Shown piece by piece: positions 1 through 64,000 of a DNA stretch of 64,000 nt; the first letter of the stretch is position 1, and each line of letters starts with the position of its first letter. Source of the stretch: Candidatus Saccharimonadota bacterium (GTDB lineage: Bacteria; Patescibacteriota; Saccharimonadia; Saccharimonadales; Saccharimonadaceae); assembly GCA_017506895.1 (NCBI GenBank), contig JAFWBV010000005.1, positions 1-64,000 of the forward strand, in the 5' to 3' direction. The position numbers and the translations under genes are program-made. The notes beneath the pieces are model-generated. The model did not search any database, had not been told where the DNA came from, and was given only the letters and a program-made list of their open reading frames with translations.

Positions 1-1
1 G

Positions 2-1387
2 CAACCGTCTGGTGAATACAGAAATGTGATTAATTTTATTGCTGTGGCAAACCCACAACCGGAACTAGGGCCTGTGCCATGTGAGCCAGGTGCGATTTGC
101 TATAACATGAATGCTTTGGATAATTATGAAGGGACGATGGCGAAACAGTACGAAGATGACGAAGGTAATCCTTTGCATGATGGGAGTACGGTAACATTAA
201 GAGCATCTAATTTTAGCCATGAAGGTCATGGATTTGCTGGTTGGAGTACGTCTTATGATTACGAAGATCCTTCAGCTAAGTTTTATGGTCCAAATCAGAC
301 TATTACAGTTACGCCTGAAATTGATACGGAAGGTTTGTCATTATATGCTATCTGGATTCCGTCGGCTGGGACAATGCAGTCTGATGGGGCAGGTATATGT
401 TCGGCTTTGCCGTATATACACTCAGACATTGATTATTCTTTAGACCATGATCTTATTAACTACTTCATTGCGGCGTTGACGGATGAAAGAGATGGCCAAA
501 CTTATGCGATTGCTAAAATATCGGAAACATCAGGAGATGCTGGTGCATGTTGGATGCTGGAGAATTTGAGATTAGATAATACGGCTAGAGGAAATATGGA
601 CGGCTCTTTGGCGCAAGGGTATTGGACTACTGGTAGTGTTGAATATTTTGCAGGATTAGCTTTGCCAGAAGGAGCTGCGTCGTTTCAACCTAACTACGCT
701 AACTACGAATCAGGAAATAATAGTTTATATTCATTAGTTTTTTCTCAGAGTAAAATATTTGTTGGTGGTTCTTCTTACAACCCAGCTCCGGTGCGTATAC
801 CACGTTATAATAATCAAAACACTGCTTATCGTGATGAAGATGCTGATGGGACTGGTAACACTTATTCGTATGGTAATTATTACACGTGGAATGCTGCACT
901 TGCGGATTTTCCACAGGATACAGCAAATATGCATTTTGATGGAACTTCTATTTGTCCAAGAGGTTGGCGTTTACCTTTTGGAGGAACTAATCCTTATACA
1001 GGCCCAATTATGAGGAATCATCAAGTGATTAATGGTTCGATTTCTGCGTCAAATACTTCTTCTCACGTTTTGGGGCGCGTATTGATGGCACCTCTTGATG
1101 ATAGTCGTAATGTATTTGAAGAAACCGACACTAATTATCGTGGCCTTACTGCTTCTCAAATGTTTAGGAGTTTTCCATACAATTTTGTTTATTCTGGTTC
1201 TATAAAAAATGGTGCAATAGGAGAGCGTGGAAGTAATGCTGGCTATATTACTGCATCGGTACCAGACCAACAAGGTCATAGTGCAAAATATTATCATTTC
1301 TCTATGAGTAGTGGGACGTTTTATCCAGGTTCTGGCACTAGAGACAAATATACTGGTAGTACAATCCGATGCGTCATAGAGAAATAA
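2..1387 (+). CDS. FISUMP-domain surface protein, 5' end outside window
   Basis: The reading frame is open back to the first bases, so the start lies outside the window; an internal GTG at 26 is not a credible start. The visible part begins in the end of the N-terminal stalk module shared with the proteins at 16702 and 21409. It continues with a Listeria-Bacteroides (Flg_new/InlB B) repeat containing GFAGWS and LYAIW, then a C-terminal FISUMP domain with DGQTYAIAKI, CWMLENLRL, YGNYYTW, CPRGWRLP and a final TIRC. The paralogs have signal peptides, so this protein is probably exported. Its ligand is unknown. Codon use in the FISUMP tail is AT-rich, unlike the tail of the 21409 gene. Confidence 0.85.
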   Translation, partial: QPSGEYRNVINFIAVANPQPELGPVPCEPGAICYNMNALDNYEGTMAKQYEDDEGNPLHDGSTVTLRASNFSHEGHGFAGWSTSYDYEDPSAKFYGPNQTITVTPEIDTEGLSLYAIWIPSAGTMQSDGAGICSALPYIHSDIDYSLDHDLINYFIAALTDERDGQTYAIAKISETSGDAGACWMLENLRLDNTARGNMDGSLAQGYWTTGSVEYFAGLALPEGAASFQPNYANYESGNNSLYSLVFSQSKIFVGGSSYNPAPVRIPRYNNQNTAYRDEDADGTGNTYSYGNYYTWNAALADFPQDTANMHFDGTSICPRGWRLPFGGTNPYTGPIMRNHQVINGSISASNTSSHVLGRVLMAPLDDSRNVFEETDTNYRGLTASQMFRSFPYNFVYSGSIKNGAIGERGSNAGYITASVPDQQGHSAKYYHFSMSSGTFYPGSGTRDKYTGSTIRCVIEK

Positions 1388-1437
1388 TTGGCTATATTTA
1401 TTAAAACAGGTTATTATATGTAAATGTTCTAGTTAGG

Positions 1438-1781
1438 ATGGCAAATGATGCTTTGTCAAGTCCAAGTGTAGTTAATGTAACTGGCATTACTCCACAGCAG
1501 ACATTAATGGACGGGATAAGCGAAACGGAATTTTGCCTGTATATTACCAATAAGATATTGTGACGACAAACTTATTATCCGATCGTAAAAGAATTATGTT
1601 TAAATAAATGTCCAGCAGTAACCCCTATTTTGTTTTTAGGGCAAATAGGTGGATGGGGATAATTAACTTCTGTTATGCGTCCAGGTTCGCTCTATGGAAC
1701 CCAATCTGGACGGACGATCGCGCTGATGCAATGTGGGATATGTGGAGAGATGGATTACTTATCCGCTGCATTCTACGGTAA
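1438..1781 (+). pseudogene. Probable decayed FISUMP gene remnant
   Basis: The 438-bp gap after the first gene has no intact ORF but holds scattered fragments resembling a FISUMP domain in broken frames. A piece reading RQTYYPIVK near 1565 recalls the DGQTYAIAKI motif, CPAVTPILF follows at about 1610, and the last fragment ends DGLLIRCILR followed by a stop, in the position of the RC-ending C-termini of intact paralogs. Several stops interrupt it. I infer a decayed tandem copy of the upstream gene; the fragments are short and the call is tentative. Confidence 0.35.
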
Positions 1782-1825
1782 TAGTTTTTTAATCTCTAAC
1801 GGCTATTATGATATAATAAGATTAT

Positions 1826-2809
1826 ATGTATAGTCTGTTCACTGATTTTTTGAATGAAAAGAGTAAGATTTGTATCATCCAGGCGGAGAATCCGGATGGG
1901 GATTCGCTAGGAAGTGCCATCGCACTGGATTATTTGCTTACTGATAAGGAGATTTCGCTTTATTGTCCAGTTGATATTCCGAAATATTTGCGTTATTTTA
2001 AGGATTGGTCGAGGGTAACAAACGAATTTGATTTTAAAGCTGATGGCTACATCATTGTCGATACGGCTGCACAAATTTTATTATCAAAACTACTTGACGA
2101 TACCGCAATACGCAATCGTTTGTATTCTGCACCAGTGCTCGTAATAGATCACCATGAAACGCCCGACGATATTGAATTCCCGCACGAAAGCATTATAGAA
2201 GTCAGGCCGGCCTGCGCTGAGCTAATCTATGATATAGCAAAAGAACAAAAGCTTGAAATTAATAAAGAGACAGCAGAGGCGATTTTCCAAGGAATTCTTT
2301 CTGATACTTTGGGTCTAACCAGCGCATCTGTCACAGCCGATACCTTCAGAATTGCGGCCGAACTAACTGATTTGGGTGCAAATGTGTCCGAGCTAGAAGA
2401 CCGTCGCCGTGAGTTTATGAAAAAGTCTCCCCGAATCCTTGATTATAAGGCAGATTTAATCAAACGGATTGAATACTCGCTAGATGGCACGCTAGCTACT
2501 GTGCATATTCCGTGGGACGATATCCGCGAATATTCTGACGAATATAATCCAAATGTATTAATCTTGGAAGAAATGCGCCTAGTTGAAGGCGTGAGGGTCG
2601 CAGTTGCGATTAAAACTTACCCGGATGGCAAAGTGACGGGCAAAATTCGCACAAGTATTGACGCACCAGTTGCCGATAAAATTGCTGGTTATTTCGGTGG
2701 CGGCGGACATCCTTTTGCGTCAGGATTCCGGACTTACGACATAAGCTATGAAGACGTTATAAAAGAATTAGTAAAAGTAGTGCCGGAGGTTCTAAATGAA
2801 TCTGCTTGA
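1826..2809 (+). CDS. DHH-family phosphoesterase, NrnA-like nanoRNase/pAp phosphatase
   Basis: Predicted cytoplasmic metal-dependent phosphoesterase of the DHH/DHHA1 family, which degrades 2-5 nt RNA ends and/or pAp, or cyclic dinucleotide products. The DHH domain shows ENPDGDSLGS (about 21-30), IIVDTA (about 76-81) and IDHHETPDD (about 108-116). The DHHA1 domain ends in GGGGHPFASGF (about 291-301). At 327 residues it has the usual NrnA length. TATAAT (1812-1817) lies 8 bases before the ATG with no Shine-Dalgarno, suggesting a leaderless mRNA. It heads a three-gene overlapping operon with the hydrolase and cysS. Which substrate it uses cannot be told from sequence. Confidence 0.85.
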   Translation: MYSLFTDFLNEKSKICIIQAENPDGDSLGSAIALDYLLTDKEISLYCPVDIPKYLRYFKDWSRVTNEFDFKADGYIIVDTAAQILLSKLLDDTAIRNRLYSAPVLVIDHHETPDDIEFPHESIIEVRPACAELIYDIAKEQKLEINKETAEAIFQGILSDTLGLTSASVTADTFRIAAELTDLGANVSELEDRRREFMKKSPRILDYKADLIKRIEYSLDGTLATVHIPWDDIREYSDEYNPNVLILEEMRLVEGVRVAVAIKTYPDGKVTGKIRTSIDAPVADKIAGYFGGGGHPFASGFRTYDISYEDVIKELVKVVPEVLNESA

Positions 2810-3527
2810 TTTAGAACTAACCAAGACCAACGATTTTTGCAAAAATAAGGAGCCAAAGCTAACCGTAGTTTTAATTCATGGCATTGCTTCGGACTCGCAT
2901 TCTTTTGATAAAGCGATAGATTATTTTAAAAATGATAGTGATTTAGATAGTATCAGATTTGTTTCCTTTGATTTGCTAGGCTCTGGTAAGTCGCTAAAAA
3001 GTGATGAGCTTGACTATAATTACCAGGAGCAATTATCTGCAATGCATCGAGCAATCAAAAATCTAAATGTTAAAACGCCGATCATCCTAGTCGGACATTC
3101 ACTTGGAACTTTCATCGTGACAAGATATGCGAGCAAATATCCTAAAGGAATCACGAAAACAATTCTAATTTCACCACCAGTTTATACAAGAAAAGATTTC
3201 GATAATCCGGCTTTTGCGGTGGGAATTGAAGCATTTAGGAGAGCGGTTAGCATTAAGAACAGTGCATATTTACTAGAAAAATCGTTTAATAATTCGATGC
3301 AAAACATAGTTTTAGATAAGAATAATTATGATTATCTTAGCAAAATGACGATACCGACGACATTAATATATGGTGGGGAAGATCAATTAATCGCATCATA
3401 TAATATCCCTGCCCTTAAGAAGGCTAATCCGGGAATCTCTGCGTTCAAAACCGTTGGTAGACATGGCGTTACGCATGACAAGTACTCAATCATGGCAAAA
3501 TTACTTATGGAGGAATTAAATGCTTAA
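2796..3527 (+). CDS. Alpha/beta hydrolase
   Basis: Cytoplasmic alpha/beta-hydrolase-fold protein of 243 residues. The oxyanion strand is VVLIHGIASD (about 24-33), the nucleophile elbow GHSLG is at 100-104 (Ser102), the acid is in YGGEDQ (Asp196) and the histidine is His223 or His227 in GRHGVTHD. It overlaps nrnA by 14 bp and cysS by 8 bp, so translation is probably coupled. The substrate is not predictable; esterase, lipase or thioesterase activity are all possible. Confidence 0.82.
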   Translation: MNLLDLELTKTNDFCKNKEPKLTVVLIHGIASDSHSFDKAIDYFKNDSDLDSIRFVSFDLLGSGKSLKSDELDYNYQEQLSAMHRAIKNLNVKTPIILVGHSLGTFIVTRYASKYPKGITKTILISPPVYTRKDFDNPAFAVGIEAFRRAVSIKNSAYLLEKSFNNSMQNIVLDKNNYDYLSKMTIPTTLIYGGEDQLIASYNIPALKKANPGISAFKTVGRHGVTHDKYSIMAKLLMEELNA

Positions 3528-4941
3528 AATATATAATACCGCTAGCCACAAAGTCGAAGAATTCAAACCTATTTCGGATGTTGTAAAAATATATACATGT
3601 GGGCCAACGGTCTATAACTACGCTCATATCGGCAATTTGACGGCATATATTTACTGGGATTTGCTCATACGCACTTTAAAGGCTGATGGCTATAAAGTAA
3701 AACGCGTCTTAAATCTAACCGATGTTGGACATTTAGTTTCAGACGGTGACGAAGGGGAAGATAAGCTGGAAAAAGGTGCGGAACGTGAAGGCAAAAGCGT
3801 ATATGAAATTGCTGATTATTATATAAAAGCTTTTCTAGAAGATTATCGTGCGCTCAATTTGACCGAGCCAGACGTATTAGCGCGAGCTACTGATTATATT
3901 GACGAAGATATTGAAGCCGTAGATTTAATGACAAAAAATGGTTTTACTTATGAGACGTCCGACGGGGTTTATTATGATACTTCTAAATTTGAGAATTACG
4001 CCGAATTCGCCAGATTAGACTTAGCTGGTTTACAGGCTGGAGCGAGAGTTGGTTTTTCGGATGAGAAACGGAATATTTCTGATTTTGCGGTTTGGAAGTT
4101 TATTAAACCAGGCGAAAAACACGCAATGCGTTGGGATTATCTAGGTAAACCCGGCTATCCTGGTTGGCATCTCGAATGCGCTACAATTATACATAAAGAA
4201 CTAGGTGAACCAATCGATATTCATGCTGGGGGCGTAGATCATATTCCGATTCACCACACCAACGAAATTGCTGAATGTTATGCCGCCTATGGTACTAAGC
4301 TAGCAAAATACTGGACTCATTGTAACTTTATTACTATAGATAATGAAAAAATCTCAAAATCATTAGGGAACACTTATAGTCTAGCTGATTTGGACGAGCG
4401 TGGTTTTTCACCGATGGATTATAAGATGTGGGTATTATCTGGGCATTATCAGGGAACTAGGAATTTTACTTTTGAATCTTTAGATGGTGCTAAAAATCGT
4501 CGCTTGAATTGGAGAAATAGAATCGCATTGATTTATCAAGGGAAAACATCGGCGGGTGACGGAGCTGGGGGGACCCCCGCCGCGCGCAGACAATGGTCGA
4601 GCACGGTGGGGGAAACTGCGACGGCAGGACCCGCCGAGAGATTTGACGAAATTCTCAATGCGGTCAATGATAACTTGAATTCAGCGGAGGCTTTTGCTGT
4701 GATTGATAATTCAGATTTGTCTTTAGATGATTGGAAAAAGATAGATGAGTTGTTTGGGTTAGGACTTATTGAGAGCTCTCCAGAGATTTCTGATGAAGCA
4801 GCTGCACTTGTTTTAGAGCGCGAAAGAGCACGCAGCGAAAAAGATTTTCAAAAAGCTGACCAAATTAGAGATGAACTAGCCAAACTAGGATTTGAAGTTA
4901 AAGACACTACAAACGGGCCGATTTGGCAATACTTAAAATAA
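3520..4941 (+). CDS. cysS: Cysteine--tRNA ligase with in-frame palindromic insertion
   Basis: Class I synthetase charging tRNA-Cys. Zinc-site Cys27 lies in YTCGPTVYNY, the HIGH motif is HIGN (36-39), the second zinc ligand region is GWHLECA, and the KMSKS loop is KISKS (about 277-281). The C-terminal DALR-like helices end in ADQIRDELAKLGF. Residues about 343-374 are encoded by a type A palindromic element (4547-4641), a Gly/Ala/Thr-rich stretch with no place in the CysRS family. It falls after the KMSKS loop, in the variable linker before the anticodon-binding helices, where it may be tolerated. SD-like GGAGG lies just before the ATG. Confidence 0.97.
   Translation: MLKIYNTASHKVEEFKPISDVVKIYTCGPTVYNYAHIGNLTAYIYWDLLIRTLKADGYKVKRVLNLTDVGHLVSDGDEGEDKLEKGAEREGKSVYEIADYYIKAFLEDYRALNLTEPDVLARATDYIDEDIEAVDLMTKNGFTYETSDGVYYDTSKFENYAEFARLDLAGLQAGARVGFSDEKRNISDFAVWKFIKPGEKHAMRWDYLGKPGYPGWHLECATIIHKELGEPIDIHAGGVDHIPIHHTNEIAECYAAYGTKLAKYWTHCNFITIDNEKISKSLGNTYSLADLDERGFSPMDYKMWVLSGHYQGTRNFTFESLDGAKNRRLNWRNRIALIYQGKTSAGDGAGGTPAARRQWSSTVGETATAGPAERFDEILNAVNDNLNSAEAFAVIDNSDLSLDDWKKIDELFGLGLIESSPEISDEAAALVLERERARSEKDFQKADQIRDELAKLGFEVKDTTNGPIWQYLK
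4547..4641 (+). repeat. Type A palindromic element inside cysS
   Basis: GC-rich element with arms CGGCGGGTGAC and GGACCCGCCG, inner CCCCC/GGGGG stem and a variable centre. In coding direction it reads TSAGDGAGG at the start and TAGPAER at the end, matching copies in tgt and queA. The flanks are weakly inverted relative to each other: CGCATTGA precedes the insertion and its complement TCAATGCG follows it. Length and phase keep the cysS frame open. Confidence 0.85.
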
Positions 4942-4942
4942 A

Positions 4943-6258
<1,316 letters not shown>

Positions 6259-6266
6259 TACTTTAC

Positions 6267-7424
6267 TTAACATATTAACATTGAATCTCCATAGCTTAAG
6301 AAATTATACTTTTGCTCGATGGCGTGATCGTAAGCGTGTTTTAGATTGTCCCATCCAGCAAAAGCGGAAGCTAGCATTAGCACAGTAGATTTTGGTGCGT
6401 GAAAATTGGTCAGTAACGCATCGACAAGCTGAAATTCAAAACCTGGGTAAATAAAGATATCGTCTTCGCCAGAAGTTTTGCCAGTCTTAGCGTAATATTC
6501 CAGAGTACGAGCTACGGTAGTGCCTACTGCGATTATACGTCGGGCGGGTCCTGCCAGACCTTCTCCCTCCCCAAAATTTTTGCTTTGCAAAACATTTTGG
6601 GATCCCTTTCCAGGTCTGTCACCCGCCCGTGTAATACTCTTAATAGTATCTATCGTGTCTTCTGGGATGTGGTACCATTCGCTATGCATTTTGTGGTCTT
6701 CGATTTTGTCGGTACGTATTGGCAAAAATGTCCCGAGCCCTACGTGAAGCGTAAGATACTTTATAATCACACCTTTCTTTCGTAATCTTTCTAAAAGTTC
6801 TTCGGTCATATTAAGTGATGCGGTAGGAGCAGCGGCAGAGCCCATATTTTTGGCCCAAACCGTCTGATAGCGTTTTTTGTCATCTTCTGTAGCATCGCGA
6901 TGGAGATAGGGCGGCAAGGGAACAGTGCCATATTGTTCGGCAAGTTCGGCAAGTGGCACACCTGATTCTACTTCCGCAATGCCGTTACCTAAGATGCGCT
7001 TGATAATAATGTTTTCTCGAGGCGCGTCGCCGACGCCTGTCGTTACAGGGTCGGCGCGCTCGTTCTCGTCGTGACTCCGAATCCTCTCGAAAACACTATT
7101 GTCAAGCACCAGCTTGTCGCCGTCGTGAAGCCTACCACGATACATCACACGCTGTGGTTCATCGCCGTGTTTTTCGAGCACCACTAGTTCGCGTTTGCGG
7201 CCGTCTGGGAGCTTACAAAAGAGACGAGATTGCATTACTCTTGTGTCGTTCAGGATCAAAACGTCGCCCGGATTTAGAAAGTCGTCTAGCTGTTTATAAT
7301 ACGAATCATTGATTTTGCCGGTTTTGCGATCTAGCACTAATAGACGTGTCGAACCACGTTCTTTGGGTGGGAATTTAGCTATTCTATCTTCCGGTAAGTC
7401 ATAATTATAATCAGATACAAGCAT
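6267..7424 (-). CDS. queA: S-adenosylmethionine:tRNA ribosyltransferase-isomerase with two insertions
   Basis: Adds the epoxy-cyclopentanediol precursor from SAM to preQ1-tRNA. Family motifs are YDLPEDRIA near the N-terminus, DVLILNDTRVMQSRLF, VPLPPYLHR, YQTVWAKNMGSAAAPTASLN, LHVGLGTFLPI and FYPGF-like IYPGFEF plus NFHAPKSTVLMLASAFAG. Two GC-rich insertions are visible: a B-type copy at about residues 108-141 (7002-7103) and an A-type copy at about 263-296 (6537-6635), the latter reading ITRAGDRPGKG to LAGPARRI. Both lie between conserved blocks. TATAAT ends 9 bases before the ATG, so the leader is nearly absent. Confidence 0.96.
   Translation of the reverse strand: MLVSDYNYDLPEDRIAKFPPKERGSTRLLVLDRKTGKINDSYYKQLDDFLNPGDVLILNDTRVMQSRLFCKLPDGRKRELVVLEKHGDEPQRVMYRGRLHDGDKLVLDNSVFERIRSHDENERADPVTTGVGDAPRENIIIKRILGNGIAEVESGVPLAELAEQYGTVPLPPYLHRDATEDDKKRYQTVWAKNMGSAAAPTASLNMTEELLERLRKKGVIIKYLTLHVGLGTFLPIRTDKIEDHKMHSEWYHIPEDTIDTIKSITRAGDRPGKGSQNVLQSKNFGEGEGLAGPARRIIAVGTTVARTLEYYAKTGKTSGEDDIFIYPGFEFQLVDALLTNFHAPKSTVLMLASAFAGWDNLKHAYDHAIEQKYNFLSYGDSMLIC
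6537..6635 (-). repeat. Type A palindromic element inside queA
   Basis: Arms GGGCGGGTCCTGCC and GTCACCCGCCCG, with the AAAATTTTTGC...GCAAAACATTTT centre also seen in the intergenic copies. In coding frame it encodes TRAGDRPGKG, then a Lys/Asn/Glu-rich centre, then LAGPARR. The whole copy is stop-free on the coding strand. Confidence 0.85.
7002..7103 (-). repeat. Type B palindromic element with inverted flanks inside queA
   Basis: The core contains CCTGTCGTTACAGG, related to the GCCCGTCGTTACGGGGC core of the obgE copies. The outer arms GATAATAATGTTTTC (left) and GAAAACACTATTGTC (right) are a queA-specific near-perfect inverted repeat. The coding peptide is SHDENERADPVTTGVGDAPRE, similar in character to the RDNGSEIVSEPRNDGRERS peptides of obgE. 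Confidence 0.75.
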
Positions 7425-7480
7425 CGTTTGATTATTATAACATAAAAATGAGTGAGTGGCTAGCGTATGGATTTTGTGCC

Positions 7481-7505
7481 AACAAAATAGCCCCGAAGGG
7501 CTATT
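7481..7505 (-). terminator. Rho-independent terminator after nuclease-like gene
   Basis: On the minus strand AATAGCCC, loop TTCG, GGGCTATT is followed by TTTTGTT. It separates the gene at 7560-8000 from queA downstream. Confidence 0.75.
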
Positions 7506-7559
7506 CGAAGGCCTATTGTATACACTGAAGTATCTTTAGAGCCTACTGAGTGCAGTTTA

Positions 7560-8000
7560 TCATGTCAAGTTTGTAATGTCAAGTATTTTGCCGTTTTTAT
7601 CAATAATATAAAACTTTCCTATTTTTCTTTTTCGCTTTTTGTATGAATCCTTTATATTCGATATAGCCTTGTTTCTATTTAATTTGCATCTTCTTAAATC
7701 AATTATAATATTTAAGGATTGTTTTCTCGCTCCTTTTATCGTATTGTGTATCGTGTTTTTACTATTGCCTTTTGGGCTTTTTAACTCCCATATTTCGTGA
7801 TTGATTAGCAAATCAGGCGATTTAAGATGCCCTGGCCTTAAAAAAACTATATCAGACTTAAAATAATTAGCGATCACAAGTGCAGCCGACATTTCGAAAT
7901 CATATGGAGCGTCTTGTGGCAGAGTTTTAACTATCACCTTATAATTGTTTTTCATGTTTGGTAGGGTATCATATCGAATTAAAATATTCAACTCAATCAT
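7560..8000 (-). CDS. Putative PD-(D/E)XK nuclease, CdiA-type tRNase-like
   Basis: Small basic protein whose centre reads MSAALVIANYF, SPDLLINHEIWELKSPKG, GARKQSLNIIIDLRR and a C-terminal KFYIIDKNGKILDI. The Asp followed by E-x-K (SPD...ELK) fits the PD-(D/E)XK nuclease core found at C-termini of CdiA and similar contact-dependent toxins, and in stand-alone proteins. This assignment rests on motif recognition only. The start is uncertain: ATG 8000 adds 15 residues over ATG 7955, and neither has a clear Shine-Dalgarno. No immunity-like gene lies beside it. It has its own terminator and a striking dyad array upstream. Confidence 0.6.
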   Translation of the reverse strand: MIELNILIRYDTLPNMKNNYKVIVKTLPQDAPYDFEMSAALVIANYFKSDIVFLRPGHLKSPDLLINHEIWELKSPKGNSKNTIHNTIKGARKQSLNIIIDLRRCKLNRNKAISNIKDSYKKRKRKIGKFYIIDKNGKILDITNLT

Positions 8001-8093
8001 TGTTCTTGTGGTTTGAATGAGAATTATTAATTCGTTTTCACAAAACTACACCGATGGGATATTTGAAGGTTTTAGTTCGGCTTTTGTTCGGGT

Positions 8094-8175
8094 ACGCTAG
8101 ATATAGTGTGGTTTTGAGTGATTTTAGGCATTTTGGACGCTAGATATAGCGTAGGTGTTCACTATATATTATATG
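8094..8175. promoter_or_regulatory. Three-box AT-rich dyad array (copy 1)
   Basis: Three palindromic boxes occur here: ACGCTAGATATAGTGT (8094-8109), ACGCTAGATATAGCGT (8137-8152) and TCACTATATATTATAT (8159-8174). A matching triplet lies before rpsL, and the first-to-third distance is 65 bp in both. The boxes resemble the published NrdR-box consensus (acaCwATATaTwGtgt), with 13-14 of 16 positions matching. The array lies 94 bp upstream of the nuclease-like gene's start on the minus strand. The rest of 8001-8202 shows nothing else I recognise. Confidence 0.6.
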
Positions 8176-8202
8176 TAATGTTGGAAACAGACTAAAATAG
8201 GG

Positions 8203-10098
8203 TTAAGAAGATGGAATAAAGGTACCATTACTATTCCAAGTGCCAGCGCGAAGAGTAAAGGTTGGGTGGACAGGAGTGTTGTCGAACATTCTATTAAATC
8301 CTTCATTGACGCTTTCCGCACCGGTTCCAATTATAACATTTCTGACATCCCACCCATTCATAGCTGAAGCATCAATGAGTGAAGGTGAATCGGCAAACAT
8401 TGCACTCATATTAGTAGCACTACTAACATTCCAGTTTTCAAGTCCAGCTAAAGTAGTTGTAGTGGATTTATTAGTTTGATTAAATGTACTGTCAAATTCT
8501 TGTACTTTGCTAACATCCCAATTTGCAAGTGGCAAGAAAGAAGCAATATTATTATTCTGGAACATAACTGACATATCAACAACACTACTAACATCCCAAT
8601 TTGCTAGAGGTGATAAATCAATAATATGATCACCAGTTTTGGATTTTCCTGGCCCCATAGCGAACGTCCATTCCATATTCTCAACCTTAGATACGTCCCA
8701 ATTAGCAAGAGGAGAGAGATCGGTAAGTGAGCCAGCATTTTGGAACGTGTATTGCATAGAGGCAACATTTCTTGTATCCCAATTAGCAAGGGCCGAAATA
8801 TCTGATAAAGCCATCGTACAGTTGCTTCCACAAGCAAATGTGAGACGCATATTCTCAACTTTAGACACATCCCAGTATTCCAAACCATGAAGAGAAGTAA
8901 GTGAAGATGTATTTTGGAACATAGTATGCATATCCGTAACACTGGATGTATCCCAATTCATAAGCCCTGAAATATCAGCTAGTTTAGAGCGGTATCCGGC
9001 ATTGGCAGTACTAGCATTTATGGCGAATAGCCCTGTCATGTCTTGTACCCGAGATGTATCCCATCTGGCTAAAGCATCTAGATTAGTTAATTCTATAGTG
9101 CTATCAATAAACATAGTATACATAGTCGTGACATTGGATGAATCCCAATCGGCTAATCCAGAAATATCGGAAAGTGCAAGGTTGGAACGGAATAGGCCTG
9201 TTGAATCGGGGTTCATTACGACCTGGTAGCCACCTGTGTAGAAGTATAAAATACCAGCATCATTGGTATTATCATAGAAGATATAAATTGGGTGCTTGGA
9301 AGTGGAAGTGGATACAGTGTTGGCTTCAGATGGAGTAAACCCACTTGGAAGAGAATCGGCCATACGGATAGCTTTAATGTCGCTAGTTTGAGCGTTGTAG
9401 GCAGTTTCGGTGCCAGCAGCTAGAGTCTTCATTTTAGCGGCTACTACTTGGCCTGTGCCTAACATGGTGCTTTTAGGTGTAGGAGTAGTATTCGGATGGA
9501 CTAAAGTATATTTAACTTGGCCGACATAAGTGCCGGCGAGTTGGCTACTTGAGACATAAACTTGGTAAGTGGTTTTGAAATTAGAACCAGTGGCATTTGT
9601 ACCTACATCAGTACCAGTAGTACGTTTAGCTACTAAAGTATAGTCACTTGGTACTGCATGGAAAGAGTCAAAAGAGTTTTGGATAGTGACTGGATAGGCT
9701 GGAGTTGGGCTAGTTTGAGTAGATAGTTTCATAGCCCATTGAGAGTTACCGCCCGACGTAAGAGTGCCAGTGGCTATATCAGAACCAGAGCCTAGAGCGG
9801 AACTAGTTAGAACAGTTTTACCATCAGTATTGTCAGTGTAGCCAATAGCATAAATAGCATAACCTGCATCATCATTACAAAAGATATTAACGTTGGTTTC
9901 ACCGATGGCAGAGTTAATAGTACCATTAGGAATCTCAGCATTGTGAGAATTCATACCAGAACCATGCATAGTACAAGATGGGGGAACACCAATCATGGCA
10001 CGATCTACGACGTCAGTAGTGGCGGATGCGGAGTGGTTAACTAGTATTATAGACAGCCCAATTAATATCAGAAAATAATTGACTATATGTTTATGCAT
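8203..10098 (-). CDS. Secreted BspA/DUF285-type surface protein
   Basis: A 631-residue exported protein. The signal peptide covers about residues 1-26 (cleavage after ASA). Residues about 30-205 are the stalk module shared with the FISUMP proteins, with CTMHGSG, CNDDAGYAIYAIGY and GTYVGQVKYTLVHP. From about residue 310 to 600 run 10 or so copies of a roughly 25-residue repeat of the form LxxWDxSxVxxMxxMF, the DUF285/Listeria-type lipoprotein 26-residue repeat of Mycoplasma and BspA-like adhesins. There is no LPXTG or C-terminal membrane segment. TATAAT lies 6 bases before the ATG. A host- or surface-contact role is inferred. Confidence 0.85.
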   Translation of the reverse strand: MHKHIVNYFLILIGLSIILVNHSASATTDVVDRAMIGVPPSCTMHGSGMNSHNAEIPNGTINSAIGETNVNIFCNDDAGYAIYAIGYTDNTDGKTVLTSSALGSGSDIATGTLTSGGNSQWAMKLSTQTSPTPAYPVTIQNSFDSFHAVPSDYTLVAKRTTGTDVGTNATGSNFKTTYQVYVSSSQLAGTYVGQVKYTLVHPNTTPTPKSTMLGTGQVVAAKMKTLAAGTETAYNAQTSDIKAIRMADSLPSGFTPSEANTVSTSTSKHPIYIFYDNTNDAGILYFYTGGYQVVMNPDSTGLFRSNLALSDISGLADWDSSNVTTMYTMFIDSTIELTNLDALARWDTSRVQDMTGLFAINASTANAGYRSKLADISGLMNWDTSSVTDMHTMFQNTSSLTSLHGLEYWDVSKVENMRLTFACGSNCTMALSDISALANWDTRNVASMQYTFQNAGSLTDLSPLANWDVSKVENMEWTFAMGPGKSKTGDHIIDLSPLANWDVSSVVDMSVMFQNNNIASFLPLANWDVSKVQEFDSTFNQTNKSTTTTLAGLENWNVSSATNMSAMFADSPSLIDASAMNGWDVRNVIIGTGAESVNEGFNRMFDNTPVHPTFTLRAGTWNSNGTFIPSS

Positions 10099-10122
10099 AT
10101 TTTTATTATATACATTAACTTT

Positions 10123-10689
10123 TTATGAGTCAAGATTATTTGCTAGATCTTTTGCAATTTGTTTTTGATATCTTTCTTCTTCGGAAAAAATGCAACCACA
10201 ATACTTTTGCATATAAAGACCAAGTTCGCGCGCCTTGGCTTGGCCTTCGCGGAAACCAACTCGAAAATCCCGATAGACAAACTGCACTCCAGACAACGCT
10301 GCTAATTCTTCACAGACTTTTTTTAATTCTTCGTGTTTTTGATATGGCGAAACCAATAATGTAGTCGTAAAAGCGTCGTAACCATTCTTTGCAGCATAAC
10401 GTACCGTTTCGGTGAGTCGTTTTTTGTAACAATAATTGGCGCAACGATTTGGAATGTCTGAAACAACATTACGGCAAAACTCATCCAAGCCGTATTCTTC
10501 ATCGACAATAAGTTTTACGTCTACTCGCCCTGCATAATCCTTCAAACAATCACGTCGAGTTTTGTATTCTATATATGGATGAATGTTTGGGTTATACCAA
10601 AAAAGAGTTGGTTCGATATTATCTGACCTTAAACTATCTATACAATAAACGCTGCATGGTGCGCAGCAAGTATGCATTAATAATTTCAT
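10123..10689 (-). CDS. queH: Epoxyqueuosine reductase QueH
   Basis: Last step of queuosine synthesis, reducing epoxyqueuosine to queuosine in tRNA with an iron-sulfur cofactor; the family is the non-cobalamin alternative to QueG. The N-terminal HTCCAPCS with adjacent Cys pair, NIHPYIEY, CANYCYKKRL, and the C-terminal YCGCIFSEEER are the expected cysteine motifs. I start at ATG 10689, preceded by GAGAAAAGAG; the frame upstream stays open only because it runs through a type A repeat. With tgt and queA it completes the tRNA-bound part of the pathway. Confidence 0.93.
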   Translation of the reverse strand: MKLLMHTCCAPCSVYCIDSLRSDNIEPTLFWYNPNIHPYIEYKTRRDCLKDYAGRVDVKLIVDEEYGLDEFCRNVVSDIPNRCANYCYKKRLTETVRYAAKNGYDAFTTTLLVSPYQKHEELKKVCEELAALSGVQFVYRDFRVGFREGQAKARELGLYMQKYCGCIFSEEERYQKQIAKDLANNLDS

Positions 10690-10699
10690 AATACTCTTT

Positions 10700-10796
10700 T
10701 CTCGACGGGTCCTGCCGAGACTTCTCCCTCCCCAAAATTTTTGCTTTAGCAAAACATTTTGGGGGCCCCTTCCAGTCTCGTCACCCGTCGATGTAA
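10700..10796 (-). repeat. Type A palindromic element in queH leader
   Basis: Full copy nearly identical to the queA-tgt intergenic one: TCGACGGGTCCTGCCGAGAC left arm, AAAATTTTTGC...GCAAAACATTTT centre, right arm ending GTCACCCGTCGATGT. It lies directly upstream of the queH ribosome binding site, so the queH mRNA may carry a strong 5' stem-loop, or the element separates queH from its promoter. Confidence 0.85.
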
Positions 10797-10851
10797 AATA
10801 ACATTTACACAATTATAACATTTATGCTACAATAAATCTATAAGGAGGTTT

Positions 10852-11958
10852 ATGTCTAAAACAATTGGAACTGATTTAAAGACATTCATTAAGTTCTGGT
10901 TAGTACCACTCGGTATTGTAGTTGCACTTTTTATAATTTATAAGGCTATGACTGGTCTTATCATTATTGGTGTATCGATATTTTTGGCCTTAGCATTAAA
11001 GCCTCTAGTTCGAAAAGTGAATGGATTCTTTACGAAACACTTTGGTAAGGACAAAAAACACCAAACAATGTCGGCAGTTTTTGCTTATCTAATTGTTGTT
11101 CTGGTAATTGGCGCGATTGTGGCAATTGTGGGCCCAGTAGTCGTCAATGAGACCGCTAAATTTGTACAGAATTTCCCAGAGACCTTCGAAAAGACGTTCG
11201 GTGGCTGGGACGGTATTAATAATTTTGGAAACTCAATCGGTATACAGAATCTTCAAGGTGAGATTACTAATGCCCTGAATGGAATTTCTGATAATCTTTT
11301 GGGGATACTAGGGAACAATCTGGTTTCAAGCGTCACTGGCGTAGCTGACGTAGTAATGAAAATCGTTTTAATAATCGTTTTAACATTCTTGTTCCTACTA
11401 GAAGGCCCGAGTATGCTCGAAATTTTGTGGAGTAGCATGGGTACGAGCAAAGAGGAAAAACGATCCACTAACGTAATTCGTAACATAGTGACCAGAATGG
11501 CAAATGTAGTTTCAACCTATGTTTCTCGCCAAGTAATGATTGCGGTGATTGATGGCTGTGCTACTGCTATTATTGTATTTATTCTTTCACTTATTCTTGG
11601 ATTCTCGGCTAACCTTGCTATCCCAATGGGGATGATTACGATGCTATTTTATCTAATCCCAATGTTTGGTCAATTTATTGGTGGAACTTTGGTCACAATG
11701 CTATTGTTCTTTTCAAACCCGCTAGCGGCTGGTATCTTTGCAGTAGTATATATAGTGTATTCGCAGGTCGAAAATAACGTTATCTCGCCAAAGATTCAGG
11801 GAAGTGCGCTTAAACTACAGCCGGTCGTGATTTTATCGGCGGTAGTGATTGGTATGTATATGTTTGGACTACTCGGCGCCATTATCGCTATTCCAATTGC
11901 TGGCTGTATTAGAGTTTTGATTGAAGAATATCCAAATATAAAAGCCTTGAGAGATTAG
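10852..11958 (+). CDS. AI-2E family transporter (PerM-like) membrane protein
   Basis: A 368-residue polytopic inner-membrane protein of the AI-2E exporter/PerM family (PF01594). Hydrophobic segments cover about residues 15-45 and 68-90, then an amphipathic helical region, then five or more C-terminal segments. The end motif IYSQVENNVISPKIQG followed by VVILSAVVIGMYMFGLLGAIIAIP is typical of the family, written here in two parts. Family members move autoinducer-2, or ions such as Na+/H+; the substrate here is unknown. A strong AAGGAGG lies upstream of the ATG. Confidence 0.88.
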   Translation: MSKTIGTDLKTFIKFWLVPLGIVVALFIIYKAMTGLIIIGVSIFLALALKPLVRKVNGFFTKHFGKDKKHQTMSAVFAYLIVVLVIGAIVAIVGPVVVNETAKFVQNFPETFEKTFGGWDGINNFGNSIGIQNLQGEITNALNGISDNLLGILGNNLVSSVTGVADVVMKIVLIIVLTFLFLLEGPSMLEILWSSMGTSKEEKRSTNVIRNIVTRMANVVSTYVSRQVMIAVIDGCATAIIVFILSLILGFSANLAIPMGMITMLFYLIPMFGQFIGGTLVTMLLFFSNPLAAGIFAVVYIVYSQVENNVISPKIQGSALKLQPVVILSAVVIGMYMFGLLGAIIAIPIAGCIRVLIEEYPNIKALRD

Positions 11959-11962
11959 TTAA

Positions 11963-13069
11963 ATGGCCGATAACGCAAGGTCTGGTGAGCAGCCAGCCGA
12001 TATTGATGACAAAAAAATATTTCCGAAAAAGGTTTTTAAAAAGCCGCTTTTAATTCTACTTTTTGTCTTTATTAATATTGCAGTTATTGCAATTACGGCT
12101 TTTTCGGAATTTGGTAATTCAGAAAATGCCGCCGCGCTTTCGGAAGTAAAAATTAACTGGTGGTTCTTGATTCCAGCGGCGTTATGTTTCCTTATTGCTA
12201 TCACATTTGAAATAAAAAAATATGTAGTAATGATGCGAGAAATGGCAGCGGACAAAACTCATTTTAATCGCAAGCTAGCTCGCAAAGTCGCTAGACGAAC
12301 TGTCCTACTCGGAAAATACTATGACAATGTAACTCCAGCAGCAATCGGTGGTCAACCGTTTCAAATCTACTATATGCGGAAAAATAGTGGTCTGCCAGCT
12401 GGGGTATCAACGTCGATTCCAGTTTTCGGTATGATTTCTGGACAAATTGGATTTATTATTATTGCAGTTTTATGTTTTTTACTTGGAAGCTTATCAATCA
12501 ACAATGCAGTCCTGATTGGTACGGCCTGTTTTGGACTGTTATTCTTTGCTTTTTGGCCCGTAACTGTGATGATTGCGACATTTTTGCCTAAAGCCACCTT
12601 AGAAATCATTGGTCTACTCGTAAAGTTTCTGGCCAAAATTCGAATTGTTAAAAATGTCGAAAAAACTAGGACCAAAGCTGAATACGAAGTAAATGAATAT
12701 GCCAAGTGTGTACGTAAGATTTTGAAGACGCGCGGGTTATTCTTAAAAACTGTTTTGATGTCTGTAGCATTTAATGCGCTAATAGGTATGATTCCGTTTT
12801 TTGTACTTACTGCTTTTGGCGGACAAGTAGACTTTTTACCATGTTTTGTTACAACGATAGCAGTAACTTCGGCGGTCTATTTTGTGCCGACGCCAGGCAA
12901 TGCGGGTGCGGCAGAAGGTACGTTTTTCGTGGTCTTCTCAGCTCTTTCTAGTGGTTATGTCTTTTGGGCGATGCTAGTTTGGAGATTCTTTTCGTACTAT
13001 ATATACATTATACTTGGGCCGTTGATTTACTTTATCATGCATATCGAAAAAAAGAAGCATCAGCACTAG
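11963..13069 (+). CDS. Flippase-like integral membrane protein (UPF0104/LPG synthase TM domain)
   Basis: A 368-residue membrane protein with about eight hydrophobic segments. YYDNVTPAAIGGQPFQIYYM and TPGNAGAAEGTFF are signatures of the lysylphosphatidylglycerol synthase/MprF transmembrane region (PF03706). No synthase domain is attached, so it is more likely a lipid flippase or scaffold than a complete MprF. It starts 4 bp after the AI-2E gene and is probably co-transcribed. Confidence 0.83.
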   Translation: MADNARSGEQPADIDDKKIFPKKVFKKPLLILLFVFINIAVIAITAFSEFGNSENAAALSEVKINWWFLIPAALCFLIAITFEIKKYVVMMREMAADKTHFNRKLARKVARRTVLLGKYYDNVTPAAIGGQPFQIYYMRKNSGLPAGVSTSIPVFGMISGQIGFIIIAVLCFLLGSLSINNAVLIGTACFGLLFFAFWPVTVMIATFLPKATLEIIGLLVKFLAKIRIVKNVEKTRTKAEYEVNEYAKCVRKILKTRGLFLKTVLMSVAFNALIGMIPFFVLTAFGGQVDFLPCFVTTIAVTSAVYFVPTPGNAGAAEGTFFVVFSALSSGYVFWAMLVWRFFSYYIYIILGPLIYFIMHIEKKKHQH

Positions 13070-13097
13070 ATAGATTAATATGGTATAATAGTAGAAT

Positions 13098-14924
13098 ATG
13101 CTCAAACTTTTTAAATATTTAAGGCCATATTGGTGGCAGGTCATTATCTTGATTGCGGCTACCGCCCTTCAGGTATGGACTACCCTGAGACTACCAGCTC
13201 TGATGGCGCATATTATTAATGATGGTATTGTGCCTGGTAATACAGATTATATTTGGCAGGTGGGAATTAGAATGGTCGGTCTTGCAATTTTGTCTGCGAT
13301 AGCTTCACTTATTTCTAGCTATTTTTCCGCTCGAGTCGGCACTAGCTATGCGCGTGATATCAGGGCAGCAATTTTTACAAAGATTATTAATTTTAATATT
13401 TTGGACGTTAAAGATTTTAGCACAGCATCGCTTTTGACTAGGACAACTAATGACATCAACCAGGTCCAGGCCGTTACGATTATGATGCTGTCTATGATGA
13501 TTAGATCGCCACTATTTTGTATTATTTCGATCGTGATGGCTGTGCAAACCGCTCCTGATATGTCGTGGATTATTTTGGTGGGTGCTGCTGCAATTCTTGG
13601 CTCTGTGATTCTAATCATGGCGCTCGTCATGCCAAAATTTAAAATATTTCAAACACTGGTCGACAAGATTACTCTAATTACACGCGAGAACCTAACTGGT
13701 CTTAGAGTAGTGAGGGCGTTTAATAATGAAGAATTAGAAAAAAAGAAGTTTACAAAAACTAATGATAAACTAACAAAACTGTTAATTTATATTGACAGAA
13801 TTTTGGAACTACAAAATCCTTTGATTAATATTATATTTAATGGTACGACTCTACTTTGTTCTTGGATTGGTATTTCACTATTATCAAAAGACTTTGCCTA
13901 TCTAGGTAATATGACGGCATTCGCGCAATATGTAACGCACGTAATGCTGTCTTTCTTGATGATGTCGATGCTATTCGTGATGTTGCCGAGAGCCAATGTG
14001 TCAGCACACCGTATCAATGAAGTTCTAAATAAAACTTCTAAAATAATTTGGCCGAATAAAACTAGTGGCATGCCAGAAAAAACACCGTCAGTGGAATTTA
14101 AAAATGTTGATTTTTCTTATCCGGCGGCAGAAGAAAAAGTCTTGGACAATATTTCTTTTAAAGCTGTGGCGGGCGAAACTACGGCCTTTATCGGCTCAAC
14201 GGGCTCTGGCAAATCTACGCTGATTAATCTTGTGCCGAGATTTTATGAAGCAACTGGTGGTGAAATTTTGATTAATGGTATACCAATCCAAAACTATGAA
14301 AAGAAAGATTTGATTGCGCGAATTGGCTTCGTGCCACAAAGAGGAGTTTTATTTGCTGGTACTATTAAATCTAATATTAAATTTGGTGCTCCGGAAGCAT
14401 CAGATGAAGCGATGCGTAAAGCAGCCAGAATTGCTCAAGCTGAAAACTTTATTGACAAATTACCAAACAAATATAACTCGCATATTGCACAAGGTGGGAC
14501 GAACGTGTCGGGTGGACAAAAACAGAGACTATCGATCGCACGAGCAATTTGTAAGGAACCAGATATTTATGTATTTGATGATGCATTTTCGGCCCTTGAT
14601 ATGAAGACTGATGCTAAGCTGCGAAATGCATTAAAAGATATCACTGCGAATGCTGTAGTTTTAATTGTGGCGCAAAGAGTATCCACTATTAAAGATGCCG
14701 AACAAATAGTAGTGCTAGACAGTGGACACATAGTAGGGAAGGGCACACATTTGGAGCTGCTAAATAAATGTAAAGTCTATCAGGAAATTGTTAAATCGCA
14801 ATTGTCCGACAAAGAATACGATACAGAGATTAAAATGGCGAAGAAGTATCAAAAAGATAGCAAAATTTCTAAGCCAGCCAATCAAATCGACAGGCAAATG
14901 CCCGGAAAGGTGGAATATGCCTAA
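13098..14924 (+). CDS. ABC exporter subunit, permease-ATPase fusion
   Basis: A 608-residue half-transporter: six-helix ABC membrane domain (about 1-310) followed by an ATPase domain. Walker A GSTGSGKST is near residues 364-372, the signature VSGGQKQRLS near 474 and Walker B IYVFDDAFSALD after it. The residue after Walker B is Asp (DDAF) rather than Glu, so this site is probably a degenerate catalytic site of a heterodimer. The partner starts 8 bp before the stop. TATAAT lies 8 bases before the ATG. Substrate unknown, of the multidrug/lipid exporter type. Confidence 0.92.
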   Translation: MLKLFKYLRPYWWQVIILIAATALQVWTTLRLPALMAHIINDGIVPGNTDYIWQVGIRMVGLAILSAIASLISSYFSARVGTSYARDIRAAIFTKIINFNILDVKDFSTASLLTRTTNDINQVQAVTIMMLSMMIRSPLFCIISIVMAVQTAPDMSWIILVGAAAILGSVILIMALVMPKFKIFQTLVDKITLITRENLTGLRVVRAFNNEELEKKKFTKTNDKLTKLLIYIDRILELQNPLINIIFNGTTLLCSWIGISLLSKDFAYLGNMTAFAQYVTHVMLSFLMMSMLFVMLPRANVSAHRINEVLNKTSKIIWPNKTSGMPEKTPSVEFKNVDFSYPAAEEKVLDNISFKAVAGETTAFIGSTGSGKSTLINLVPRFYEATGGEILINGIPIQNYEKKDLIARIGFVPQRGVLFAGTIKSNIKFGAPEASDEAMRKAARIAQAENFIDKLPNKYNSHIAQGGTNVSGGQKQRLSIARAICKEPDIYVFDDAFSALDMKTDAKLRNALKDITANAVVLIVAQRVSTIKDAEQIVVLDSGHIVGKGTHLELLNKCKVYQEIVKSQLSDKEYDTEIKMAKKYQKDSKISKPANQIDRQMPGKVEYA

Positions 14925-16692
14925 TCGTCCACAAACTGCCGAAAAGCCAAAGAATATGATGGATTCATTTAAAGTGTTTTTGAAGTCTATTAAAAAGTAC
15001 CGTTTTTTGATTTTAACGTCCGTGCTTTTGACCGTTGGCTCGGCAATTCTTGGTCTTTTCATACCAAAAATACTTGGAGACATGACAACAATTGCAGTGG
15101 ACTCTTATCCTGATTTAGATTGGACGGTACTGGGCGAAAAAGCAATTTTGATTATCTCGCTATTTTGTGCATCGTCTTTACTTGGCTATGGACAAGCCTA
15201 TATTCTAGCTGTAGTTTCTGCAAAATATACTAAGGATTTAAGAGAACAAATATTAGATAAGATTTCTAGGTTACCGATTTCATATTTTGATAAACATCAA
15301 TATGGCGATACGTTGTCGCGCATGTCTAATGATGTGGACGTGTTAACAACATCCATGTCTCAAGAAATTGCGGACGTATCGATGAGCGTTACAACGCTAG
15401 TTGGCGTAATGATTATAATGCTGACGATTTCCGTACCATTATCGTTAATATCATTCGTAGTAGTGCCGCTTTCAGTTGTAGTGGTTGGCAGAATTATGCG
15501 CTTCGCCCAAAAATACTTCCGAGAACAGCAAAAAACATTGGGTGTTTTGAATAGCGAAATTGAAGAGGACTATTCTGGGCAGATCGTGATTAAATCAAAT
15601 TCCTACGAAGATACGGCCATGGATGAGTTTAATAGGGTGAATGAAAAACTAACAATGGTATCGAGACGGGCGCAAATCTTTTCTTCATTATCTTTCCCAG
15701 TAACCCATATATTTACAAATCTTGGTTATGTGGCAATCTGTGCGCTGGGTGGTGTATTTGTAGTACAAGGTCAAATAACGATTGGCAACATCCAAGCTTT
15801 CATTCAATATGTTTCGAGGTTTAATCGCCCCATCACCGAAATCGCCTCGACTACATCAACTTTACAATCCTTGTTAGCGGCCAGCGAAAGAATATTTGAA
15901 TTTCTAAATGAACCCGAAGAGCAACCCGATATTGAGCCAGCCCGGACAATCAAATCAGTAAAAGGTGCAGTGGAGTTCCATCATGTTAACTTTGGTTATT
16001 TGCCGGATAGACCAGTGATTCGTGACTTTTCGGTCAAGGTTGAGCCTGGAATGAAAGTTGCAATCGTAGGGCCAACTGGAGCTGGCAAAACTACTATTAT
16101 TAACTTGCTGATGCGATTCTATGAACCGGACTCTGGATTCATCTCGATTGACGGTGTACCAACTCGCGAAATGAAGCGAGCTGACGTTAGAAAGTTATTC
16201 GGTATGGTACTTCAAGACACTTGGCTATTCTCTGGTACAGTAGAAGAAAACCTACGCTATGGTAAGCTTTCTGCTTCGCTTGATGATATCAAAAAAGCGG
16301 CCAAAGCTTCGAATGTCAACCATATCATCGAAGCTCTACCAAAGTCCTACCATTCCGAAATTAGCGAAGACTCTGATAATGTTTCAGCGGGCGAAAAACA
16401 GTTAATTACTATTGCTCGAGCTATGGTGGCCAATCCACCGATGATGATCTTAGACGAAGCAACATCGAATGTTGATACGCGTACTGAGCAATTAATTCAG
16501 GACTCTTTTGAAAAACTAACATCTGGGCGTACGTCGTTTGTAATAGCTCATAGATTATCCACGATTCGCAATTCAGATTTAATTCTAGTCATGAAAGATG
16601 GCGCCGTGATAGAGCAAGGAAATCATGAAGAGCTGCTAAAACTCAATGGCTTCTATGCTGAGTTATACAACTCACAGTTTGCTGAAGGATAA
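14917..16692 (+). CDS. ABC exporter subunit, catalytic partner
   Basis: Second half of the heterodimeric exporter. The start at 14917 is chosen because GGAAAGGTGG precedes it and it gives an ATG overlapping the end of the first subunit by 8 bp. A hydrophobic membrane domain is followed by Walker A GPTGAGKTT (near residue 384), signature VSAGEKQLI, Walker B MMILDEATSNVD with the catalytic Glu, and a switch His in IAHRLST. The canonical Glu here, against Asp in the partner, supports an asymmetric pair as in TM287/288 or BmrCD. Confidence 0.92.
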   Translation: MPNRPQTAEKPKNMMDSFKVFLKSIKKYRFLILTSVLLTVGSAILGLFIPKILGDMTTIAVDSYPDLDWTVLGEKAILIISLFCASSLLGYGQAYILAVVSAKYTKDLREQILDKISRLPISYFDKHQYGDTLSRMSNDVDVLTTSMSQEIADVSMSVTTLVGVMIIMLTISVPLSLISFVVVPLSVVVVGRIMRFAQKYFREQQKTLGVLNSEIEEDYSGQIVIKSNSYEDTAMDEFNRVNEKLTMVSRRAQIFSSLSFPVTHIFTNLGYVAICALGGVFVVQGQITIGNIQAFIQYVSRFNRPITEIASTTSTLQSLLAASERIFEFLNEPEEQPDIEPARTIKSVKGAVEFHHVNFGYLPDRPVIRDFSVKVEPGMKVAIVGPTGAGKTTIINLLMRFYEPDSGFISIDGVPTREMKRADVRKLFGMVLQDTWLFSGTVEENLRYGKLSASLDDIKKAAKASNVNHIIEALPKSYHSEISEDSDNVSAGEKQLITIARAMVANPPMMILDEATSNVDTRTEQLIQDSFEKLTSGRTSFVIAHRLSTIRNSDLILVMKDGAVIEQGNHEELLKLNGFYAELYNSQFAEG

Positions 16693-16701
16693 TTTAATTA
16701 T

Positions 16702-18654
16702 TTATTCTGGAATATAGAAACATCTAACTGCGAAGCCGCGGAATTTATCGTCATTATTAGTGCCCGGATAAACGTTTGTTTCATTTATCACAAATCTATA
16801 TGCTGTACCGTTGGTGCTAGGCGTAGCTGTCCAATAATAGCCATTTCCGCCTCTATTACCGACCGCATTTCCATTAAAACGACCGGAATATACGAAATTA
16901 TTAGGGAATTTACGAAATGCTTTTGTGGCGGTATCGCCATTAGCATTGACGGTACCACTATAATATGAGTTGCCATCGTTGGCCGTGTCTTGATGGGCGG
17001 TCTTTACTTGACTCATTGTGTAATAACCTAATGTATAATAATCTCGCCAGTTTGATTCATCTCCATCAACATTAATCGACGATGTAACGCTACCGCCTTG
17101 TGGCAAAAACCAATTTGCTGGGCAAATTGCTGTGTCAACTAACGATAAATTATCCGTGGCGTAATGAATAGTATTTGCTAGAGCCGCTGCCCAGGAATAG
17201 TAATTCCCGTATCCATAGATGCTGGCATTAGCAGTGGTAGAATATGTAGTGCTAGCCGTCAGGCTTGTAGCCCTAGTTGATGAAGCAGTATTAATGTTAT
17301 TATATTTTGGTATACGAATCTGTGGATTGTCTGCACTATTAATATTTATAGTATTATTACTGCCATCTATACTATATAAACTATTTGAAGAGAATGAACT
17401 CGAGAAACCACTACTCTCAGCATTAGCTAAACCAACAAAACTACCATAATTAGTGCCTGTACCCGAATACGTACCATAGCCTCTCGACAAAGCGGCATCG
17501 CCTGCTCTAGTAGTGTATTGAGACTCTAGGCGCAAGTTTTCAATCATCCAACACCGGCCATCCGCGAGTCTTGCAACGGCATAGGTTTGACGATCTCGTA
17601 AATCAGTGAGTGCGGTAACACTAGCCATTGTCGCTTTTCCACTTTGTGGGGCTCTGGTAAGGTTGCCACAAACATTTTCGATATCGTGTTGAAGGGTCCC
17701 GGTGGACTTTACCCACACGGCATATAGTGAAAGGCCACCATTGCTACCGCTATATTGCCCCGCGGTAAACGTTATCTCTTCATTTGGGCCATAGTAATTG
17801 CCGCTATAATCATATTTGTCATTCCAACCAGCGAAACCATAACCATCCCGACTAAAGTTAGAAGCTAAAAGAGTAGCTGATGTTTGACTGGACGTAAGTT
17901 GTTGAACTGGTCCGCCGCTACTAGTGGTCATTGAACCGGTAGCCATATTAGTATTCGGATAGTAACCAATAAAGCCTGATGGAGTGGTTTGTGGCTGAGC
18001 TGGGATTTCGTTGGCTGGGTGGACTAAGGTAAATCTAACTTTGCCAACATAGGTGCCAGTCTCCTGAGTGGTACTAATATAAGATTGATAAGTAAGATTG
18101 AGAGAAGTACCGACAGCTGGGCTCGTAGAAGGAGCATCTGTGGCAGAATCGCGATGTGCGATTTTGGTATAAGTGGCTGGAACCAACGAATAATTACTGT
18201 AACCATTGTCGATTGTGGCAGCGTAAGTGCCGGTCGTAACTTGGTTTAACTTCATTGCCCAAGAAGAAGTGCCAGTTGTATTAGTGCCGGTGTTAAACTC
18301 TGCTGGACTTGCTCCGGCGCCTTGTTGAAGCATTTTATTGTTGCCTAATTCATCATTTGAATAACCGATGGCATAAATTGCAAAACCATCGGTGTCGTTA
18401 CATATAGTCTTTAGCGTAGTGGAGCCAATGTTTTGCTTACTAGTGCCGGCAGGAACTTCTGTGGTATGAGCAGTGTTGACGGTAGCAGTTAGAGTACAAG
18501 CTGCGCCAACAATAACAGACGCAGATGCGGTAGTCGTTTCAGCCGTAGCGGGTACCGATGAAAGAATCATCCCGATAAGTGCCACTATTAGAAAACTAGA
18601 AAGACATATAAAATAATCACTAATATTTAGATAATGCATTTTTACCCTACTCAT
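16702..18654 (-). CDS. Secreted FISUMP-domain surface protein
   Basis: A 650-residue exported protein. A hydrophobic signal segment (about 15-37, ending PATAE) is followed by the shared stalk module (CTLTATV, ICNDTDGFAIYAIGYSND, GTYVGKVRFTLVHP). Next is a Listeria-Bacteroides repeat (GYGFAGWNDKYDY, LYAVW) and a FISUMP domain with RDRQTYAVARLADGRCWM, IENLRLES, YGNYYSW, CPANWFLPQGG and a final FAVRCF. TATAAT lies 7 bases before ATG 18654, while AGTAGGG could serve ATG 18639, so the start has two readings. Codons in the FISUMP tail resemble the rest of the gene. Confidence 0.88.
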   Translation of the reverse strand: MSRVKMHYLNISDYFICLSSFLIVALIGMILSSVPATAETTTASASVIVGAACTLTATVNTAHTTEVPAGTSKQNIGSTTLKTICNDTDGFAIYAIGYSNDELGNNKMLQQGAGASPAEFNTGTNTTGTSSWAMKLNQVTTGTYAATIDNGYSNYSLVPATYTKIAHRDSATDAPSTSPAVGTSLNLTYQSYISTTQETGTYVGKVRFTLVHPANEIPAQPQTTPSGFIGYYPNTNMATGSMTTSSGGPVQQLTSSQTSATLLASNFSRDGYGFAGWNDKYDYSGNYYGPNEEITFTAGQYSGSNGGLSLYAVWVKSTGTLQHDIENVCGNLTRAPQSGKATMASVTALTDLRDRQTYAVARLADGRCWMIENLRLESQYTTRAGDAALSRGYGTYSGTGTNYGSFVGLANAESSGFSSSFSSNSLYSIDGSNNTININSADNPQIRIPKYNNINTASSTRATSLTASTTYSTTANASIYGYGNYYSWAAALANTIHYATDNLSLVDTAICPANWFLPQGGSVTSSINVDGDESNWRDYYTLGYYTMSQVKTAHQDTANDGNSYYSGTVNANGDTATKAFRKFPNNFVYSGRFNGNAVGNRGGNGYYWTATPSTNGTAYRFVINETNVYPGTNNDDKFRGFAVRCFYIPE

Positions 18655-18687
18655 GTTTTTTATTATAACACAAGAATTATATTTAGC

Positions 18688-19296
18688 TCAAGCTTTTTTT
18701 ATAATTTTTTGAATAACTGTGAATATTTCTTCAATGGTGCCGGATGCATCGATAAGATTTAAGTTAAAATCTTTGGCTATTTTGGGATAGGCCGCGTTGA
18801 CTTTCTGCTGAAATTCATTTGGTTTTTGTTCAAAAGTTTCGATGGCCTTGCCACGATTATTTTGACGCTTGAGCCGAACTTCATCAGAAACTGTTAGAAT
18901 AAACCCGAAATCTGGCGCAAAATATTTTTCTGGTAAAAGCTCTTTGGTGATTTTGATGATTTTGTTGCGAGAGACCCCTTCACCGTAACCTTGATAAGCT
19001 AAAGTCGACCAGTAATTACGTGCCGAAATTACCACTCCGCCTTTTCTTAAAACTGGCTCGGCGATTTTTTTCCATAATTCGACACGAGCAGCGGTAAATA
19101 ATAAAACATTCGTGATAGGTTCTAAATGATAGCCGCGAGTTAGAATCATATCATGCAAATCGTGCGCTTGTGGTAAATCGCCGTCTGGCTCTTCGAGCAT
19201 TACGACTTCTTTGCCTTGTTCTTCAAAGAATTGTTTTAGTAATTCTGCCTGAGTAGATTTACCGGTACCGTCTTGGCCTTCGATTACTATATACAT
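18688..19296 (-). CDS. tmk: Thymidylate kinase
   Basis: Phosphorylates dTMP to dTDP. The P-loop is EGQDGTGKST at the N-terminus, the DR-type substrate motif appears as ARNYWSTLAYQG, and the lid region RQNNRGKAIETFE carries arginines. At 202 residues it has normal length. It starts at the stop codon of tdk with AAGGAG in the tdk tail, so the two are coupled; together they convert thymidine to dTDP. Confidence 0.93.
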   Translation of the reverse strand: MYIVIEGQDGTGKSTQAELLKQFFEEQGKEVVMLEEPDGDLPQAHDLHDMILTRGYHLEPITNVLLFTAARVELWKKIAEPVLRKGGVVISARNYWSTLAYQGYGEGVSRNKIIKITKELLPEKYFAPDFGFILTVSDEVRLKRQNNRGKAIETFEQKPNEFQQKVNAAYPKIAKDFNLNLIDASGTIEEIFTVIQKIIKKA

Positions 19297-20006
19297 TAGT
19301 TTTTCTCCTTAGATGACGCTTTATTCTGGGCGGGTCCTGCCGCTTTCTCTTCCCCCACTCGGCTCTCGTGGGGGACCCCCTTCGAAAGCGTCACCCGCCT
19401 AGAACCACAAGAGTCGTCACCCGTCCGTAATAAATACTTTTCATAACAGGCGGGGCAGAGAGCACGATATTCAATTTTACTCTTACCGTCGTCAATCAGT
19501 ATATCAGGACCGTCGGCGACGAGTTTGCCATCTAGAAATCTGGCATTATAAGTAGCTTTGTGACCGCATTCACAGATGGTCTTGATTTCTTCGATGTCGT
19601 GAGCAATTTGCAAAAGCCTGGTAGCGCCTTCAAACCCACCATCTTCGCGACGAAAATTGAGCCGAAGACCATAACACATAACCGGAATGTTAAGTTTGAT
19701 AGTAACTAGCATAAGTTGATCGACTTGTTGTGGAGTTAAAAACTGAGCTTCGTCTACCAAAACACACTGGACATCACGATATTGTTTGGAGATAGTATCA
19801 TATAAATTAATATTGCGATCAAAACAAACATTAGTCTCTCGTTCGGGTCCGATACGTGTATACAACTTCTCGCCATGTTTAGTGTCGGTTTTGGGTTTAA
19901 TGACACATACTTTATGGCCACGTTCTTCATAATTGAAAGCAACTTGGAGGAGCTGCATAGTTTTGCCGCACCCCATTGCTCCATATCTAAAATATAGTTT
20001 TGCCAT
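19296..20006 (-). CDS. tdk: Thymidine kinase with repeat-derived C-terminus
   Basis: Type II thymidine kinase. P-loop GAMGCGKTMQLL, Walker B-like VLVDEAQFL, lasso region GLRLNFRREDGGFEGA and zinc ligands CECGHKATYNAR plus CPACYEKYLL. The family normally ends just after the last zinc cysteines, but here about 45 further residues are encoded by a type A repeat (19327-19431), reading LRTGDDSCGSRR to AAGPAQNK. ATG 20006 is chosen because TATAAT sits 7 bases upstream; the longer frame starts within the promoter. Confidence 0.93.
   Translation of the reverse strand: MAKLYFRYGAMGCGKTMQLLQVAFNYEERGHKVCVIKPKTDTKHGEKLYTRIGPERETNVCFDRNINLYDTISKQYRDVQCVLVDEAQFLTPQQVDQLMLVTIKLNIPVMCYGLRLNFRREDGGFEGATRLLQIAHDIEEIKTICECGHKATYNARFLDGKLVADGPDILIDDGKSKIEYRALCPACYEKYLLRTGDDSCGSRRVTLSKGVPHESRVGEEKAAGPAQNKASSKEKN
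19327..19431 (-). repeat. Type A palindromic element forming the tdk 3' end
   Basis: Arms GGGCGGGTCCTGCCG and AGCGTCACCCGCC, with inner CCCCCAC/GTGGGGG. A second partial right arm (GTCGTCACCCGTCCG) follows about 25 bp away, a partial tandem duplication of the arm. It supplies the last coding segment of tdk. Confidence 0.85.
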
Positions 20007-20089
20007 ATTATATATTATAGCATACACAACAATTTGGATAATGTTTACCATCTAAATAATTTTACTGTTACCATGCTATAATGTAATTA

Positions 20090-20737
20090 ATGCATGAGAG
20101 TTGGAAACCATTTTTGAATTCAGAGTTCAATAAACCATATTTTAAAGATTTAGCGGCTTTTTTACACGAAGAATATGATAAGAAAACAATTTTCCCGAAA
20201 AAGGAATTAGTGTTTCGAGCCTTTGCGACGGATTTGAATGAAGTTAAAGTCGTAATTCTAGGCCAAGATCCATACCACACGCCAGGAGCCGCAGAAGGAT
20301 TGGCTTTTTCAGTACCAAATTCACAACCGATTCCACCTTCTTTAATTAATATTTATAAAGAAATTGATAATGATATTGGGAGACACGCTAACTCGCGTGG
20401 AAGTTTAGCGAATTGGCAAAAGCAGGGAGTGTTGTTACTTAACACTGTGCTAACTGTGGAAGCGCATAAAGCTGGTTCGCATCGTGGACGTGGCTGGGAG
20501 ACTTTTACTACGGCAACAATTGAATATTTGAATCGAGAAAGGCCCCATCTAGTTTTTATACTGTGGGGAAGAGATGCAAGAAATAAAAAATCGTTAATTG
20601 ACACTTCGCGACATCTTGTTTTAGAGTCAGCTCATCCTTCACCTTTATCGGCTTATCATGGGTTTTTTGGCAGTAAACCATTTTCAAAATGCAATAAGTT
20701 TTTAGAGCAAAATGGCATGACGCCGATTATTTGGTAA
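20090..20737 (+). CDS. ung: Uracil-DNA glycosylase
   Basis: Family 1 UDG removing uracil from DNA. The water-activating motif GQDPYHTPGAAEG is near residues 57-69, the uracil-binding segment is LLLNTVLTVE, and the DNA-intercalating loop is HPSPLSAYHGFFG near residue 182. Length 215 is typical. TATAAT (20077-20082) lies 7 bases before ATG. It is convergent with the dCMP deaminase gene, end to end, and divergent from tdk: a small uracil/thymine module. Confidence 0.95.
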   Translation: MHESWKPFLNSEFNKPYFKDLAAFLHEEYDKKTIFPKKELVFRAFATDLNEVKVVILGQDPYHTPGAAEGLAFSVPNSQPIPPSLINIYKEIDNDIGRHANSRGSLANWQKQGVLLLNTVLTVEAHKAGSHRGRGWETFTTATIEYLNRERPHLVFILWGRDARNKKSLIDTSRHLVLESAHPSPLSAYHGFFGSKPFSKCNKFLEQNGMTPIIW

Positions 20738-21307
20738 CTATGCTTCAGTTGCGCTTGGCTCGACCCATTTGCGTAAACGAGCATATTCGGGTGAATCGAC
20801 TGGATAAGAATCTAGAATGTCTTCGATGTAAGATTTATTGTTGGTGAGATTTAAAGTTTTGACTTCTGGCATGGATGCGAGTAAACGCACAACCGCTTCA
20901 TCTGTTTCAATATTAGTCATGGATTTTTTGGGGTCAGTGGAATGAGAATGGACACGAAGCTCCTTGTAAACAAATCGCTTAATACCAGCTTGAAGACAAT
21001 ACTTAAGACAATTTTCACAAGTGGCGACTTTATTATATAATGTGCATCCCGTTAGATCTTGGTGAGCAAATATCACGGCATTCATTTCGGAATGAATAGC
21101 AAAGTAATACTTCATTGGGCGTTCTTCCAAAGTCATTTTGGATTCGTCAGCACCTTGAATCATGCCATTGTAACCGAGCGAAACTACACGTTTATTCTGA
21201 TCGACAATCACACAACCCATTTTTGATGAAGGGTCTTTGGACTTCTCAGCGACCGTTTCGGCAATTTTCATAAAATATTCATCCCATTCGCGTTGTTTTT
21301 GATTCAT
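20738..21307 (-). CDS. dCMP deaminase family protein
   Basis: Zinc-dependent cytidine/deoxycytidylate deaminase. The zinc motif is HSEMNAV (His and catalytic Glu) with VATCENCLKYC supplying two cysteines; the usual Pro before the first Cys is absent. Deamination of dCMP to dUMP would feed thymidylate synthesis. Start at ATG 21307 is fixed by AAAGGAG; the upstream ATG at 21322 includes that site. There is an extended C-terminus (about 55 residues) not typical of minimal dCMP deaminases. Confidence 0.82.
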   Translation of the reverse strand: MNQKQREWDEYFMKIAETVAEKSKDPSSKMGCVIVDQNKRVVSLGYNGMIQGADESKMTLEERPMKYYFAIHSEMNAVIFAHQDLTGCTLYNKVATCENCLKYCLQAGIKRFVYKELRVHSHSTDPKKSMTNIETDEAVVRLLASMPEVKTLNLTNNKSYIEDILDSYPVDSPEYARLRKWVEPSATEA

Positions 21308-21408
21308 TGAAACTCCTTTCAAGAAAATTATAGCATGTGATTTAATATGATTGTTTTATTTTTAAAATGAATATGCTATAATTAATTTAGCATAAGCAAA
21401 AGGAGGAC

Positions 21409-23277
21409 ATGACAAAAAAGATTTCTATGAGTTTGTTAGGCTCTATGTGTCTTTTTGTACTTTTGTTCTTGTTTACTTCTAATGTGGTTTTTGCGGATGA
21501 TAATAATTCAGTTGTAGATTTAATTAATATTACAGTACCACAGTCTTGTTCAGTAGAAGGTATTATTGCTAGTGGGGGAGAACATACTAAGACAGTACAG
21601 AATAATCAATACTATAGTGAAATTGGAACTACTACATTCAAAACATATTGTAATGATAGTGGTGGTTATGCTATTTATGCTATTGGTTATAGTAATGATG
21701 AATATGGTAATACTTTAATGAAACATAGTACAAACAGTAGTTTAGATTTTGATACAGGAACTAATACTTCTGGCAATACTTCTGATTGGTCTATGAAGTT
21801 AAGCCCGGTGACTGGGACTTATGCTCCGACAATACATTCTGATACTAATGGAGCTTTTAGTGCTTATCATATAGTACCTAATACTTATACTAAGGTTGTA
21901 TCTTTTCCTTCAAATACTGATTTACCAGCAACTGGAGTTAATGCGACTGGTTCTGGATTTACTTCTACTTATGCTGCTTGGATATCTGCTACACAAGGCG
22001 CTGGAACCTATACTGGGAAAGTTAAATATACTTTAGTGCATCCGAGTACGGAAGTGCCACTACAACCACAGACTACCGCGCCTGGATATATTGGATACTA
22101 TCCAAATGGTGGCAATGTAGAAGGCACAATGGGTAGACAATCAGCTGCCGATGGTAACCCGGTACAATTATTTGCTTCAAACTTTAGTAGAGAAGGTTAT
22201 GGCTTTGCTGGTTGGAGTGATGCTTTTGATTACGCTACTAACGCTAATGCTCACTTATATGGCCCAAATGAAGATATCACCGTCCCTACTGGCACTACAG
22301 CTAATGGATTAAGTCTCTATGCTGTATGGATTAAATCAGCTGGTACTATGCAAGGCTGGTCTGGTTGTGGCTCTATGCAAGCTGCTACCTATAATAACGA
22401 AGGGGATTCAGATGAATCTACTTGGTCTATCACAGCTGGCCTAAACAATATTACGGCATTAACTGATAGTAGAGATAATGATACTTATGCTATTGCAAAG
22501 CTTACGGATGGAAAATGTTGGATGATAGAAAACTTAAGATTAGCCGATAAAGACAGTAATAACAATGATGTAATATTATCTAGCACTAATACCAATAACC
22601 CATCATTGCCACTTACCAATGTATATGATACCAACACTACATCAAACCACTTATCTTCAACTTCAAGTAAAGCTTATAATGCATCTACCGCTCCAGATGG
22701 TTGGTGTACTACTCGCTCCGCCGCCTGTGATGACCAGTCTAGAATCCGTACAGATAATACCGCGAATAGAGCAACTTATACAACCACTACCAATATGACA
22801 TCCCATGCAGCCAATCTCTATGCTTATGGTAACTATTACAACTGGTACTCTGCTACTGCTGGTAATGGGAAATATGCTAATGGCTCTGGTTATACTACCC
22901 CAGGAGATTTATGTCCTACTGGCTGGCATCTACCCACTGGTACTGGCTCTGGTGAATTCGGTTTATTAAGTAAAAGCCTGGGCGGTTATAAAGATGGTTT
23001 TAATGTAGCACAGGCAATGTCCAGTTCTACTTCCCCTACAGTTACTATAATGCTACAGAGACTTCGCCATTTCCCCAATAATCTGCTTTACTCGGGCAAC
23101 GTTAGCGGCGCTTCCATCTACGATCGAGGCGGTAGCGGTCTCTTTTGGTCGTCTACGGCTTACAATAGTAATATCGCCTTCTACTTGCTCTTCAACTCCA
23201 CTTACGTTAGCCCAGGCTCCTCGACCACCAACTACAAGTACCACGGGAGGACAGTCCGCTGTATAGCTAGTTCGTAA
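21409..23277 (+). CDS. Secreted FISUMP-domain surface protein with candidate variable tail
   Basis: A 622-residue exported protein. Signal peptide about 1-29 (ends VVFA), stalk module (CSVEG, YCNDSGGYAIYAIGYSND, GTYTGKVKYTLVHP), Listeria-Bacteroides repeat (GYGFAGWSDAFDY, LYAVW) and FISUMP domain with DNDTYAIAKLTDGKCWM, IENLRLADK, YGNYYNWYS, CPTGWHLPTG and a C-terminal GLFWSST ... GRTVRC. AAAGGAGG precedes the ATG. The last 230 or so bases are visibly richer in G and C than the rest, with long runs of codons ending in C or T. That is what a retroelement-diversified variable region would look like. Confidence 0.88.
   Translation: MTKKISMSLLGSMCLFVLLFLFTSNVVFADDNNSVVDLINITVPQSCSVEGIIASGGEHTKTVQNNQYYSEIGTTTFKTYCNDSGGYAIYAIGYSNDEYGNTLMKHSTNSSLDFDTGTNTSGNTSDWSMKLSPVTGTYAPTIHSDTNGAFSAYHIVPNTYTKVVSFPSNTDLPATGVNATGSGFTSTYAAWISATQGAGTYTGKVKYTLVHPSTEVPLQPQTTAPGYIGYYPNGGNVEGTMGRQSAADGNPVQLFASNFSREGYGFAGWSDAFDYATNANAHLYGPNEDITVPTGTTANGLSLYAVWIKSAGTMQGWSGCGSMQAATYNNEGDSDESTWSITAGLNNITALTDSRDNDTYAIAKLTDGKCWMIENLRLADKDSNNNDVILSSTNTNNPSLPLTNVYDTNTTSNHLSSTSSKAYNASTAPDGWCTTRSAACDDQSRIRTDNTANRATYTTTTNMTSHAANLYAYGNYYNWYSATAGNGKYANGSGYTTPGDLCPTGWHLPTGTGSGEFGLLSKSLGGYKDGFNVAQAMSSSTSPTVTIMLQRLRHFPNNLLYSGNVSGASIYDRGGSGLFWSSTAYNSNIAFYLLFNSTYVSPGSSTTNYKYHGRTVRCIASS
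23077..23265 (+). other. Candidate DGR-type variable region
   Basis: Between SG and RG the codons are nine in a row of NNY form (N V S G A S I Y D), and after WSST another nine NNY codons follow (A Y N S N I A F Y). Composition shifts to GC-rich here relative to upstream, and the equivalent tails of the two other FISUMP genes in the window do not show this. Placement at the extreme C-terminus of a FISUMP/DUF1566-like fold matches known DGR targets. No reverse transcriptase or template repeat is in the window. Confidence 0.45.
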
Positions 23278-23390
23278 TGTAGTTCGTTTTTTCTGTGTTT
23301 TTTTGCAAAATCAAAATTGTCTTTGGGTAATTATGGTTTGCAAGAATAATAGCGAGCTACTTGTATTGATGCGTCATTTTTTTCATTGAA

Positions 23391-23594
23391 TCATTTCGAG
23401 CTCAAATGCCAATGGTCGCCATATTCACATTTATAAACAGAGAGTTCGGGAGAATTATGGTCATATTCGGCAACACGGGCGGCAAGTTCGGCTTCTTCTT
23501 TTGTAGCATAACAGATTTTATGAGAATCACCGACCCAACAACGTTTGGGTTCGTAGACTTGATTAGGATTTAAGCGTTTATTCCGATTTGCCAT
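23391..23594 (-). CDS. Conserved-looking 67-residue hypothetical protein
   Basis: Not recognised as a named family. It is basic at the N-terminus (MANRNKRLNPNQ), has RCWVGDSHKICYATKEEAELAARVAEYDH in two parts, and ends YKCEYGDHWHLSSK. The paired Cys and His residues suggest a small metal-binding or nucleic-acid-binding protein. TATAAT lies 7 bases before ATG, in the same layout as neighbouring genes, which supports it being real. It is divergent from typA. Confidence 0.65.
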   Translation of the reverse strand: MANRNKRLNPNQVYEPKRCWVGDSHKICYATKEEAELAARVAEYDHNSPELSVYKCEYGDHWHLSSK

Positions 23595-23673
23595 GAGATA
23601 TATTATAGCATATTACCCTGATAAACTAGCTGGTATCTGGACTTTTTGTAATAATTATGGTAAAATAGTTGTC

Positions 23674-25599
23674 ATGACTTTAAATAAAGATAAAATTCGG
23701 AACGTTGCGATTATTGCGCACGTGGATCATGGAAAGACTACTCTCGTGGACGGTCTTCTTAAGCAGTCTCACACTTTTCGCGATAATCAGGCAGAAATGA
23801 ATCAGACATTGATTATGGATTCGATGGACCAAGAGCATGAGCGGGGAATAACGATTACCGCAAAGCAAACTTGTGTTTATTATGATGGTTATAAAATCAA
23901 TATTATCGACACTCCAGGTCACGCAGATTTTTCGGGAGAAGTAGAACGTACTTTGAATATGGCAGATGGTGTGCTATTAATCGTTGATGCACAGGAAGGC
24001 CCGATGCCGCAAACGAAATTTGTTTTATCTAAGGCTTTGGCTCTAGGTTTGAAGCCGGTTGTCGTAATAAATAAAATCGATAAACCAGCAGCGAGAATTG
24101 ATGAAGTTCTGAGTGAAATTGAAAGCCTATTTTTGGAGCTCGCTACGGATGAATCACAACTATTCTACCCAGTTTATTATGCAATAGCGCGTGAAGGTAG
24201 AGCCGGTAAAACCACTGAGCTCGACGATGATCTACACGTGATTTTTGAATCAATTATTAATGATATTCCGGCTCCGTCGGTCGATTCTGATGCCGAATCG
24301 GCACAATTACTTGTCGCGGCACTGGCTAGTGATAATTATCTCGGTAAATATTGTATCGGGAAAATCTTTCGTGGAAAGCTCAAAAAGGGACAAAGTGTTA
24401 AAATACTGCATCCGAACGCGCAGACGGTTTCTCTTGAGACCGTGTCCCGCGAGTCTCACGAGACGAGCGAAGTGAGTGAGCCCCATAACGATGGGCGCGA
24501 ACGAACGGGGTCGAGAGAGAAAACGTTAAGCGTTCGGAATGCAAAGATTGATAACTTGTTTATTTATAAGGGGCTCGGGAAGGAAGAAGTTACCGAAGCG
24601 ATTGCAGGCGACATCGTTGCGATTACTGGTGTCTCGGAAGCAAATATTGGCGATACAATAGCCACTGGTGATAATCCGGAAGCCTTACCAGGTATTGAGC
24701 TTGAAGCGCCAACTTTGTCTATTTATATTGGGCCAAATACTTCACCTTTAAAGGGACGTGAAGGCGAATTTACGACTTCACGACAAATTGCAGAAAGACT
24801 CGAAAAAGAGTTAGAAACCAACATCGCTCTCAAAATTCAACCAGATGGCTTAGGTTATAAAGTATCTGGGCGCGGAGAATTACATTTGTCGGTTTTGATT
24901 GAAACGATGCGCCGCGAAGGTTACGAAATGGAAGTCGGTAGGCCAGAAGTGGTTTATCGCGAAATTGACGGCACTAAATGTGAGCCAATTGAAAGCCTAA
25001 CGATTGAAGTTGAGCCAGAATTTATGGGAGCTGTATCACAAGAACTTGGCATTCGCAAGGCCGAATTAAAATCTCAAGAAATGACCAGCACGGGAGCGGT
25101 AAGATTTATTTACGAAATATCAACTGCGGCGTTAATTGGCCTAAGGAACAATTTACTCACCGCAACTCGTGGCACGGCTATTATGTCGTCTATTCCTTCA
25201 GGATATCGTCCAACGGAAGGCCGTTACAAACCAGAAAGAAATGGGGCGCTTGTCTCATTTGAAGATGGCGTTTCAACAGCTTATGCCCTAGACGCGGCAC
25301 AGGCGCGTGGTATTTTGTATATTCCGCCACAGGTTCCAGTTTACCAAGGTATGATTGTGGGGCTATCTAATAAAAAAGATGATCTCGATATTAATATTTG
25401 CCGTGAAAAACAGCTAACTAATATGCGTACGCATGCTTCGGATGGCGCGATTCAATTGACGCCTTACACACAATTATCGCTAGAGCAATGTCTGGATTTC
25501 TTGCTTGATGATGAGCTTTTGGAAGTCACGCCAAAATCATTGCGCCTACGCAAACGACAGCTAGATCCGATTAAACGTAAAAGAGAAAATAGAATCTAG
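23674..25599 (+). CDS. typA: Translational GTPase TypA/BipA with in-frame insertion
   Basis: Ribosome-associated GTPase. G1 [10 protein letters not shown]2 region [11 protein letters not shown]3 DTPGHADF, G4 NKIDKP, then EF-G-like domains and the BipA C-terminal domain ending [16 protein letters not shown]. Start at 23674 is set by AHVDHGKT spacing and TAAAAT 7 bases upstream; the longer frame runs through the promoter. Residues about 245-290 are a B-type insertion (24408-24543), giving [20 protein letters not shown]. It falls in the beta-barrel domain II after HPNAQTVS. Confidence 0.96.
24408..24543 (+). repeat. Type B palindromic element with inverted flanks inside typA
   Basis: Core GAGCGAAGTGAGTGAGCCCC, then ATAACGATGGGCGCGAACGA. 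The outer arms are typA-specific: GCATCCGAACGC ... TTTCTCT on the left and AGAGAAAACG ... GCGTTCGGAATGC on the right, complementary over most of 28 bp. The peptide matches the obgE copies (SEPxNDGRERxGSRxK), so orientation and frame agree with obgE. Confidence 0.88.
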
Positions 25600-25619
25600 A
25601 TTCAAAAATCATTTTCGTT

Positions 25620-25760
25620 CGCGCTTCACTTCGCGCCGTGATATTTTTTGCAAATTTTTTAACAGAAATTACTCGTGTCTCGCGGCTGTCTTCACAGCTC
25701 GCACGAGATAATTTCTTAAAATTTGCAAAAACTCTCTCGGGCTCGTTCAATGCTCACTCA
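25620..25760. repeat. Intergenic long inverted repeat related to type B
   Basis: The 195-bp typA-tatD spacer holds a large imperfect palindrome: TTTTTGCAAATTTT and AGAAATTACTCGTG on the left pair with CACGAGATAATTTCT and AAAATTTGCAAAAA on the right. The centre CTCGCGGCTGTCTTCACAGCTCGC resembles the GC-rich type B core. GTTCGCGCTTCACTTCGCGC lies to the left. It may be an intergenic member of the family; without a T-run at its end it is not a standard terminator. Confidence 0.6.
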
Positions 25761-25794
25761 AATTGATTATTTGAACTTGTGATATAATTCTTTT

Positions 25795-26586
25795 ATGTTA
25801 ATTGATTCACATTGCCATTTACATGATCGAGAATTTTTTGCCGAAGAGCAGGCCGAAGAAATGATAGAACGTGCCCGCAAGGTTGGTATTAAAAAGATTA
25901 TCTGTATCGGAACTTCACACCAGGATTCGCTCGCGGCTCGCGATTTTGCAAATAATCATAATGATGTTTATTGGACATATGGCATACACCCCGAGGCTAC
26001 AAGTGAGTTTCATTCGGGGTCGCGTCCGGCCGGCCCATCGCCATGGGCGGCCGGCGCTAACTCTCGCGCTGCCGCGCTCCGAAATCCCCCGAATCAAAAC
26101 TCACTCGTAGCCATCGGTGAGATCGGTCTGGATTACCATCATGATAGCGCCAGCCGAAATGCGCAGATAAAATTGTTTGAAGAGATGCTGCAAATTGCGA
26201 CAGATAATGATTTACCGGTTTCGTTTCATGTACGAGAAGCATTTGATGATTTTTTTCCTGTGGTGGAGAATTTTCCTTCAATTCGTGGCGTAGTACATTC
26301 TTTTACGGATAGTAAAAAAGTTTTGAAAAGAATTTTGAATGAAACAGAATTCTATGTCGGCGTAAATGGCCTTGCTACATATTCAACTTTGCCTTTGCCG
26401 CCACTAGATAGAATTATGCTCGAAACAGATGCGCCGTTCTTGACTCCTGTGCCATTTCGTGGTATAATTAATGAACCGGCCTATATAAAAGAGATAGCCG
26501 AGTGGCTGTCTCAAAGAATAGGCTTAGAGTTCAAAATTATAGAGGCGGAGACCACAAAAAATGCAAGAAAACTATTCGGAATATAA
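25795..26586 (+). CDS. tatD: TatD-family metallo-DNase with in-frame insertion
   Basis: Metal-dependent 3'-5' exonuclease/hydrolase family. IDSHCHLHD at the N-terminus, YGIHPE, AIGEIGLDYH, FHVREA, GVVHSFT and LETDAPFLTP are the expected metal-site motifs in order. Residues about 67-106 are a C-type insertion (25995-26112) reading SGSRPAGPSPWAAG then SRAAALRNPPNQ, lying directly before the conserved VAIGEIGLDY strand. TATAAT lies 6 bases before the ATG. Confidence 0.93.
   Translation: MLIDSHCHLHDREFFAEEQAEEMIERARKVGIKKIICIGTSHQDSLAARDFANNHNDVYWTYGIHPEATSEFHSGSRPAGPSPWAAGANSRAAALRNPPNQNSLVAIGEIGLDYHHDSASRNAQIKLFEEMLQIATDNDLPVSFHVREAFDDFFPVVENFPSIRGVVHSFTDSKKVLKRILNETEFYVGVNGLATYSTLPLPPLDRIMLETDAPFLTPVPFRGIINEPAYIKEIAEWLSQRIGLEFKIIEAETTKNARKLFGI
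25995..26112 (+). repeat. Type C palindromic element with inverted flanks inside tatD
   Basis: Core CCGGCCGGCCCATCGCCATG with its complement, then the invariant TCTCGCGCTGCCGCGCTCC. Left flank GGCTACAAGTGAGTTT and right flank AAAACTCACTCGTAGCC are a tatD-specific inverted repeat. The right flank encodes the conserved SLVAIG, so the left flank appears to be the inverted copy. Confidence 0.9.
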
Positions 26587-26719
26587 GGTTCCATCCTTTG
26601 CAAAGATCGATACCTATAATTTTGCTACATCTTCAAAAGAAGATTTATCCGTTTTTGAAGAGCTTAATGCTATTGCACAGGAGATTGAGGAATGTCGCTT
26701 AAGAAATTGTTCAAACTAG
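26561..26719 (+). CDS. Small ORF of 52 residues, overlapping tatD and next gene
   Basis: Begins MQENYSEYKVPSF and ends AQEIEECRLRNCSN. GAGGCGGAG lies 10 bases before its ATG inside the tatD tail, and its stop overlaps the next gene by 28 bp, whose own TGAGGA lies within it. This chained arrangement and a purely acidic-helical C-terminal half (FEELNAIAQEIEE) resemble the GatC-like or coiled-coil type, but I do not assign a function. Confidence 0.5.
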   Translation: MQENYSEYKVPSFAKIDTYNFATSSKEDLSVFEELNAIAQEIEECRLRNCSN

Positions 26720-27078
26720 ATTCGATTCTAAAATATCCTTTTTCGAATCCCAGCTCTACTTATTCGAATAAGCTTACTTATGATGATTTAATAAATGCCG
26801 AAGCGGAACTTGGCCGCACGATTTTCGGTCCAATTCCGGCCGGCCATCAGCGTGAGTTTTTTGAGGCAAAACAAAATGTTTGGATTTGGCACGAGAGTTT
26901 TCTTGATGCTGATGGCAAAATGAAGGATACTACTATTCGTTACGAGGTTCGTCCTGCTGGAGTTTATAAAAGAGCAATGGGGGGCGACTACGTCAAGATT
27001 AGTGGTAATGAGCTCGAAAACTTTCGCAAAGCCGCTAAGACTTATCTGAATCTTGTCAAAACAAAACTCTATTGCTAA
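26692..27078 (+). CDS. Hypothetical protein, 128 residues
   Basis: Unrecognised cytoplasmic protein with no signal or membrane segment. Visible features are ELGRTIFGPIPAGHQREFF, VWIWHESFLDADGK and TIRYEVRPAGVYK, an aromatic-rich mixed alpha/beta sequence. TGAGGA precedes the ATG. It lies between the 52-residue ORF and a membrane-anchored hypothetical and is probably co-transcribed with tatD. It has the look of a conserved lineage-specific protein. Confidence 0.7.
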   Translation: MSLKKLFKLDSILKYPFSNPSSTYSNKLTYDDLINAEAELGRTIFGPIPAGHQREFFEAKQNVWIWHESFLDADGKMKDTTIRYEVRPAGVYKRAMGGDYVKISGNELENFRKAAKTYLNLVKTKLYC

Positions 27079-27087
27079 AATGGAGCT

Positions 27088-27660
27088 ATGGAGAATGATA
27101 AAAAAGAAATCACTGCAAGTGATTTAGCTCAAGCATTTAGTGAACAGCAACCGGGCGAAAAGCAACTAGACGAAAAACAATTGTCGCCTGAATCAAAACC
27201 GGCCAAAACAAAAAAGAAAAAATCTAATAGATTTATTGTTTCTGTTGTTGTTTTTGTGATTGGCCTGATTACTTTTATTTGTGGCGCAGTTTTCTTAATT
27301 TTAGATTTTATAAGAGTGCCAGATTTGGCGGATGGAGAATATTTGATCTCGGCTGATGAATGGGTACTTGAAAATGGAACAAATTGCACCAATGATACTG
27401 AAACAGAAACCAATTGTATGCCGAGCGTAATATGGAAGTTTACTGATATAGGCAAGGGAACTTTAACTACAAATAATCATATAAATGATTATGATTTTGC
27501 TTGGGCAATTAAAGATGGGAAGCTTTTGATTGAAACTAATTGGCTTTATGAATTGGAAAATGAATATGAATTTAAACTCAACCAAAAAGAAAAGACCTTA
27601 ACGCTGATTGATGGCGAAAAAGAAATCACTTTTACGGGCCGATTTACAGATAAGCAATAA
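27088..27660 (+). CDS. Membrane-anchored hypothetical protein
   Basis: A 190-residue protein. It has an acidic and glutamine-rich cytoplasmic N-terminus (about 1-40), a KKKK stretch, one hydrophobic segment (about 50-75, FIVSVVVFVIGLITFICG) and an external C-terminal domain with Cys residues and beta-strand pattern (GKLLIETNWLYELEN, KTLTLIDGEKEITFTG). The outside domain resembles a lipocalin-like beta fold by pattern only. TAAAAT with overlapping GGAG lies 6 bases before the ATG. Confidence 0.68.
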   Translation: MENDKKEITASDLAQAFSEQQPGEKQLDEKQLSPESKPAKTKKKKSNRFIVSVVVFVIGLITFICGAVFLILDFIRVPDLADGEYLISADEWVLENGTNCTNDTETETNCMPSVIWKFTDIGKGTLTTNNHINDYDFAWAIKDGKLLIETNWLYELENEYEFKLNQKEKTLTLIDGEKEITFTGRFTDKQ

Positions 27661-27677
27661 TATGTTATAATATCATC

Positions 27678-28913
27678 ATGATTTATCTTGACCACGCAGC
27701 TGCAACGCCAGTTGATTCTAGGGTTTTACGGGCAATGGAACCGTATTTTACTGATGATTTTTTTAATCCTTCTGCGGCATATTTGCCGGCCAAAAAAGTT
27801 GCGGCTGACTACGAACAAGCAAAAGGCGTAATTGCGCATGCGATTGGAGCAAAAGCGTCTGATCTTGTTATAACTGCCGGAGCGACTGAAGCGAATAACT
27901 TGGCATTTACGGCCATTCTAGACGGACAAATATCTCACTCGGCGCCGCGTCCGGCCGGCCCGTCGGCACGGGCGGCCGGCGTTAAATCTCGCGCTGCCGC
28001 GCTCCGAAATGCGCCGAGTCAAGATATTTGTCCAGTCTTATTTCTCGCAACTGAACATGATTCGGTACGACGAGTTGCAGAACATTATGGCGGCAAATCT
28101 ATAAACGTCTTGCCGAATGGCTTGGTTGATTTGAATGATTTGAGAGCTAAGATTACTGACGAAACTGAACTTATTTCTGTAGCTTTGGTGAACAATGAGC
28201 TAGGGACAATTCAGCCGTTAGCAGAGATTTCTGGTATCATTAAAGAGATTAAGCTAAATCGTATGAAACGGGGGATTAAACGACAACTACTTTTGCACTC
28301 TGATGCTTCCCAAGCTCTAAACCTACTAGATATTAACGTGGCCAGACTAGGTGTAGATTTAATGACTCTGAATTCAGCAAAGATTTATGGCCCAAAGGGT
28401 ATTGGTGCGTTATATGTATCACATGATGCTAAATTGAAGCCAATATCATATGGTGGTGGACAAGAAAAAGGTTTGCGTTCGGGGACTGAAAATGTACCGG
28501 GCGTAGTTGGATTTGCTAAAGCGGTAGAACTCACAAAAAATCATTTAAATGGCAACCGAAAAAAATATGCAACATGGCGGAAAATGCTTTTGGCCGAATT
28601 ACAGGGGTATGAATTAATCAACAAAAAGCATGTGCTTGACAATTTTATTGTTTTATGCTATAATGGTATAGATGCGGAACGATTAGTGTTCCTTCTTGAA
28701 GAAAAAGGTGTTTATGTTTCCACTGGTGCAGCCTGTGCGGCTAGTAAGGGTATACGATCACATGTTTTAAAGGCGATTGGACTTTCCGACGAGCAAATTG
28801 CTGGTTCACTAAGACTTACGCTTGGAGAAACTAACACCGAACAACAAATCCATCAAGTTGCAGAAATTATTAATAGTGCAGTAAAAACGGAATACAATAG
28901 AATTAGAGCTTAA
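27678..28913 (+). CDS. Cysteine desulfurase (NifS/IscS class) with in-frame insertion
   Basis: PLP enzyme delivering sulfur from cysteine for Fe-S clusters or thio-tRNA. YLDHAAATPVD, TAGATEANNLAF, ATEHDSV, HSDASQAL, the PLP lysine in NSAKIYGPKG, RSGTENVPG and the active Cys in STGAACAASKG are present. Residues about 81-120 are a C-type insertion (27921-28037). The mnmA gene 3 kb downstream needs this type of sulfur donor, so it likely serves s2U34 synthesis. TATAAT lies 6 bases before the ATG. Confidence 0.92.
   Translation: MIYLDHAAATPVDSRVLRAMEPYFTDDFFNPSAAYLPAKKVAADYEQAKGVIAHAIGAKASDLVITAGATEANNLAFTAILDGQISHSAPRPAGPSARAAGVKSRAAALRNAPSQDICPVLFLATEHDSVRRVAEHYGGKSINVLPNGLVDLNDLRAKITDETELISVALVNNELGTIQPLAEISGIIKEIKLNRMKRGIKRQLLLHSDASQALNLLDINVARLGVDLMTLNSAKIYGPKGIGALYVSHDAKLKPISYGGGQEKGLRSGTENVPGVVGFAKAVELTKNHLNGNRKKYATWRKMLLAELQGYELINKKHVLDNFIVLCYNGIDAERLVFLLEEKGVYVSTGAACAASKGIRSHVLKAIGLSDEQIAGSLRLTLGETNTEQQIHQVAEIINSAVKTEYNRIRA
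27921..28037 (+). repeat. Type C palindromic element with inverted flanks in cysteine desulfurase gene
   Basis: Core CCGGCCGGCCCGTCGGCACG and invariant TCTCGCGCTGCCGCGCTCC. Flanks GGACAAATATCT (left) and AGATATTTGTCC (right) are exactly complementary over 12 bp and specific to this gene. The peptide SAPRPAGPSARAAG then SRAAALRNAPSQ matches the other C copies in frame. Confidence 0.92.
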
Positions 28914-28992
28914 AATCATTTATATTTATTCTCTAAGATTTGAACGGGTTGAATTTGATAGTATTATTATGGATTATTAGTAATTATCATAC

Positions 28993-31812
28993 TTATTCGT
29001 CATCGTATGGCACCATGCCACTAATCACGCCTTGGGTAACAAGGTAGTGTTTAAACATTTCGAGCGTCACGCCATATCTCTGGAGATACGAGGCTTCGCG
29101 CAGACGTAAGTCATTAAACATTCTAAGCGGAATACCAATATCCGCAAAGTCTTCATAAGTATATAGATTATCTGGATTCGATAGAAATTCGTTGCGAGCT
29201 TCTGGCCACATAATGTTGGCGTCTGTAAAGCCATAGAAGTTAGAAGTGAGCGTAAATCCATCGGTGGTAAGAATATCATTCGCAACCACATTGTAGTATT
29301 GGCTAGATAATAGATGGTAGACGTATACTTCTTCTTCGACTATCTCAACGCTTTTAACGGCAACCGCGACAAGCTGGTCGCCTTCAACTTTATAGATAAC
29401 TGTCCCTGGATGGAAACTGGATGGCTCATCAACAGAAATGAACATATTTGTCTCAACATCAAAGACGCCGTGCCAACCAAAAGTACCTAGAGTTGTACCA
29501 TCTTCTAATGTGGCTAACTGGTATTCGGTCTTTTTAGAAGCTTTCTCGATACGGGCTGGGTGTACATAATCGATGGTGCCAGTCTCGTGATTCCAAACTT
29601 TAACCAAATCTTTGTAAGTGATTTCTTCGATCGGTTTAGTGGTTTCATTGCCATTTTCGTCTAAGACTGGAATTAGTGTCCCAGCAATCAAACAAGATTG
29701 TTCTAGAGTTGCCGATATAGCAATATTACCAGAAGCATTACCAATTGATATTTGGTAGTTGTTGGTATTGTAAGTAAAACCAGTAGTTTGTCGGCCATCC
29801 ATCGTCACCGTAAAGTCGTTCTTACTATCTGGGCGGTTATAGCCGTTATTAGCGGTTACAGTCCCTTGCCAAGTTCCACCCGCACGCACAGTAGTGCCGG
29901 ATGTGTTCGTCATATCACCATTTCTAATATCGTAAGACACGCTATACAACCAGCTGAGCGACTGGTCACCAGTGCTTGAAGCAGGACCTGGGTCAGTGTT
30001 GGCGCCATTAATTTGATTTTGGGTGGCAGTGTTGCCATCGTCATCGTAGCCTACCACAATAAAGTGGTATGTTCCATCTGATAGGTTTGAAAAAGTATAC
30101 GAGTTGGTGACTCCACTAACGGAGATCATAGTGTCACAAGTATTGGTGCACTTGTAAATTCCATAACTGGCTACACCCACATTATCGGTGCCAGACCATG
30201 TTAGAGTCGCTTCACCATCGGTGGTTTTATTTCTAGCGATAGTAACGCTGCTGATTGTTGGAGATTGATTGTCTACGTACGATGAATCTTTATCAACTTT
30301 AATTTTAACCTCTCCAACATTTGTGTAAGTGCTGTTATAGGAGATAGATATGCCAGCTGTGGCAGTTTCAGAAGCAAACTGAGCTCCGTTTGCTTTCTTC
30401 ATATAGAATGTATAAGTTGTGGTAGCTCCAGCGGAGATAGACTGAGCGCCGAGAGGACTTCCGGAAGAATCTACAATTTCAAAATCAGAGTTGAGCGAAT
30501 TAATTGTAAACGTATTAGTTTCTTCAAAAGTACTCTCTACACTAATCTGGAATGGTGTCAAAGTATTGCTCCCAGAAAGATCACCGGTATTACTACCATA
30601 AATACTACCGACCAGACTAGGCGTGGATTGGCTGACCGGTTCTACGTCAATGCCACCTTCGGCGCTATGCTCGCCAGAGACATAATCGGTATTTAAAATT
30701 ATATCAAAGGTGACCGAACCACCTTTGCCTGGAATAGGATCGCCCACCGAAATACCACTAAGTTCATAATAAATGTCTCGCACTTCGTTAGCTGAGATTC
30801 TTAAGGTCAAGTTTGAAGCTGGGGCAGTGAACGAATAGGTACTTGGCGTAGTGTTTGTGACGGTTATTCTATAAATTGCTTGAAGTACGCTAGTATTATC
30901 TAAACCGCCTTTAAATGTCAAATCGAAATCAATATTTCCATTTCCATCAACGGTTGGGTTAGGTGTGCCGAGAACATTAGTGCCAGAAACGTAAGAAACA
31001 TTCGTAATCTGCACAGTACCAGTTTCTCCCCATATAGCATAGAGATTGATGGCATTTGCCGTGGTTGGATCTAAGGTAATAGTGTGAGTGTTACCGGTAG
31101 GGTAGGTTGGCGTAGTAACAGTGGGGTCAGTATCCCAACCAAGAAAGTTGTAGTAATCCCTGACCGGAACATTGTTTGATATTGTGACTGTACTCGAAGT
31201 TGTAATATCAATACCTTGATTGGCCGGCATATTAGTAACTGTATCTGTGCCAGCGTTTTTATTGTAGGTAACCGAATACTGCATATTATTAGTAACCGCA
31301 GTTACGATAAATTCTTTTGAGTATGAACCGGTCGTAGTGTTTCCGTCGGGTTTAACACCGAATGTTAACGTATGAGAATTTGTACCGGCAGAATTAGTTG
31401 TCCCCAATGGTATATTGGTAGCAGAAGTCGGAGCGGGCACATAATTAGTGCCGTCCGTGCTAATGCCATAGCCACTCGTAAATGAACTGGAAGGTATACT
31501 ACTAGAGCCACTTGGTAATGTAATAGTTGGTATCGTTAATGTATTGTCGGTTGAGTTAACTAAATCAGTAGAATTGGTCGAATTAGTAAGCATGACTGCA
31601 TAACCCGTATAGTTGTCGGTAGTGATGGTAATGTTTTGAGAAGTTGAATTAAAATGACCTGGCAAAACGTCAAGCGGAGAGAGGGTGCCAAGGCTAATTG
31701 TCAATGTCGCATCCGTTGCAGCAAAAACTGGCGAACTTAGAATTAGATGTCCACCTAGTAGGGTCATAAATGATAATGCCAATTCAATAATCGTTCGTTG
31801 GTGGTTCTTCAC
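28993..31812 (-). CDS. Large secreted protein with Hint-like autoprocessing domain
   Basis: A 939-residue exported protein. Start is GTG at 31812 after AAGGG; signal peptide about 1-31 (ends PVFAA). Residues about 35-180 are a Ser/Thr/Asn-rich beta domain, about 180-262 a Listeria-Bacteroides repeat (YNFLGWD, LYAIW), then beta-rich and Fn3-like regions. From Cys707 (CLIAGTLIPV) to about residue 850 lies a Hint fold: N-terminal Cys, PIEEITYKDLV, GTFGWHGVFDV, and block F-like YYNVVANDIL. The usual terminal His-Asn is replaced by TTDGF, and an 85-residue tail follows. The role of the Hint domain is inferred. Confidence 0.82.
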   Translation of the reverse strand: MKNHQRTIIELALSFMTLLGGHLILSSPVFAATDATLTISLGTLSPLDVLPGHFNSTSQNITITTDNYTGYAVMLTNSTNSTDLVNSTDNTLTIPTITLPSGSSSIPSSSFTSGYGISTDGTNYVPAPTSATNIPLGTTNSAGTNSHTLTFGVKPDGNTTTGSYSKEFIVTAVTNNMQYSVTYNKNAGTDTVTNMPANQGIDITTSSTVTISNNVPVRDYYNFLGWDTDPTVTTPTYPTGNTHTITLDPTTANAINLYAIWGETGTVQITNVSYVSGTNVLGTPNPTVDGNGNIDFDLTFKGGLDNTSVLQAIYRITVTNTTPSTYSFTAPASNLTLRISANEVRDIYYELSGISVGDPIPGKGGSVTFDIILNTDYVSGEHSAEGGIDVEPVSQSTPSLVGSIYGSNTGDLSGSNTLTPFQISVESTFEETNTFTINSLNSDFEIVDSSGSPLGAQSISAGATTTYTFYMKKANGAQFASETATAGISISYNSTYTNVGEVKIKVDKDSSYVDNQSPTISSVTIARNKTTDGEATLTWSGTDNVGVASYGIYKCTNTCDTMISVSGVTNSYTFSNLSDGTYHFIVVGYDDDGNTATQNQINGANTDPGPASSTGDQSLSWLYSVSYDIRNGDMTNTSGTTVRAGGTWQGTVTANNGYNRPDSKNDFTVTMDGRQTTGFTYNTNNYQISIGNASGNIAISATLEQSCLIAGTLIPVLDENGNETTKPIEEITYKDLVKVWNHETGTIDYVHPARIEKASKKTEYQLATLEDGTTLGTFGWHGVFDVETNMFISVDEPSSFHPGTVIYKVEGDQLVAVAVKSVEIVEEEVYVYHLLSSQYYNVVANDILTTDGFTLTSNFYGFTDANIMWPEARNEFLSNPDNLYTYEDFADIGIPLRMFNDLRLREASYLQRYGVTLEMFKHYLVTQGVISGMVPYDDE

Positions 31813-31943
31813 TATTACCCTTTTTAAACTCTATACGTATGCGAAAAATGCGCAATACGCTTATTTTTATTGTAACACGATAATACTTGTGTGTGAATAC
31901 AATTCTGTTTTATTTTTTATCAATTATATGTTATAATATTTTT

Positions 31944-33080
31944 ATGAAAACTGTTTATGCTGGTATGAGTGGCGGAGTAGATTCTTCGGTGGCGGCTTTG
32001 CTCCTAAAAGAGCAAGGCTATCATGTTGTTGGAGTTTATATGAAAAATTGGTCACAAGATTTACCTGGTATGAAATGCCCATGGGCAGATGACCTAGCTG
32101 ACGCCAAACGTGTTGCAGTTAAGCTTGGTATCGATTTTGAAGTTTGGGATTTTGAAAAAGAATATCGTGAAAAAGTAGTTGATTATATGCTCAGGGAATT
32201 TCGAGCAGGGAACACACCAAATCCCGACGTGATGTGCAATCAAGAAATAAAGTTTAAATTGTTTTATGAAAAAGCAATGGAGGCTGGGGCTGATTATATT
32301 GCTACGGGGCACTATGCAAGAGTCCGGCAATTATCTTCTTCTTGTGCTCAGTTATTGCGGGCTGTGGACGAGAATAAAGACCAGACATATTTTCTTTATC
32401 GAATTTCTGATGAAGCATTAGCCCACACGCTATTTCCGATTGGCGAAATGATGAAGCCCGACGTAAAAAAATATGCAGAAAAACATGGACTGCATAATGC
32501 CTACAAAAAGGAGTCTATGGGTGTCTGCTTTGTGGGAGAAGTGGGGATGAAAGATTTTCTCAAAGAATACATCGACACAAATCCGGGCGAGATTCGTGAA
32601 ATTGAAAGCGATAAAGTTCTGGGCTACCATGAGGGGGCCGTGTTTTATACCATCGGACAAAGACATGGGCTATATCTTGAAGGCGAAAAAGGAGTAGTAA
32701 ACGAAGGTTTGCCGTATTATGTTGTTAAAAAGGACATAAAAAAGAATATTGTTTATGTGTCAAAAAACTTGAATCATCAAGCCATCTGGACGAAAGAACT
32801 AAAGCTGAAAGAGCTTTTCTTTCGTTCGGGGTCGCGTCGCTCGCGCCCGTCGCCACGGGGCTCGCGCGCTAACTCTCGCGCTGCCGCGCTCCGAAATTCC
32901 CCGAACCAAAAGAAAAGCTCTTCCGTATTCGTACGTCTACGTCATCGGGCTCCACTTATTCCGGCTGTTTTTGATAGCGATACCCTGCATTTTGAAAACG
33001 AAATCAAGAGACCGGCTAGCGGACAATCCGCCGTATTATATGATAACGAAATTTGTCTTGGCGGTGGAATTATAGCATAA
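31944..33080 (+). CDS. mnmA: tRNA-specific 2-thiouridylase MnmA with in-frame insertion
   Basis: Thiolates U34 of Lys, Glu and Gln tRNAs. The PP-loop SGGVDSS is at 9-15, MCNQEIKF holds the catalytic Cys, ATGHYARV follows, and the second Cys lies in GVCFVGEV near residue 193. Start 31944 is set by the YAGMSGGVDSS spacing and TATAAT 6 bases upstream. Residues about 287-327 in the C-terminal beta-barrel are a C-type insertion (32806-32925). Confidence 0.95.
   Translation: MKTVYAGMSGGVDSSVAALLLKEQGYHVVGVYMKNWSQDLPGMKCPWADDLADAKRVAVKLGIDFEVWDFEKEYREKVVDYMLREFRAGNTPNPDVMCNQEIKFKLFYEKAMEAGADYIATGHYARVRQLSSSCAQLLRAVDENKDQTYFLYRISDEALAHTLFPIGEMMKPDVKKYAEKHGLHNAYKKESMGVCFVGEVGMKDFLKEYIDTNPGEIREIESDKVLGYHEGAVFYTIGQRHGLYLEGEKGVVNEGLPYYVVKKDIKKNIVYVSKNLNHQAIWTKELKLKELFFRSGSRRSRPSPRGSRANSRAAALRNSPNQKKSSSVFVRLRHRAPLIPAVFDSDTLHFENEIKRPASGQSAVLYDNEICLGGGIIA
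32806..32925 (+). repeat. Type C palindromic element with inverted flanks inside mnmA
   Basis: Inner core GCTCGCGCCCGTCGCCACGG matches the type B core of obgE, followed by the invariant C-type TCTCGCGCTGCCGCGCTCC. This links the B and C groups. Flanks AAGAGCTTTTCTTT (left) and AAAGAAAAGCTCTT (right) are a perfect 14-bp mnmA-specific inverted repeat. Confidence 0.92.
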
Positions 33081-33102
33081 AAAATGCCCCAGGCGGGGCA
33101 TT
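33078..33102 (-). terminator. Rho-independent terminator of the 67-residue membrane protein gene
   Basis: On the minus strand AATGCCCC, loop GCCT, GGGGCATT is followed by TTTTT. It sits between convergent mnmA and the small gene. Confidence 0.8.
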
Positions 33103-33119
33103 ACGTTCAATATATTTTA

Positions 33120-33323
33120 CTAAACCATCATCATTGCAGCGTTTGCACAAAGTAAAATACCGGCAATTATGCTCATGCCAGTGATAATATAGACATGCAT
33201 TCTCTCTTGATTTGTAATGTCTTTTCTTTGAGTGCGATTGCAAACTTTTTTACGACACTGAGCCTTTCTTGCCGTAGTCTTCTTGGCGGTTCTTGTCGCA
33301 GTTTTCTTTTTTGCTTGTGCCAT
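33120..33323 (-). CDS. Small basic membrane protein, unknown
   Basis: A 67-residue protein: residues 1-40 are very basic (AKKKTATRTAKKTTARKAQ) and the last 24 form one hydrophobic segment (VYIITGMSIIAGILLCAN). AAGGAG lies upstream of the ATG and a terminator follows, so it is a real single-gene unit. Function is unknown; the basic face would sit in the cytoplasm and could bind nucleic acid or acidic lipid. Confidence 0.68.
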   Translation of the reverse strand: MAQAKKKTATRTAKKTTARKAQCRKKVCNRTQRKDITNQERMHVYIITGMSIIAGILLCANAAMMMV

Positions 33324-33413
33324 ATAGCTCCTTTTTGTTTAATTAATATTCTTATGTTTAGTTTAACACTAACGATGTTTCCTGTCAATCCCTTTTATGA
33401 TATAATATCTTTT

Positions 33414-35318
33414 ATGGATGCAAATATTGTTAGACAAAAATTTTTAGATTTTCAAGTAGCTAGGGGGCACAAAATTATAAGCCCTGCGCCACTTGTACTC
33501 GAAGGTGATCCCACAACTTTATTTACTGGTTCGGGTATGCAACCACTACTGCCATATTTACTTGGTAAAAAGCATCCCGATGGGACTCGTCTTTGCGATT
33601 CACAACCATCTATGCGCCTTCAAGATATTGAAGATGTTGGCGACCCAAGGCACACAACCGTATTTGAAATGCTCGGAAATTGGTCACTAGGTGATTATTT
33701 CAAAGAAGAACAAATTCGAAGTTTTTTTGAGTTTTTAACCAAAGAAGTTGGGCTGGATGCATCTAGAATCTACGTAACTTGTTTCATTGGTAATGAAAAA
33801 TACGGCATACCTAGAGATAATGAGGCGGCGGAAATCTGGCAAAGAGTTTTTAAGGAAGCTGGCATTGATGCAAGAATTGCAGAAATTGGTTCGGCAGCTA
33901 ATGGCGACAAACGTGGTATCAAACCAGGCGAAAGAATCTTTTTCTATGACGACCACGAGAATTGGTGGTCACGTGGCGGCGGATGCGAGACAACTCCGAT
34001 TGGTGATCCTTGCGGTCCTGACTCTGAAGTGTTTTATGATTTTGGCGAGGATAAACAAGATATCGAAAAGTACGGTCTAGCCCATCCAGCCAGTGATGGT
34101 GCAAGATTTATGGAAATTGGCAACCAAGTTTTTATGCAATACCGTCGCAACGCTGATGGTACTTTTTCGGAATTAGAGCAAAAAAATGTCGATTTCGGTG
34201 CTGGTCTTGAGAGAATTACAGCTGCCTCGATTGATAGTTTTGACGTATTCAAGATTTCACTGATGAAGCCGATTATTGATAAGCTCGAAGAGATTTCTGG
34301 AAAGTCATATGACAATAATACTGACGAGATGCGCGTGATTTCCGACCACATTCGCGGAGCATATCTATTGGCCGCGCAGGGCTTAGTTCCTTCGAATAAA
34401 ACACAGGGTTACGCAATGCGAAGATTACTGCGCCGAGCGATTTTGAGAGCATTGGATTTGGGAATCTCTGACAACTTCTTAGCAGAAATTGTGCCAATTG
34501 TAGCACAGAATTATACTGATTTGCCTGATTCAATTTTGACACATAGGGAAATGGCGCTTGAAGTGATGTTGCGAGAAGAAAATGCATTTCGGAAAACTCT
34601 AAACAAGGGATTAAAAGAACTACACAGGATGGCATCATTTTCTCGTTCGTCGAACCATGATAAGGACCCAATTTTAACAGGTCAGGATTTGTTCAAATTG
34701 CAGGACACTTATGGATTTCCATTTGAATTGTCGGTAGAGGAGTGCTATCGCGAAGGAATAAAACTAACTGATAATTATCGACAAGAATTTGACAAGGCTT
34801 TGGCAGAGCAGCGTGAGCGTTCACAGACGGCAAGTAAAGGGATGTTTAAGGGTGGCCTGGAAGATCATGGTGAACAGACGATTAAGTATCATACTGCCAC
34901 GCATTTGCTGCTGGCGGCATTACAAAAACTAATATCGCCTGATATCGTCCAGAAAGGTTCTAACACCACAGCTGAACGATTGCGTTTTGATTTTAATCTT
35001 GATCACAAGATGACTGACGAAGAAAAAAATGCCGTAGAGAAGCAGGTTAATGAATGGATTGAAGCAGATTTACCAGTGGTGTATGATGAATATGATAAAG
35101 AATATGCCAAAAATACACTGAAAGCGCATGGGCAATTCTGGGATAAGTACCCAGAAAAGCTTAAAGTGTATACTATCGGTGATTTTAAAAACCCAATTTC
35201 GCGCGAAGTATGTGGTGGCCCACATGTCGAACATACTGGGGTGATTGGCAAATTCTGTATAAAAAAAGAAGAATCATCTTCGGCTGGCGTTAGAAGAATT
35301 AAAGCAGTTCTTGAATAG
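33414..35318 (+). CDS. alaS: Alanine--tRNA ligase lacking the C-Ala domain
   Basis: Class II synthetase. The aminoacylation domain begins MDANIVRQKFLDF and carries TLLFTGSGMQP-like TTLFTGSGMQPLLPYL, RLQDIEDVGD and ERITA. The editing domain has HTATHLL and CGGPHVEHTG zinc ligands. At 634 residues it ends right after the editing domain (GVRRIKAVLE), without the DHHA1/C-Ala domain of the usual 850-900 residue enzyme. Start 33414 is chosen by domain boundary and TATAAT 7 bases upstream; the longer frame overlaps the divergent gene. Confidence 0.95.
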   Translation: MDANIVRQKFLDFQVARGHKIISPAPLVLEGDPTTLFTGSGMQPLLPYLLGKKHPDGTRLCDSQPSMRLQDIEDVGDPRHTTVFEMLGNWSLGDYFKEEQIRSFFEFLTKEVGLDASRIYVTCFIGNEKYGIPRDNEAAEIWQRVFKEAGIDARIAEIGSAANGDKRGIKPGERIFFYDDHENWWSRGGGCETTPIGDPCGPDSEVFYDFGEDKQDIEKYGLAHPASDGARFMEIGNQVFMQYRRNADGTFSELEQKNVDFGAGLERITAASIDSFDVFKISLMKPIIDKLEEISGKSYDNNTDEMRVISDHIRGAYLLAAQGLVPSNKTQGYAMRRLLRRAILRALDLGISDNFLAEIVPIVAQNYTDLPDSILTHREMALEVMLREENAFRKTLNKGLKELHRMASFSRSSNHDKDPILTGQDLFKLQDTYGFPFELSVEECYREGIKLTDNYRQEFDKALAEQRERSQTASKGMFKGGLEDHGEQTIKYHTATHLLLAALQKLISPDIVQKGSNTTAERLRFDFNLDHKMTDEEKNAVEKQVNEWIEADLPVVYDEYDKEYAKNTLKAHGQFWDKYPEKLKVYTIGDFKNPISREVCGGPHVEHTGVIGKFCIKKEESSSAGVRRIKAVLE

Positions 35319-35343
35319 AAAACGGCGCCCATTAAAGGGCGCC
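35318..35343 (-). terminator. Terminator between alaS and HAD-like gene
   Basis: Perfect GGCGCCC/GGGCGCC stem with a 6-base loop. The T-rich side (TTTTCT) is on the minus strand, so it ends the 35357-36007 gene and may block read-through from alaS. Confidence 0.7.
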
Positions 35344-35356
35344 TAGGAGGGGGAAA

Positions 35357-36007
35357 TTAAAAAGAGAAACTGTATTCCATTAACGACTTTTTGAGCCGAG
35401 ATGGAGTAGTATAAATAATGCTTGTGATGCCAGATAATACAGCTGCGGTCGTGTTGAACGGATTCACGTCTATATATATCGCTTCATTCGGGCTTAAATC
35501 ATTGATTTTCAAAATACTTTTGAAAAAGCCGTCATCTGAAGCGATAGAAGACATCTCGCAAGACCAGAAGCTCTTGTTGCAAGTTTTGAATACTTTGGGA
35601 TGGTATGATTTGATTTCTTCCATACGCTCCATGATATGATTGGAGATTAAGCAAATCTCCGGAGAACCATATATTTGTTCTGCATTGCAAGCTGGCAAAC
35701 GTGACGGAAAAGACTTAATGTCCTGAATGACACCCATAACGCCCGGAATTGATTCTTTAAGCGTAGCTGAAAGAATTTTTTTGATGTCCCGAAGGCCAAA
35801 AGGCCAATTCTGATGATCGAGAACAATTTTCCAATAAGCGTCTTCGGTGATTTCACCTCTGAGTAGCTGTTCAAACTCAGTCTTAGTCTTATCCAGCCTT
35901 TTTGAATACTCAAAGCCCACCCTGTCTCCGTAACAGCTTCTAACTAGCTTTTCGGTTTCTTCAACCCCTTTTATAAGTACGTCTGATAAACTTGTGAAGA
36001 TAATCAT
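35357..36007 (-). CDS. HAD-like protein with altered catalytic motif
   Basis: Layout follows the haloacid dehalogenase fold: N-terminal strand MIIFTSLSDVLIKG, helical cap, motif II-like ICLISNHIMERM, and a C-terminal DLSPNEAIYIDVNPFNTTAAVLSGI (in two parts). In active HADs the first strand reads DxDGVL and motif IV has DD; here the nucleophile Asp is replaced (TSLSD) and the second acidic residue is Val. I infer a non-catalytic or altered HAD. Start at 36007 follows AAAGGGGGC. Single-gene unit with its own terminator. Confidence 0.65.
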   Translation of the reverse strand: MIIFTSLSDVLIKGVEETEKLVRSCYGDRVGFEYSKRLDKTKTEFEQLLRGEITEDAYWKIVLDHQNWPFGLRDIKKILSATLKESIPGVMGVIQDIKSFPSRLPACNAEQIYGSPEICLISNHIMERMEEIKSYHPKVFKTCNKSFWSCEMSSIASDDGFFKSILKINDLSPNEAIYIDVNPFNTTAAVLSGITSIIYTTPSRLKKSLMEYSFSF

Positions 36008-36083
36008 TTTATGCCCCCTTTTCATTTTTTTATCAGAATATGACCATTATAACATATTTTTTCGGATAATGCATCTATGTAGG

Positions 36084-37307
36084 CTAGTTTTGCAAAAGTT
36101 TAGCGATTTTGGCTTTTAGTTTATTTTCTTCAGGGGCGCTAGCTAAAGTGTCCATACCAACTCTCAATAATCCTAGAGCAGTGGCAAATGAGTGATCTAT
36201 TTTGAAATTTTCTTCATTTTTTAGATTTGGTAATTCGCCCACATCAATCAGATGAATAATCGGCCGCCGCGAAAACGGCAATGATTTATACCAGTCGGAA
36301 ACTGCTAATGTTTCCTGAACAGTAGACAGACTGGCTCCGCCGCCGCATAAAAGAACATTACGTGGGAGACTGCTGGTATTTTCAAAATCTTCAAGCGCCA
36401 CTTCAACGCCAGTAAGCCAGACAGATAGATTGCGCGAAAGAGCTGTTTCTACTTTGGATTTGGTTCGGTCGTCGAGCTCAGTAGTATCATATTTAAGCTT
36501 ATATTCTTCGGCCGTGTCAAAATCTACACCTAACGATTCTGCTATCTGGTGAGTAAAACTTCGGCCACCAATAGAAAACATTTTGGTACCTTCTACACCA
36601 CCATCTTCGACGACGGCAATATCGGTAGTGCCGCCACCTATATCCATGACGATGCCAGAAAAGTTCGAATCTAGATCATCACCAAGACATGCTCGACAAA
36701 CTGCAAATGGCTCAACTGCGACAGTAAGCAAGTCAAGGTTAAGCTCTGCACAGACTTTTTCGATGGCAGCTACATGAATTAATGGAGCAAATGCGGTATA
36801 AAACTGGATAACTACATCTGAACCTTTAAAGCCAATTGGGTTACTGATTTTATAGCCGTCTATAGTAAGCGACACTATCGCGGAATTGATAAGCCTAACT
36901 TCAACGTTGTCATTGCCCGTCTCAAGGGCAACAGTTTTTTTGGCCACTTCACCAGATTTTTGTTGGACTTTTTTGATAATTTCTTGCATTTCATTGTCCG
37001 TGATCGGTTTGTCTGGATTTTTACGGTCATAATGGACCGTAGTGGTGGAGCCCTTAATAAGCTCGCCAGCTACTCCTACGACGGTCAGCTCCGCTCGCTC
37101 TCCTGCCTGATCTTCGACTTGGACTAGGGCTTCTTCGCAAACGTTAACGACGGCCGGGATATCTGCGATGGCGCCATTATACATGTTGCCTTCTGCCTGT
37201 TTAGCCTTACCAACACCTAATATCTCGAGATTGCCTTTTTTGGCAGGCCTAGCTAAAACCGCTTTAACAAATTCGGTACCAATATCAAGTCCTAGAATAG
37301 TACTCAT
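36084..37307 (-). CDS. FtsA/PilM-like actin-fold ATPase
   Basis: A 407-residue actin-like protein: phosphate-1 loop LGLDIGTEFVKAV, connect/phosphate-2 MDIGGGTTDIAVVE, adenosine motif LLCGGGASL, and SHS2-like insertion. PilM links type IV pilus assembly proteins at the inner membrane; FtsA anchors FtsZ. The sequence fits both, and no pil genes are in the window to decide. The ATG overlaps the pseudouridine synthase stop (ATGA), and TATAAT encoded by the last codons of that gene sits 6 bases upstream, so it may have its own leaderless promoter. Confidence 0.82.
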   Translation of the reverse strand: MSTILGLDIGTEFVKAVLARPAKKGNLEILGVGKAKQAEGNMYNGAIADIPAVVNVCEEALVQVEDQAGERAELTVVGVAGELIKGSTTTVHYDRKNPDKPITDNEMQEIIKKVQQKSGEVAKKTVALETGNDNVEVRLINSAIVSLTIDGYKISNPIGFKGSDVVIQFYTAFAPLIHVAAIEKVCAELNLDLLTVAVEPFAVCRACLGDDLDSNFSGIVMDIGGGTTDIAVVEDGGVEGTKMFSIGGRSFTHQIAESLGVDFDTAEEYKLKYDTTELDDRTKSKVETALSRNLSVWLTGVEVALEDFENTSSLPRNVLLCGGGASLSTVQETLAVSDWYKSLPFSRRPIIHLIDVGELPNLKNEENFKIDHSFATALGLLRVGMDTLASAPEENKLKAKIAKLLQN

Positions 37308-37990
37308 GGTTTAATTATAACATATTTGCCCGATGCAAGATTACCTAATTCGTATTTACCAAAATTAGTGCGATGAAGTTTGGTCACTTTATATCCCAAA
37401 GCGGCAAAGGTGCGACGAATTTGGCGGTTACGACCTTCGGTTAAAAATACCAAATATCGCTCGACAGGTCCTGCCGGTGCATCTTTTAGCACTTTAAACT
37501 GACTAGGGCCATCGTCGAGCATAACACCATAATCAGAAATCATTTGCTGATGAAGTGGCTGCAATGATTTATTTAATTCAACTTCGTAGATTTTGGTTTT
37601 ACGAAACTTTGGATGAGTCATCTGAAAAGCGAAATCACCGTCATTGGTCAGTAAAATTAGGCCGGAAGAGTCCTTGTCGAGACGACCAACGGTTTTGAGC
37701 TTTTGAAAGTTTTTTGGCAATAAATCATATAGGGTAGGAGTAGAACCTTGTGCTCGACGAGAGCAAACATAACCGACTGGTTTATGAAAAGCTATATAAA
37801 GATATTCCGTGTCAAACGGGATTATCTTATTATTATAGCACACTTTTGATGTTTTGTCCAGTTTTGCCCCTATTACGGCTGGTTTATCGTCTAGGGATAC
37901 TTTGCCACTAGCTATTAAATCGTCTGCTTCGCGACGAGACACACCAAGTCTTTCTGCTAAGAATTTATTGAGCCGAATTTGGTTGTCCAT
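37304..37990 (-). CDS. RsuA/RluB-family pseudouridine synthase
   Basis: Pseudouridylates rRNA. The S4 domain is at the N-terminus (IRLNKFLAERLGVSRREAD), followed by FHKPVGYVCS, the catalytic GRLDKDSSGLILLTNDG, and EGRNRQIRR. Start 37990 is placed before the S4 domain; the upstream frame overlaps the response regulator. The sequence DAPAGPVERYLVF is a solo end of the type A repeat, lying between two conserved strands. Which rRNA site it modifies is not clear. Confidence 0.9.
   Translation of the reverse strand: MDNQIRLNKFLAERLGVSRREADDLIASGKVSLDDKPAVIGAKLDKTSKVCYNNKIIPFDTEYLYIAFHKPVGYVCSRRAQGSTPTLYDLLPKNFQKLKTVGRLDKDSSGLILLTNDGDFAFQMTHPKFRKTKIYEVELNKSLQPLHQQMISDYGVMLDDGPSQFKVLKDAPAGPVERYLVFLTEGRNRQIRRTFAALGYKVTKLHRTNFGKYELGNLASGKYVIIKP
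37459..37480 (-). repeat. Solo right end of type A element in RsuA/RluB-family gene
   Basis: TCGACAGGTCCTGCCGG equals the outer arm of type A. It encodes PAGPVER in the same frame as the solo ends in tgt and obgE. No left arm or centre is present nearby. Confidence 0.6.
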
Positions 37991-38609
37991 AATCTGCCTG
38001 AGCTGGTCCTGTAGGTGCTGGAGCTGGGACCGATGGAGCTGGTTCGGCCGGAGCCGTTTCTGCAAAAGTCGGATTTATTGGCGTTGGTTCGGCCGGAGTT
38101 GACATTATTGCTGGTTGCTCTGGTGCCGGAACAGGTGCCGTGACTGGAGTCGGTTCTGTAAGAGTTGGAGCTGGATTTGCTGGAGTTGACGTGGGGGCTT
38201 CAGCTGGTTCTGGAGCAGAACCACTAGCGCCAGTGGCTGCGCGATCGCCTAAAACTTCGTGTATGGTATTAATCACGTCTTCGATACCGACTTGCGACTT
38301 GACTAAATACCTATCTGCACCAAGGCGTTCACCACGTTGTCTTTGATCTTCTGCCGAGAGTGCAGTCATCATTACGACCTTTATACTAGCGGTTTCTGGC
38401 GTGGAGCGCAAAATGTCAAGCATATCAAAACCGGAAATTTTTGGCATCATAACGTCACTTAAAATTAGATCAGGTTTTTCTCGCACGGCTACCGCCAAGG
38501 CTTCTTCACCGTCACCAGCTGAAACCACATCATAGCCTTCGGCCGTGATACGAATACTGTATATTTCGCGTAAACTTGCGTCGTCTTCTACTACCATTAC
38601 TTTACTCAT
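37965..38609 (-). CDS. Response regulator receiver with Pro/Ala-rich tail
   Basis: CheY-like receiver domain (1-122): acidic pair VEDD, phosphoacceptor in LILSDVMMP, MMTA and Lys in YLVKSQ. No DNA-binding output domain follows; instead about 90 residues rich in Pro, Ala, Thr and Glu (APTSTPANPAPTLTEP). Its ATG overlaps the kinase stop. A protein-protein output rather than direct transcription control is inferred. Confidence 0.9.
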   Translation of the reverse strand: MSKVMVVEDDASLREIYSIRITAEGYDVVSAGDGEEALAVAVREKPDLILSDVMMPKISGFDMLDILRSTPETASIKVVMMTALSAEDQRQRGERLGADRYLVKSQVGIEDVINTIHEVLGDRAATGASGSAPEPAEAPTSTPANPAPTLTEPTPVTAPVPAPEQPAIMSTPAEPTPINPTFAETAPAEPAPSVPAPAPTGPAQADYGQPNSAQ

Positions 38610-40090
38610 TTTGATTCTCCGTTTAAGTTGTTATTGATTTGACTTGGGATAATGTTTGTTGGTTGATTTGGCTGAACAGGTGGAGTTGGTGGGGAAGATG
38701 GAATTGGCGGTTGGACTGGTGGAGCAGGTGAAGTCTGGATGGGCACAGGATTTGTAGTGGTGGAAGTTGCGGCAGGTTGTAAATTCATTTGATTAACGGG
38801 AGCCGGATTTGCAGTGACTATATTTGCGGCCTGGTTCGGAGCATTGGCAATTTGAAAGGCAGATTGGGCGGTCGGCGTCGGGGCTGAAACTACTGACTGT
38901 TTTTGCGCAATCAGATTACGAACCATAATCATACGTTTTTCATATTCGGCATTAGTGAGACGCGGTAAAGATACATAAAAAGTTGAGCCTTCGCCGAAAG
39001 CAGATTCTGCCCAAACTTTACCGCCCATTGCTTCAGTTCGTTGTTTGACTAAGTATAAGCCTAATCCAGTGCCACCGATTGTGCGCGTGTCTGAATTATC
39101 AGCACGGTAAAACTTCTGGAAGACGTGATTTAAATCGTCTGCGGATATGCCAATACCAGTATCGGTGACATTGATGAGAAATCGGTCACCATCACCACGA
39201 ATGTTCACGTAAATAGAGCCACCTTCTGGGGTATATTTGATAGCGTTTTCGATGAGATTGTCCATAATCTCGCGCATAAAGCAGGTATCAACAAAGCCAT
39301 ATACAACTGGTTGCATTTTTAGACCACCGAGAGCACCGCCTTCGGATGAGCCAAAGGTAAGATTAAGCTTAGCTTCTTTTGCGCGCACTTCATAATCAGC
39401 AACGATAGACTTGACTAATTCGGTTGCATCGACAGGCTCAAAATTAGGTTTGATTTTACCATCATCTAGTTTTGTGACGTCCAAAAGATCTTGGAAAAGT
39501 TTGCCTAGGTGCTTGGATGCTTTTTCCGCGGCGGAAAGATAACCGCGCGCTCTTTCATCTATAGTGGCAGTTTGCGGGTTGAGAGCCAAAGAAAGATAGC
39601 CGTCAATAGTAGCGACCGGTGTGCGCATTTCGTGGGATGCAGTAGAAATAAACTCGGTTTGTTCACCTTCTTCAGCAAGCTCTTTGGTAATGTTACGCAA
39701 AGTAATAATACGATTATTGCTGACCCCACCGGCGGGAATAACATTGATGGAAACTGGCATTCGTTTTTCGGAGCTATTATCAATGAGGGACGCTTGAAAT
39801 GAATCTAAAGCTTGATTTGTCATCATTGCCTGAATTAAAGGATTTTCATTGTCCGATAAAGTGCGACCTTCTTTACTTTCAATCTTTACAATTAAACCAT
39901 AATCAAGTCCAACGGCATTATCGGCAGAACTACACCCAGTCATAATGACTGCAGCTGGATTAATGTAACATATGACATTATTTTTGTCAGCAATAATAAC
40001 ACCATCGTGGATGTATTTTAGGGCCAGTTCAGAAAGTATGGCGTCATTATTTGAACCAGTTTGGTTTTTTTGGCGTTTGAAAATGCTCAT
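38606..40090 (-). CDS. Soluble PAS histidine kinase with Pro-rich tail
   Basis: PAS domain (about 20-130), HisKA with phosphoacceptor TASHEMRTP, and HATPase_c with NLIENAIKY, DTGIGIS and GGTGLGLYLV. There is no membrane segment, so it senses a cytoplasmic signal. After the ATPase domain, about 110 residues are Pro/Asn/Gln-rich (PAPPVQPPIPSSPPTPP), similar in character to the tail of its response regulator. TAAAAT lies 8 bases before ATG. It is first in a four-gene coupled operon. Confidence 0.92.
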   Translation of the reverse strand: MSIFKRQKNQTGSNNDAILSELALKYIHDGVIIADKNNVICYINPAAVIMTGCSSADNAVGLDYGLIVKIESKEGRTLSDNENPLIQAMMTNQALDSFQASLIDNSSEKRMPVSINVIPAGGVSNNRIITLRNITKELAEEGEQTEFISTASHEMRTPVATIDGYLSLALNPQTATIDERARGYLSAAEKASKHLGKLFQDLLDVTKLDDGKIKPNFEPVDATELVKSIVADYEVRAKEAKLNLTFGSSEGGALGGLKMQPVVYGFVDTCFMREIMDNLIENAIKYTPEGGSIYVNIRGDGDRFLINVTDTGIGISADDLNHVFQKFYRADNSDTRTIGGTGLGLYLVKQRTEAMGGKVWAESAFGEGSTFYVSLPRLTNAEYEKRMIMVRNLIAQKQSVVSAPTPTAQSAFQIANAPNQAANIVTANPAPVNQMNLQPAATSTTTNPVPIQTSPAPPVQPPIPSSPPTPPVQPNQPTNIIPSQINNNLNGESK

Positions 40091-40138
40091 TTATATTTAT
40101 TTTAACACAAGCAACAAAAAATGTGTTATATTTTATAT

Positions 40139-41980
40139 ATGAATAAGGATGTTATTTATATAGAACCAGAAGATGATATCACTGATATCATTACCAAAAT
40201 CGAAAAATCAAAAGAAAAAATCGTTGCTCTCGTCCCACCTAAAAAAGCGGGGGTTTTTCGTAGCGTGGTTAACATCAAACTTATCCATAAAGCTGGAAAA
40301 ACAGCCGAAAAAACTATAGTTCTCGTAACTACGGATCCTTCTATCATAAAGCTTGCTGCTTCCAGTAAATTGCCGGTCACGAGTGATCTCCAAACGCCGC
40401 CAGTAATTCCAAAGGAAGACACTGAAATAGAAACTACATCAAAGGAGGAGTTAGTTGAAGAATCGGACGGCACGGTTGAAACCGAAGAGGATGCAGAGGA
40501 ACTAGAAGACGAAAATAAAGAAACCAAAAAAATCGACTCAAAAGAGACCGATGATGACGATGAAAAAGAAGAAGACGAAGAAGATGAAGACAATGAAGGC
40601 GAGCCTGAAGACGAAGCACCTTTGCCAAAAAAGAATAAACTAAAGGAAGCAAAGAAGAAAAAAGTTTCAAGTAACAACGTAGTTCTTAAATGGTTTGCCG
40701 ACCACAAGAAACTTGTGATATTTAGTGGGATTGGCATTCTCCTGTTAATCATCATTCTGATTTGGGCACTAGTGCTCGCACCATCGGTCACCGTAAATGT
40801 CGGTATTAGGACTTCTTCAAATAATTTCTCTGAAGCCGTAACATTTACAACTACATTAAGTGAAGAAGATTCTTCAATTGGTAAGTTTTATTTGGAAGAA
40901 AAGAAAATTGAATCTACAGAAGAAGTTGAATTTGAAGCCACTGGTAAGAAAAATGTTGGCAAAAAGGCCACTGGCAAAGTTGTAATTTATAATTATTTCC
41001 CAATTAATGAAAACGGCGGAAAGATTAGTATCAATGAAGGCACTGCCTTTACTATTAACGGTCTGGCATACGTAGCAAAAGAGAGTAAAATCTTAATGTG
41101 GGATGGTGATTTAGCGACTCTAGCAAAGGACTGCGAGAATTTTGGCGAAGCTTCAATCCGAACATCCGGGTGCCTAGTGTCTGGCAGAGTTACCGTAGAA
41201 GCAACCGAACCTGGGACAAAATACAATATTGCAGCCGCAAAGTCTGGATGGAATACTACGGCTAAAATCGGCGTTTATTCTGATAGCGCGATGGAAGGTG
41301 GAACCGATGAAGAAATAACCATTGTCCAACAATCAGATATTGACACCGCAAAATCTAAGTTGGCCGGTTCTAGTTTGGAAGAAAACAAGGAAAAACTATT
41401 AGAACAATTTGGTGAAGATAAAATGGCGATTGATTCAAGTCTTCATCAAGAAGTTACAAATCTAGAGTCAACGCCAAAAGTTGGTGAAGAAGTCAAGGCG
41501 GACACTAAACCAGTCGTAAAAGCAACAACAACTACTTCAATACTTGTGATTGATAAAACTAAAGTAAAAGAATATATTGCGGAAAAGGCTAGCTTGAAAG
41601 ATGATCAAGAAATCTATGAGATGAAAGATCCATTTATCGAGAGTTTCCTAAAAACCGACAATGGATACAATGGAAAACTAAAGACGTCTTATTTAACTGG
41701 TCCAAAACTTACAAACTCTAGCGTCGTCGAGCTAATAAAAGGTCGCGGTCTGGGCGATGCACAGCATATGTTGAAGGATATTGATGGCGTAACAGAAGTT
41801 AAAATCGATCCTTCTTTCCCGTGGGTAACATCTGTACCAAATGATTCTAATCGTATAACAGTAAATCTCGAAATAAAAGACCAGAGTGGGAATAAGGTCG
41901 AACAACAAGGGATAACCACCAACGAACAGAAGTCGGACGAAGAACAATCTTCTCAAGAAGAAAACGAAAAAAGTGAATAA
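40139..41980 (+). CDS. Single-pass membrane protein with acidic linker, unknown
   Basis: A 613-residue protein. The N-terminal soluble domain (about 1-95, DVIYIEPEDDITDIITKIE, IVALVPPKKAGVF) resembles a small alpha/beta nucleotide- or ligand-binding fold. Next is a long Asp/Glu-rich linker (about 95-175) and one hydrophobic segment (IFSGIGILLLIIILIWALVL). The large external part is beta-rich, with KKATGKVVIYNYF and a repeat-like GRVTVEATEPGTKYN pattern seen in baseplate-J-like proteins of CPR bacteria. It precedes mltG. Start 40139 is chosen by TATATT 6 bases upstream. Envelope role inferred. Confidence 0.75.
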   Translation: MNKDVIYIEPEDDITDIITKIEKSKEKIVALVPPKKAGVFRSVVNIKLIHKAGKTAEKTIVLVTTDPSIIKLAASSKLPVTSDLQTPPVIPKEDTEIETTSKEELVEESDGTVETEEDAEELEDENKETKKIDSKETDDDDEKEEDEEDEDNEGEPEDEAPLPKKNKLKEAKKKKVSSNNVVLKWFADHKKLVIFSGIGILLLIIILIWALVLAPSVTVNVGIRTSSNNFSEAVTFTTTLSEEDSSIGKFYLEEKKIESTEEVEFEATGKKNVGKKATGKVVIYNYFPINENGGKISINEGTAFTINGLAYVAKESKILMWDGDLATLAKDCENFGEASIRTSGCLVSGRVTVEATEPGTKYNIAAAKSGWNTTAKIGVYSDSAMEGGTDEEITIVQQSDIDTAKSKLAGSSLEENKEKLLEQFGEDKMAIDSSLHQEVTNLESTPKVGEEVKADTKPVVKATTTTSILVIDKTKVKEYIAEKASLKDDQEIYEMKDPFIESFLKTDNGYNGKLKTSYLTGPKLTNSSVVELIKGRGLGDAQHMLKDIDGVTEVKIDPSFPWVTSVPNDSNRITVNLEIKDQSGNKVEQQGITTNEQKSDEEQSSQEENEKSE

Positions 41981-41998
41981 TAAAAAGGTGGGGAAATA

Positions 41999-43498
41999 AT
42001 GAAGATAATTTGTCTTGACGTGGGAGAGAAGAGAATTGGCGTAGCGCGTGCAGATTCTGCAACTAGGATTGCTGTTCCAATTGGTTTTATTGAAGTAAAT
42101 GGTACTGAGTGGCAGGAGATTAATCGTATTGCCAGAATTAACAGTACAAATTTATTTGTTTTAGGTTTGCCAAGAAGTAATGATGGGAACGAGACTAAAC
42201 AGTCCTTATATGTAAGAAATTTTGCCAAAACCCTTGCGTCCAAAATCCCTGGTATTAAAATCAGATTCCAAGACGAGTCTCTAACTTCGGTTACCGCCGA
42301 GGAAAGATTAAAGGCAAGAAAAAAGAAATACGAAAAGGGCGAAATTGACGCAGAAGCCGCTTCGATTATTTTGCAGGATTTTCTTGAAAACCTAAAGAAT
42401 TTATCAGATATTACCGCAAGCGGTGAAAAAAAAGTAGCAAACAATGCCAAAAAAACTAACCCTAGCAATAAAGCTACTTATTTCGTAAAAAATACCGCTA
42501 AAGAAGTAGGAGAAACTGTTACCGGAATCACTAAGAAAGAAGCAAAAAAAGTACAGCTAAATACCCGAATTGTAAAACACAAGATGAAGTCTTCTACTAA
42601 GGCTTTAATTAGTTTGATTGTGCTCGCAGTGGTAATTAGTGGCGCGGTCGGTGGAGTGTTTTTAGTCAAGTATATTAAGGATGAACGCGCGCGTGCTAGA
42701 GCCGAAGAATATGCTAGACAAGAAGCCGAAATGAAAGCTGCAACTTTTGATTTTACAATTAAACCCGGCGAAACAATATTCGACGTAAAGAAGAATCTTT
42801 TAAACGTAGATCGTAACGGTAACAGTGATAAACCAGATGAAGAACGCCTAGAAAACTATACACAGGCGGAAATAGACGAAGCATTTAATGCAACGTATGA
42901 CTATCCCTTCTTGGAAGATCTTCCGGATGGTGCTACGCTTGAAGGATTTTTGTATCCCGAAACCTTAAATTTTTATAGTGAAAGCTCGGTAAGTGAAATT
43001 TTAGATGCATTTTTGGCTGAAATGGATCGGGTAATTTTGGAAAACGGTTTAATTGAGATGTATCAACAACATGGGTTAAGTCTTTTCCAAGGCGTCACGT
43101 TGGCTTCTGTGGTACAAAAAGAAGCAGCTTCGCCCGAACAACCGACTGTTGCTCAAGTGTTCTTGTCTAGGCTTAATCTTGGTATACCAATGGGGAGCGA
43201 TGTAACAGTATCTTATGCCTTAGACGTAGTGGACCCAGAACGCCAAACCTACAGGGATAATTCTGCAGCTTTATTAATTGATTCTTGCTACAACACAAGG
43301 CTTCATGGCGGTTTGCCATGTGGCCCTATCTCTAATCCCGGCCTTAATGCTTTGCTCGCAGTAGCAAATCCATCAGATACCACTTATCTTTATTTCTTGA
43401 CAGGAGACGATGGTTTGATGTATTATAGTTATACAGAGTATGAGCATAATCAGAATATTTACCGTCATTGCCAAAAACTCTGTAACGTAGCATTATGA
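41999..43498 (+). CDS. RuvX-MltG fusion: putative resolvase domain plus murein transglycosylase
   Basis: One continuous 499-residue frame joins two families. Residues 1-135 are RuvX/YqgF (CLDVGEKRIGVA, LGLPRSNDGNETKQS, QDESLTSVTAEERL, DAEAASIILQDFL), which processes pre-16S rRNA ends or Holliday junctions. After a basic linker and one membrane segment (about 200-222) comes an MltG/YceG domain with LEGFLYPETLNF, ASVVQKEA (catalytic Glu) and YNTRLHGGLPCGPISNPG. RuvX would face the cytoplasm and MltG the wall. Separate neighbouring genes in many Firmicutes, so fusion of neighbours is likely. GGTGGGG precedes the ATG. Confidence 0.9.
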   Translation: MKIICLDVGEKRIGVARADSATRIAVPIGFIEVNGTEWQEINRIARINSTNLFVLGLPRSNDGNETKQSLYVRNFAKTLASKIPGIKIRFQDESLTSVTAEERLKARKKKYEKGEIDAEAASIILQDFLENLKNLSDITASGEKKVANNAKKTNPSNKATYFVKNTAKEVGETVTGITKKEAKKVQLNTRIVKHKMKSSTKALISLIVLAVVISGAVGGVFLVKYIKDERARARAEEYARQEAEMKAATFDFTIKPGETIFDVKKNLLNVDRNGNSDKPDEERLENYTQAEIDEAFNATYDYPFLEDLPDGATLEGFLYPETLNFYSESSVSEILDAFLAEMDRVILENGLIEMYQQHGLSLFQGVTLASVVQKEAASPEQPTVAQVFLSRLNLGIPMGSDVTVSYALDVVDPERQTYRDNSAALLIDSCYNTRLHGGLPCGPISNPGLNALLAVANPSDTTYLYFLTGDDGLMYYSYTEYEHNQNIYRHCQKLCNVAL

Positions 43499-44577
43499 CG
43501 AAAAAAAGGAAAAAATTTCAATTTAATAATTTAGGGGGCGTTCTTCCATATATCATTGCTGGCGTGGTCACACTGGTATTGGTTTTTGTGGGTTCGATAG
43601 ATAAAAGAAACAATGCAGTAAACCTAAGTCTTGATTCTTTTGCAGAAAATGATTATAAAGTTTCCGTTGATCAGCTATCCGAACTATATTTGGTGGCAGA
43701 TTTATCTGACGCTTTAAGTCTGGCTAGTGCGCAAGATGTGGCATCAAACTATGTGATTACCAACACAATGTACAACGCTGGAATATCATTAGCTGGAAAA
43801 CCCGAAAAACCAAATTTGACCGGCATTACGGCTTCAAGAGGCGTCATAGAATACACTGTCGCCGAGGGCGAATCGATGGAATCGATTGCGGCTAAATTTG
43901 GAATATCCACTGACCAAATTCGTTGGTCAAATGGACTAAAAAACACTTCAATTTCGGCTGGAAGCGTATTGTATCTGCCAAGTAAACCAGGTATTGTTTA
44001 TACCGTTAAGTCTTCTGATAGCATTGAATCAATTGCTGAAAAATATGGCTCTAATGCTGAAGAAATAATTGCCCTTAATGATTTGGAACTTTCTGGAATT
44101 TCAGAAGGGAATCGCATTTTGATTAAAGATGGTTCTTTACCGGAAAAAGAACGTCCAGAATATGTGCCACCAGTGGTTAGACCGGTTTATACCTACACCT
44201 ATACCTATATGGGTAGTACTTCTGAACGTCAAAATATCGAGGTGGTTGGATATTATTATAATCTTGGTGGCCCTTATGGACGTGGACAATGTACTCAATG
44301 GGCTTGGTACAATCGCCAAGATTTACCTTCATCGCTCGGCAATGCGAATACATGGGCAGCTCGTGCTGCAGCGATTGGTTATGTTGTAGACCACAATCCG
44401 GCCCCTGGTGCAGTATTTCAAAGTAGCGCTGGTTGGTATGGTCACGTTGGCTATGTCGAATCTGTAAATCCTGATGGCTCAATTGTCGCAACCGAAATGA
44501 ACTATGGCATCCCATATCGTGTAATACGTTCAACGATTCCGGCTAGCTCAGCTGCCTATTTGAATTATATTCACTAG
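43495..44577 (+). CDS. LysM-CHAP peptidoglycan hydrolase
   Basis: A 360-residue envelope enzyme. N-terminal membrane anchor (about 15-36), two LysM modules (YTVAEGESMESIAAKFG near 120 and YTVKSSDSIESIAEKYG near 165), Tyr/Thr-rich linker, and a CHAP amidase/endopeptidase with Cys in GRGQCTQWAWY and His in GWYGHVGYVE, followed by ATEMNYG. It overlaps mltG by 4 bp (ATGA), so a coupled pair of murein enzymes is made. Confidence 0.92.
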   Translation: MTKKRKKFQFNNLGGVLPYIIAGVVTLVLVFVGSIDKRNNAVNLSLDSFAENDYKVSVDQLSELYLVADLSDALSLASAQDVASNYVITNTMYNAGISLAGKPEKPNLTGITASRGVIEYTVAEGESMESIAAKFGISTDQIRWSNGLKNTSISAGSVLYLPSKPGIVYTVKSSDSIESIAEKYGSNAEEIIALNDLELSGISEGNRILIKDGSLPEKERPEYVPPVVRPVYTYTYTYMGSTSERQNIEVVGYYYNLGGPYGRGQCTQWAWYNRQDLPSSLGNANTWAARAAAIGYVVDHNPAPGAVFQSSAGWYGHVGYVESVNPDGSIVATEMNYGIPYRVIRSTIPASSAAYLNYIH

Positions 44578-44580
44578 TTT

Positions 44581-46059
44581 TTACCAGTCTTCAACAAGAG
44601 TAAATTCTTTACCGGCAATCGAAATAATAGATTCGGGCTTGGCGCCTTGCGTCGTAAGTTCGGCACGAATTCCCATTTTTTTCATAATATCTCGCAAGCG
44701 GTTAACGCTGGCATAATTATTTAGATCTGTACGTCGAGCAAATTTTTCGATTTTTTCGCCAGTGACCCTGAAATGGTCTTCGTCTAATTTTTCGACTTGC
44801 CAAGTATCCTTAAGGGCGGCTGGACTGAGAGATATCGTCGGTAGCTCGTTCGAAGAACCCTTTCTCGAGCCGCTTCGCTCGCGCCCGTCGTTACTGGGCT
44901 CGCTCGCTATCTCGCTCCCGTTGTCGCGAACGCTCTCGAAAGGGTTACTTCTCACGAGCTTCGACAGCTCTCTGAGTAGCTCAGTCAAGCCCTGATGGGC
45001 GCTGGATGAAATGGTAAATATCTTGGCGTCTGGATTTTTGGCGAGAACGGATGACATCTGCATCTTGATAATATCTTCATCGACGCCTTCACACTTGGTT
45101 AATGCTACGATTTCGGGTCGGTTAGCAAGATCGGAATACTTCTCAAGCTCATTTCTAATAGTTTGATAGGCTTCGCCGGCGTCGTCATTATAAATGTCAA
45201 TTAGATGTAATAGGACCGCCGTTCGTTCAACATGACGGAGAAAATCATGGCCAAGGCCTTTACCATCAGAGGCTCCCTCAATTAGTCCTGGAATATCCGC
45301 AATGAGTAAATCTTGACCGTCTATAGTCGCTACGCCGAGATTAGGCGTAATAGTAGTAAATGGATAGTCGGCGATTTCGGGTTTTGCGTTTGAGACCACG
45401 GAAAGGAAAGTGGACTTACCAGCGTTTGGAAGGCCGACCAAACCAACATCAGCCATGGATTTTAGTTCTAATTCTGCCGTAAATTCTTCGCCAGGTTCGC
45501 CAACTTCGGCGATGATTGGGGCTTGACGGGTACTGGATTTGAAATGGGCGTTGCCGAAGCCGCCGGAGCCGCCATGGGCGATGATTACTTCGGCGCCGTC
45601 TTCGGTAAGGTCAGCGATTAAGTTCTTCTTCTCGACGGGTCCTGCCGAGACGGCTTCAGCGATTAAGTTCTTCTTCGAATCGCTTCGCTCGCGCCCGTCG
45701 TTACGGGGCTCGCTCACTATCTCGCTCCCGTTGTCGCGAATGTTCTCAGAAGAACTTAATTCGCTGATTCTATACACGACTGTACCGACGGGGACGTCGA
45801 CGATTAGGTCTTTGCCAGAGCGGCCGGCGGAGCGCTGGCCGGAGCCATTTTTGCCGTCTTCGGCTGTAAGTATCGGGGTAAAACGAAAGTCAACCAATGT
45901 GTTAGTGTTGCGGTCGGCACGGAAAATAATGTCGCCACCTTTGCCACCATCGCCACCATCTGGGCCACCTTTAGGAATATAAATCTCATGGCGAAAAGAA
46001 ACGGCACCATCACCACCTTTGCCGGCTTTTAGACTAACTTTCGCAATATCAACAAACAT
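44581..46059 (-). CDS. obgE: GTPase Obg with two in-frame insertions
   Basis: Ribosome-assembly GTPase. The Obg fold is glycine-rich (GGDGAVSFRHE, GGPDGGDGGKGGD), G1 is GLPNAGKST (about 208), G2 TTITPN, G3 DIPG, and the OCT domain ends the protein (FARRTDLNNYASVNRL). Two B-type insertions with a solo A piece lie at residues about 98-150 (within the Obg domain before LIADLTEDG) and about 366-405 (between G domain and OCT). TATAAT lies 6 bases before the ATG. The insertions make it 492 residues against a usual 430. Confidence 0.96.
   Translation of the reverse strand: MFVDIAKVSLKAGKGGDGAVSFRHEIYIPKGGPDGGDGGKGGDIIFRADRNTNTLVDFRFTPILTAEDGKNGSGQRSAGRSGKDLIVDVPVGTVVYRISELSSSENIRDNGSEIVSEPRNDGRERSDSKKNLIAEAVSAGPVEKKNLIADLTEDGAEVIIAHGGSGGFGNAHFKSSTRQAPIIAEVGEPGEEFTAELELKSMADVGLVGLPNAGKSTFLSVVSNAKPEIADYPFTTITPNLGVATIDGQDLLIADIPGLIEGASDGKGLGHDFLRHVERTAVLLHLIDIYNDDAGEAYQTIRNELEKYSDLANRPEIVALTKCEGVDEDIIKMQMSSVLAKNPDAKIFTISSSAHQGLTELLRELSKLVRSNPFESVRDNGSEIASEPSNDGRERSGSRKGSSNELPTISLSPAALKDTWQVEKLDEDHFRVTGEKIEKFARRTDLNNYASVNRLRDIMKKMGIRAELTTQGAKPESIISIAGKEFTLVEDW
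44843..44960 (-). repeat. Type B palindromic element with inverted flanks inside obgE (copy 2)
   Basis: Core GCTTCGCTCGCGCCCGTCG ... GGGCTCGCTCGCTATCTCGC. Flanks AGCTCGTTCGAAGAACCCTTTC (written here in part: AAGAACCCTTTC) and GAAAGGGTTACTTCTCACGAGCT-like sequence (GAAAGGGTTACTT) are inverted copies specific to this place. It encodes VRDNGSEIASEPSNDGRERS, close to copy 1 of the same gene. Confidence 0.9.
45611..45676 (-). repeat. In-frame 45-bp duplication carrying a solo type A end in obgE
   Basis: A 21-bp direct repeat beginning TCAGCGATTAAGTTCTTC occurs at 45611-45631 and 45656-45676, 45 bp apart, giving KKNLIA twice in the protein. Between them is TCGACGGGTCCTGCCGAGAC, the outer arm of type A, encoding SAGPVE. 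It looks like a duplication that captured, or was caused by, an A-type end. Confidence 0.8.
45656..45767 (-). repeat. Type B palindromic element with inverted flanks inside obgE (copy 1)
   Basis: Core CGCTTCGCTCGCGCCCGTCG, then TTACGGGGCTCGCTCACTATC. Flanks AGCGATTAAGTTCTTCT and AGAAGAACTTAATTCGCT are complementary apart from one extra base. The coding-side right flank encodes the conserved NLIAD of Obg, so the other flank is the added inverted copy. Confidence 0.92.
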
Positions 46060-46096
46060 AACAATATTATAACATATTTTTGCGATAAAAAAATAG

Positions 46097-46125
46097 TTGA
46101 CTTTTTAACGTTTATGCTTTATTAT
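46097..46125 (+). promoter_or_regulatory. Promoter of candidate ncRNA
   Basis: TTGACT (46097-46102), 17-bp spacer, TATTAT (46120-46125). It is one of the few sites here with a good -35 hexamer and it has no start codon placed for leaderless translation. Confidence 0.65.
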
Positions 46126-46130
46126 AAATT

Positions 46131-46279
46131 TAAGCTGGTACGCTTCACAGGGGTTCCACTGACTTTAGTGGAGTGTGGAGACTTACATTAAAAACAAAAA
46201 CAGCGGATTAAAACAAACCAATGTGCCCCAAGGGTGGGCGCGTAACAGCGGGGAAGGGCCATCGCAAGGTGGTCTTTTT
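46131..46279 (+). ncRNA. Candidate structured non-coding RNA, about 150 nt
   Basis: The obgE-trmD gap holds a promoter, no convincing ORF, and a set of stems. The 5' hairpin is CTTCACA ... CCACT GACTTT AGTGG ... TGTGGAG; then there is an A-rich single-stranded part, a GC-rich stretch (GTGCCCCAAGGGTGGGCGC), and a terminal hairpin GGCCATC GCAA GGTGGTC followed by TTTTT. The terminator ends just before the trmD -10 box, so trmD is transcribed separately. The piece AAGGGTGGGCGCG is slightly like a T-box core, but the rest does not fit. I do not recognise the class. Confidence 0.55.
46257..46279 (+). terminator. Rho-independent terminator of candidate ncRNA
   Basis: A 7-bp stem with a GCAA tetraloop, followed by TTTTT. 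The stem contains two G-T pairs. Confidence 0.75.
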
Positions 46280-46296
46280 CGTGGTATAATATATCT

Positions 46297-47046
46297 ATGA
46301 TTAAGTTTACGATAGTCACACTCTTTAGAGAGGCAATTGAGCCATATCTTAAGTGTTCAATGATGGAAAAAGCCGTCCGAAAGGGGCTGGCAGAATTTGA
46401 TTTTGTGAATTTGCGCGAATTTGGACTTGGTCCGCATAAATCGGTTGATGACACTCCTTACGGGGGCGGAGATGGGATGCTTCTTAGATGTGAGCCAGTT
46501 TTTGCGGCAATTGAACAAATAAAAGCTTCCGATCCCGATGCGAAAGTAATTATTCCTACCCCCGTAGGTGAAATTTGGAATCAAGCGATTGCTAGAGATT
46601 TTGCATCGCATTCGGGGTCGCGTTCGTCCGGCCCGTCGGCACGGGCGGACGACGCTAATTCTCGCGCTGCCGCGCTCCGAAATACCCCGAATTGCGATAC
46701 AAACATCTCTAGTCATTACATCATTTTATGTCCACACTACGAAGGTTACGACGAAAGAATACTTTCGATTGTGGACTATAAGATTTCACTAGGCAAATAT
46801 GTTTTGACTGGTGGGGAATTACCGGCCCTAATTATTATTGACTCTATTGTGCGGTTAATCCCAGGAGTGCTTGGCGGGGAACAATCGGCCGAAATTGAAT
46901 CTTTTTCCGATGGAGATAATCTAGAATACCCACAATATACTCGTCCAGAAGATTTTAGGGGTATGAAAGTGCCGGAAATTCTATTATCTGGCAACCACGG
47001 CGAAATTGCCAAATGGCGCGAAGAGCACTCTGGCAAATCTGAATAA
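46297..47046 (+). CDS. trmD: tRNA (guanine37-N1)-methyltransferase with in-frame insertion
   Basis: SPOUT methyltransferase making m1G37. MIKFTIVTLF at the N-terminus, DDTPYGGGDGM, CPHYEGYDER in the SAM-binding knot, and YVLTGGELPALIIIDSIVRLIPGVLG are diagnostic. Residues about 97-140 are a C-type insertion (46588-46716) between the conserved QAIARDFA helix and the IILCPHYEG strand. Since the knot starts just after it, the insertion must loop out. TATAAT (46285-46290) lies 6 bases before ATG. Confidence 0.96.
   Translation: MIKFTIVTLFREAIEPYLKCSMMEKAVRKGLAEFDFVNLREFGLGPHKSVDDTPYGGGDGMLLRCEPVFAAIEQIKASDPDAKVIIPTPVGEIWNQAIARDFASHSGSRSSGPSARADDANSRAAALRNTPNCDTNISSHYIILCPHYEGYDERILSIVDYKISLGKYVLTGGELPALIIIDSIVRLIPGVLGGEQSAEIESFSDGDNLEYPQYTRPEDFRGMKVPEILLSGNHGEIAKWREEHSGKSE
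46588..46716 (+). repeat. Type C palindromic element with inverted flanks inside trmD
   Basis: Core GTCCGGCCCGTCGGCACGGG with compensating changes (GTCCG/CGGAC instead of CCGG/CCGG), invariant TCTCGCGCTGCCGCGCTCC. Flanks CTAGAGATTTTGCATCGCA and TGCGATACAAACATCTCTAG are trmD-specific inverted repeats with a few mismatches. Confidence 0.9.
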
Positions 47047-47071
47047 AAAATAGCGCCTAATAAAAGGCGCT
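47044..47071 (-). terminator. Terminator between trmD and small membrane protein gene
   Basis: AGCGCCT/AGGCGCT stem with a 6-base loop. The TTTTTT tract is on the minus strand, so it serves the 47086-47262 gene. Confidence 0.75.
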
Positions 47072-47085
47072 TGGTAAAATGACAG

Positions 47086-47262
47086 TTAGGCAGAAAAGTG
47101 CATAAATGGTAGTGCGACGAGCATCGCCACAAACACGCACAATCCTGCCACAAACAACCCAGGAATTATATCCGCATTGATAAAAAGCGCGAATACAAGC
47201 CCCAGTACAATTATAAACCCCGCTACTAATAATAGTAGCGCGATAATCATCGATATTGTCAT
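47086..47262 (-). CDS. Small hydrophobic membrane protein, unknown
   Basis: A 58-residue protein almost wholly hydrophobic, with two membrane segments (SMIIALLLLVAGFIIVLG and LFVAGLCVFVAMLVAL). The start at 47262 is chosen from AAGGGGG upstream; ATG 47307 would add 15 polar residues before the first segment. Own terminator. Function unknown. Confidence 0.6.
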   Translation of the reverse strand: MTISMIIALLLLVAGFIIVLGLVFALFINADIIPGLFVAGLCVFVAMLVALPFMHFSA

Positions 47263-47370
47263 CTTATTGTCCCCCTTGTTTATAAATGTACAATTATTTG
47301 TCTTCATTATATCACATATCTGTTATTTTGTCAATGTCATACTGCCCTTTCGATGTAGTATAATCTAAAT

Positions 47371-49428
47371 ATGGATTTGAGCGCAGGTGTTGAACAATTA
47401 AAGGGAATTGGGCCTAAAACTGCCGAAAAACTACGAAAATATGGCATTGTTTCGGTGCGCGATTTACTATATAATCTTCCAAAAGATTATGACACTTTTT
47501 CTACCCCTGTTTCTATTTCTGCTATTCGCCCCGGAAAGATTGTAGTTAGGGGCAGAATTGATTCTCTAAAAACTCGCAGGGCGAGACGCCGCAATCTTTC
47601 GGTGACCGAGGGCGTTATTCACGATAATACTGGCGCAATTAAGGTAATTTGGTTTAATCAGAGTTATAGGGTAAAACAGTTTTCCCCTGATAAAGAGTAT
47701 TATTTTACTGGCGATTATCAGTTTAAAAATGGTCGTTATAGCCTAATTTCACCAGCGGCGGCCGAGGTATCCGATGTTGATTTAAAAAGTGGTCTCAGCC
47801 CGATTTACAAGGCTCATGGTTCAATAAAATCTCACGATTTTAAACGTCTAATTCTGCATTCGAAGGACAAATTCGCCCAAATTCCAGATTTACTGCCATC
47901 AGTATCACACGGGACTCGTGCCAAAGCATTGTTTTATACCCACTTTCCAGATTCTATGAAAACCGTGGGTGTAGCGCGGAATTATTTAGCCTATGAAGAG
48001 CTATTTGAGCTGATTTTGGCTTCAAAACTTAATCGTCAAGAAAACAATAAACTAAAAGCTGTACGGATTCCATTTGATAGCTCGAAAATCAAGGATTTTG
48101 TTGCTAGTTTACCGTTCCAACTGACAAATGCTCAGAGAAGAGCAGTGTGGGATATTTTCCAAAATATTAAAAACGATGTGCCGATGAATAGATTACTGCA
48201 GGGCGATGTAGGCTCAGGTAAGACCATGGTGGCCGCCCTAGCGGCCTATGGAGTAGCTCTAGCACACAATCAGACCGCAATACTGGCGCCAACAGCTGTG
48301 CTAGCAGCACAACACTATAATAGTTTTTCGGATATTCTAGGTGCATATGGTATAAAAGTAGGGCTTTTAACCGGAGCAACCAAGCATAAAAAAGAATTAA
48401 AGGAAAAAATTAGGACTGGCGACATCGATGTCGTAATCGGTACTCATGCACTATTAACAGACGACACTACTTTTTCGAACTTATCTCTGGTAGTGATTGA
48501 TGAACAACACAGATTTGGCGTAGAACAGCGTCAAAAACTCATGCTAAAATCTCCGGGTTGGCTGGCGCCACATCTTCTGGCTATGACAGCGACCCCAATT
48601 CCACGCTCTCTACAGCTGACGGTTTTCGGTGATTTGGATGTCTCGATTTTAGACGAGCTACCATCAGGTAGAAAACCGGTAAAAACTCTAGTAATGCCAG
48701 AAACTGACATCAGCGAAAAACTATACCCCAAAATCCAAGAGATTGTTAATTTGCCACCAGATGCAAAAAAGCACGGGGCCAAGGCAAAAGGTCAGCAGAT
48801 TTATTGGATTTGCCGTGCGATAGAAGATGGCGATAAAAGCATTTCAGAGACTATGTCTGTTAAAACACGTGCTACTAAGCTTGCCAATGCTTTTCCTAAA
48901 CTTAAAATCGCAACTCTGCATGGCAAAATGAAGCCTGCTGAAAAAGATGAAATTATGCAGCGCTTTTCGGATGGAGAAATTGATATTTTAGTTTCTACTA
49001 CAGTGGTGGAAGTGGGCGTGGATGTGCCAAATGCCACCCTAATAGTGATAGAAAACGCTGACTCATATGGTCTCGCGCAGCTTCATCAATTGCGTGGCCG
49101 AGTGGGGCGGGGTGTTTCTGACTCTTTTTGCTATCTCTTGACGGCTGGGGACGCGAAGCCGTCGCGTCGCCTACTAGAACTAGAAAAGTCTAGTGACGGT
49201 TTTTATCTTGCTGAAGTGGATTTAAGGATGCGCGGGCCGGGCGAAATCTACGGTGTTTTGCAACATGGGGCACTAGATCTTAGAATCGCGTCATTGTCAG
49301 ATACGAAACTGATTGCACGGGCACAAAAAGATGTAACGGAGTTTTTGCGAGATCCAGATAATTTGATAAAATATAAAGAATTAATGGAAGGTATCTCTAA
49401 ATATCAACAGATAACGACATTAAATTAG
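47371..49428 (+). CDS. recG: ATP-dependent DNA helicase RecG
   Basis: Remodels stalled replication forks and Holliday junctions. N-terminal wedge/OB domain (GIGPKTAEKL, GVIHDNTGAIKVIWFNQ), Walker A LLQGDVGSGKT near residue 279, Walker B VIDEQHRFGV, TATPIPR, and motif VI LHQLRGRVGRG. Its 685 residues are normal. TATAAT (47359-47364) lies 6 bases before ATG. It is followed 7 bp later by rsmD. Confidence 0.95.
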   Translation: MDLSAGVEQLKGIGPKTAEKLRKYGIVSVRDLLYNLPKDYDTFSTPVSISAIRPGKIVVRGRIDSLKTRRARRRNLSVTEGVIHDNTGAIKVIWFNQSYRVKQFSPDKEYYFTGDYQFKNGRYSLISPAAAEVSDVDLKSGLSPIYKAHGSIKSHDFKRLILHSKDKFAQIPDLLPSVSHGTRAKALFYTHFPDSMKTVGVARNYLAYEELFELILASKLNRQENNKLKAVRIPFDSSKIKDFVASLPFQLTNAQRRAVWDIFQNIKNDVPMNRLLQGDVGSGKTMVAALAAYGVALAHNQTAILAPTAVLAAQHYNSFSDILGAYGIKVGLLTGATKHKKELKEKIRTGDIDVVIGTHALLTDDTTFSNLSLVVIDEQHRFGVEQRQKLMLKSPGWLAPHLLAMTATPIPRSLQLTVFGDLDVSILDELPSGRKPVKTLVMPETDISEKLYPKIQEIVNLPPDAKKHGAKAKGQQIYWICRAIEDGDKSISETMSVKTRATKLANAFPKLKIATLHGKMKPAEKDEIMQRFSDGEIDILVSTTVVEVGVDVPNATLIVIENADSYGLAQLHQLRGRVGRGVSDSFCYLLTAGDAKPSRRLLELEKSSDGFYLAEVDLRMRGPGEIYGVLQHGALDLRIASLSDTKLIARAQKDVTEFLRDPDNLIKYKELMEGISKYQQITTLN

Positions 49429-49435
49429 GAGTAAA

Positions 49436-49960
49436 ATGAATAATACCGTAAGAATTACATCAGGGATTTATCGTGGAAGAGTAATATCTACTCCTGGCAA
49501 AAAGACTCATCCGATGGGCGACAGGGAGAGATTAGCGCTTTTTAATATGATTTCTAATTATCTTCCTGGAGCCAGAGTGCTGGACGCCTATGCCGGAAGC
49601 GGGGCATTAGGGATAGAGGCTATCTCTCGCGGAGCAGAAAGAGTGGTTTTTGTCGAAAAATCTCATGATGCTGCTAAGTGTATCTCCAATAATCTTAAGA
49701 CCTTATCTATAGATTCTGGCGAGGTGCTTAATAAAAAAGTAGAAGAGTACGACACAGGTGAGAATTTTAATGTGATTGTAGCTGATCCGCCATATGATGA
49801 ATATGAACCTGATGGAGCCGCACATCTGGCCCAATTCTTGAAAAATAATGGCATTTTTGTGTTGTCCCATCCTGGAGAAGCGCCAAAAATTGATGGGCTA
49901 TCTCTAAAAACCAGCAAAAAATACGCTGGCGCCACAATTTCGGTATATGTCAAGGAGTAG
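49436..49960 (+). CDS. rsmD: 16S rRNA (guanine966-N2)-methyltransferase
   Basis: SAM-dependent rRNA methyltransferase of 174 residues. RITSGIYRGRVISTPG at the N-terminus, the SAM motif VLDAYAGSGALGIEAISRGA, and catalytic ADPPYDEY. TAGGAG precedes the ATG; it lies 7 bp after recG and is probably in the same operon. Confidence 0.92.
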   Translation: MNNTVRITSGIYRGRVISTPGKKTHPMGDRERLALFNMISNYLPGARVLDAYAGSGALGIEAISRGAERVVFVEKSHDAAKCISNNLKTLSIDSGEVLNKKVEEYDTGENFNVIVADPPYDEYEPDGAAHLAQFLKNNGIFVLSHPGEAPKIDGLSLKTSKKYAGATISVYVKE

Positions 49961-50050
49961 GTATTTATTGCATTTTTATTATTTTATGTCATAAAAATAC
50001 TTGCGTTTTTCTGTAAAGTGTGGTATAATTAAAGAATAAGGAGTTTTATT

Positions 50051-50503
50051 ATGTATTATCAAAATGAAGCTGAGAAAAAGGAACGCCGAAAGATTATTGC
50101 CGTAGCAGTAGCTGCCGTAATAATTATTTTGCTTTTGATTGTGGCAATCATTGTGGTTGCTACTAAAAAATCTGCTCGTACTACGACGACCGCCGTTGAA
50201 ACCACTTCGAAAACTCAAGAAGTTGAGAAAAACGATACTAAGGTTTCCGATTCAAAGGCCGAATCAAAGGACAAACAGGGTTCTTCTCAAAATTCCACGA
50301 ATGCTTCTAGCTCTAGTAGCAGTAGTGTAAGTAATTTGAGCACCGAAAAATCTAAGGCTAGTGAAGCTAAAAATACTACCACCGTTGAATCTGGCAAAAA
50401 TATGCCATCAACTGGTCCAGAAGAAGCTTTACCATTTGCTTTGATGGCGGGCGCACTTGTTGCTTATCTTTCATCTGCTGTTTTAGCAAAAAAAGAAGCT
50501 TAA
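50051..50503 (+). CDS. Ser/Thr-rich surface protein with sortase-like MPSTG signal
   Basis: A 150-residue protein: N-terminal membrane segment (about 15-38, IIAVAVAAVIIILLLIVAII), a low-complexity Ser/Thr/Lys linker, then MPSTGPEEALPFALMAGALV and a short basic end KKEA. That order (motif, hydrophobic span, positive tail) matches LPXTG cell-wall sorting signals, with Met for Leu. AAGGAG precedes the ATG and a terminator follows. Function unknown; a sortase would be needed elsewhere in the genome. Confidence 0.68.
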   Translation: MYYQNEAEKKERRKIIAVAVAAVIIILLLIVAIIVVATKKSARTTTTAVETTSKTQEVEKNDTKVSDSKAESKDKQGSSQNSTNASSSSSSSVSNLSTEKSKASEAKNTTTVESGKNMPSTGPEEALPFALMAGALVAYLSSAVLAKKEA

Positions 50504-50519
50504 GGAGTTTTACAAAACT

Positions 50520-50545
50520 GGCGAGCCTTACGACTCGCCTTTTTG
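50520..50545 (+). terminator. Rho-independent terminator
   Basis: GGCGAG/CTCGCC stem followed by TTTTTG, 16 bp after the MPSTG-protein stop. Confidence 0.85.
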
Positions 50546-50572
50546 TTTCATCTGTGTTATAATTAGATTAAT

Positions 50573-50657
50573 GCCCGAGTGGTGAAATTGGTATACACGT
50601 ATGCCTTAGGAGCATATGCCATTTGGTGTGCAGGTTCAAGTCCTGTCTCGGGCACCA
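50573..50657 (+). tRNA. tRNA-Leu (anticodon UAG)
   Basis: Acceptor GCCCGAG pairs with CTCGGGC; D arm region GGTGAAATTGGTATAC; anticodon loop CTTAGGA with TAG; a long variable arm typical of class II tRNA; T arm CAGGTTCAAGTCCTG. ACCA is encoded at the end. TATAAT lies at 50558. Reads CUN leucine codons. Confidence 0.95.
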
Positions 50658-50678
50658 AACAACTTTATTCTTTGATCT

Positions 50679-50703
50679 GGCCACCTGAAGGGTGGATTTT
50701 TTA
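50679..50703 (+). terminator. Terminator after tRNA-Leu
   Basis: CCACC/GGTGG stem with a 5-base loop followed by ATTTTTT. The remaining spacer to 50890 shows only the promoter of the lysozyme gene. Confidence 0.7.
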
Positions 50704-50890
50704 TGGAAAAAATTGTTCTAATTATAATAGTGTCGTTCACATAATGAAAAATAGGTCCACCACAATGATTGTATTGGATCTTGTCCAAAACATTGAAGTG
50801 AGTTTGGTTCTGTTTTGACAAGTCTTGTTATTTTTAATTATCATTGCCTATCCGCTTGCCCTTACTTCTGTTTTTTGTTATAATATTTTT

Positions 50891-51658
50891 ATGAATAGGA
50901 CAGGTTTTATTAGGTTTAAAACCTTACTCTTAAACATAGTTTTACTAGCGATATTAGGTGGCGGTGTTTTTTTGGGCTATACATTGATAAAGGAACGCAA
51001 GTTATTTATCAATGAATGGTTTATTGGCGATGGGCTAAGAGGGGTGGATATTTCTAGTTATCAAGGGAAGGTCGATATGAAAAGTCTCGCCAATCAGGGA
51101 ATCAGATTTGTTTACATGAAGGCGACCGAAGGAAGTAACCACGTGGATGAAACGTTTGACAAAAACTGGACTAATATTACTAAGACCGAAATGAAAGCCG
51201 GGGCGTACCATTTCTTTTCGTTTGAGAGCGGTGGCGAAACACAGGCAGATAATTATATCTCTGCCGTCGGTTCGCTCGATGGACGATTAATACCGGCAGT
51301 GGACGTAGAAATCTATGGCAAGTTTAAAGACAATCCACCCAAAAAAGAGGACGTTACTAAGCAGTTAAAAATCTTTATGGCAGTTCTAGAGGACAAATAT
51401 AAAGTCAAACCGATGATTTACGCCCAAAAAGATGTTTACGATCAATATCTAAGTGGGGGCTTCAGCGAGTACCCGCTGTGGGTGCGTAACGTTTATTTTC
51501 CAGTTTATTTAGAATTCGGCGGAAATTGGACAATTTGGCAGTATAAAGATCGTGGTGAACTAGATGGTTATGACGGTGAAGAAAAATATATAGATTTAAA
51601 TGTTTTAAATCCTGGTAAGAAACTAGACGAACTGATCGTGGACACTCACGACGATTAA
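50891..51658 (+). CDS. GH25 family lysozyme (muramidase), membrane-anchored
   Basis: N-terminal membrane anchor or signal (about 10-32), then a GH25 domain: RGVDISSYQGKVDM with catalytic Asp, FVYMKATEG, GAYHFFSF, IPAVDVEIYG with catalytic Asp/Glu, and TIWQYKDRGELDGYDG to LDLN-like YIDLN. Cleaves the MurNAc-GlcNAc bond. Start 50891 is set by TATAAT 6 bases upstream. In an epibiont it might act on the host wall or in its own wall turnover; the sequence does not say which. Confidence 0.92.
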   Translation: MNRTGFIRFKTLLLNIVLLAILGGGVFLGYTLIKERKLFINEWFIGDGLRGVDISSYQGKVDMKSLANQGIRFVYMKATEGSNHVDETFDKNWTNITKTEMKAGAYHFFSFESGGETQADNYISAVGSLDGRLIPAVDVEIYGKFKDNPPKKEDVTKQLKIFMAVLEDKYKVKPMIYAQKDVYDQYLSGGFSEYPLWVRNVYFPVYLEFGGNWTIWQYKDRGELDGYDGEEKYIDLNVLNPGKKLDELIVDTHDD

Positions 51659-52767
51659 TCGTTGGCATCTACATCTAAAGTAATATGGACGGTATAGTCC
51701 TGATATTTCTCTTGAATTTCGTCGTAAATATGTCTGCAAAGCTTTTCTCGGTCAGGAACTGCAAAATCAATAATTATATCAAAACTAATAGTCTTGTCAG
51801 AATCATCTAAATAAAAACCATGCATTTCGAGTATACCTTGATGAGAAAAGACTATCTTTCTGATATCTTTCTGAATTTCAGCAATAGTTTTATCTTTGGT
51901 GTTGACGGAATAAACGCCAATGGTATGAAGGATTACGCCATATTTTTCTAAGATTTTTTTAGCAATGCGACGAGAAATCTTATCCACTTCGGCCACAGTC
52001 AATGTGTCCGGGATTTCGATATGAATAGAACCCAAATACTTGTCCGGACCATAATCATTTAAAACTAGGTCAAAAGCTCCTTGCACATCTTCGTCTTTTT
52101 CGACTTCTTTTTTGATTTTTTTAGAAAGCGAACTTTCTACCCTGACTCCAAGAATGTTATTAACGGATTTTTTGATTAAATCTATACCAGTTTTAATAAT
52201 AAAGAGTGAAACTAGAATGCCGACGTAAGCTTCCAGATTAATATGGAAAATCATATATATGATGGCAGAAATAAATACAGAGATTGAGAGAATAGCATCA
52301 TTAAAAGCGTCAGTGCCACTAGCTACAAGAGAATCAGAATTGATTTTTTTACCAACCTTTTTAACATACATACCGAGAATGTATTTTATGATAATACCAG
52401 CTATTAAAACGATCAATGTAGTTACACTATAATCTGGAGTTTCTGGATTAATTATCTTTTTGATTGATTCGACAAGCGCTGTAAAACCAGCATATAACAC
52501 AATGGCAGAAACAATCAAAGAAGTCATATATTCTACACGTCCGTGGCCGTAAGGATGATTTTTGTCTGGAGCTTTGCCGGCCAATTTGGTGCCGATGATA
52601 GTGATAATACTAGACAATGCATCGGTCAAGTTGTTGACTGCATCGGAGATGATAGCGATGGAGTTTGCCATAAAACCGACAAAAGCCTTAAAGCCGACCA
52701 ACACTAAATTAGCAATGATACTAAGGATACTAATTTTTACGACGGTGTTTTCGCGAGATTTTTTCAT
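51655..52767 (-). CDS. Cation diffusion facilitator transporter
   Basis: CDF family efflux of Zn, Fe or Mn. Six membrane segments; SDAVNNLTDALSS in helix 2 and HPYGHGRVEY after it are family signatures, with a metal-site D in helix 5 (SGTDAFNDA). The cytoplasmic domain appears twice-like, extending the protein to 370 residues against a usual 300. TATAAT lies 6 bases before ATG. Its stop overlaps the lysozyme stop on the opposite strand. Confidence 0.92.
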   Translation of the reverse strand: MKKSRENTVVKISILSIIANLVLVGFKAFVGFMANSIAIISDAVNNLTDALSSIITIIGTKLAGKAPDKNHPYGHGRVEYMTSLIVSAIVLYAGFTALVESIKKIINPETPDYSVTTLIVLIAGIIIKYILGMYVKKVGKKINSDSLVASGTDAFNDAILSISVFISAIIYMIFHINLEAYVGILVSLFIIKTGIDLIKKSVNNILGVRVESSLSKKIKKEVEKDEDVQGAFDLVLNDYGPDKYLGSIHIEIPDTLTVAEVDKISRRIAKKILEKYGVILHTIGVYSVNTKDKTIAEIQKDIRKIVFSHQGILEMHGFYLDDSDKTISFDIIIDFAVPDREKLCRHIYDEIQEKYQDYTVHITLDVDAND

Positions 52768-52817
52768 GGGATAATTATAGCACTTTTCGTATCGTAATTA
52801 TACTTTATAATGATAAT

Positions 52818-53516
52818 ATGAACAACATCAAAACGTATCAAGAGCTAAAGACGGCGCTAGCCAGAGAAGCTGATGATAATTATCGTGTTTTCGCGATGAA
52901 GGGAATTCCAAGCGAGCGACCTTTTATAGGCGTAAAAATCCCGCTAATCCGTGAAATTGCTGCTAAAGTTCCAACAGAAAAATTAGCTGATTTTATAAAA
53001 GAAAAACCGGTTGCGATTGAAGAGGTTTTGATGCGAGGTATTTTAATCCATCGTTTACCATACGAAGACATGATGAAAGTATTTGACTCACAAATAGCAT
53101 ATATTGGCGACTGGTGCACGGCGGATATTTTTTGCACTGGGCTAAAGAAAAGTATCAAAAGACATCGTGAAGATTTTTTTGATAACAAAATTGAGCCACT
53201 TTTAAAAAGTGGCCAAGAATTTCCAACGCGAGTCGGTCTAGTTTTATTAAAATGTTACTATGTAGATTTTGACTATTTGTCGGTAATATTTGACCGAGTC
53301 GAAAGTCTCGCAGAAAGAGAAGAATACTATGTTGAAATGGCGATTGCCTGGCTAGTGGCAGAATGTTTTATTAAATATCCAGAAGAAACATTTTCATACT
53401 TAATAGTCTCGCATTTGCCTAAATGGACCTACAATAAAACTATTTCTAAAATCTGCGATTCTTATCGTGTGGAGCCAGAGACAAAAGAAATACTAAGGAA
53501 AATGAGAAAAAAATAA
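52818..53516 (+). CDS. DNA alkylation repair protein, AlkD-like
   Basis: HEAT-like repeat glycosylase family (PF08713). GVKIPLIREIAAKV, RGILIHRLPYEDM, GDWCTADIFC, KSGQEFPTRVGLVLL and AIAWLVAECF are in the expected order, with the catalytic Asp region in SVIFDRV. Excises bulky or positively charged alkyl bases. TATAAT (52806-52811) lies 6 bases before ATG. It is divergent from the CDF gene. Confidence 0.9.
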   Translation: MNNIKTYQELKTALAREADDNYRVFAMKGIPSERPFIGVKIPLIREIAAKVPTEKLADFIKEKPVAIEEVLMRGILIHRLPYEDMMKVFDSQIAYIGDWCTADIFCTGLKKSIKRHREDFFDNKIEPLLKSGQEFPTRVGLVLLKCYYVDFDYLSVIFDRVESLAEREEYYVEMAIAWLVAECFIKYPEETFSYLIVSHLPKWTYNKTISKICDSYRVEPETKEILRKMRKK

Positions 53517-53536
53517 TCATATAAAATAGGAGAACA

Positions 53537-53782
53537 ATGAAAAGAGAAATCGTAGTTCATGGTGTATATCGTCACTTTAAAGGAAATTCATATATCGTAG
53601 AAGATTTAGCGATTGATTCCGAAACCGGAGAAAATGTGGTGTTATATCGAGCGTTATATGGCGATGGTCTACTATATGCGCGGCCACTAAAAATGTTTTT
53701 AAGCCCCGTTGATAAAACTAAATATCCAAACGCACAACAAAAATGGCGCTTCGAATTGTCTTCGGATGGGCAATCTAAATAG
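53537..53782 (+). CDS. DUF1653 domain protein
   Basis: An 81-residue protein with HGVYRHFKGNSYIV, VVLYRALYGDGLLYARP and KWRFEL, a small beta-barrel of the DUF1653 family. Function is unknown. TAGGAG precedes the ATG; it lies 20 bp after the AlkD gene, probably in the same transcript. Confidence 0.87.
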   Translation: MKREIVVHGVYRHFKGNSYIVEDLAIDSETGENVVLYRALYGDGLLYARPLKMFLSPVDKTKYPNAQQKWRFELSSDGQSK

Positions 53783-53827
53783 TAGCACTTTTGTGATAAA
53801 CGTGTGAGTTTTGCTATAATAATGGTA

Positions 53828-54451
53828 ATGGTTAAGATGAATACGAAAAAGGAAACCAAACTAGAAAAATGGCAGTGGATCGGTGTGTTAATGCTCGTTA
53901 CGGCTTTTGCTGGTTTCTTTGGCTGGATGTATGAATTTATCTTTTATTATTTTGATGGTGGGGCGGGTGAATTTTATATGCAGGGTGGGAATTTTTTGCC
54001 TTGGATTAATATTTATGCAATTGGAGCAATTCTTATCGTGGCTACCACCTGGAAGTTGCGAAGATGGCCGTGGGCAGTTTTCTTAGTGGCCACCATCACA
54101 TCTGGTGTTTTAGAATTTGTGGCGGGATGGCTGGTTTATGTAATTGGAAATGGCACGAGATATTGGGATTATAATACTGAAATCCTTAATTTTGGAAATA
54201 TTGAAGGATTTGTATGTCTCAGAAGTGTTTTAGTGTTTGGCTTTTCGGCACTCTTATTGATTTATGTAATTGTGCCTGCTTTTATAAAGCTTTCGACAAT
54301 GATGTCTAGAAGAGCATTTTTAGCTCTAGCTATTTCATTATTTGTAATAATCATGACCGATGAACTATATAATTTGCTTGCATCAAAGATTTTTCACTGG
54401 CCGGATGCAATGGAATTCTATAAATCGCTGGGCTGGAAATATTTGACTTAA
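53828..54451 (+). CDS. Putative ABC-transporter-type membrane protein (CmpB family, PF06541)
   Basis: About 207 residues with five membrane segments; GFFGWMYEFIFYYF, GVLEFVAGWLVYVIG, RYWDYNTEILNFGNIEG and CLRSVLVFG are family hallmarks. No ATPase partner is next to it, so ABC function is unproven. Start 53828 is chosen because TATAAT (53815-53820) lies 7 bases before it; an earlier ATG at 53804 is upstream of that box. Confidence 0.85.
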   Translation: MVKMNTKKETKLEKWQWIGVLMLVTAFAGFFGWMYEFIFYYFDGGAGEFYMQGGNFLPWINIYAIGAILIVATTWKLRRWPWAVFLVATITSGVLEFVAGWLVYVIGNGTRYWDYNTEILNFGNIEGFVCLRSVLVFGFSALLLIYVIVPAFIKLSTMMSRRAFLALAISLFVIIMTDELYNLLASKIFHWPDAMEFYKSLGWKYLT

Positions 54452-54461
54452 AACTTAATAG

Positions 54462-54486
54462 AAAAACCCGGGTCTATGCCCGGGTT
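54462..54486 (-). terminator. Terminator between convergent genes
   Basis: AACCCGGG/CCCGGGTT stem; the TTTTTC tract is on the minus strand, serving the 54492-54836 gene. Confidence 0.8.
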
Positions 54487-54491
54487 AATGA

Positions 54492-54836
54492 TTAATCAGA
54501 GAAGGTTACGTAGCCTGCCCTTCTTTTGGTACTATAATATGCTTTAAATTTATAGTACCTGGTCTTGATTTCGCCACGTCTAGAATCCAAATCAACCCTA
54601 CAGGAGCCTGTAAATTCAAAACTTTCGCCGGAACCATCTTCATGGCTGATAGAATTAATGACGTAATCTGTCGTATGGAGCAAGCTGTAATGCTTTGAAT
54701 CTTCAAACGGCTTTTCTTTGATGATGGTAAAGCTCAGCGGGATCTTAGCCCCTTCTGTGTAGGCATACTTGAACGCATCAATTAATACGTCTTTGCCCGG
54801 TCCTGCCACAATATCAAACCTTTTTTCTGTGTCCAT
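54492..54836 (-). CDS. Hypothetical protein, 114 residues
   Basis: Unrecognised. Cytoplasmic, mixed charge, beta-rich pattern (IPLSFTIIKEKPF, HTTDYVINSISHED, FTGSCRVDLDSRRGEIKTRY). AAGGAGT precedes the ATG and it has its own terminator. IVAGPGKDV near the start recalls the repeat-derived AGPVE pieces but this looks coincidental. Confidence 0.65.
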   Translation of the reverse strand: MDTEKRFDIVAGPGKDVLIDAFKYAYTEGAKIPLSFTIIKEKPFEDSKHYSLLHTTDYVINSISHEDGSGESFEFTGSCRVDLDSRRGEIKTRYYKFKAYYSTKRRAGYVTFSD

Positions 54837-54980
54837 ACAAACACTCCTTTCTAAAGTACTATCATAAAGATAAAATTTAGCCCGTAATTAGGCTATTTTT
54901 ACCATTATATCATATATCATAATTTTTGTCAATACTGTCTCAATAAAACAAGTATGCTAAAATCATTATATAGGAGGAAA

Positions 54981-55205
54981 ATGGAGTTTGTCAGACTAAA
55001 ATATGCAAACAATAAGCTAATTAATGCCGACATAAGGGAACATCAAGACATAATTAACGAGTACGTTGAGAAAAAAGGTTACGAATATGTTGGGTTTATA
55101 CCAACTCTCTTTGGGCCTAGTGGCAAGATGCTTGAGATTGACTTGATTTTTAAAAAGCCTGAAGAAGACTCTGGCGCAAAATCGGAACCGAACAAAAAAT
55201 CCTAA
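54981..55205 (+). CDS. Hypothetical protein, 74 residues
   Basis: Begins MEFVRLKYANNKL; AGGAGGAAA directly before ATG 54981 fixes the start, against an earlier ATG at 54954. It contains YVEKKGYEYVGFIPTLFGPSG and a charged C-terminus KPEEDSGAKSE. Probably a small cytoplasmic protein; family unknown. Confidence 0.62.
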   Translation: MEFVRLKYANNKLINADIREHQDIINEYVEKKGYEYVGFIPTLFGPSGKMLEIDLIFKKPEEDSGAKSEPNKKS

Positions 55206-55229
55206 TATTGTGCTATAATCATAAGCAGC

Positions 55230-56816
55230 ATGGGCAAAATTACAAAGTATCTTAACCAATTAATCGTCGGAAATGTTTTTGATACGCCCGAAATACTAGA
55301 AAAGTATTCAACTGACCAGTCCGTGCTAAAAATTAAGCCTAGGTTTGTGGCTTTTCCAGAGTCAACGAGTGATATCCAAAAGCTAGTGCGTTTTTTTAAC
55401 CAGATTGCGGCCAAAGACATACCGGTAACCATCACAGTGCGTGGTTCAGGCCTAGATGAAGGCGGGGCGGATTTAGGTAGCGGTTTAGTTATTTCGACTG
55501 AAAAACTTAACAAAATGCTAGAAATTGATTCGCGCGAAAGATTAGTGCGCGTGCAGGCCGGTATCACTCTAAAAGAATTAAATACTGCCTTATCGGTTTC
55601 TGGTCTCACAATCCCAGTCGGTGGTCACGACAATGAGACGATTGGAGGTTTAATTTCGAATTGTCCAACTGACTTATTTTCAAAAAAATATGGCGGAATT
55701 CAAAAATATGTAGAGAGAATCGAAGTAATACTTGCAAATGGAGAAGTATTACAAACTATGCGATACCGTAAATATGCGGCCGCCAAAAAAACCGCTGAAA
55801 AATCTCTGGAAGGGGATATTTATAGAAAAACGGCCAAACTAATTAAAAAGAACGAGAGCTTGATTAGTTCACTACGAAAAGATGAGTATGAGTGTGCTGG
55901 ATATTCCAAAGTTAAAGATGTCTATAAAAATGAATCGATGGATCTCGCGCCGATTTTCTTTGGAGCACAAGGGACGCTTGGTGTAATATCCGAAGTAATA
56001 CTGCGCGCAGTGCCAGTTTCAAAAATGCCTGTGCGGGTCGTAGCAACGTTTAAAACTCTCGACCAGGCTTGTGATTTTATGGACGAAGCCAAAGAGTTAA
56101 AACCCCGCGAGATGAATATTTATGATTTGGAAATTATCCAAGAAGCCAAAGAATCTGGCAAGAATCTTGATGGTGTAATTCGTAAGCTAGAGGATGGTTT
56201 CGTGGTCTTTTTGTGTTTTGATGAAAAAAAGAATTACTGTTTGAAAAAAATTACCGCTATACGAGATAGAAGCCCAAGAAATGCGAAATTTGTAATCGAA
56301 TCGCCCGAAAATCAAATGACGCTAAATGAATTTCAAAATACACTTTCAAATTATTTAGGGAATACACGTGGTGGCGAGCGCGTGCCAGTGTTAACCGATT
56401 TTTATTTGCCGTCTGAAAATTTAGAATACTTTATGAAAGACTTAAACATCTTGCATGGAAAACTAGATTTAGACTTAGCTCTTTATGGCTCATATAGTTC
56501 GTCAATTTATAGCCTGAGACCAAAGTTCAATCTTGAAGACGAAAACTACAATAAAAAAATGGCCACTTTTTTGCGTGCTGGCGCTTACGTAATAGAAAGA
56601 CAAGGTGGCAAGTTAGCTGGTGGTACACCGGAAGGACGGCTAAAAGCCGTTGTCACTAACACAGAAATGCGTGAGCCAGAAAAAAATCTTTATCAAGAGA
56701 TTAAAAAAGTATTTGACCAAAATAATATACTTGGACCTGACATTAAACTCGGCGCTGTATCGAAATTCACCTTGACTCATCTTAGAGATACCAATTCGCC
56801 AAAAATTATGTTATAA
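55230..56816 (+). CDS. FAD-binding oxidoreductase, GlcD/D-lactate dehydrogenase-like
   Basis: A 528-residue flavoprotein with a PCMH-type FAD domain: VAFPESTSDIQKLV, VRGSGLDEGGADLG, GLVISTEKLNKM, VQAGITLKELN, GGHDNETIGGLISN, YGGIQKYVE, GAQGTLGVISEV. The C-terminal cap shows GAYVIERQGGKLAGGTPEGR. The substrate could be a 2-hydroxyacid; no Fe-S or partner subunit is nearby. TATAAT ends 10 bases before ATG. Confidence 0.87.
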   Translation: MGKITKYLNQLIVGNVFDTPEILEKYSTDQSVLKIKPRFVAFPESTSDIQKLVRFFNQIAAKDIPVTITVRGSGLDEGGADLGSGLVISTEKLNKMLEIDSRERLVRVQAGITLKELNTALSVSGLTIPVGGHDNETIGGLISNCPTDLFSKKYGGIQKYVERIEVILANGEVLQTMRYRKYAAAKKTAEKSLEGDIYRKTAKLIKKNESLISSLRKDEYECAGYSKVKDVYKNESMDLAPIFFGAQGTLGVISEVILRAVPVSKMPVRVVATFKTLDQACDFMDEAKELKPREMNIYDLEIIQEAKESGKNLDGVIRKLEDGFVVFLCFDEKKNYCLKKITAIRDRSPRNAKFVIESPENQMTLNEFQNTLSNYLGNTRGGERVPVLTDFYLPSENLEYFMKDLNILHGKLDLDLALYGSYSSSIYSLRPKFNLEDENYNKKMATFLRAGAYVIERQGGKLAGGTPEGRLKAVVTNTEMREPEKNLYQEIKKVFDQNNILGPDIKLGAVSKFTLTHLRDTNSPKIML

Positions 56817-56837
56817 TTTCATTAAATAGGAGTTTAT

Positions 56838-58115
56838 ATGAAGACAAAATTCAAGAAGATTTCTGATTCGCGCGTAGAAATAACAGTCACGCTCGATAAA
56901 GATGATTTAAAAGCTGCCGAAAAACAGGCATTAGAAAAACTAGCTAAGGAAGTAAATGTTGGCGGATTTCGCAAAGGCAAAGTCCCGACAGAAGTAGCCA
57001 AAAAATTCATCCCCGAAAACGATTTAAATGCAGAAACGATTGATTTTGCTGTACGTTCAACGGTGATACTCGCTTTTCAAAAAGAAGAAAAATCCCCACT
57101 CGTTTTGCCTAGTGTCAATGTAACTAAATACGTACCGGGCGAGATGGCCGAATATACCGCAACGGCAGATATTATCCCAGAAGTTAGACTTGGTGATTTC
57201 AAAAAACTCGGGGTCAAGAAGCCGACAGTTAAGACCACCGAAAAAGACATAAATGAGGTTTTGAATAATATTTCACAATCATTCGCAGAAAAAAAGGCGG
57301 TAAAACGTGCTGCAAAATTAACCGACGAAGTAATCATTGATTTCACCGGCAAAAAAGATGGTAAAGCTTTTCAGGGTGGCTCAGCTAAAGATTATAAACT
57401 GGTACTCGGTTCCAAGGCTTTCATCCCTGGTTTTGAAGATGGCATCGTTGGGCACGAGCCTGGTGACAAGTTTGATCTGAAGCTTACTTTTCCAACAGAT
57501 TATGGCGTTAAAGATTTAGCTGGCGCAAAAACTGTATTTGAAGTATTGCTAAAACAAGTTAATGAAGTTTCTTTGCCAAAACTTGACGATGAATTAGCGA
57601 AAAAATGTGGACCATTCAAATCGGTGGACGATTTAAAAGCCGATATCAAAAAGAATCTTTCGGCTCAAAACGAGCACCGAGCTGAAGAACAATTCAAGGA
57701 TGAATTAATCAAGGCTTTGGTCGCCAAATCCAAGGTGCCTGCACCAGAAATCTTGATAGATGATCAGGTAAAAATGATCCGTGACGACATGACGAGAAAT
57801 GCCCAAAGTCGTGGCATGAGTTTTGAAGATTTTCTAAAAGCTAACAATGAGACAATGGAAAACTGGGAAAAGGAAGCCCGCAAAATCGCTACCGAGAGAG
57901 TTAAAGCTTCACTTGCCCTGCAAACACTCGCCGTAGAACAAAAGATTACCGTTTCCGATGATGTGGTTAACGCAAAAATCGCTGAGCTACGTGATGTTTA
58001 TAAAAAATCACCAGACGCTCTAGCGAATTTAAAAAATCCAAATGTTAAAATGGATATTAAAAACCGTTTGGTTATAGAAGAAACTATCAACTATCTGGTA
58101 AAAGTCAATAAATAG
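56838..58115 (+). CDS. tig: Trigger factor
   Basis: Ribosome-bound chaperone/prolyl isomerase, 425 residues. The ribosome-binding signature is GGFRKGKVPTEVAKKF; the FKBP domain is DEVIIDFTGKKDGKAFQGG with FIPGFEDGIVGHEPGD; the C-terminal helical domain ends NRLVIEETINYLVKVNK. TAGGAG precedes the ATG, with TATAAT about 25 bases upstream. It is therefore of the SD-led class. Confidence 0.95.
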   Translation: MKTKFKKISDSRVEITVTLDKDDLKAAEKQALEKLAKEVNVGGFRKGKVPTEVAKKFIPENDLNAETIDFAVRSTVILAFQKEEKSPLVLPSVNVTKYVPGEMAEYTATADIIPEVRLGDFKKLGVKKPTVKTTEKDINEVLNNISQSFAEKKAVKRAAKLTDEVIIDFTGKKDGKAFQGGSAKDYKLVLGSKAFIPGFEDGIVGHEPGDKFDLKLTFPTDYGVKDLAGAKTVFEVLLKQVNEVSLPKLDDELAKKCGPFKSVDDLKADIKKNLSAQNEHRAEEQFKDELIKALVAKSKVPAPEILIDDQVKMIRDDMTRNAQSRGMSFEDFLKANNETMENWEKEARKIATERVKASLALQTLAVEQKITVSDDVVNAKIAELRDVYKKSPDALANLKNPNVKMDIKNRLVIEETINYLVKVNK

Positions 58116-58228
58116 CTTCTAGCGGTGATAAATGTTTTTTCATAGACATTTTATGATAAGTATGGTATAATTGTCTTAAGAGTTTCAGCTGGTTTGTTAT
58201 TGCTGTAAGCAAACTGGCAAAATAGTGA

Positions 58229-58310
58229 CCACTAGATATGGTGTTTTGGGGATGTTTTTAGAGTCCTAAACGCTATATATAGCGTAGTAAAAGTCACTAT
58301 ATATTATATA
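58229..58310 (+). promoter_or_regulatory. Three-box AT-rich dyad array upstream of rpsL (copy 2)
   Basis: Boxes CCACTAGATATGGTGT (58229-58244), ACGCTATATATAGCGT (58270-58285, a perfect palindrome) and TCACTATATATTATAT (58294-58309). The last overlaps the likely -10 region of rpsL. First-to-third spacing is 65 bp as in the copy at 8094. A repressor site is inferred. The 58116-58228 part also has TATAAT at about 58166 and a GTTTG/CAAAC hairpin. Confidence 0.65.
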
Positions 58311-58333
58311 TTAACTAAAGAAGGAAAGATTTA

Positions 58334-58747
58334 ATGCCAACTATTAATCAGTTGATTCGTAAGCCTAGGAAGAAGGCTGCAAAAAAATCTAAATCTCCAG
58401 CTCTTGGCTCCATTGTAAATACCTTGAAGACTAGACGCGTAGAGACACCTGCACCATTAAAGCGTGGTGTATGTATCAAAGTCACAACCAAGACCCCAAA
58501 GAAACCAAACTCCGCTATGCGCAAGGTCGCACGTGTGCGTCTTACCAACGGCCAAGAAGTTTGGGCTTACATTGGTGGTGAAGGTCACAATTTGCAGGAA
58601 CACGCCGTCGTACTAGTACGTGGTGGTCGTGTGCCAGATCTTCCTGGTGTACGTTATCACGTAGTCCGTGGAACTTTGGATCTTCAGGGCGTACAGGGCC
58701 GCAAGCAAGGTCGCTCCAAATATGGTGCGAAAAAGGAGGATAAGTAG
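58334..58747 (+). CDS. rpsL: 30S ribosomal protein S12
   Basis: Decoding-centre protein, 137 residues. [17 protein letters not shown] at the start, [19 protein letters not shown], the conserved [17 protein letters not shown] and C-terminal [18 protein letters not shown] precedes the ATG. No palindromic element is present. The three-box array lies upstream. Confidence 0.98.
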
Positions 58748-58749
58748 TT

Positions 58750-59226
58750 ATGCCACGTAAAGTTACTAAATCTTTGCAACGCAAAGTAAATCCTGATCGC
58801 AAATACCAATCAATCATGGTACAAAGATTAATCAATAAGTCAATGCTCGACGGCAAAAAGCAGGTTGCCGAACGTGCAGTATATGCTGCGATTGAAGGTG
58901 CTGCCAAAAAGCTAAAATCCGAAAATCCAGTTGAAGTTTTGGAAAAAGCTATCGCAAACGTTTCGCCAGATTTTGAAGTAAAGTCTCGCCGCGTTGGCGG
59001 TGCTAACTATCAAATTCCATTTCCGATTTCTGGTCATCGTCAGCTACATTTTGCATTTTCGTGGCTAGTACAATCGGCTCGTGCGCGCGGTGGTATGCCA
59101 TATGCAAAACGCTTAGAGGCTGAAATTGTTGATGCCTACAATGAAACTGGTGCAGCCTTCAAAAAGAAAGAAGATTGCCATCGTATGGCCGAAGCCAACC
59201 GCGCATTCGCGCATTTTGCCAGATAA
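58750..59226 (+). CDS. rpsG: 30S ribosomal protein S7
   Basis: 16S head-binding protein, 158 residues. MPRKVTKSLQRKVNPD, RLINKSMLDGKKQVAERAVY, PDFEVKSRRVGGANYQIP and HRMAEANRAFAHFAR are conserved. It starts 2 bp after the rpsL stop, with GGAGG in the rpsL tail. The usual fusA does not follow. Confidence 0.98.
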   Translation: MPRKVTKSLQRKVNPDRKYQSIMVQRLINKSMLDGKKQVAERAVYAAIEGAAKKLKSENPVEVLEKAIANVSPDFEVKSRRVGGANYQIPFPISGHRQLHFAFSWLVQSARARGGMPYAKRLEAEIVDAYNETGAAFKKKEDCHRMAEANRAFAHFAR

Positions 59227-59292
59227 AATTGCTCTACAATTTTTAATCTACTTATGCTATAATTAGTGTAAGTAGATTTTTTAGGAGGCAAA

Positions 59293-60297
59293 ATGATTAA
59301 AGTAGCGATTAATGGTTTCGGTAGGATTGGTCGCAACGCGCTAAAAATACTTTTGGAGAGGCGCGATGTGCAAGTTGTGGCCATTAATGATATTACCGAC
59401 GCCAAAACTTTGGCTCATCTTTTGAAGCATGATTCCTCCTACGGTACCTATGATAAAAAAGTCTCTTTTTCTAATAATTCTATTATTGTTAACACTCGCG
59501 AAATTCCGGTATATGCCGAAAAAGATCCAAAACAATTGCCGTGGAAAAAGCTCGATGTTGATGTGGTAATAGAAAGCACTGGATTTTTTACAAACCCAGA
59601 AGATGCAAAAGCTCATATTGAAGCGGGCGCCAAAAAAGTTGTGATTTCAGCACCAGCAAAAGGAGAAGGAGCCAAAACTGTGGTTCTAGGTGTTAACGAA
59701 GAAGTTGTGACCAGTGACGATGTTATTCTTTCGAACGCTTCTTGTACCACAAACTGTATCGCGCCGATTATGAAGGTACTCGAAGATGAGTTTGGAATTG
59801 AAAAAGCTATGATGACAACAATTCATTCATATACTGGTTCACAAAGAATACTAGATGCGCCGGCTAAAGATTTACGTGAAGCACGTTCGGCAGCCGAGAA
59901 TATTGTGCCTACTACTACAGGAGCTTCAAAAGCTGCTGCTCTGACCATTCCATCATTAAAAGATAAGTTTAATGGACTCTCGATTAGGGTTCCGACTCCG
60001 GTCGTATCGCTATCTGATATCACTGCGCTACTTAAAAGAAACACTACCAAAGAAGAATTAGTAACTGTTTTTAAGAAAGCTGCCAAGGAGCCTTACTATG
60101 AAGGTATTATTGGCGTGTCTGAAGAAGAATTAGTGTCATCAGATTACATTGGTGACCCGCACTCTTGCGTTATTGACCTTCCTTTGATTGATGTAGTGGA
60201 TGGTAATATGGTGAAAATTGTGGCCTGGTATGATAATGAATGGGGTTATTCAAACCGTTTAGTTGAGCTCGCAGTTGATTTTGGGAAAGGTGTTTAA
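59293..60297 (+). CDS. gap: Glyceraldehyde-3-phosphate dehydrogenase
   Basis: NAD-binding INGFGRIGRNALK, catalytic SNASCTTNCIAP, and WYDNEWGYSNR. It is 334 residues long, of normal size. AGGAGG precedes the ATG and TATAAT lies about 30 bases upstream. It starts a tight sugar-phosphate cluster: its stop overlaps the rpiB-like ATG (TAATG). Confidence 0.97.
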   Translation: MIKVAINGFGRIGRNALKILLERRDVQVVAINDITDAKTLAHLLKHDSSYGTYDKKVSFSNNSIIVNTREIPVYAEKDPKQLPWKKLDVDVVIESTGFFTNPEDAKAHIEAGAKKVVISAPAKGEGAKTVVLGVNEEVVTSDDVILSNASCTTNCIAPIMKVLEDEFGIEKAMMTTIHSYTGSQRILDAPAKDLREARSAAENIVPTTTGASKAAALTIPSLKDKFNGLSIRVPTPVVSLSDITALLKRNTTKEELVTVFKKAAKEPYYEGIIGVSEEELVSSDYIGDPHSCVIDLPLIDVVDGNMVKIVAWYDNEWGYSNRLVELAVDFGKGV

Positions 60298-60746
60298 TGA
60301 AAATCTATATAGGTGCAGACTATCGTGGACTTGAGCGCAAAAATCAATTGATGAATTATCTTTTAGCTGCTGGCCATGAAGTAATTGATGATGGTGCCTA
60401 TGAGTACCACGAGGGTGACGATTTTAACGATCCAGCTGTAAAAGTAGCAAAGAATGTACGCGACGATTTAGGCTCAATAGGGATATTGATATGTGATTCG
60501 GCCCACGGTGTGACAATGCAAGCGAATCGTTTTAAGGGTATCCGTGCTGCGCACTGCGACAATACCGAATCTGCGATTCTAGCACGCGAACACGACGACG
60601 CGAATATCCTTTGCCTATCGGCTCATTTCATGGATGAAGCGAAAATGCAAGAAATTACAAAAACATTTATAGAAACAAGTTTCACGAATTTAGAACGCCG
60701 CGTAAGGCGTATTAATCGATTAGACGAAAGGGAAGATTATGATTAG
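60297..60746 (+). CDS. RpiB/LacA/LacB family sugar-phosphate isomerase
   Basis: A 149-residue protein with GADYRGLERKNQL, GILICDSAHGVTMQANRFKG, IRAAHCDN and REHDDANILCL. In RpiB the loop reads ICGTGIG; here CDSAHGV keeps the Cys but alters the glycines. Ribose-5-P isomerase activity is likely from neighbours (rpe) but the loop change leaves substrate open. Confidence 0.85.
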   Translation: MKIYIGADYRGLERKNQLMNYLLAAGHEVIDDGAYEYHEGDDFNDPAVKVAKNVRDDLGSIGILICDSAHGVTMQANRFKGIRAAHCDNTESAILAREHDDANILCLSAHFMDEAKMQEITKTFIETSFTNLERRVRRINRLDEREDYD

Positions 60747-61395
60747 AACGGTATCAATTGTACCGACAATACTCACGGATAACAAACAAGATTACCGTGC
60801 GCAAGCAGAGCGGATTAATATTTTTACTCGCCGAGTCCAAATCGATGTAACTGATGGCATATTTGCGCCAACCCAAACTTTGGATATCACAAATGTTTGG
60901 TGGCCAAAAAATTGGGAAGCAGATTTGCATTTGATGGTGGCTAACCCTTCCGAACATCTCGATACAGTTTTAAAACTAAATCCTTCGCTTTGTATTTTAC
61001 ACGCCGAGGCAAACGAAGACTTATTGCCAAGTTTCCAAATCCTTAAAGATGCCGGCATTAAGACTGGCGTCGCATTATTGCCGTCGACTTTTCCTGGCAA
61101 TGTCAAACATTATATAGATGCTGCCGATCATGTGTTGATTTTTGCTGGGCAATTGGGGGTACAAGGTTCACCCGCCGATTTAATGCAGATGGAAAAGATT
61201 CCATTAATTCGTAATATGAAACCAGAACTTGAAATTGGCTGGGATGGTGGCGCTAATATGACGAACATTCGCGCGATTGCACATGCCGATGTAGACGTAA
61301 TTAATGTCGGCTCAGCAATTTCACAAGCTACTGATCCAGCGCAGGCATTTCAAGAGCTTGTAGCAGAAATTGATAAAAACGGAGTCGTTTTATAA
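60739..61395 (+). CDS. Ribulose-phosphate 3-epimerase family protein
   Basis: TIM-barrel of 218 residues. VSIVPTIL at strand 1, VQIDVTDGIFAPT, DLHLMV, and C-terminal EIGWDGGANMTN with VINVGSAIS. Family members epimerise ribulose-5-P. The usual EVDGG appears as GWDGG and the second-strand DVMDG as DVTDG, so it is a divergent member. Overlaps the rpiB-like gene by 8 bp. Confidence 0.85.
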   Translation: MIRTVSIVPTILTDNKQDYRAQAERINIFTRRVQIDVTDGIFAPTQTLDITNVWWPKNWEADLHLMVANPSEHLDTVLKLNPSLCILHAEANEDLLPSFQILKDAGIKTGVALLPSTFPGNVKHYIDAADHVLIFAGQLGVQGSPADLMQMEKIPLIRNMKPELEIGWDGGANMTNIRAIAHADVDVINVGSAISQATDPAQAFQELVAEIDKNGVVL

Positions 61396-62357
61396 TGGCG
61401 AGAATCGCTTCACTCGGATCGGCGCTCCAAGACGTATATTTGGTCGACCACGACGACTTAATTCCGACCGCAATTGGTGAAAATGCAATTTTTGGCAAGG
61501 TGCTAGTCGGCTCAAAGGTTGATATAGACAAAATATCTTACGAAGTTGGTGGTGGCGGTATTAATTCTTCGATTGAATTTTCTAGACATGGTCACGAAGC
61601 AATTTTTCTTGGTAACGTCTCCCGCGATCCGGCTGGTATGGCTATTTTAAGAGTACTAGATAAAGAAGGGGTTGATAATAGCTATGTGAGATTCTTAGAA
61701 AGACGAGCGACCGGCACGTCTATAATACTGTTAGACGAGAAGAGTGGTGAAAGAACAATTCTGACATGTCGAGGCGCAAGCGAACAATTTGGCAATCTTG
61801 ATCCAGCAGATCTCGATTTAATCCAACCTGATTGGTTATACGTAACGTCTCTGCGTGGTGACATGGATACGCTGGAAAAATTTTTCCGTCACGCAAAGGA
61901 AATTGGCGCTAACATAATGTTTAATCCCGGAGTCAAAGAACTAGAAGAATCAAGCAAACTCACAAGTCTGTTAAGTTATGTAAAAGTGCTTCTCGTTAAC
62001 AAGAATGAGGCGTCAAAGATTGTCCCTGGCACAACTTTATCGGAATTAACCTATCATTTAAATAATTACGTTGATATGGTTATTGTGACTGATGGCGCAA
62101 TGGGGGGCATCGCGAGTAATAGCAATGAAGCTTACAGATTTGGTATTTATGAAGATCAGAGAGTCAAAGACGCTACTGGGGCAGGAGATGCTTTTGGATC
62201 AGGTTTTTTGGCTCATTTTACAGCTGGTCATTCATTTCGCAATTCATTAGTGTTTGCTTCGGCCAATTCGACATCCGTTATAATGAAACTCGGAGCCAAC
62301 AAGGGATTGCTGACTGGAACAGAATCATTACATCCGATGCCAATGCAAAAAATATAA
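61395..62357 (+). CDS. PfkB-family sugar kinase
   Basis: Ribokinase-fold kinase of 320 residues. N-terminal YEVGGGGINSSIEFSRHG sugar-binding glycines and C-terminal DATGAGDAFGSGFLAHF with the catalytic Asp. The substrate could be ribose, fructose-6-P or a nucleoside. The ATG overlaps the epimerase stop by one base, so it is part of the gap operon. Confidence 0.9.
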   Translation: MARIASLGSALQDVYLVDHDDLIPTAIGENAIFGKVLVGSKVDIDKISYEVGGGGINSSIEFSRHGHEAIFLGNVSRDPAGMAILRVLDKEGVDNSYVRFLERRATGTSIILLDEKSGERTILTCRGASEQFGNLDPADLDLIQPDWLYVTSLRGDMDTLEKFFRHAKEIGANIMFNPGVKELEESSKLTSLLSYVKVLLVNKNEASKIVPGTTLSELTYHLNNYVDMVIVTDGAMGGIASNSNEAYRFGIYEDQRVKDATGAGDAFGSGFLAHFTAGHSFRNSLVFASANSTSVIMKLGANKGLLTGTESLHPMPMQKI

Positions 62358-62375
62358 TTAATAGGAGATTACATC

Positions 62376-63104
62376 TTGGAAAACGGATTAAAAAAATTAG
62401 AGGCAGATTTACTAAAAAAACTATCAATTGCGGATTTAGAGCGTGCAAACGCTTATGCAAAAGATTTAGGCAGAGGCTTACAAATTGTTCGTTCCTTTCC
62501 ACAAGGTGTTACGATTTTTGGTTCGGCTAGACTTGCCCAAGAACATAAATACTGCAAGATGGCCTTTGAGCTCGGACGAATGTTGGCAGAGAACGGGCAC
62601 GCCGTCATTACAGGCGGTGGTCCAGGTATTATGGAAGCAGCTTCGCATGGTGCCTACGAAATCGGGGGACGAGTAATCGGCCTGAATATCACACTAGCGC
62701 ACGAGCAATTCCCGAATCCTTTTTTAACAGATTGTGTTACATTCGAGTACTTCTTTGCACGAAAAGTATCTTTGGCTATGTCGGCTAAAGTATTCGTGTT
62801 TTTCCCGGGCGGATTTGGCACAATGGATGAATTATCTGAAATACTCTGCTTAATGCAAGAGGCTAAGATGCCGAAAATGCCAGTTTTCTTGATTGGGGAA
62901 AGCTATTGGAAGGGATTTGACAAAATGATAGGCAAAATGATTTCACTCGGACTGATTGCTGCAAAAGATACGGCTATATTTAATATAACTGATAGGCTAG
63001 AATCTGTCGTGGAGGCTGCTAATAAAATTGGGCATCCCAAAATTTCAGAAAACTTCTACGACGGTTTTCGCGAGGCTAGTGCATTCGCTAAGAATGCTCG
63101 TTAG
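62376..63104 (+). CDS. LOG-family protein (lysine decarboxylase-like fold)
   Basis: Starts with TTG at 62376, supported by TAGGAG. TIFGSARL, AVITGGGPGIMEAASHGAYEIGG, and FFPGGFGTMDELSEIL carry the PGGxGTxxE nucleotide monophosphate phosphoribohydrolase motif. Such enzymes release free base from nucleoside 5'-monophosphates; in salvage-dependent bacteria that could aid nucleotide recycling. Confidence 0.88.
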   Translation: MENGLKKLEADLLKKLSIADLERANAYAKDLGRGLQIVRSFPQGVTIFGSARLAQEHKYCKMAFELGRMLAENGHAVITGGGPGIMEAASHGAYEIGGRVIGLNITLAHEQFPNPFLTDCVTFEYFFARKVSLAMSAKVFVFFPGGFGTMDELSEILCLMQEAKMPKMPVFLIGESYWKGFDKMIGKMISLGLIAAKDTAIFNITDRLESVVEAANKIGHPKISENFYDGFREASAFAKNAR

Positions 63105-63112
63105 TAATCCGG

Positions 63113-64000
63113 TTAGAATGGATTAACAAGACCTAGACGTGAATTCGTATCAGCGATTCGTATCAGTTCGTTGTATTTTGCGATACGCTCAGAACGTGAA
63201 AGGGAACCAGTTTTGATTTGGCCAGTACCGAGTCCAACAGCGAGATGGGCGATAGTGACATCTTCGGTTTCGCCAGAACGATGAGACATAACAGTACGAT
63301 AACCTGCATTTTTTGCCATTAATACGGCGTTAATGGTCTCAGACAAGGTGCCAATTTGGTTAGGTTTGATTAGAATTGCGTTTGCGACGCCAGACTCTAT
63401 ACCTTTTTTTAGAAGTTTCGTATTAGTCACAAATAAGTCATCACCGACCAATTGGATACGTTTTCCTAAACGCTCGGTCATTATTTTCCAATTGTTCCAA
63501 TCATTTTCCGCTAGTCCATCTTCAATGGAAACGACCGGATAATTATCGATAATCCAAGTATACCAGTTTATAAGATCATCCGCAGATTTCCAATCGCCAT
63601 TGGTCTTTAGCACATAATGATCTTTGTCGTAAAATTCGGATGCTGCTATATCCATCGCTATTGCGATGTCTTTACCGAATTTTAGTCCAGTTCGTTCTAC
63701 GGCTAGTTTAATGCATTCAAGTGGCTCATTGTTGCCATCACGAACTTTAGGTGCATAACCGCCCTCGTCACCCACAGTCGTAGGATAACCACGCTCGTTA
63801 AGAATACTCTTAAGCGCGTGAAACACTTCGGCGCCATATCTCACTGCTTCTGCGATACTGCCAGCTCCACAGGGAATAATCATGTATTCTTGAAAATCGG
63901 TAGCCCAAGAAGCATGTTCTCCACCATTCATAACATTCATCATCGGCATCGGAATAGACATCTCGTCAACCGTGCCAGCTAATTCGGCAACATAGCGATA
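63113..64000 (-). CDS. eno: Enolase, N-terminal part outside window
   Basis: The frame stays open to the right edge (YRYVAELAGTVDE precedes an internal Met at 63961), so the true start is beyond the window. MMNVMNGGEHASWATDFQEY, VGDEGGYAP, SIEDGLAENDW, LVGDDLFVTN, ILIKPNQIGTL and MSHRSGETEDV are the catalytic and metal-binding blocks. It ends SRLGLVNPF. Convergent with the LOG gene. Confidence 0.97.
   Translation of the reverse strand, partial: YRYVAELAGTVDEMSIPMPMMNVMNGGEHASWATDFQEYMIIPCGAGSIAEAVRYGAEVFHALKSILNERGYPTTVGDEGGYAPKVRDGNNEPLECIKLAVERTGLKFGKDIAIAMDIAASEFYDKDHYVLKTNGDWKSADDLINWYTWIIDNYPVVSIEDGLAENDWNNWKIMTERLGKRIQLVGDDLFVTNTKLLKKGIESGVANAILIKPNQIGTLSETINAVLMAKNAGYRTVMSHRSGETEDVTIAHLAVGLGTGQIKTGSLSRSERIAKYNELIRIADTNSRLGLVNPF

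Follow-up and report, generated by a model that had tools for sequence, protein, structure and literature searches.

The FISUMP locus and its variable C-terminus

The DNA described here is a stretch of 64,000 nucleotides (the window) that sits on a 190-kb contig of a Saccharibacteria genome assembled to 714,826 bp in 12 contigs and 92% complete. Its central feature is an open reading frame (21409-23277; Table 1) whose product matches both profiles of the FISUMP domain, TIGR02145 at 72.8 bits (cut-off 41.65) and PF09603 at 42.3 bits (cut-off 33.9), and bears a hydrophobic N-terminus resembling a signal peptide. The named relatives of this protein are encoded by Candidatus Saccharibacteria metagenome-assembled genomes (MAGs), many of them from the gut of sheep, goat, yak and cattle. 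FISUMP profile matches number 15 across the genome, and two further FISUMP genes that end within the window, one of them cut by the contig start, served for comparison. Two AlphaFold2 models had a pLDDT of 44 and 45, too low to show a C-type lectin fold, and a search by sequence for a solved structure related to the FISUMP domain returned none that was convincing.

An initial annotation had proposed, from GC content and codon pattern over 23041-23277, that the end of this gene is the target region of a diversity-generating retroelement (DGR). The compositional features on which it drew are borne out: the gene end has a GC content of 0.53, as against 0.40-0.41 in the other two FISUMP genes ending in the window, and each of the nine-codon runs N V S G A S I Y D and A Y N S N I A F Y is made up entirely of NNY codons. 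Over the last 64 codons (~195 bp) NNY codons reach a frequency of 0.77, compared to 0.65 in the gene body, and the AT-richer ends that had been ascribed to the two comparison genes are likewise confirmed, with their lower NNY content (Table 1). Concerning extent, the variable C-terminal end is real, but its boundary is better placed at ~23083-23277, since the identity between template repeats (TRs) and variable repeats (VRs) in related genomes begins at the [F/L][V/L]YSG codons and extends beyond the stop codon. The VR so delimited reaches the stop codon, and thereby the C-terminus of the target protein. Within it, 20 codons correspond by homology to AAY codons of the template; 19 of these are NNY, four still being AAY, and a conserved scaffold (YSG..G.S..RG..G..WSST......A..L.......V.PG....KY.GR.VRC) lies between them. 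The conserved segment that spans the stop codon may have the role of an IMH.

Composition by itself goes only part of the way. The 19 of 20 NNY codons at AAY-homologous positions, tested against the frequency in the gene body, give a binomial p of just 0.002, so the NNY signal is modest and no more than suggestive. The rise in GC content over the last 230 bp would also agree with a base-composition quirk or a horizontally acquired GC-rich end unrelated to any DGR; this explanation is refuted by TR/VR homology, as the tail recurs in two other genes of the same genome and in the TR/VR pairs of relatives, and it is almost certainly wrong. The decisive signal is the comparison of paralogues, not NNY composition.

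Table 1. Features of the FISUMP locus, comparison genes of the window, and accessory genes at DGR loci of related genomes
Feature	Position	Strand	Basis or remark
FISUMP-domain (PF09603/TIGR02145) protein, probable DGR target (variable) protein	21409..23277	+	622 aa; profile matches, paralogues on C3 and C2
FISUMP domain match	22735..23265	+	Genome-wide PF09603 search; the VR is the C-terminal third of the domain
Probable variable repeat (VR)	23083..23277	+	Aligned to TR/VR pairs from related genomes
Probable 3' homing segment (IMH-like)	23250..23306	+	Conserved end GTCCGCTGTATAGCTAGTTCGTAA plus ~30 bp beyond the stop, common to the C3 copy
Comparison gene, a FISUMP paralogue lacking the VR signature	16702..18654	-	GC 0.41, NNY 0.67
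Comparison gene, a FISUMP paralogue cut by the contig start and lacking the VR signature	2..1387	+	GC 0.40, NNY 0.59
Accessory gene directly upstream of DGR RT	L088:5275-6300	-	259-341 aa family
Accessory gene directly upstream of DGR RT	L083:3053-4069	-	259-341 aa family
Accessory gene directly upstream of DGR RT	L096:3227-4240	+	259-341 aa family
Accessory gene directly upstream of DGR RT	L080:6556-7335	-	Same family
Accessory gene directly upstream of DGR RT	L081:6661-7494	-	Same family
Accessory gene directly upstream of DGR RT	L082:2781-3602	-	Same family

The window also carries repeats of other kinds. A family of ~95-nt, GC-rich palindromic repeats occurs on the plus strand at 26007-26101, 27932-28026, 32819-32913 and 46605-46699, its members showing 74-83% identity to a reference copy. 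The first two, at least, are in frame within protein genes, one tatD-like (25795-26586) and one cysteine-desulfurase-like (27678-28913), where they add a peptide like RPAGPSARAAGVKSRAAALRN to the host protein, reminiscent of the protein-coding palindromic elements of Rickettsia. A second family, with the related GC-rich core TTCGCTCGCGCCCGTCGTTAC.GGGCTCGC, is found at 7013-7060, 44860-44942 and 45670-45752.

Adenine-directed variation among paralogues

BLAST searches of the genome with the VR recovered two further tails, at C3:20725-20956 (78%) and C2:13722-13931 (73%), each the C-terminus of another FISUMP gene, such that three dispersed paralogues share the tail (the window gene being the C5 copy). 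The form SG..GAS..RG....W.S......VRCIAS was absent from the other readable FISUMP C-termini of the genome, two matched loci being unreadable. The alignment of the window gene with the C3 copy begins shortly before the ATG and extends ~30 bp beyond the stop codon. With codon columns classed by the templates of four relatives, residues of the two differ at 19 of the 20 columns homologous to TR AAY codons, compared to 7.9% of the body (Fisher 6e-19) and to 11 of the 43 other VR columns (Fisher 1.8e-7). By codon position, the differences at these 20 codons number 14, 16 and 2 at the first, second and third, respectively; changes thus occupy 30/40 of first and second positions and 2/20 of third positions (p=1.7e-6), the opposite of the pattern in the body. 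The same excess at AAY columns is displayed by the C5/C2 (17/20) and C3/C2 (18/20) pairs, and over the three copies NNY is retained at 59 of 60 AAY-homologous codons. These differences between paralogues are adenine-directed variation, recognisable without the TR itself. Neither non-VR FISUMP tail of the window displays an A bias against its best template, the mismatches of the 16702-18654 tail being equal at A and non-A positions (0.44/0.44).

In principle, such tails could be diversified without reverse transcription, by diversifying selection of the ordinary kind or by gene conversion between paralogous FISUMP genes, and recombination partners do exist in a paralogue family with this many profile matches. 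However, neither process explains why changes fall at the first and second positions of AAY codons while the third stays nearly fixed as C or T and the scaffold is conserved, and this alternative is strongly disfavoured, to the point of being very improbable.

Third positions are no more alike between the C5 and C3 VRs than between the gene bodies (11/63 and 89/559 differences, respectively), and hence recent rewriting of both from a single TR is not indicated. Set directly against the TR of another species, the window VR shows an A bias that is only weak (0.39 vs 0.23, p=0.03) because constant sites have diverged, and this comparison was dropped as a line of evidence.

Complete diversity-generating retroelements in related genomes

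Five other genomes of the same genus (G042, G017, G153, G147 and G061) each combine, in one locus, a reverse transcriptase (RT), an accessory gene and an Asn-rich TR with a FISUMP gene, and the C-terminus of the latter can be aligned to that of the window gene. Over these five, 108 of 113 TR/VR mismatches fall on TR adenines (21/21 in G042, 20/21 in G017, 30/30 in G153, 19/23 in G147 and 18/18 in G061); a sixth locus, L096 of G119, carries the same RT and accessory gene with its TR at a contig end, and was left out of this count. The TR of G153 encodes YSGNVNGASINNRGSNGNYWSST..., which belongs to the same subfamily as the window VR, YSGNVSGASIYDRGGSGLFWSST. YVDD and IGNLTSQ, corresponding to the YxDD and GxxxSQ motifs of DGR RTs, are invariant in the six RTs, which adjoin the TR/VR. 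The best solved match of the genus RT, and the sole solved chain at E <1e-10, is the 328-aa RT of 8ub7 (4e-29), namely that of the Bordetella phage BPP-1 DGR. The accessory proteins bear an N-terminal HTH_3-like domain in three of six cases, and beyond this no clear family was found for the six; presumably, they may correspond to the MutS-like or Avd-like accessory proteins of other DGRs.

Because sister genomes pair this VR family with an AAY-bearing TR and an RT, and because the three paralogues diverged at AAY codons, the 3' end of 21409-23277 is very probably the VR of a DGR, as initially annotated. By analogy with known DGRs, reverse transcription of a TR transcript would introduce errors opposite adenines, and the cDNA so mutated would supplant the VR, homing being initiated at the conserved 3' end of the latter (PMC8144416, PMC10907252). 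The predicted outcome is a reshuffling of ~20 residues on the C-terminal binding face of a secreted or surface protein, with one or more TRs perhaps acting in trans on several loci.

A candidate for such action in trans is seen in G147, a 1.1-Mb MAG (CAMVEA contigs). The stretches of it that were examined, L083, L202 and L203 among them, contain three RT/TR loci and 27 FISUMP tails of VR-like form, of which three are doubtful. The template of L203, as the best fitting of these three, fits 14 tails, 13 of which lie on other contigs and one beside the template; against these 14, 309 of 806 template adenines are changed, compared to 103 of 1840 other positions. Trans action by L203 is inferred, as unassembled templates may serve some of the 14 tails. 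For the G147 VR subgroups ending in IRCVASGA and IRCLMGS, no fitting TR was found in the stretches examined.

The genus also harbours DGRs of other types. L095 (G139:C8) is a second, unrelated DGR with another RT and another target (TR 5694-5828, VR 6366-6500; 14 of 15 mismatches at template A), and its integrase-like and lysin-like neighbours suggest a prophage. A second TR/VR class with the scaffold STPLSG...W.SST...MY is present at L207 (G017:C19) and L209 (G153:C47), adjoining further RTs that match the same RT profile.

The missing reverse transcriptase and template

The lack of an RT in the window, recorded by the initial annotation, extends to the entire assembly, in which none was found by PF00078 (E<=0.1) or by a custom DGR-RT profile of the genus (E<=10) that scores 1e-135 to 1e-222 in four control genomes. 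A TR was sought in the same genome by BLAST with the VR, by BLAST with the TR of a relative and by a degenerate AAY pattern allowing 3 mismatches, with none found; the pattern recovered the TRs of G042, G153 and G147, and likewise no TR in G097 or G011. An accessory profile, used without a separate positive control, found no accessory gene in the assembly. The anticipated template copy beside a DGR RT was therefore not encountered in the genome as assembled. Of the two absences that the initial annotation had set jointly against its own reading, that of TR and RT holds in the 92%-complete assembly, but that of A-directed variation, as judged from paralogues and not from strains, does not. As the assembly is incomplete, the RT may still be present in the genome.

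The system is nonetheless common in the genus, as 94 of 174 genomes carry the RT, 61 of 110 among near-complete ones. Twenty-two genomes have a DNA match to the window VR, 10 with an RT and 12 without, and some of the latter are 97-100% complete, although two of the 12 (G107 and G130) look spurious or out of frame. Together with the RT, TR and accessory gene not found in the assembly and the unhomogenised C5 and C3 VRs, these RT-less genomes favour the view that a DGR was once present, that its RT and TR were lost, and that the three VRs are frozen, diversified alleles. This view agrees on the DGR origin of the tail and differs only on whether the system persists. The intact reading frames and the near-complete retention of NNY codons speak against it, and it is possible, though held at distinctly less than even chances.

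Two further observations argue for a locus that was missed rather than lost. In G061, two VRs differ at only 1 of 63 third positions, compared to 130 of 584 in the gene bodies (p=9e-6), which points to recent rewriting from a template missing in the assembly of G061, where no assembled TR of the window VR's subfamily was found. Furthermore, RT loci are overrepresented near contig ends, as the TR of L096 also illustrates: among 30 loci on contigs of known size, a subset of the best matches, 12 lie <3 kb from a contig end where 7.8 would be expected (p=0.025), and with contigs >12 kb only, 8 of 24 against 3.1 expected (p=0.007). Because RT loci cluster at contig ends and the G061 VRs are homogenised, the TR/RT locus of the window's genome was slightly more likely missed by assembly, in a gap or in binning, a reading given marginally better than even chances; its true loss is plausible at a lower level.

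Another arrangement, considered unlikely, would have the VR-FISUMP arsenals of the genus normally served in trans, with many cells carrying targets but no RT or TR. Diversification would then be switched on and off, proceeding only while an RT/TR cassette is present, whether through gain and loss of the cassette or through its provision by some other element. A phage-borne donor of the RT was also considered and rejected, as none of the viral RTs found exceeds 40% identity to that of the genus, which leaves no close viral source. Genomes that carry VRs without an RT pose a practical puzzle for MAG-based surveys of DGRs that require an RT near the repeat.

Significance and comparison with known systems

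Saccharibacteria are generally regarded as epibionts of other bacteria, and little is known of how they recognise their partners. Surface proteins rewritten by a retroelement, with many targets per template, offer a testable candidate for partner recognition or escape from phage, and the role hypothesised here is probably in attachment to the bacterial host or in evading phages.

The elements of this system are already known individually, namely Fib_succ_major targets (PMC4159848), DGRs of CPR bacteria (PMC8144416) and targets served in trans (PMC10907252). A literature search, with Paul 2017 (a key CPR paper) outside its coverage, found no paper on FISUMP DGR targets in Saccharibacteria. The DGRs of CPR/Patescibacteria comprise RT clade 2 and the CPR/DPANN group 5F (PMC8144416, PMC10907252), and those described here share with Patescibacteria DGRs the CPR host, the DGR-type RT, an A-directed C-terminal VR and the presence of several DGR loci per genome. 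Clade 2 DGRs are reported chiefly from aquatic biomes, with targets in which no domain is recognisable (PMC8144416), and the most common targets in CPR are stated to be CLec-AAA ATPases (PMC10907252). By contrast, in a comparison based on features, the targets here are FISUMP proteins with apparent signal peptides, and the named relatives of the genus are largely MAGs from the ruminant gut. Domains of the DUF1566 or Fib_succ_major (= FISUMP) type are known among DGR targets of the human microbiome, with nine Fib_succ_major targets listed in 2014 (PMC4159848). These share the same domain, TM7 is not mentioned there, and in the present case the family has multiplied within genomes, its members lying scattered away from the TR.

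Dispersed targets that match one TR, at loci without RT or TR, are shared with Thiohalocapsa PB-PSB1 (PMC10907252). The latter has 15 targets, and the single Saccharibacteria MAG discussed above has 27 VR-like tails (three doubtful), 14 of which fit a single TR. With the DGR of Bordetella phage BPP-1, the source of 8ub7, the genus shares A-specific mutagenesis and an RT for which it is the best solved match. The BPP-1 DGR functions in phage tropism switching from a compact cis locus with a small Avd; unlike it, the DGRs of this genus are chromosomal, their targets are dispersed and their accessory protein is larger.
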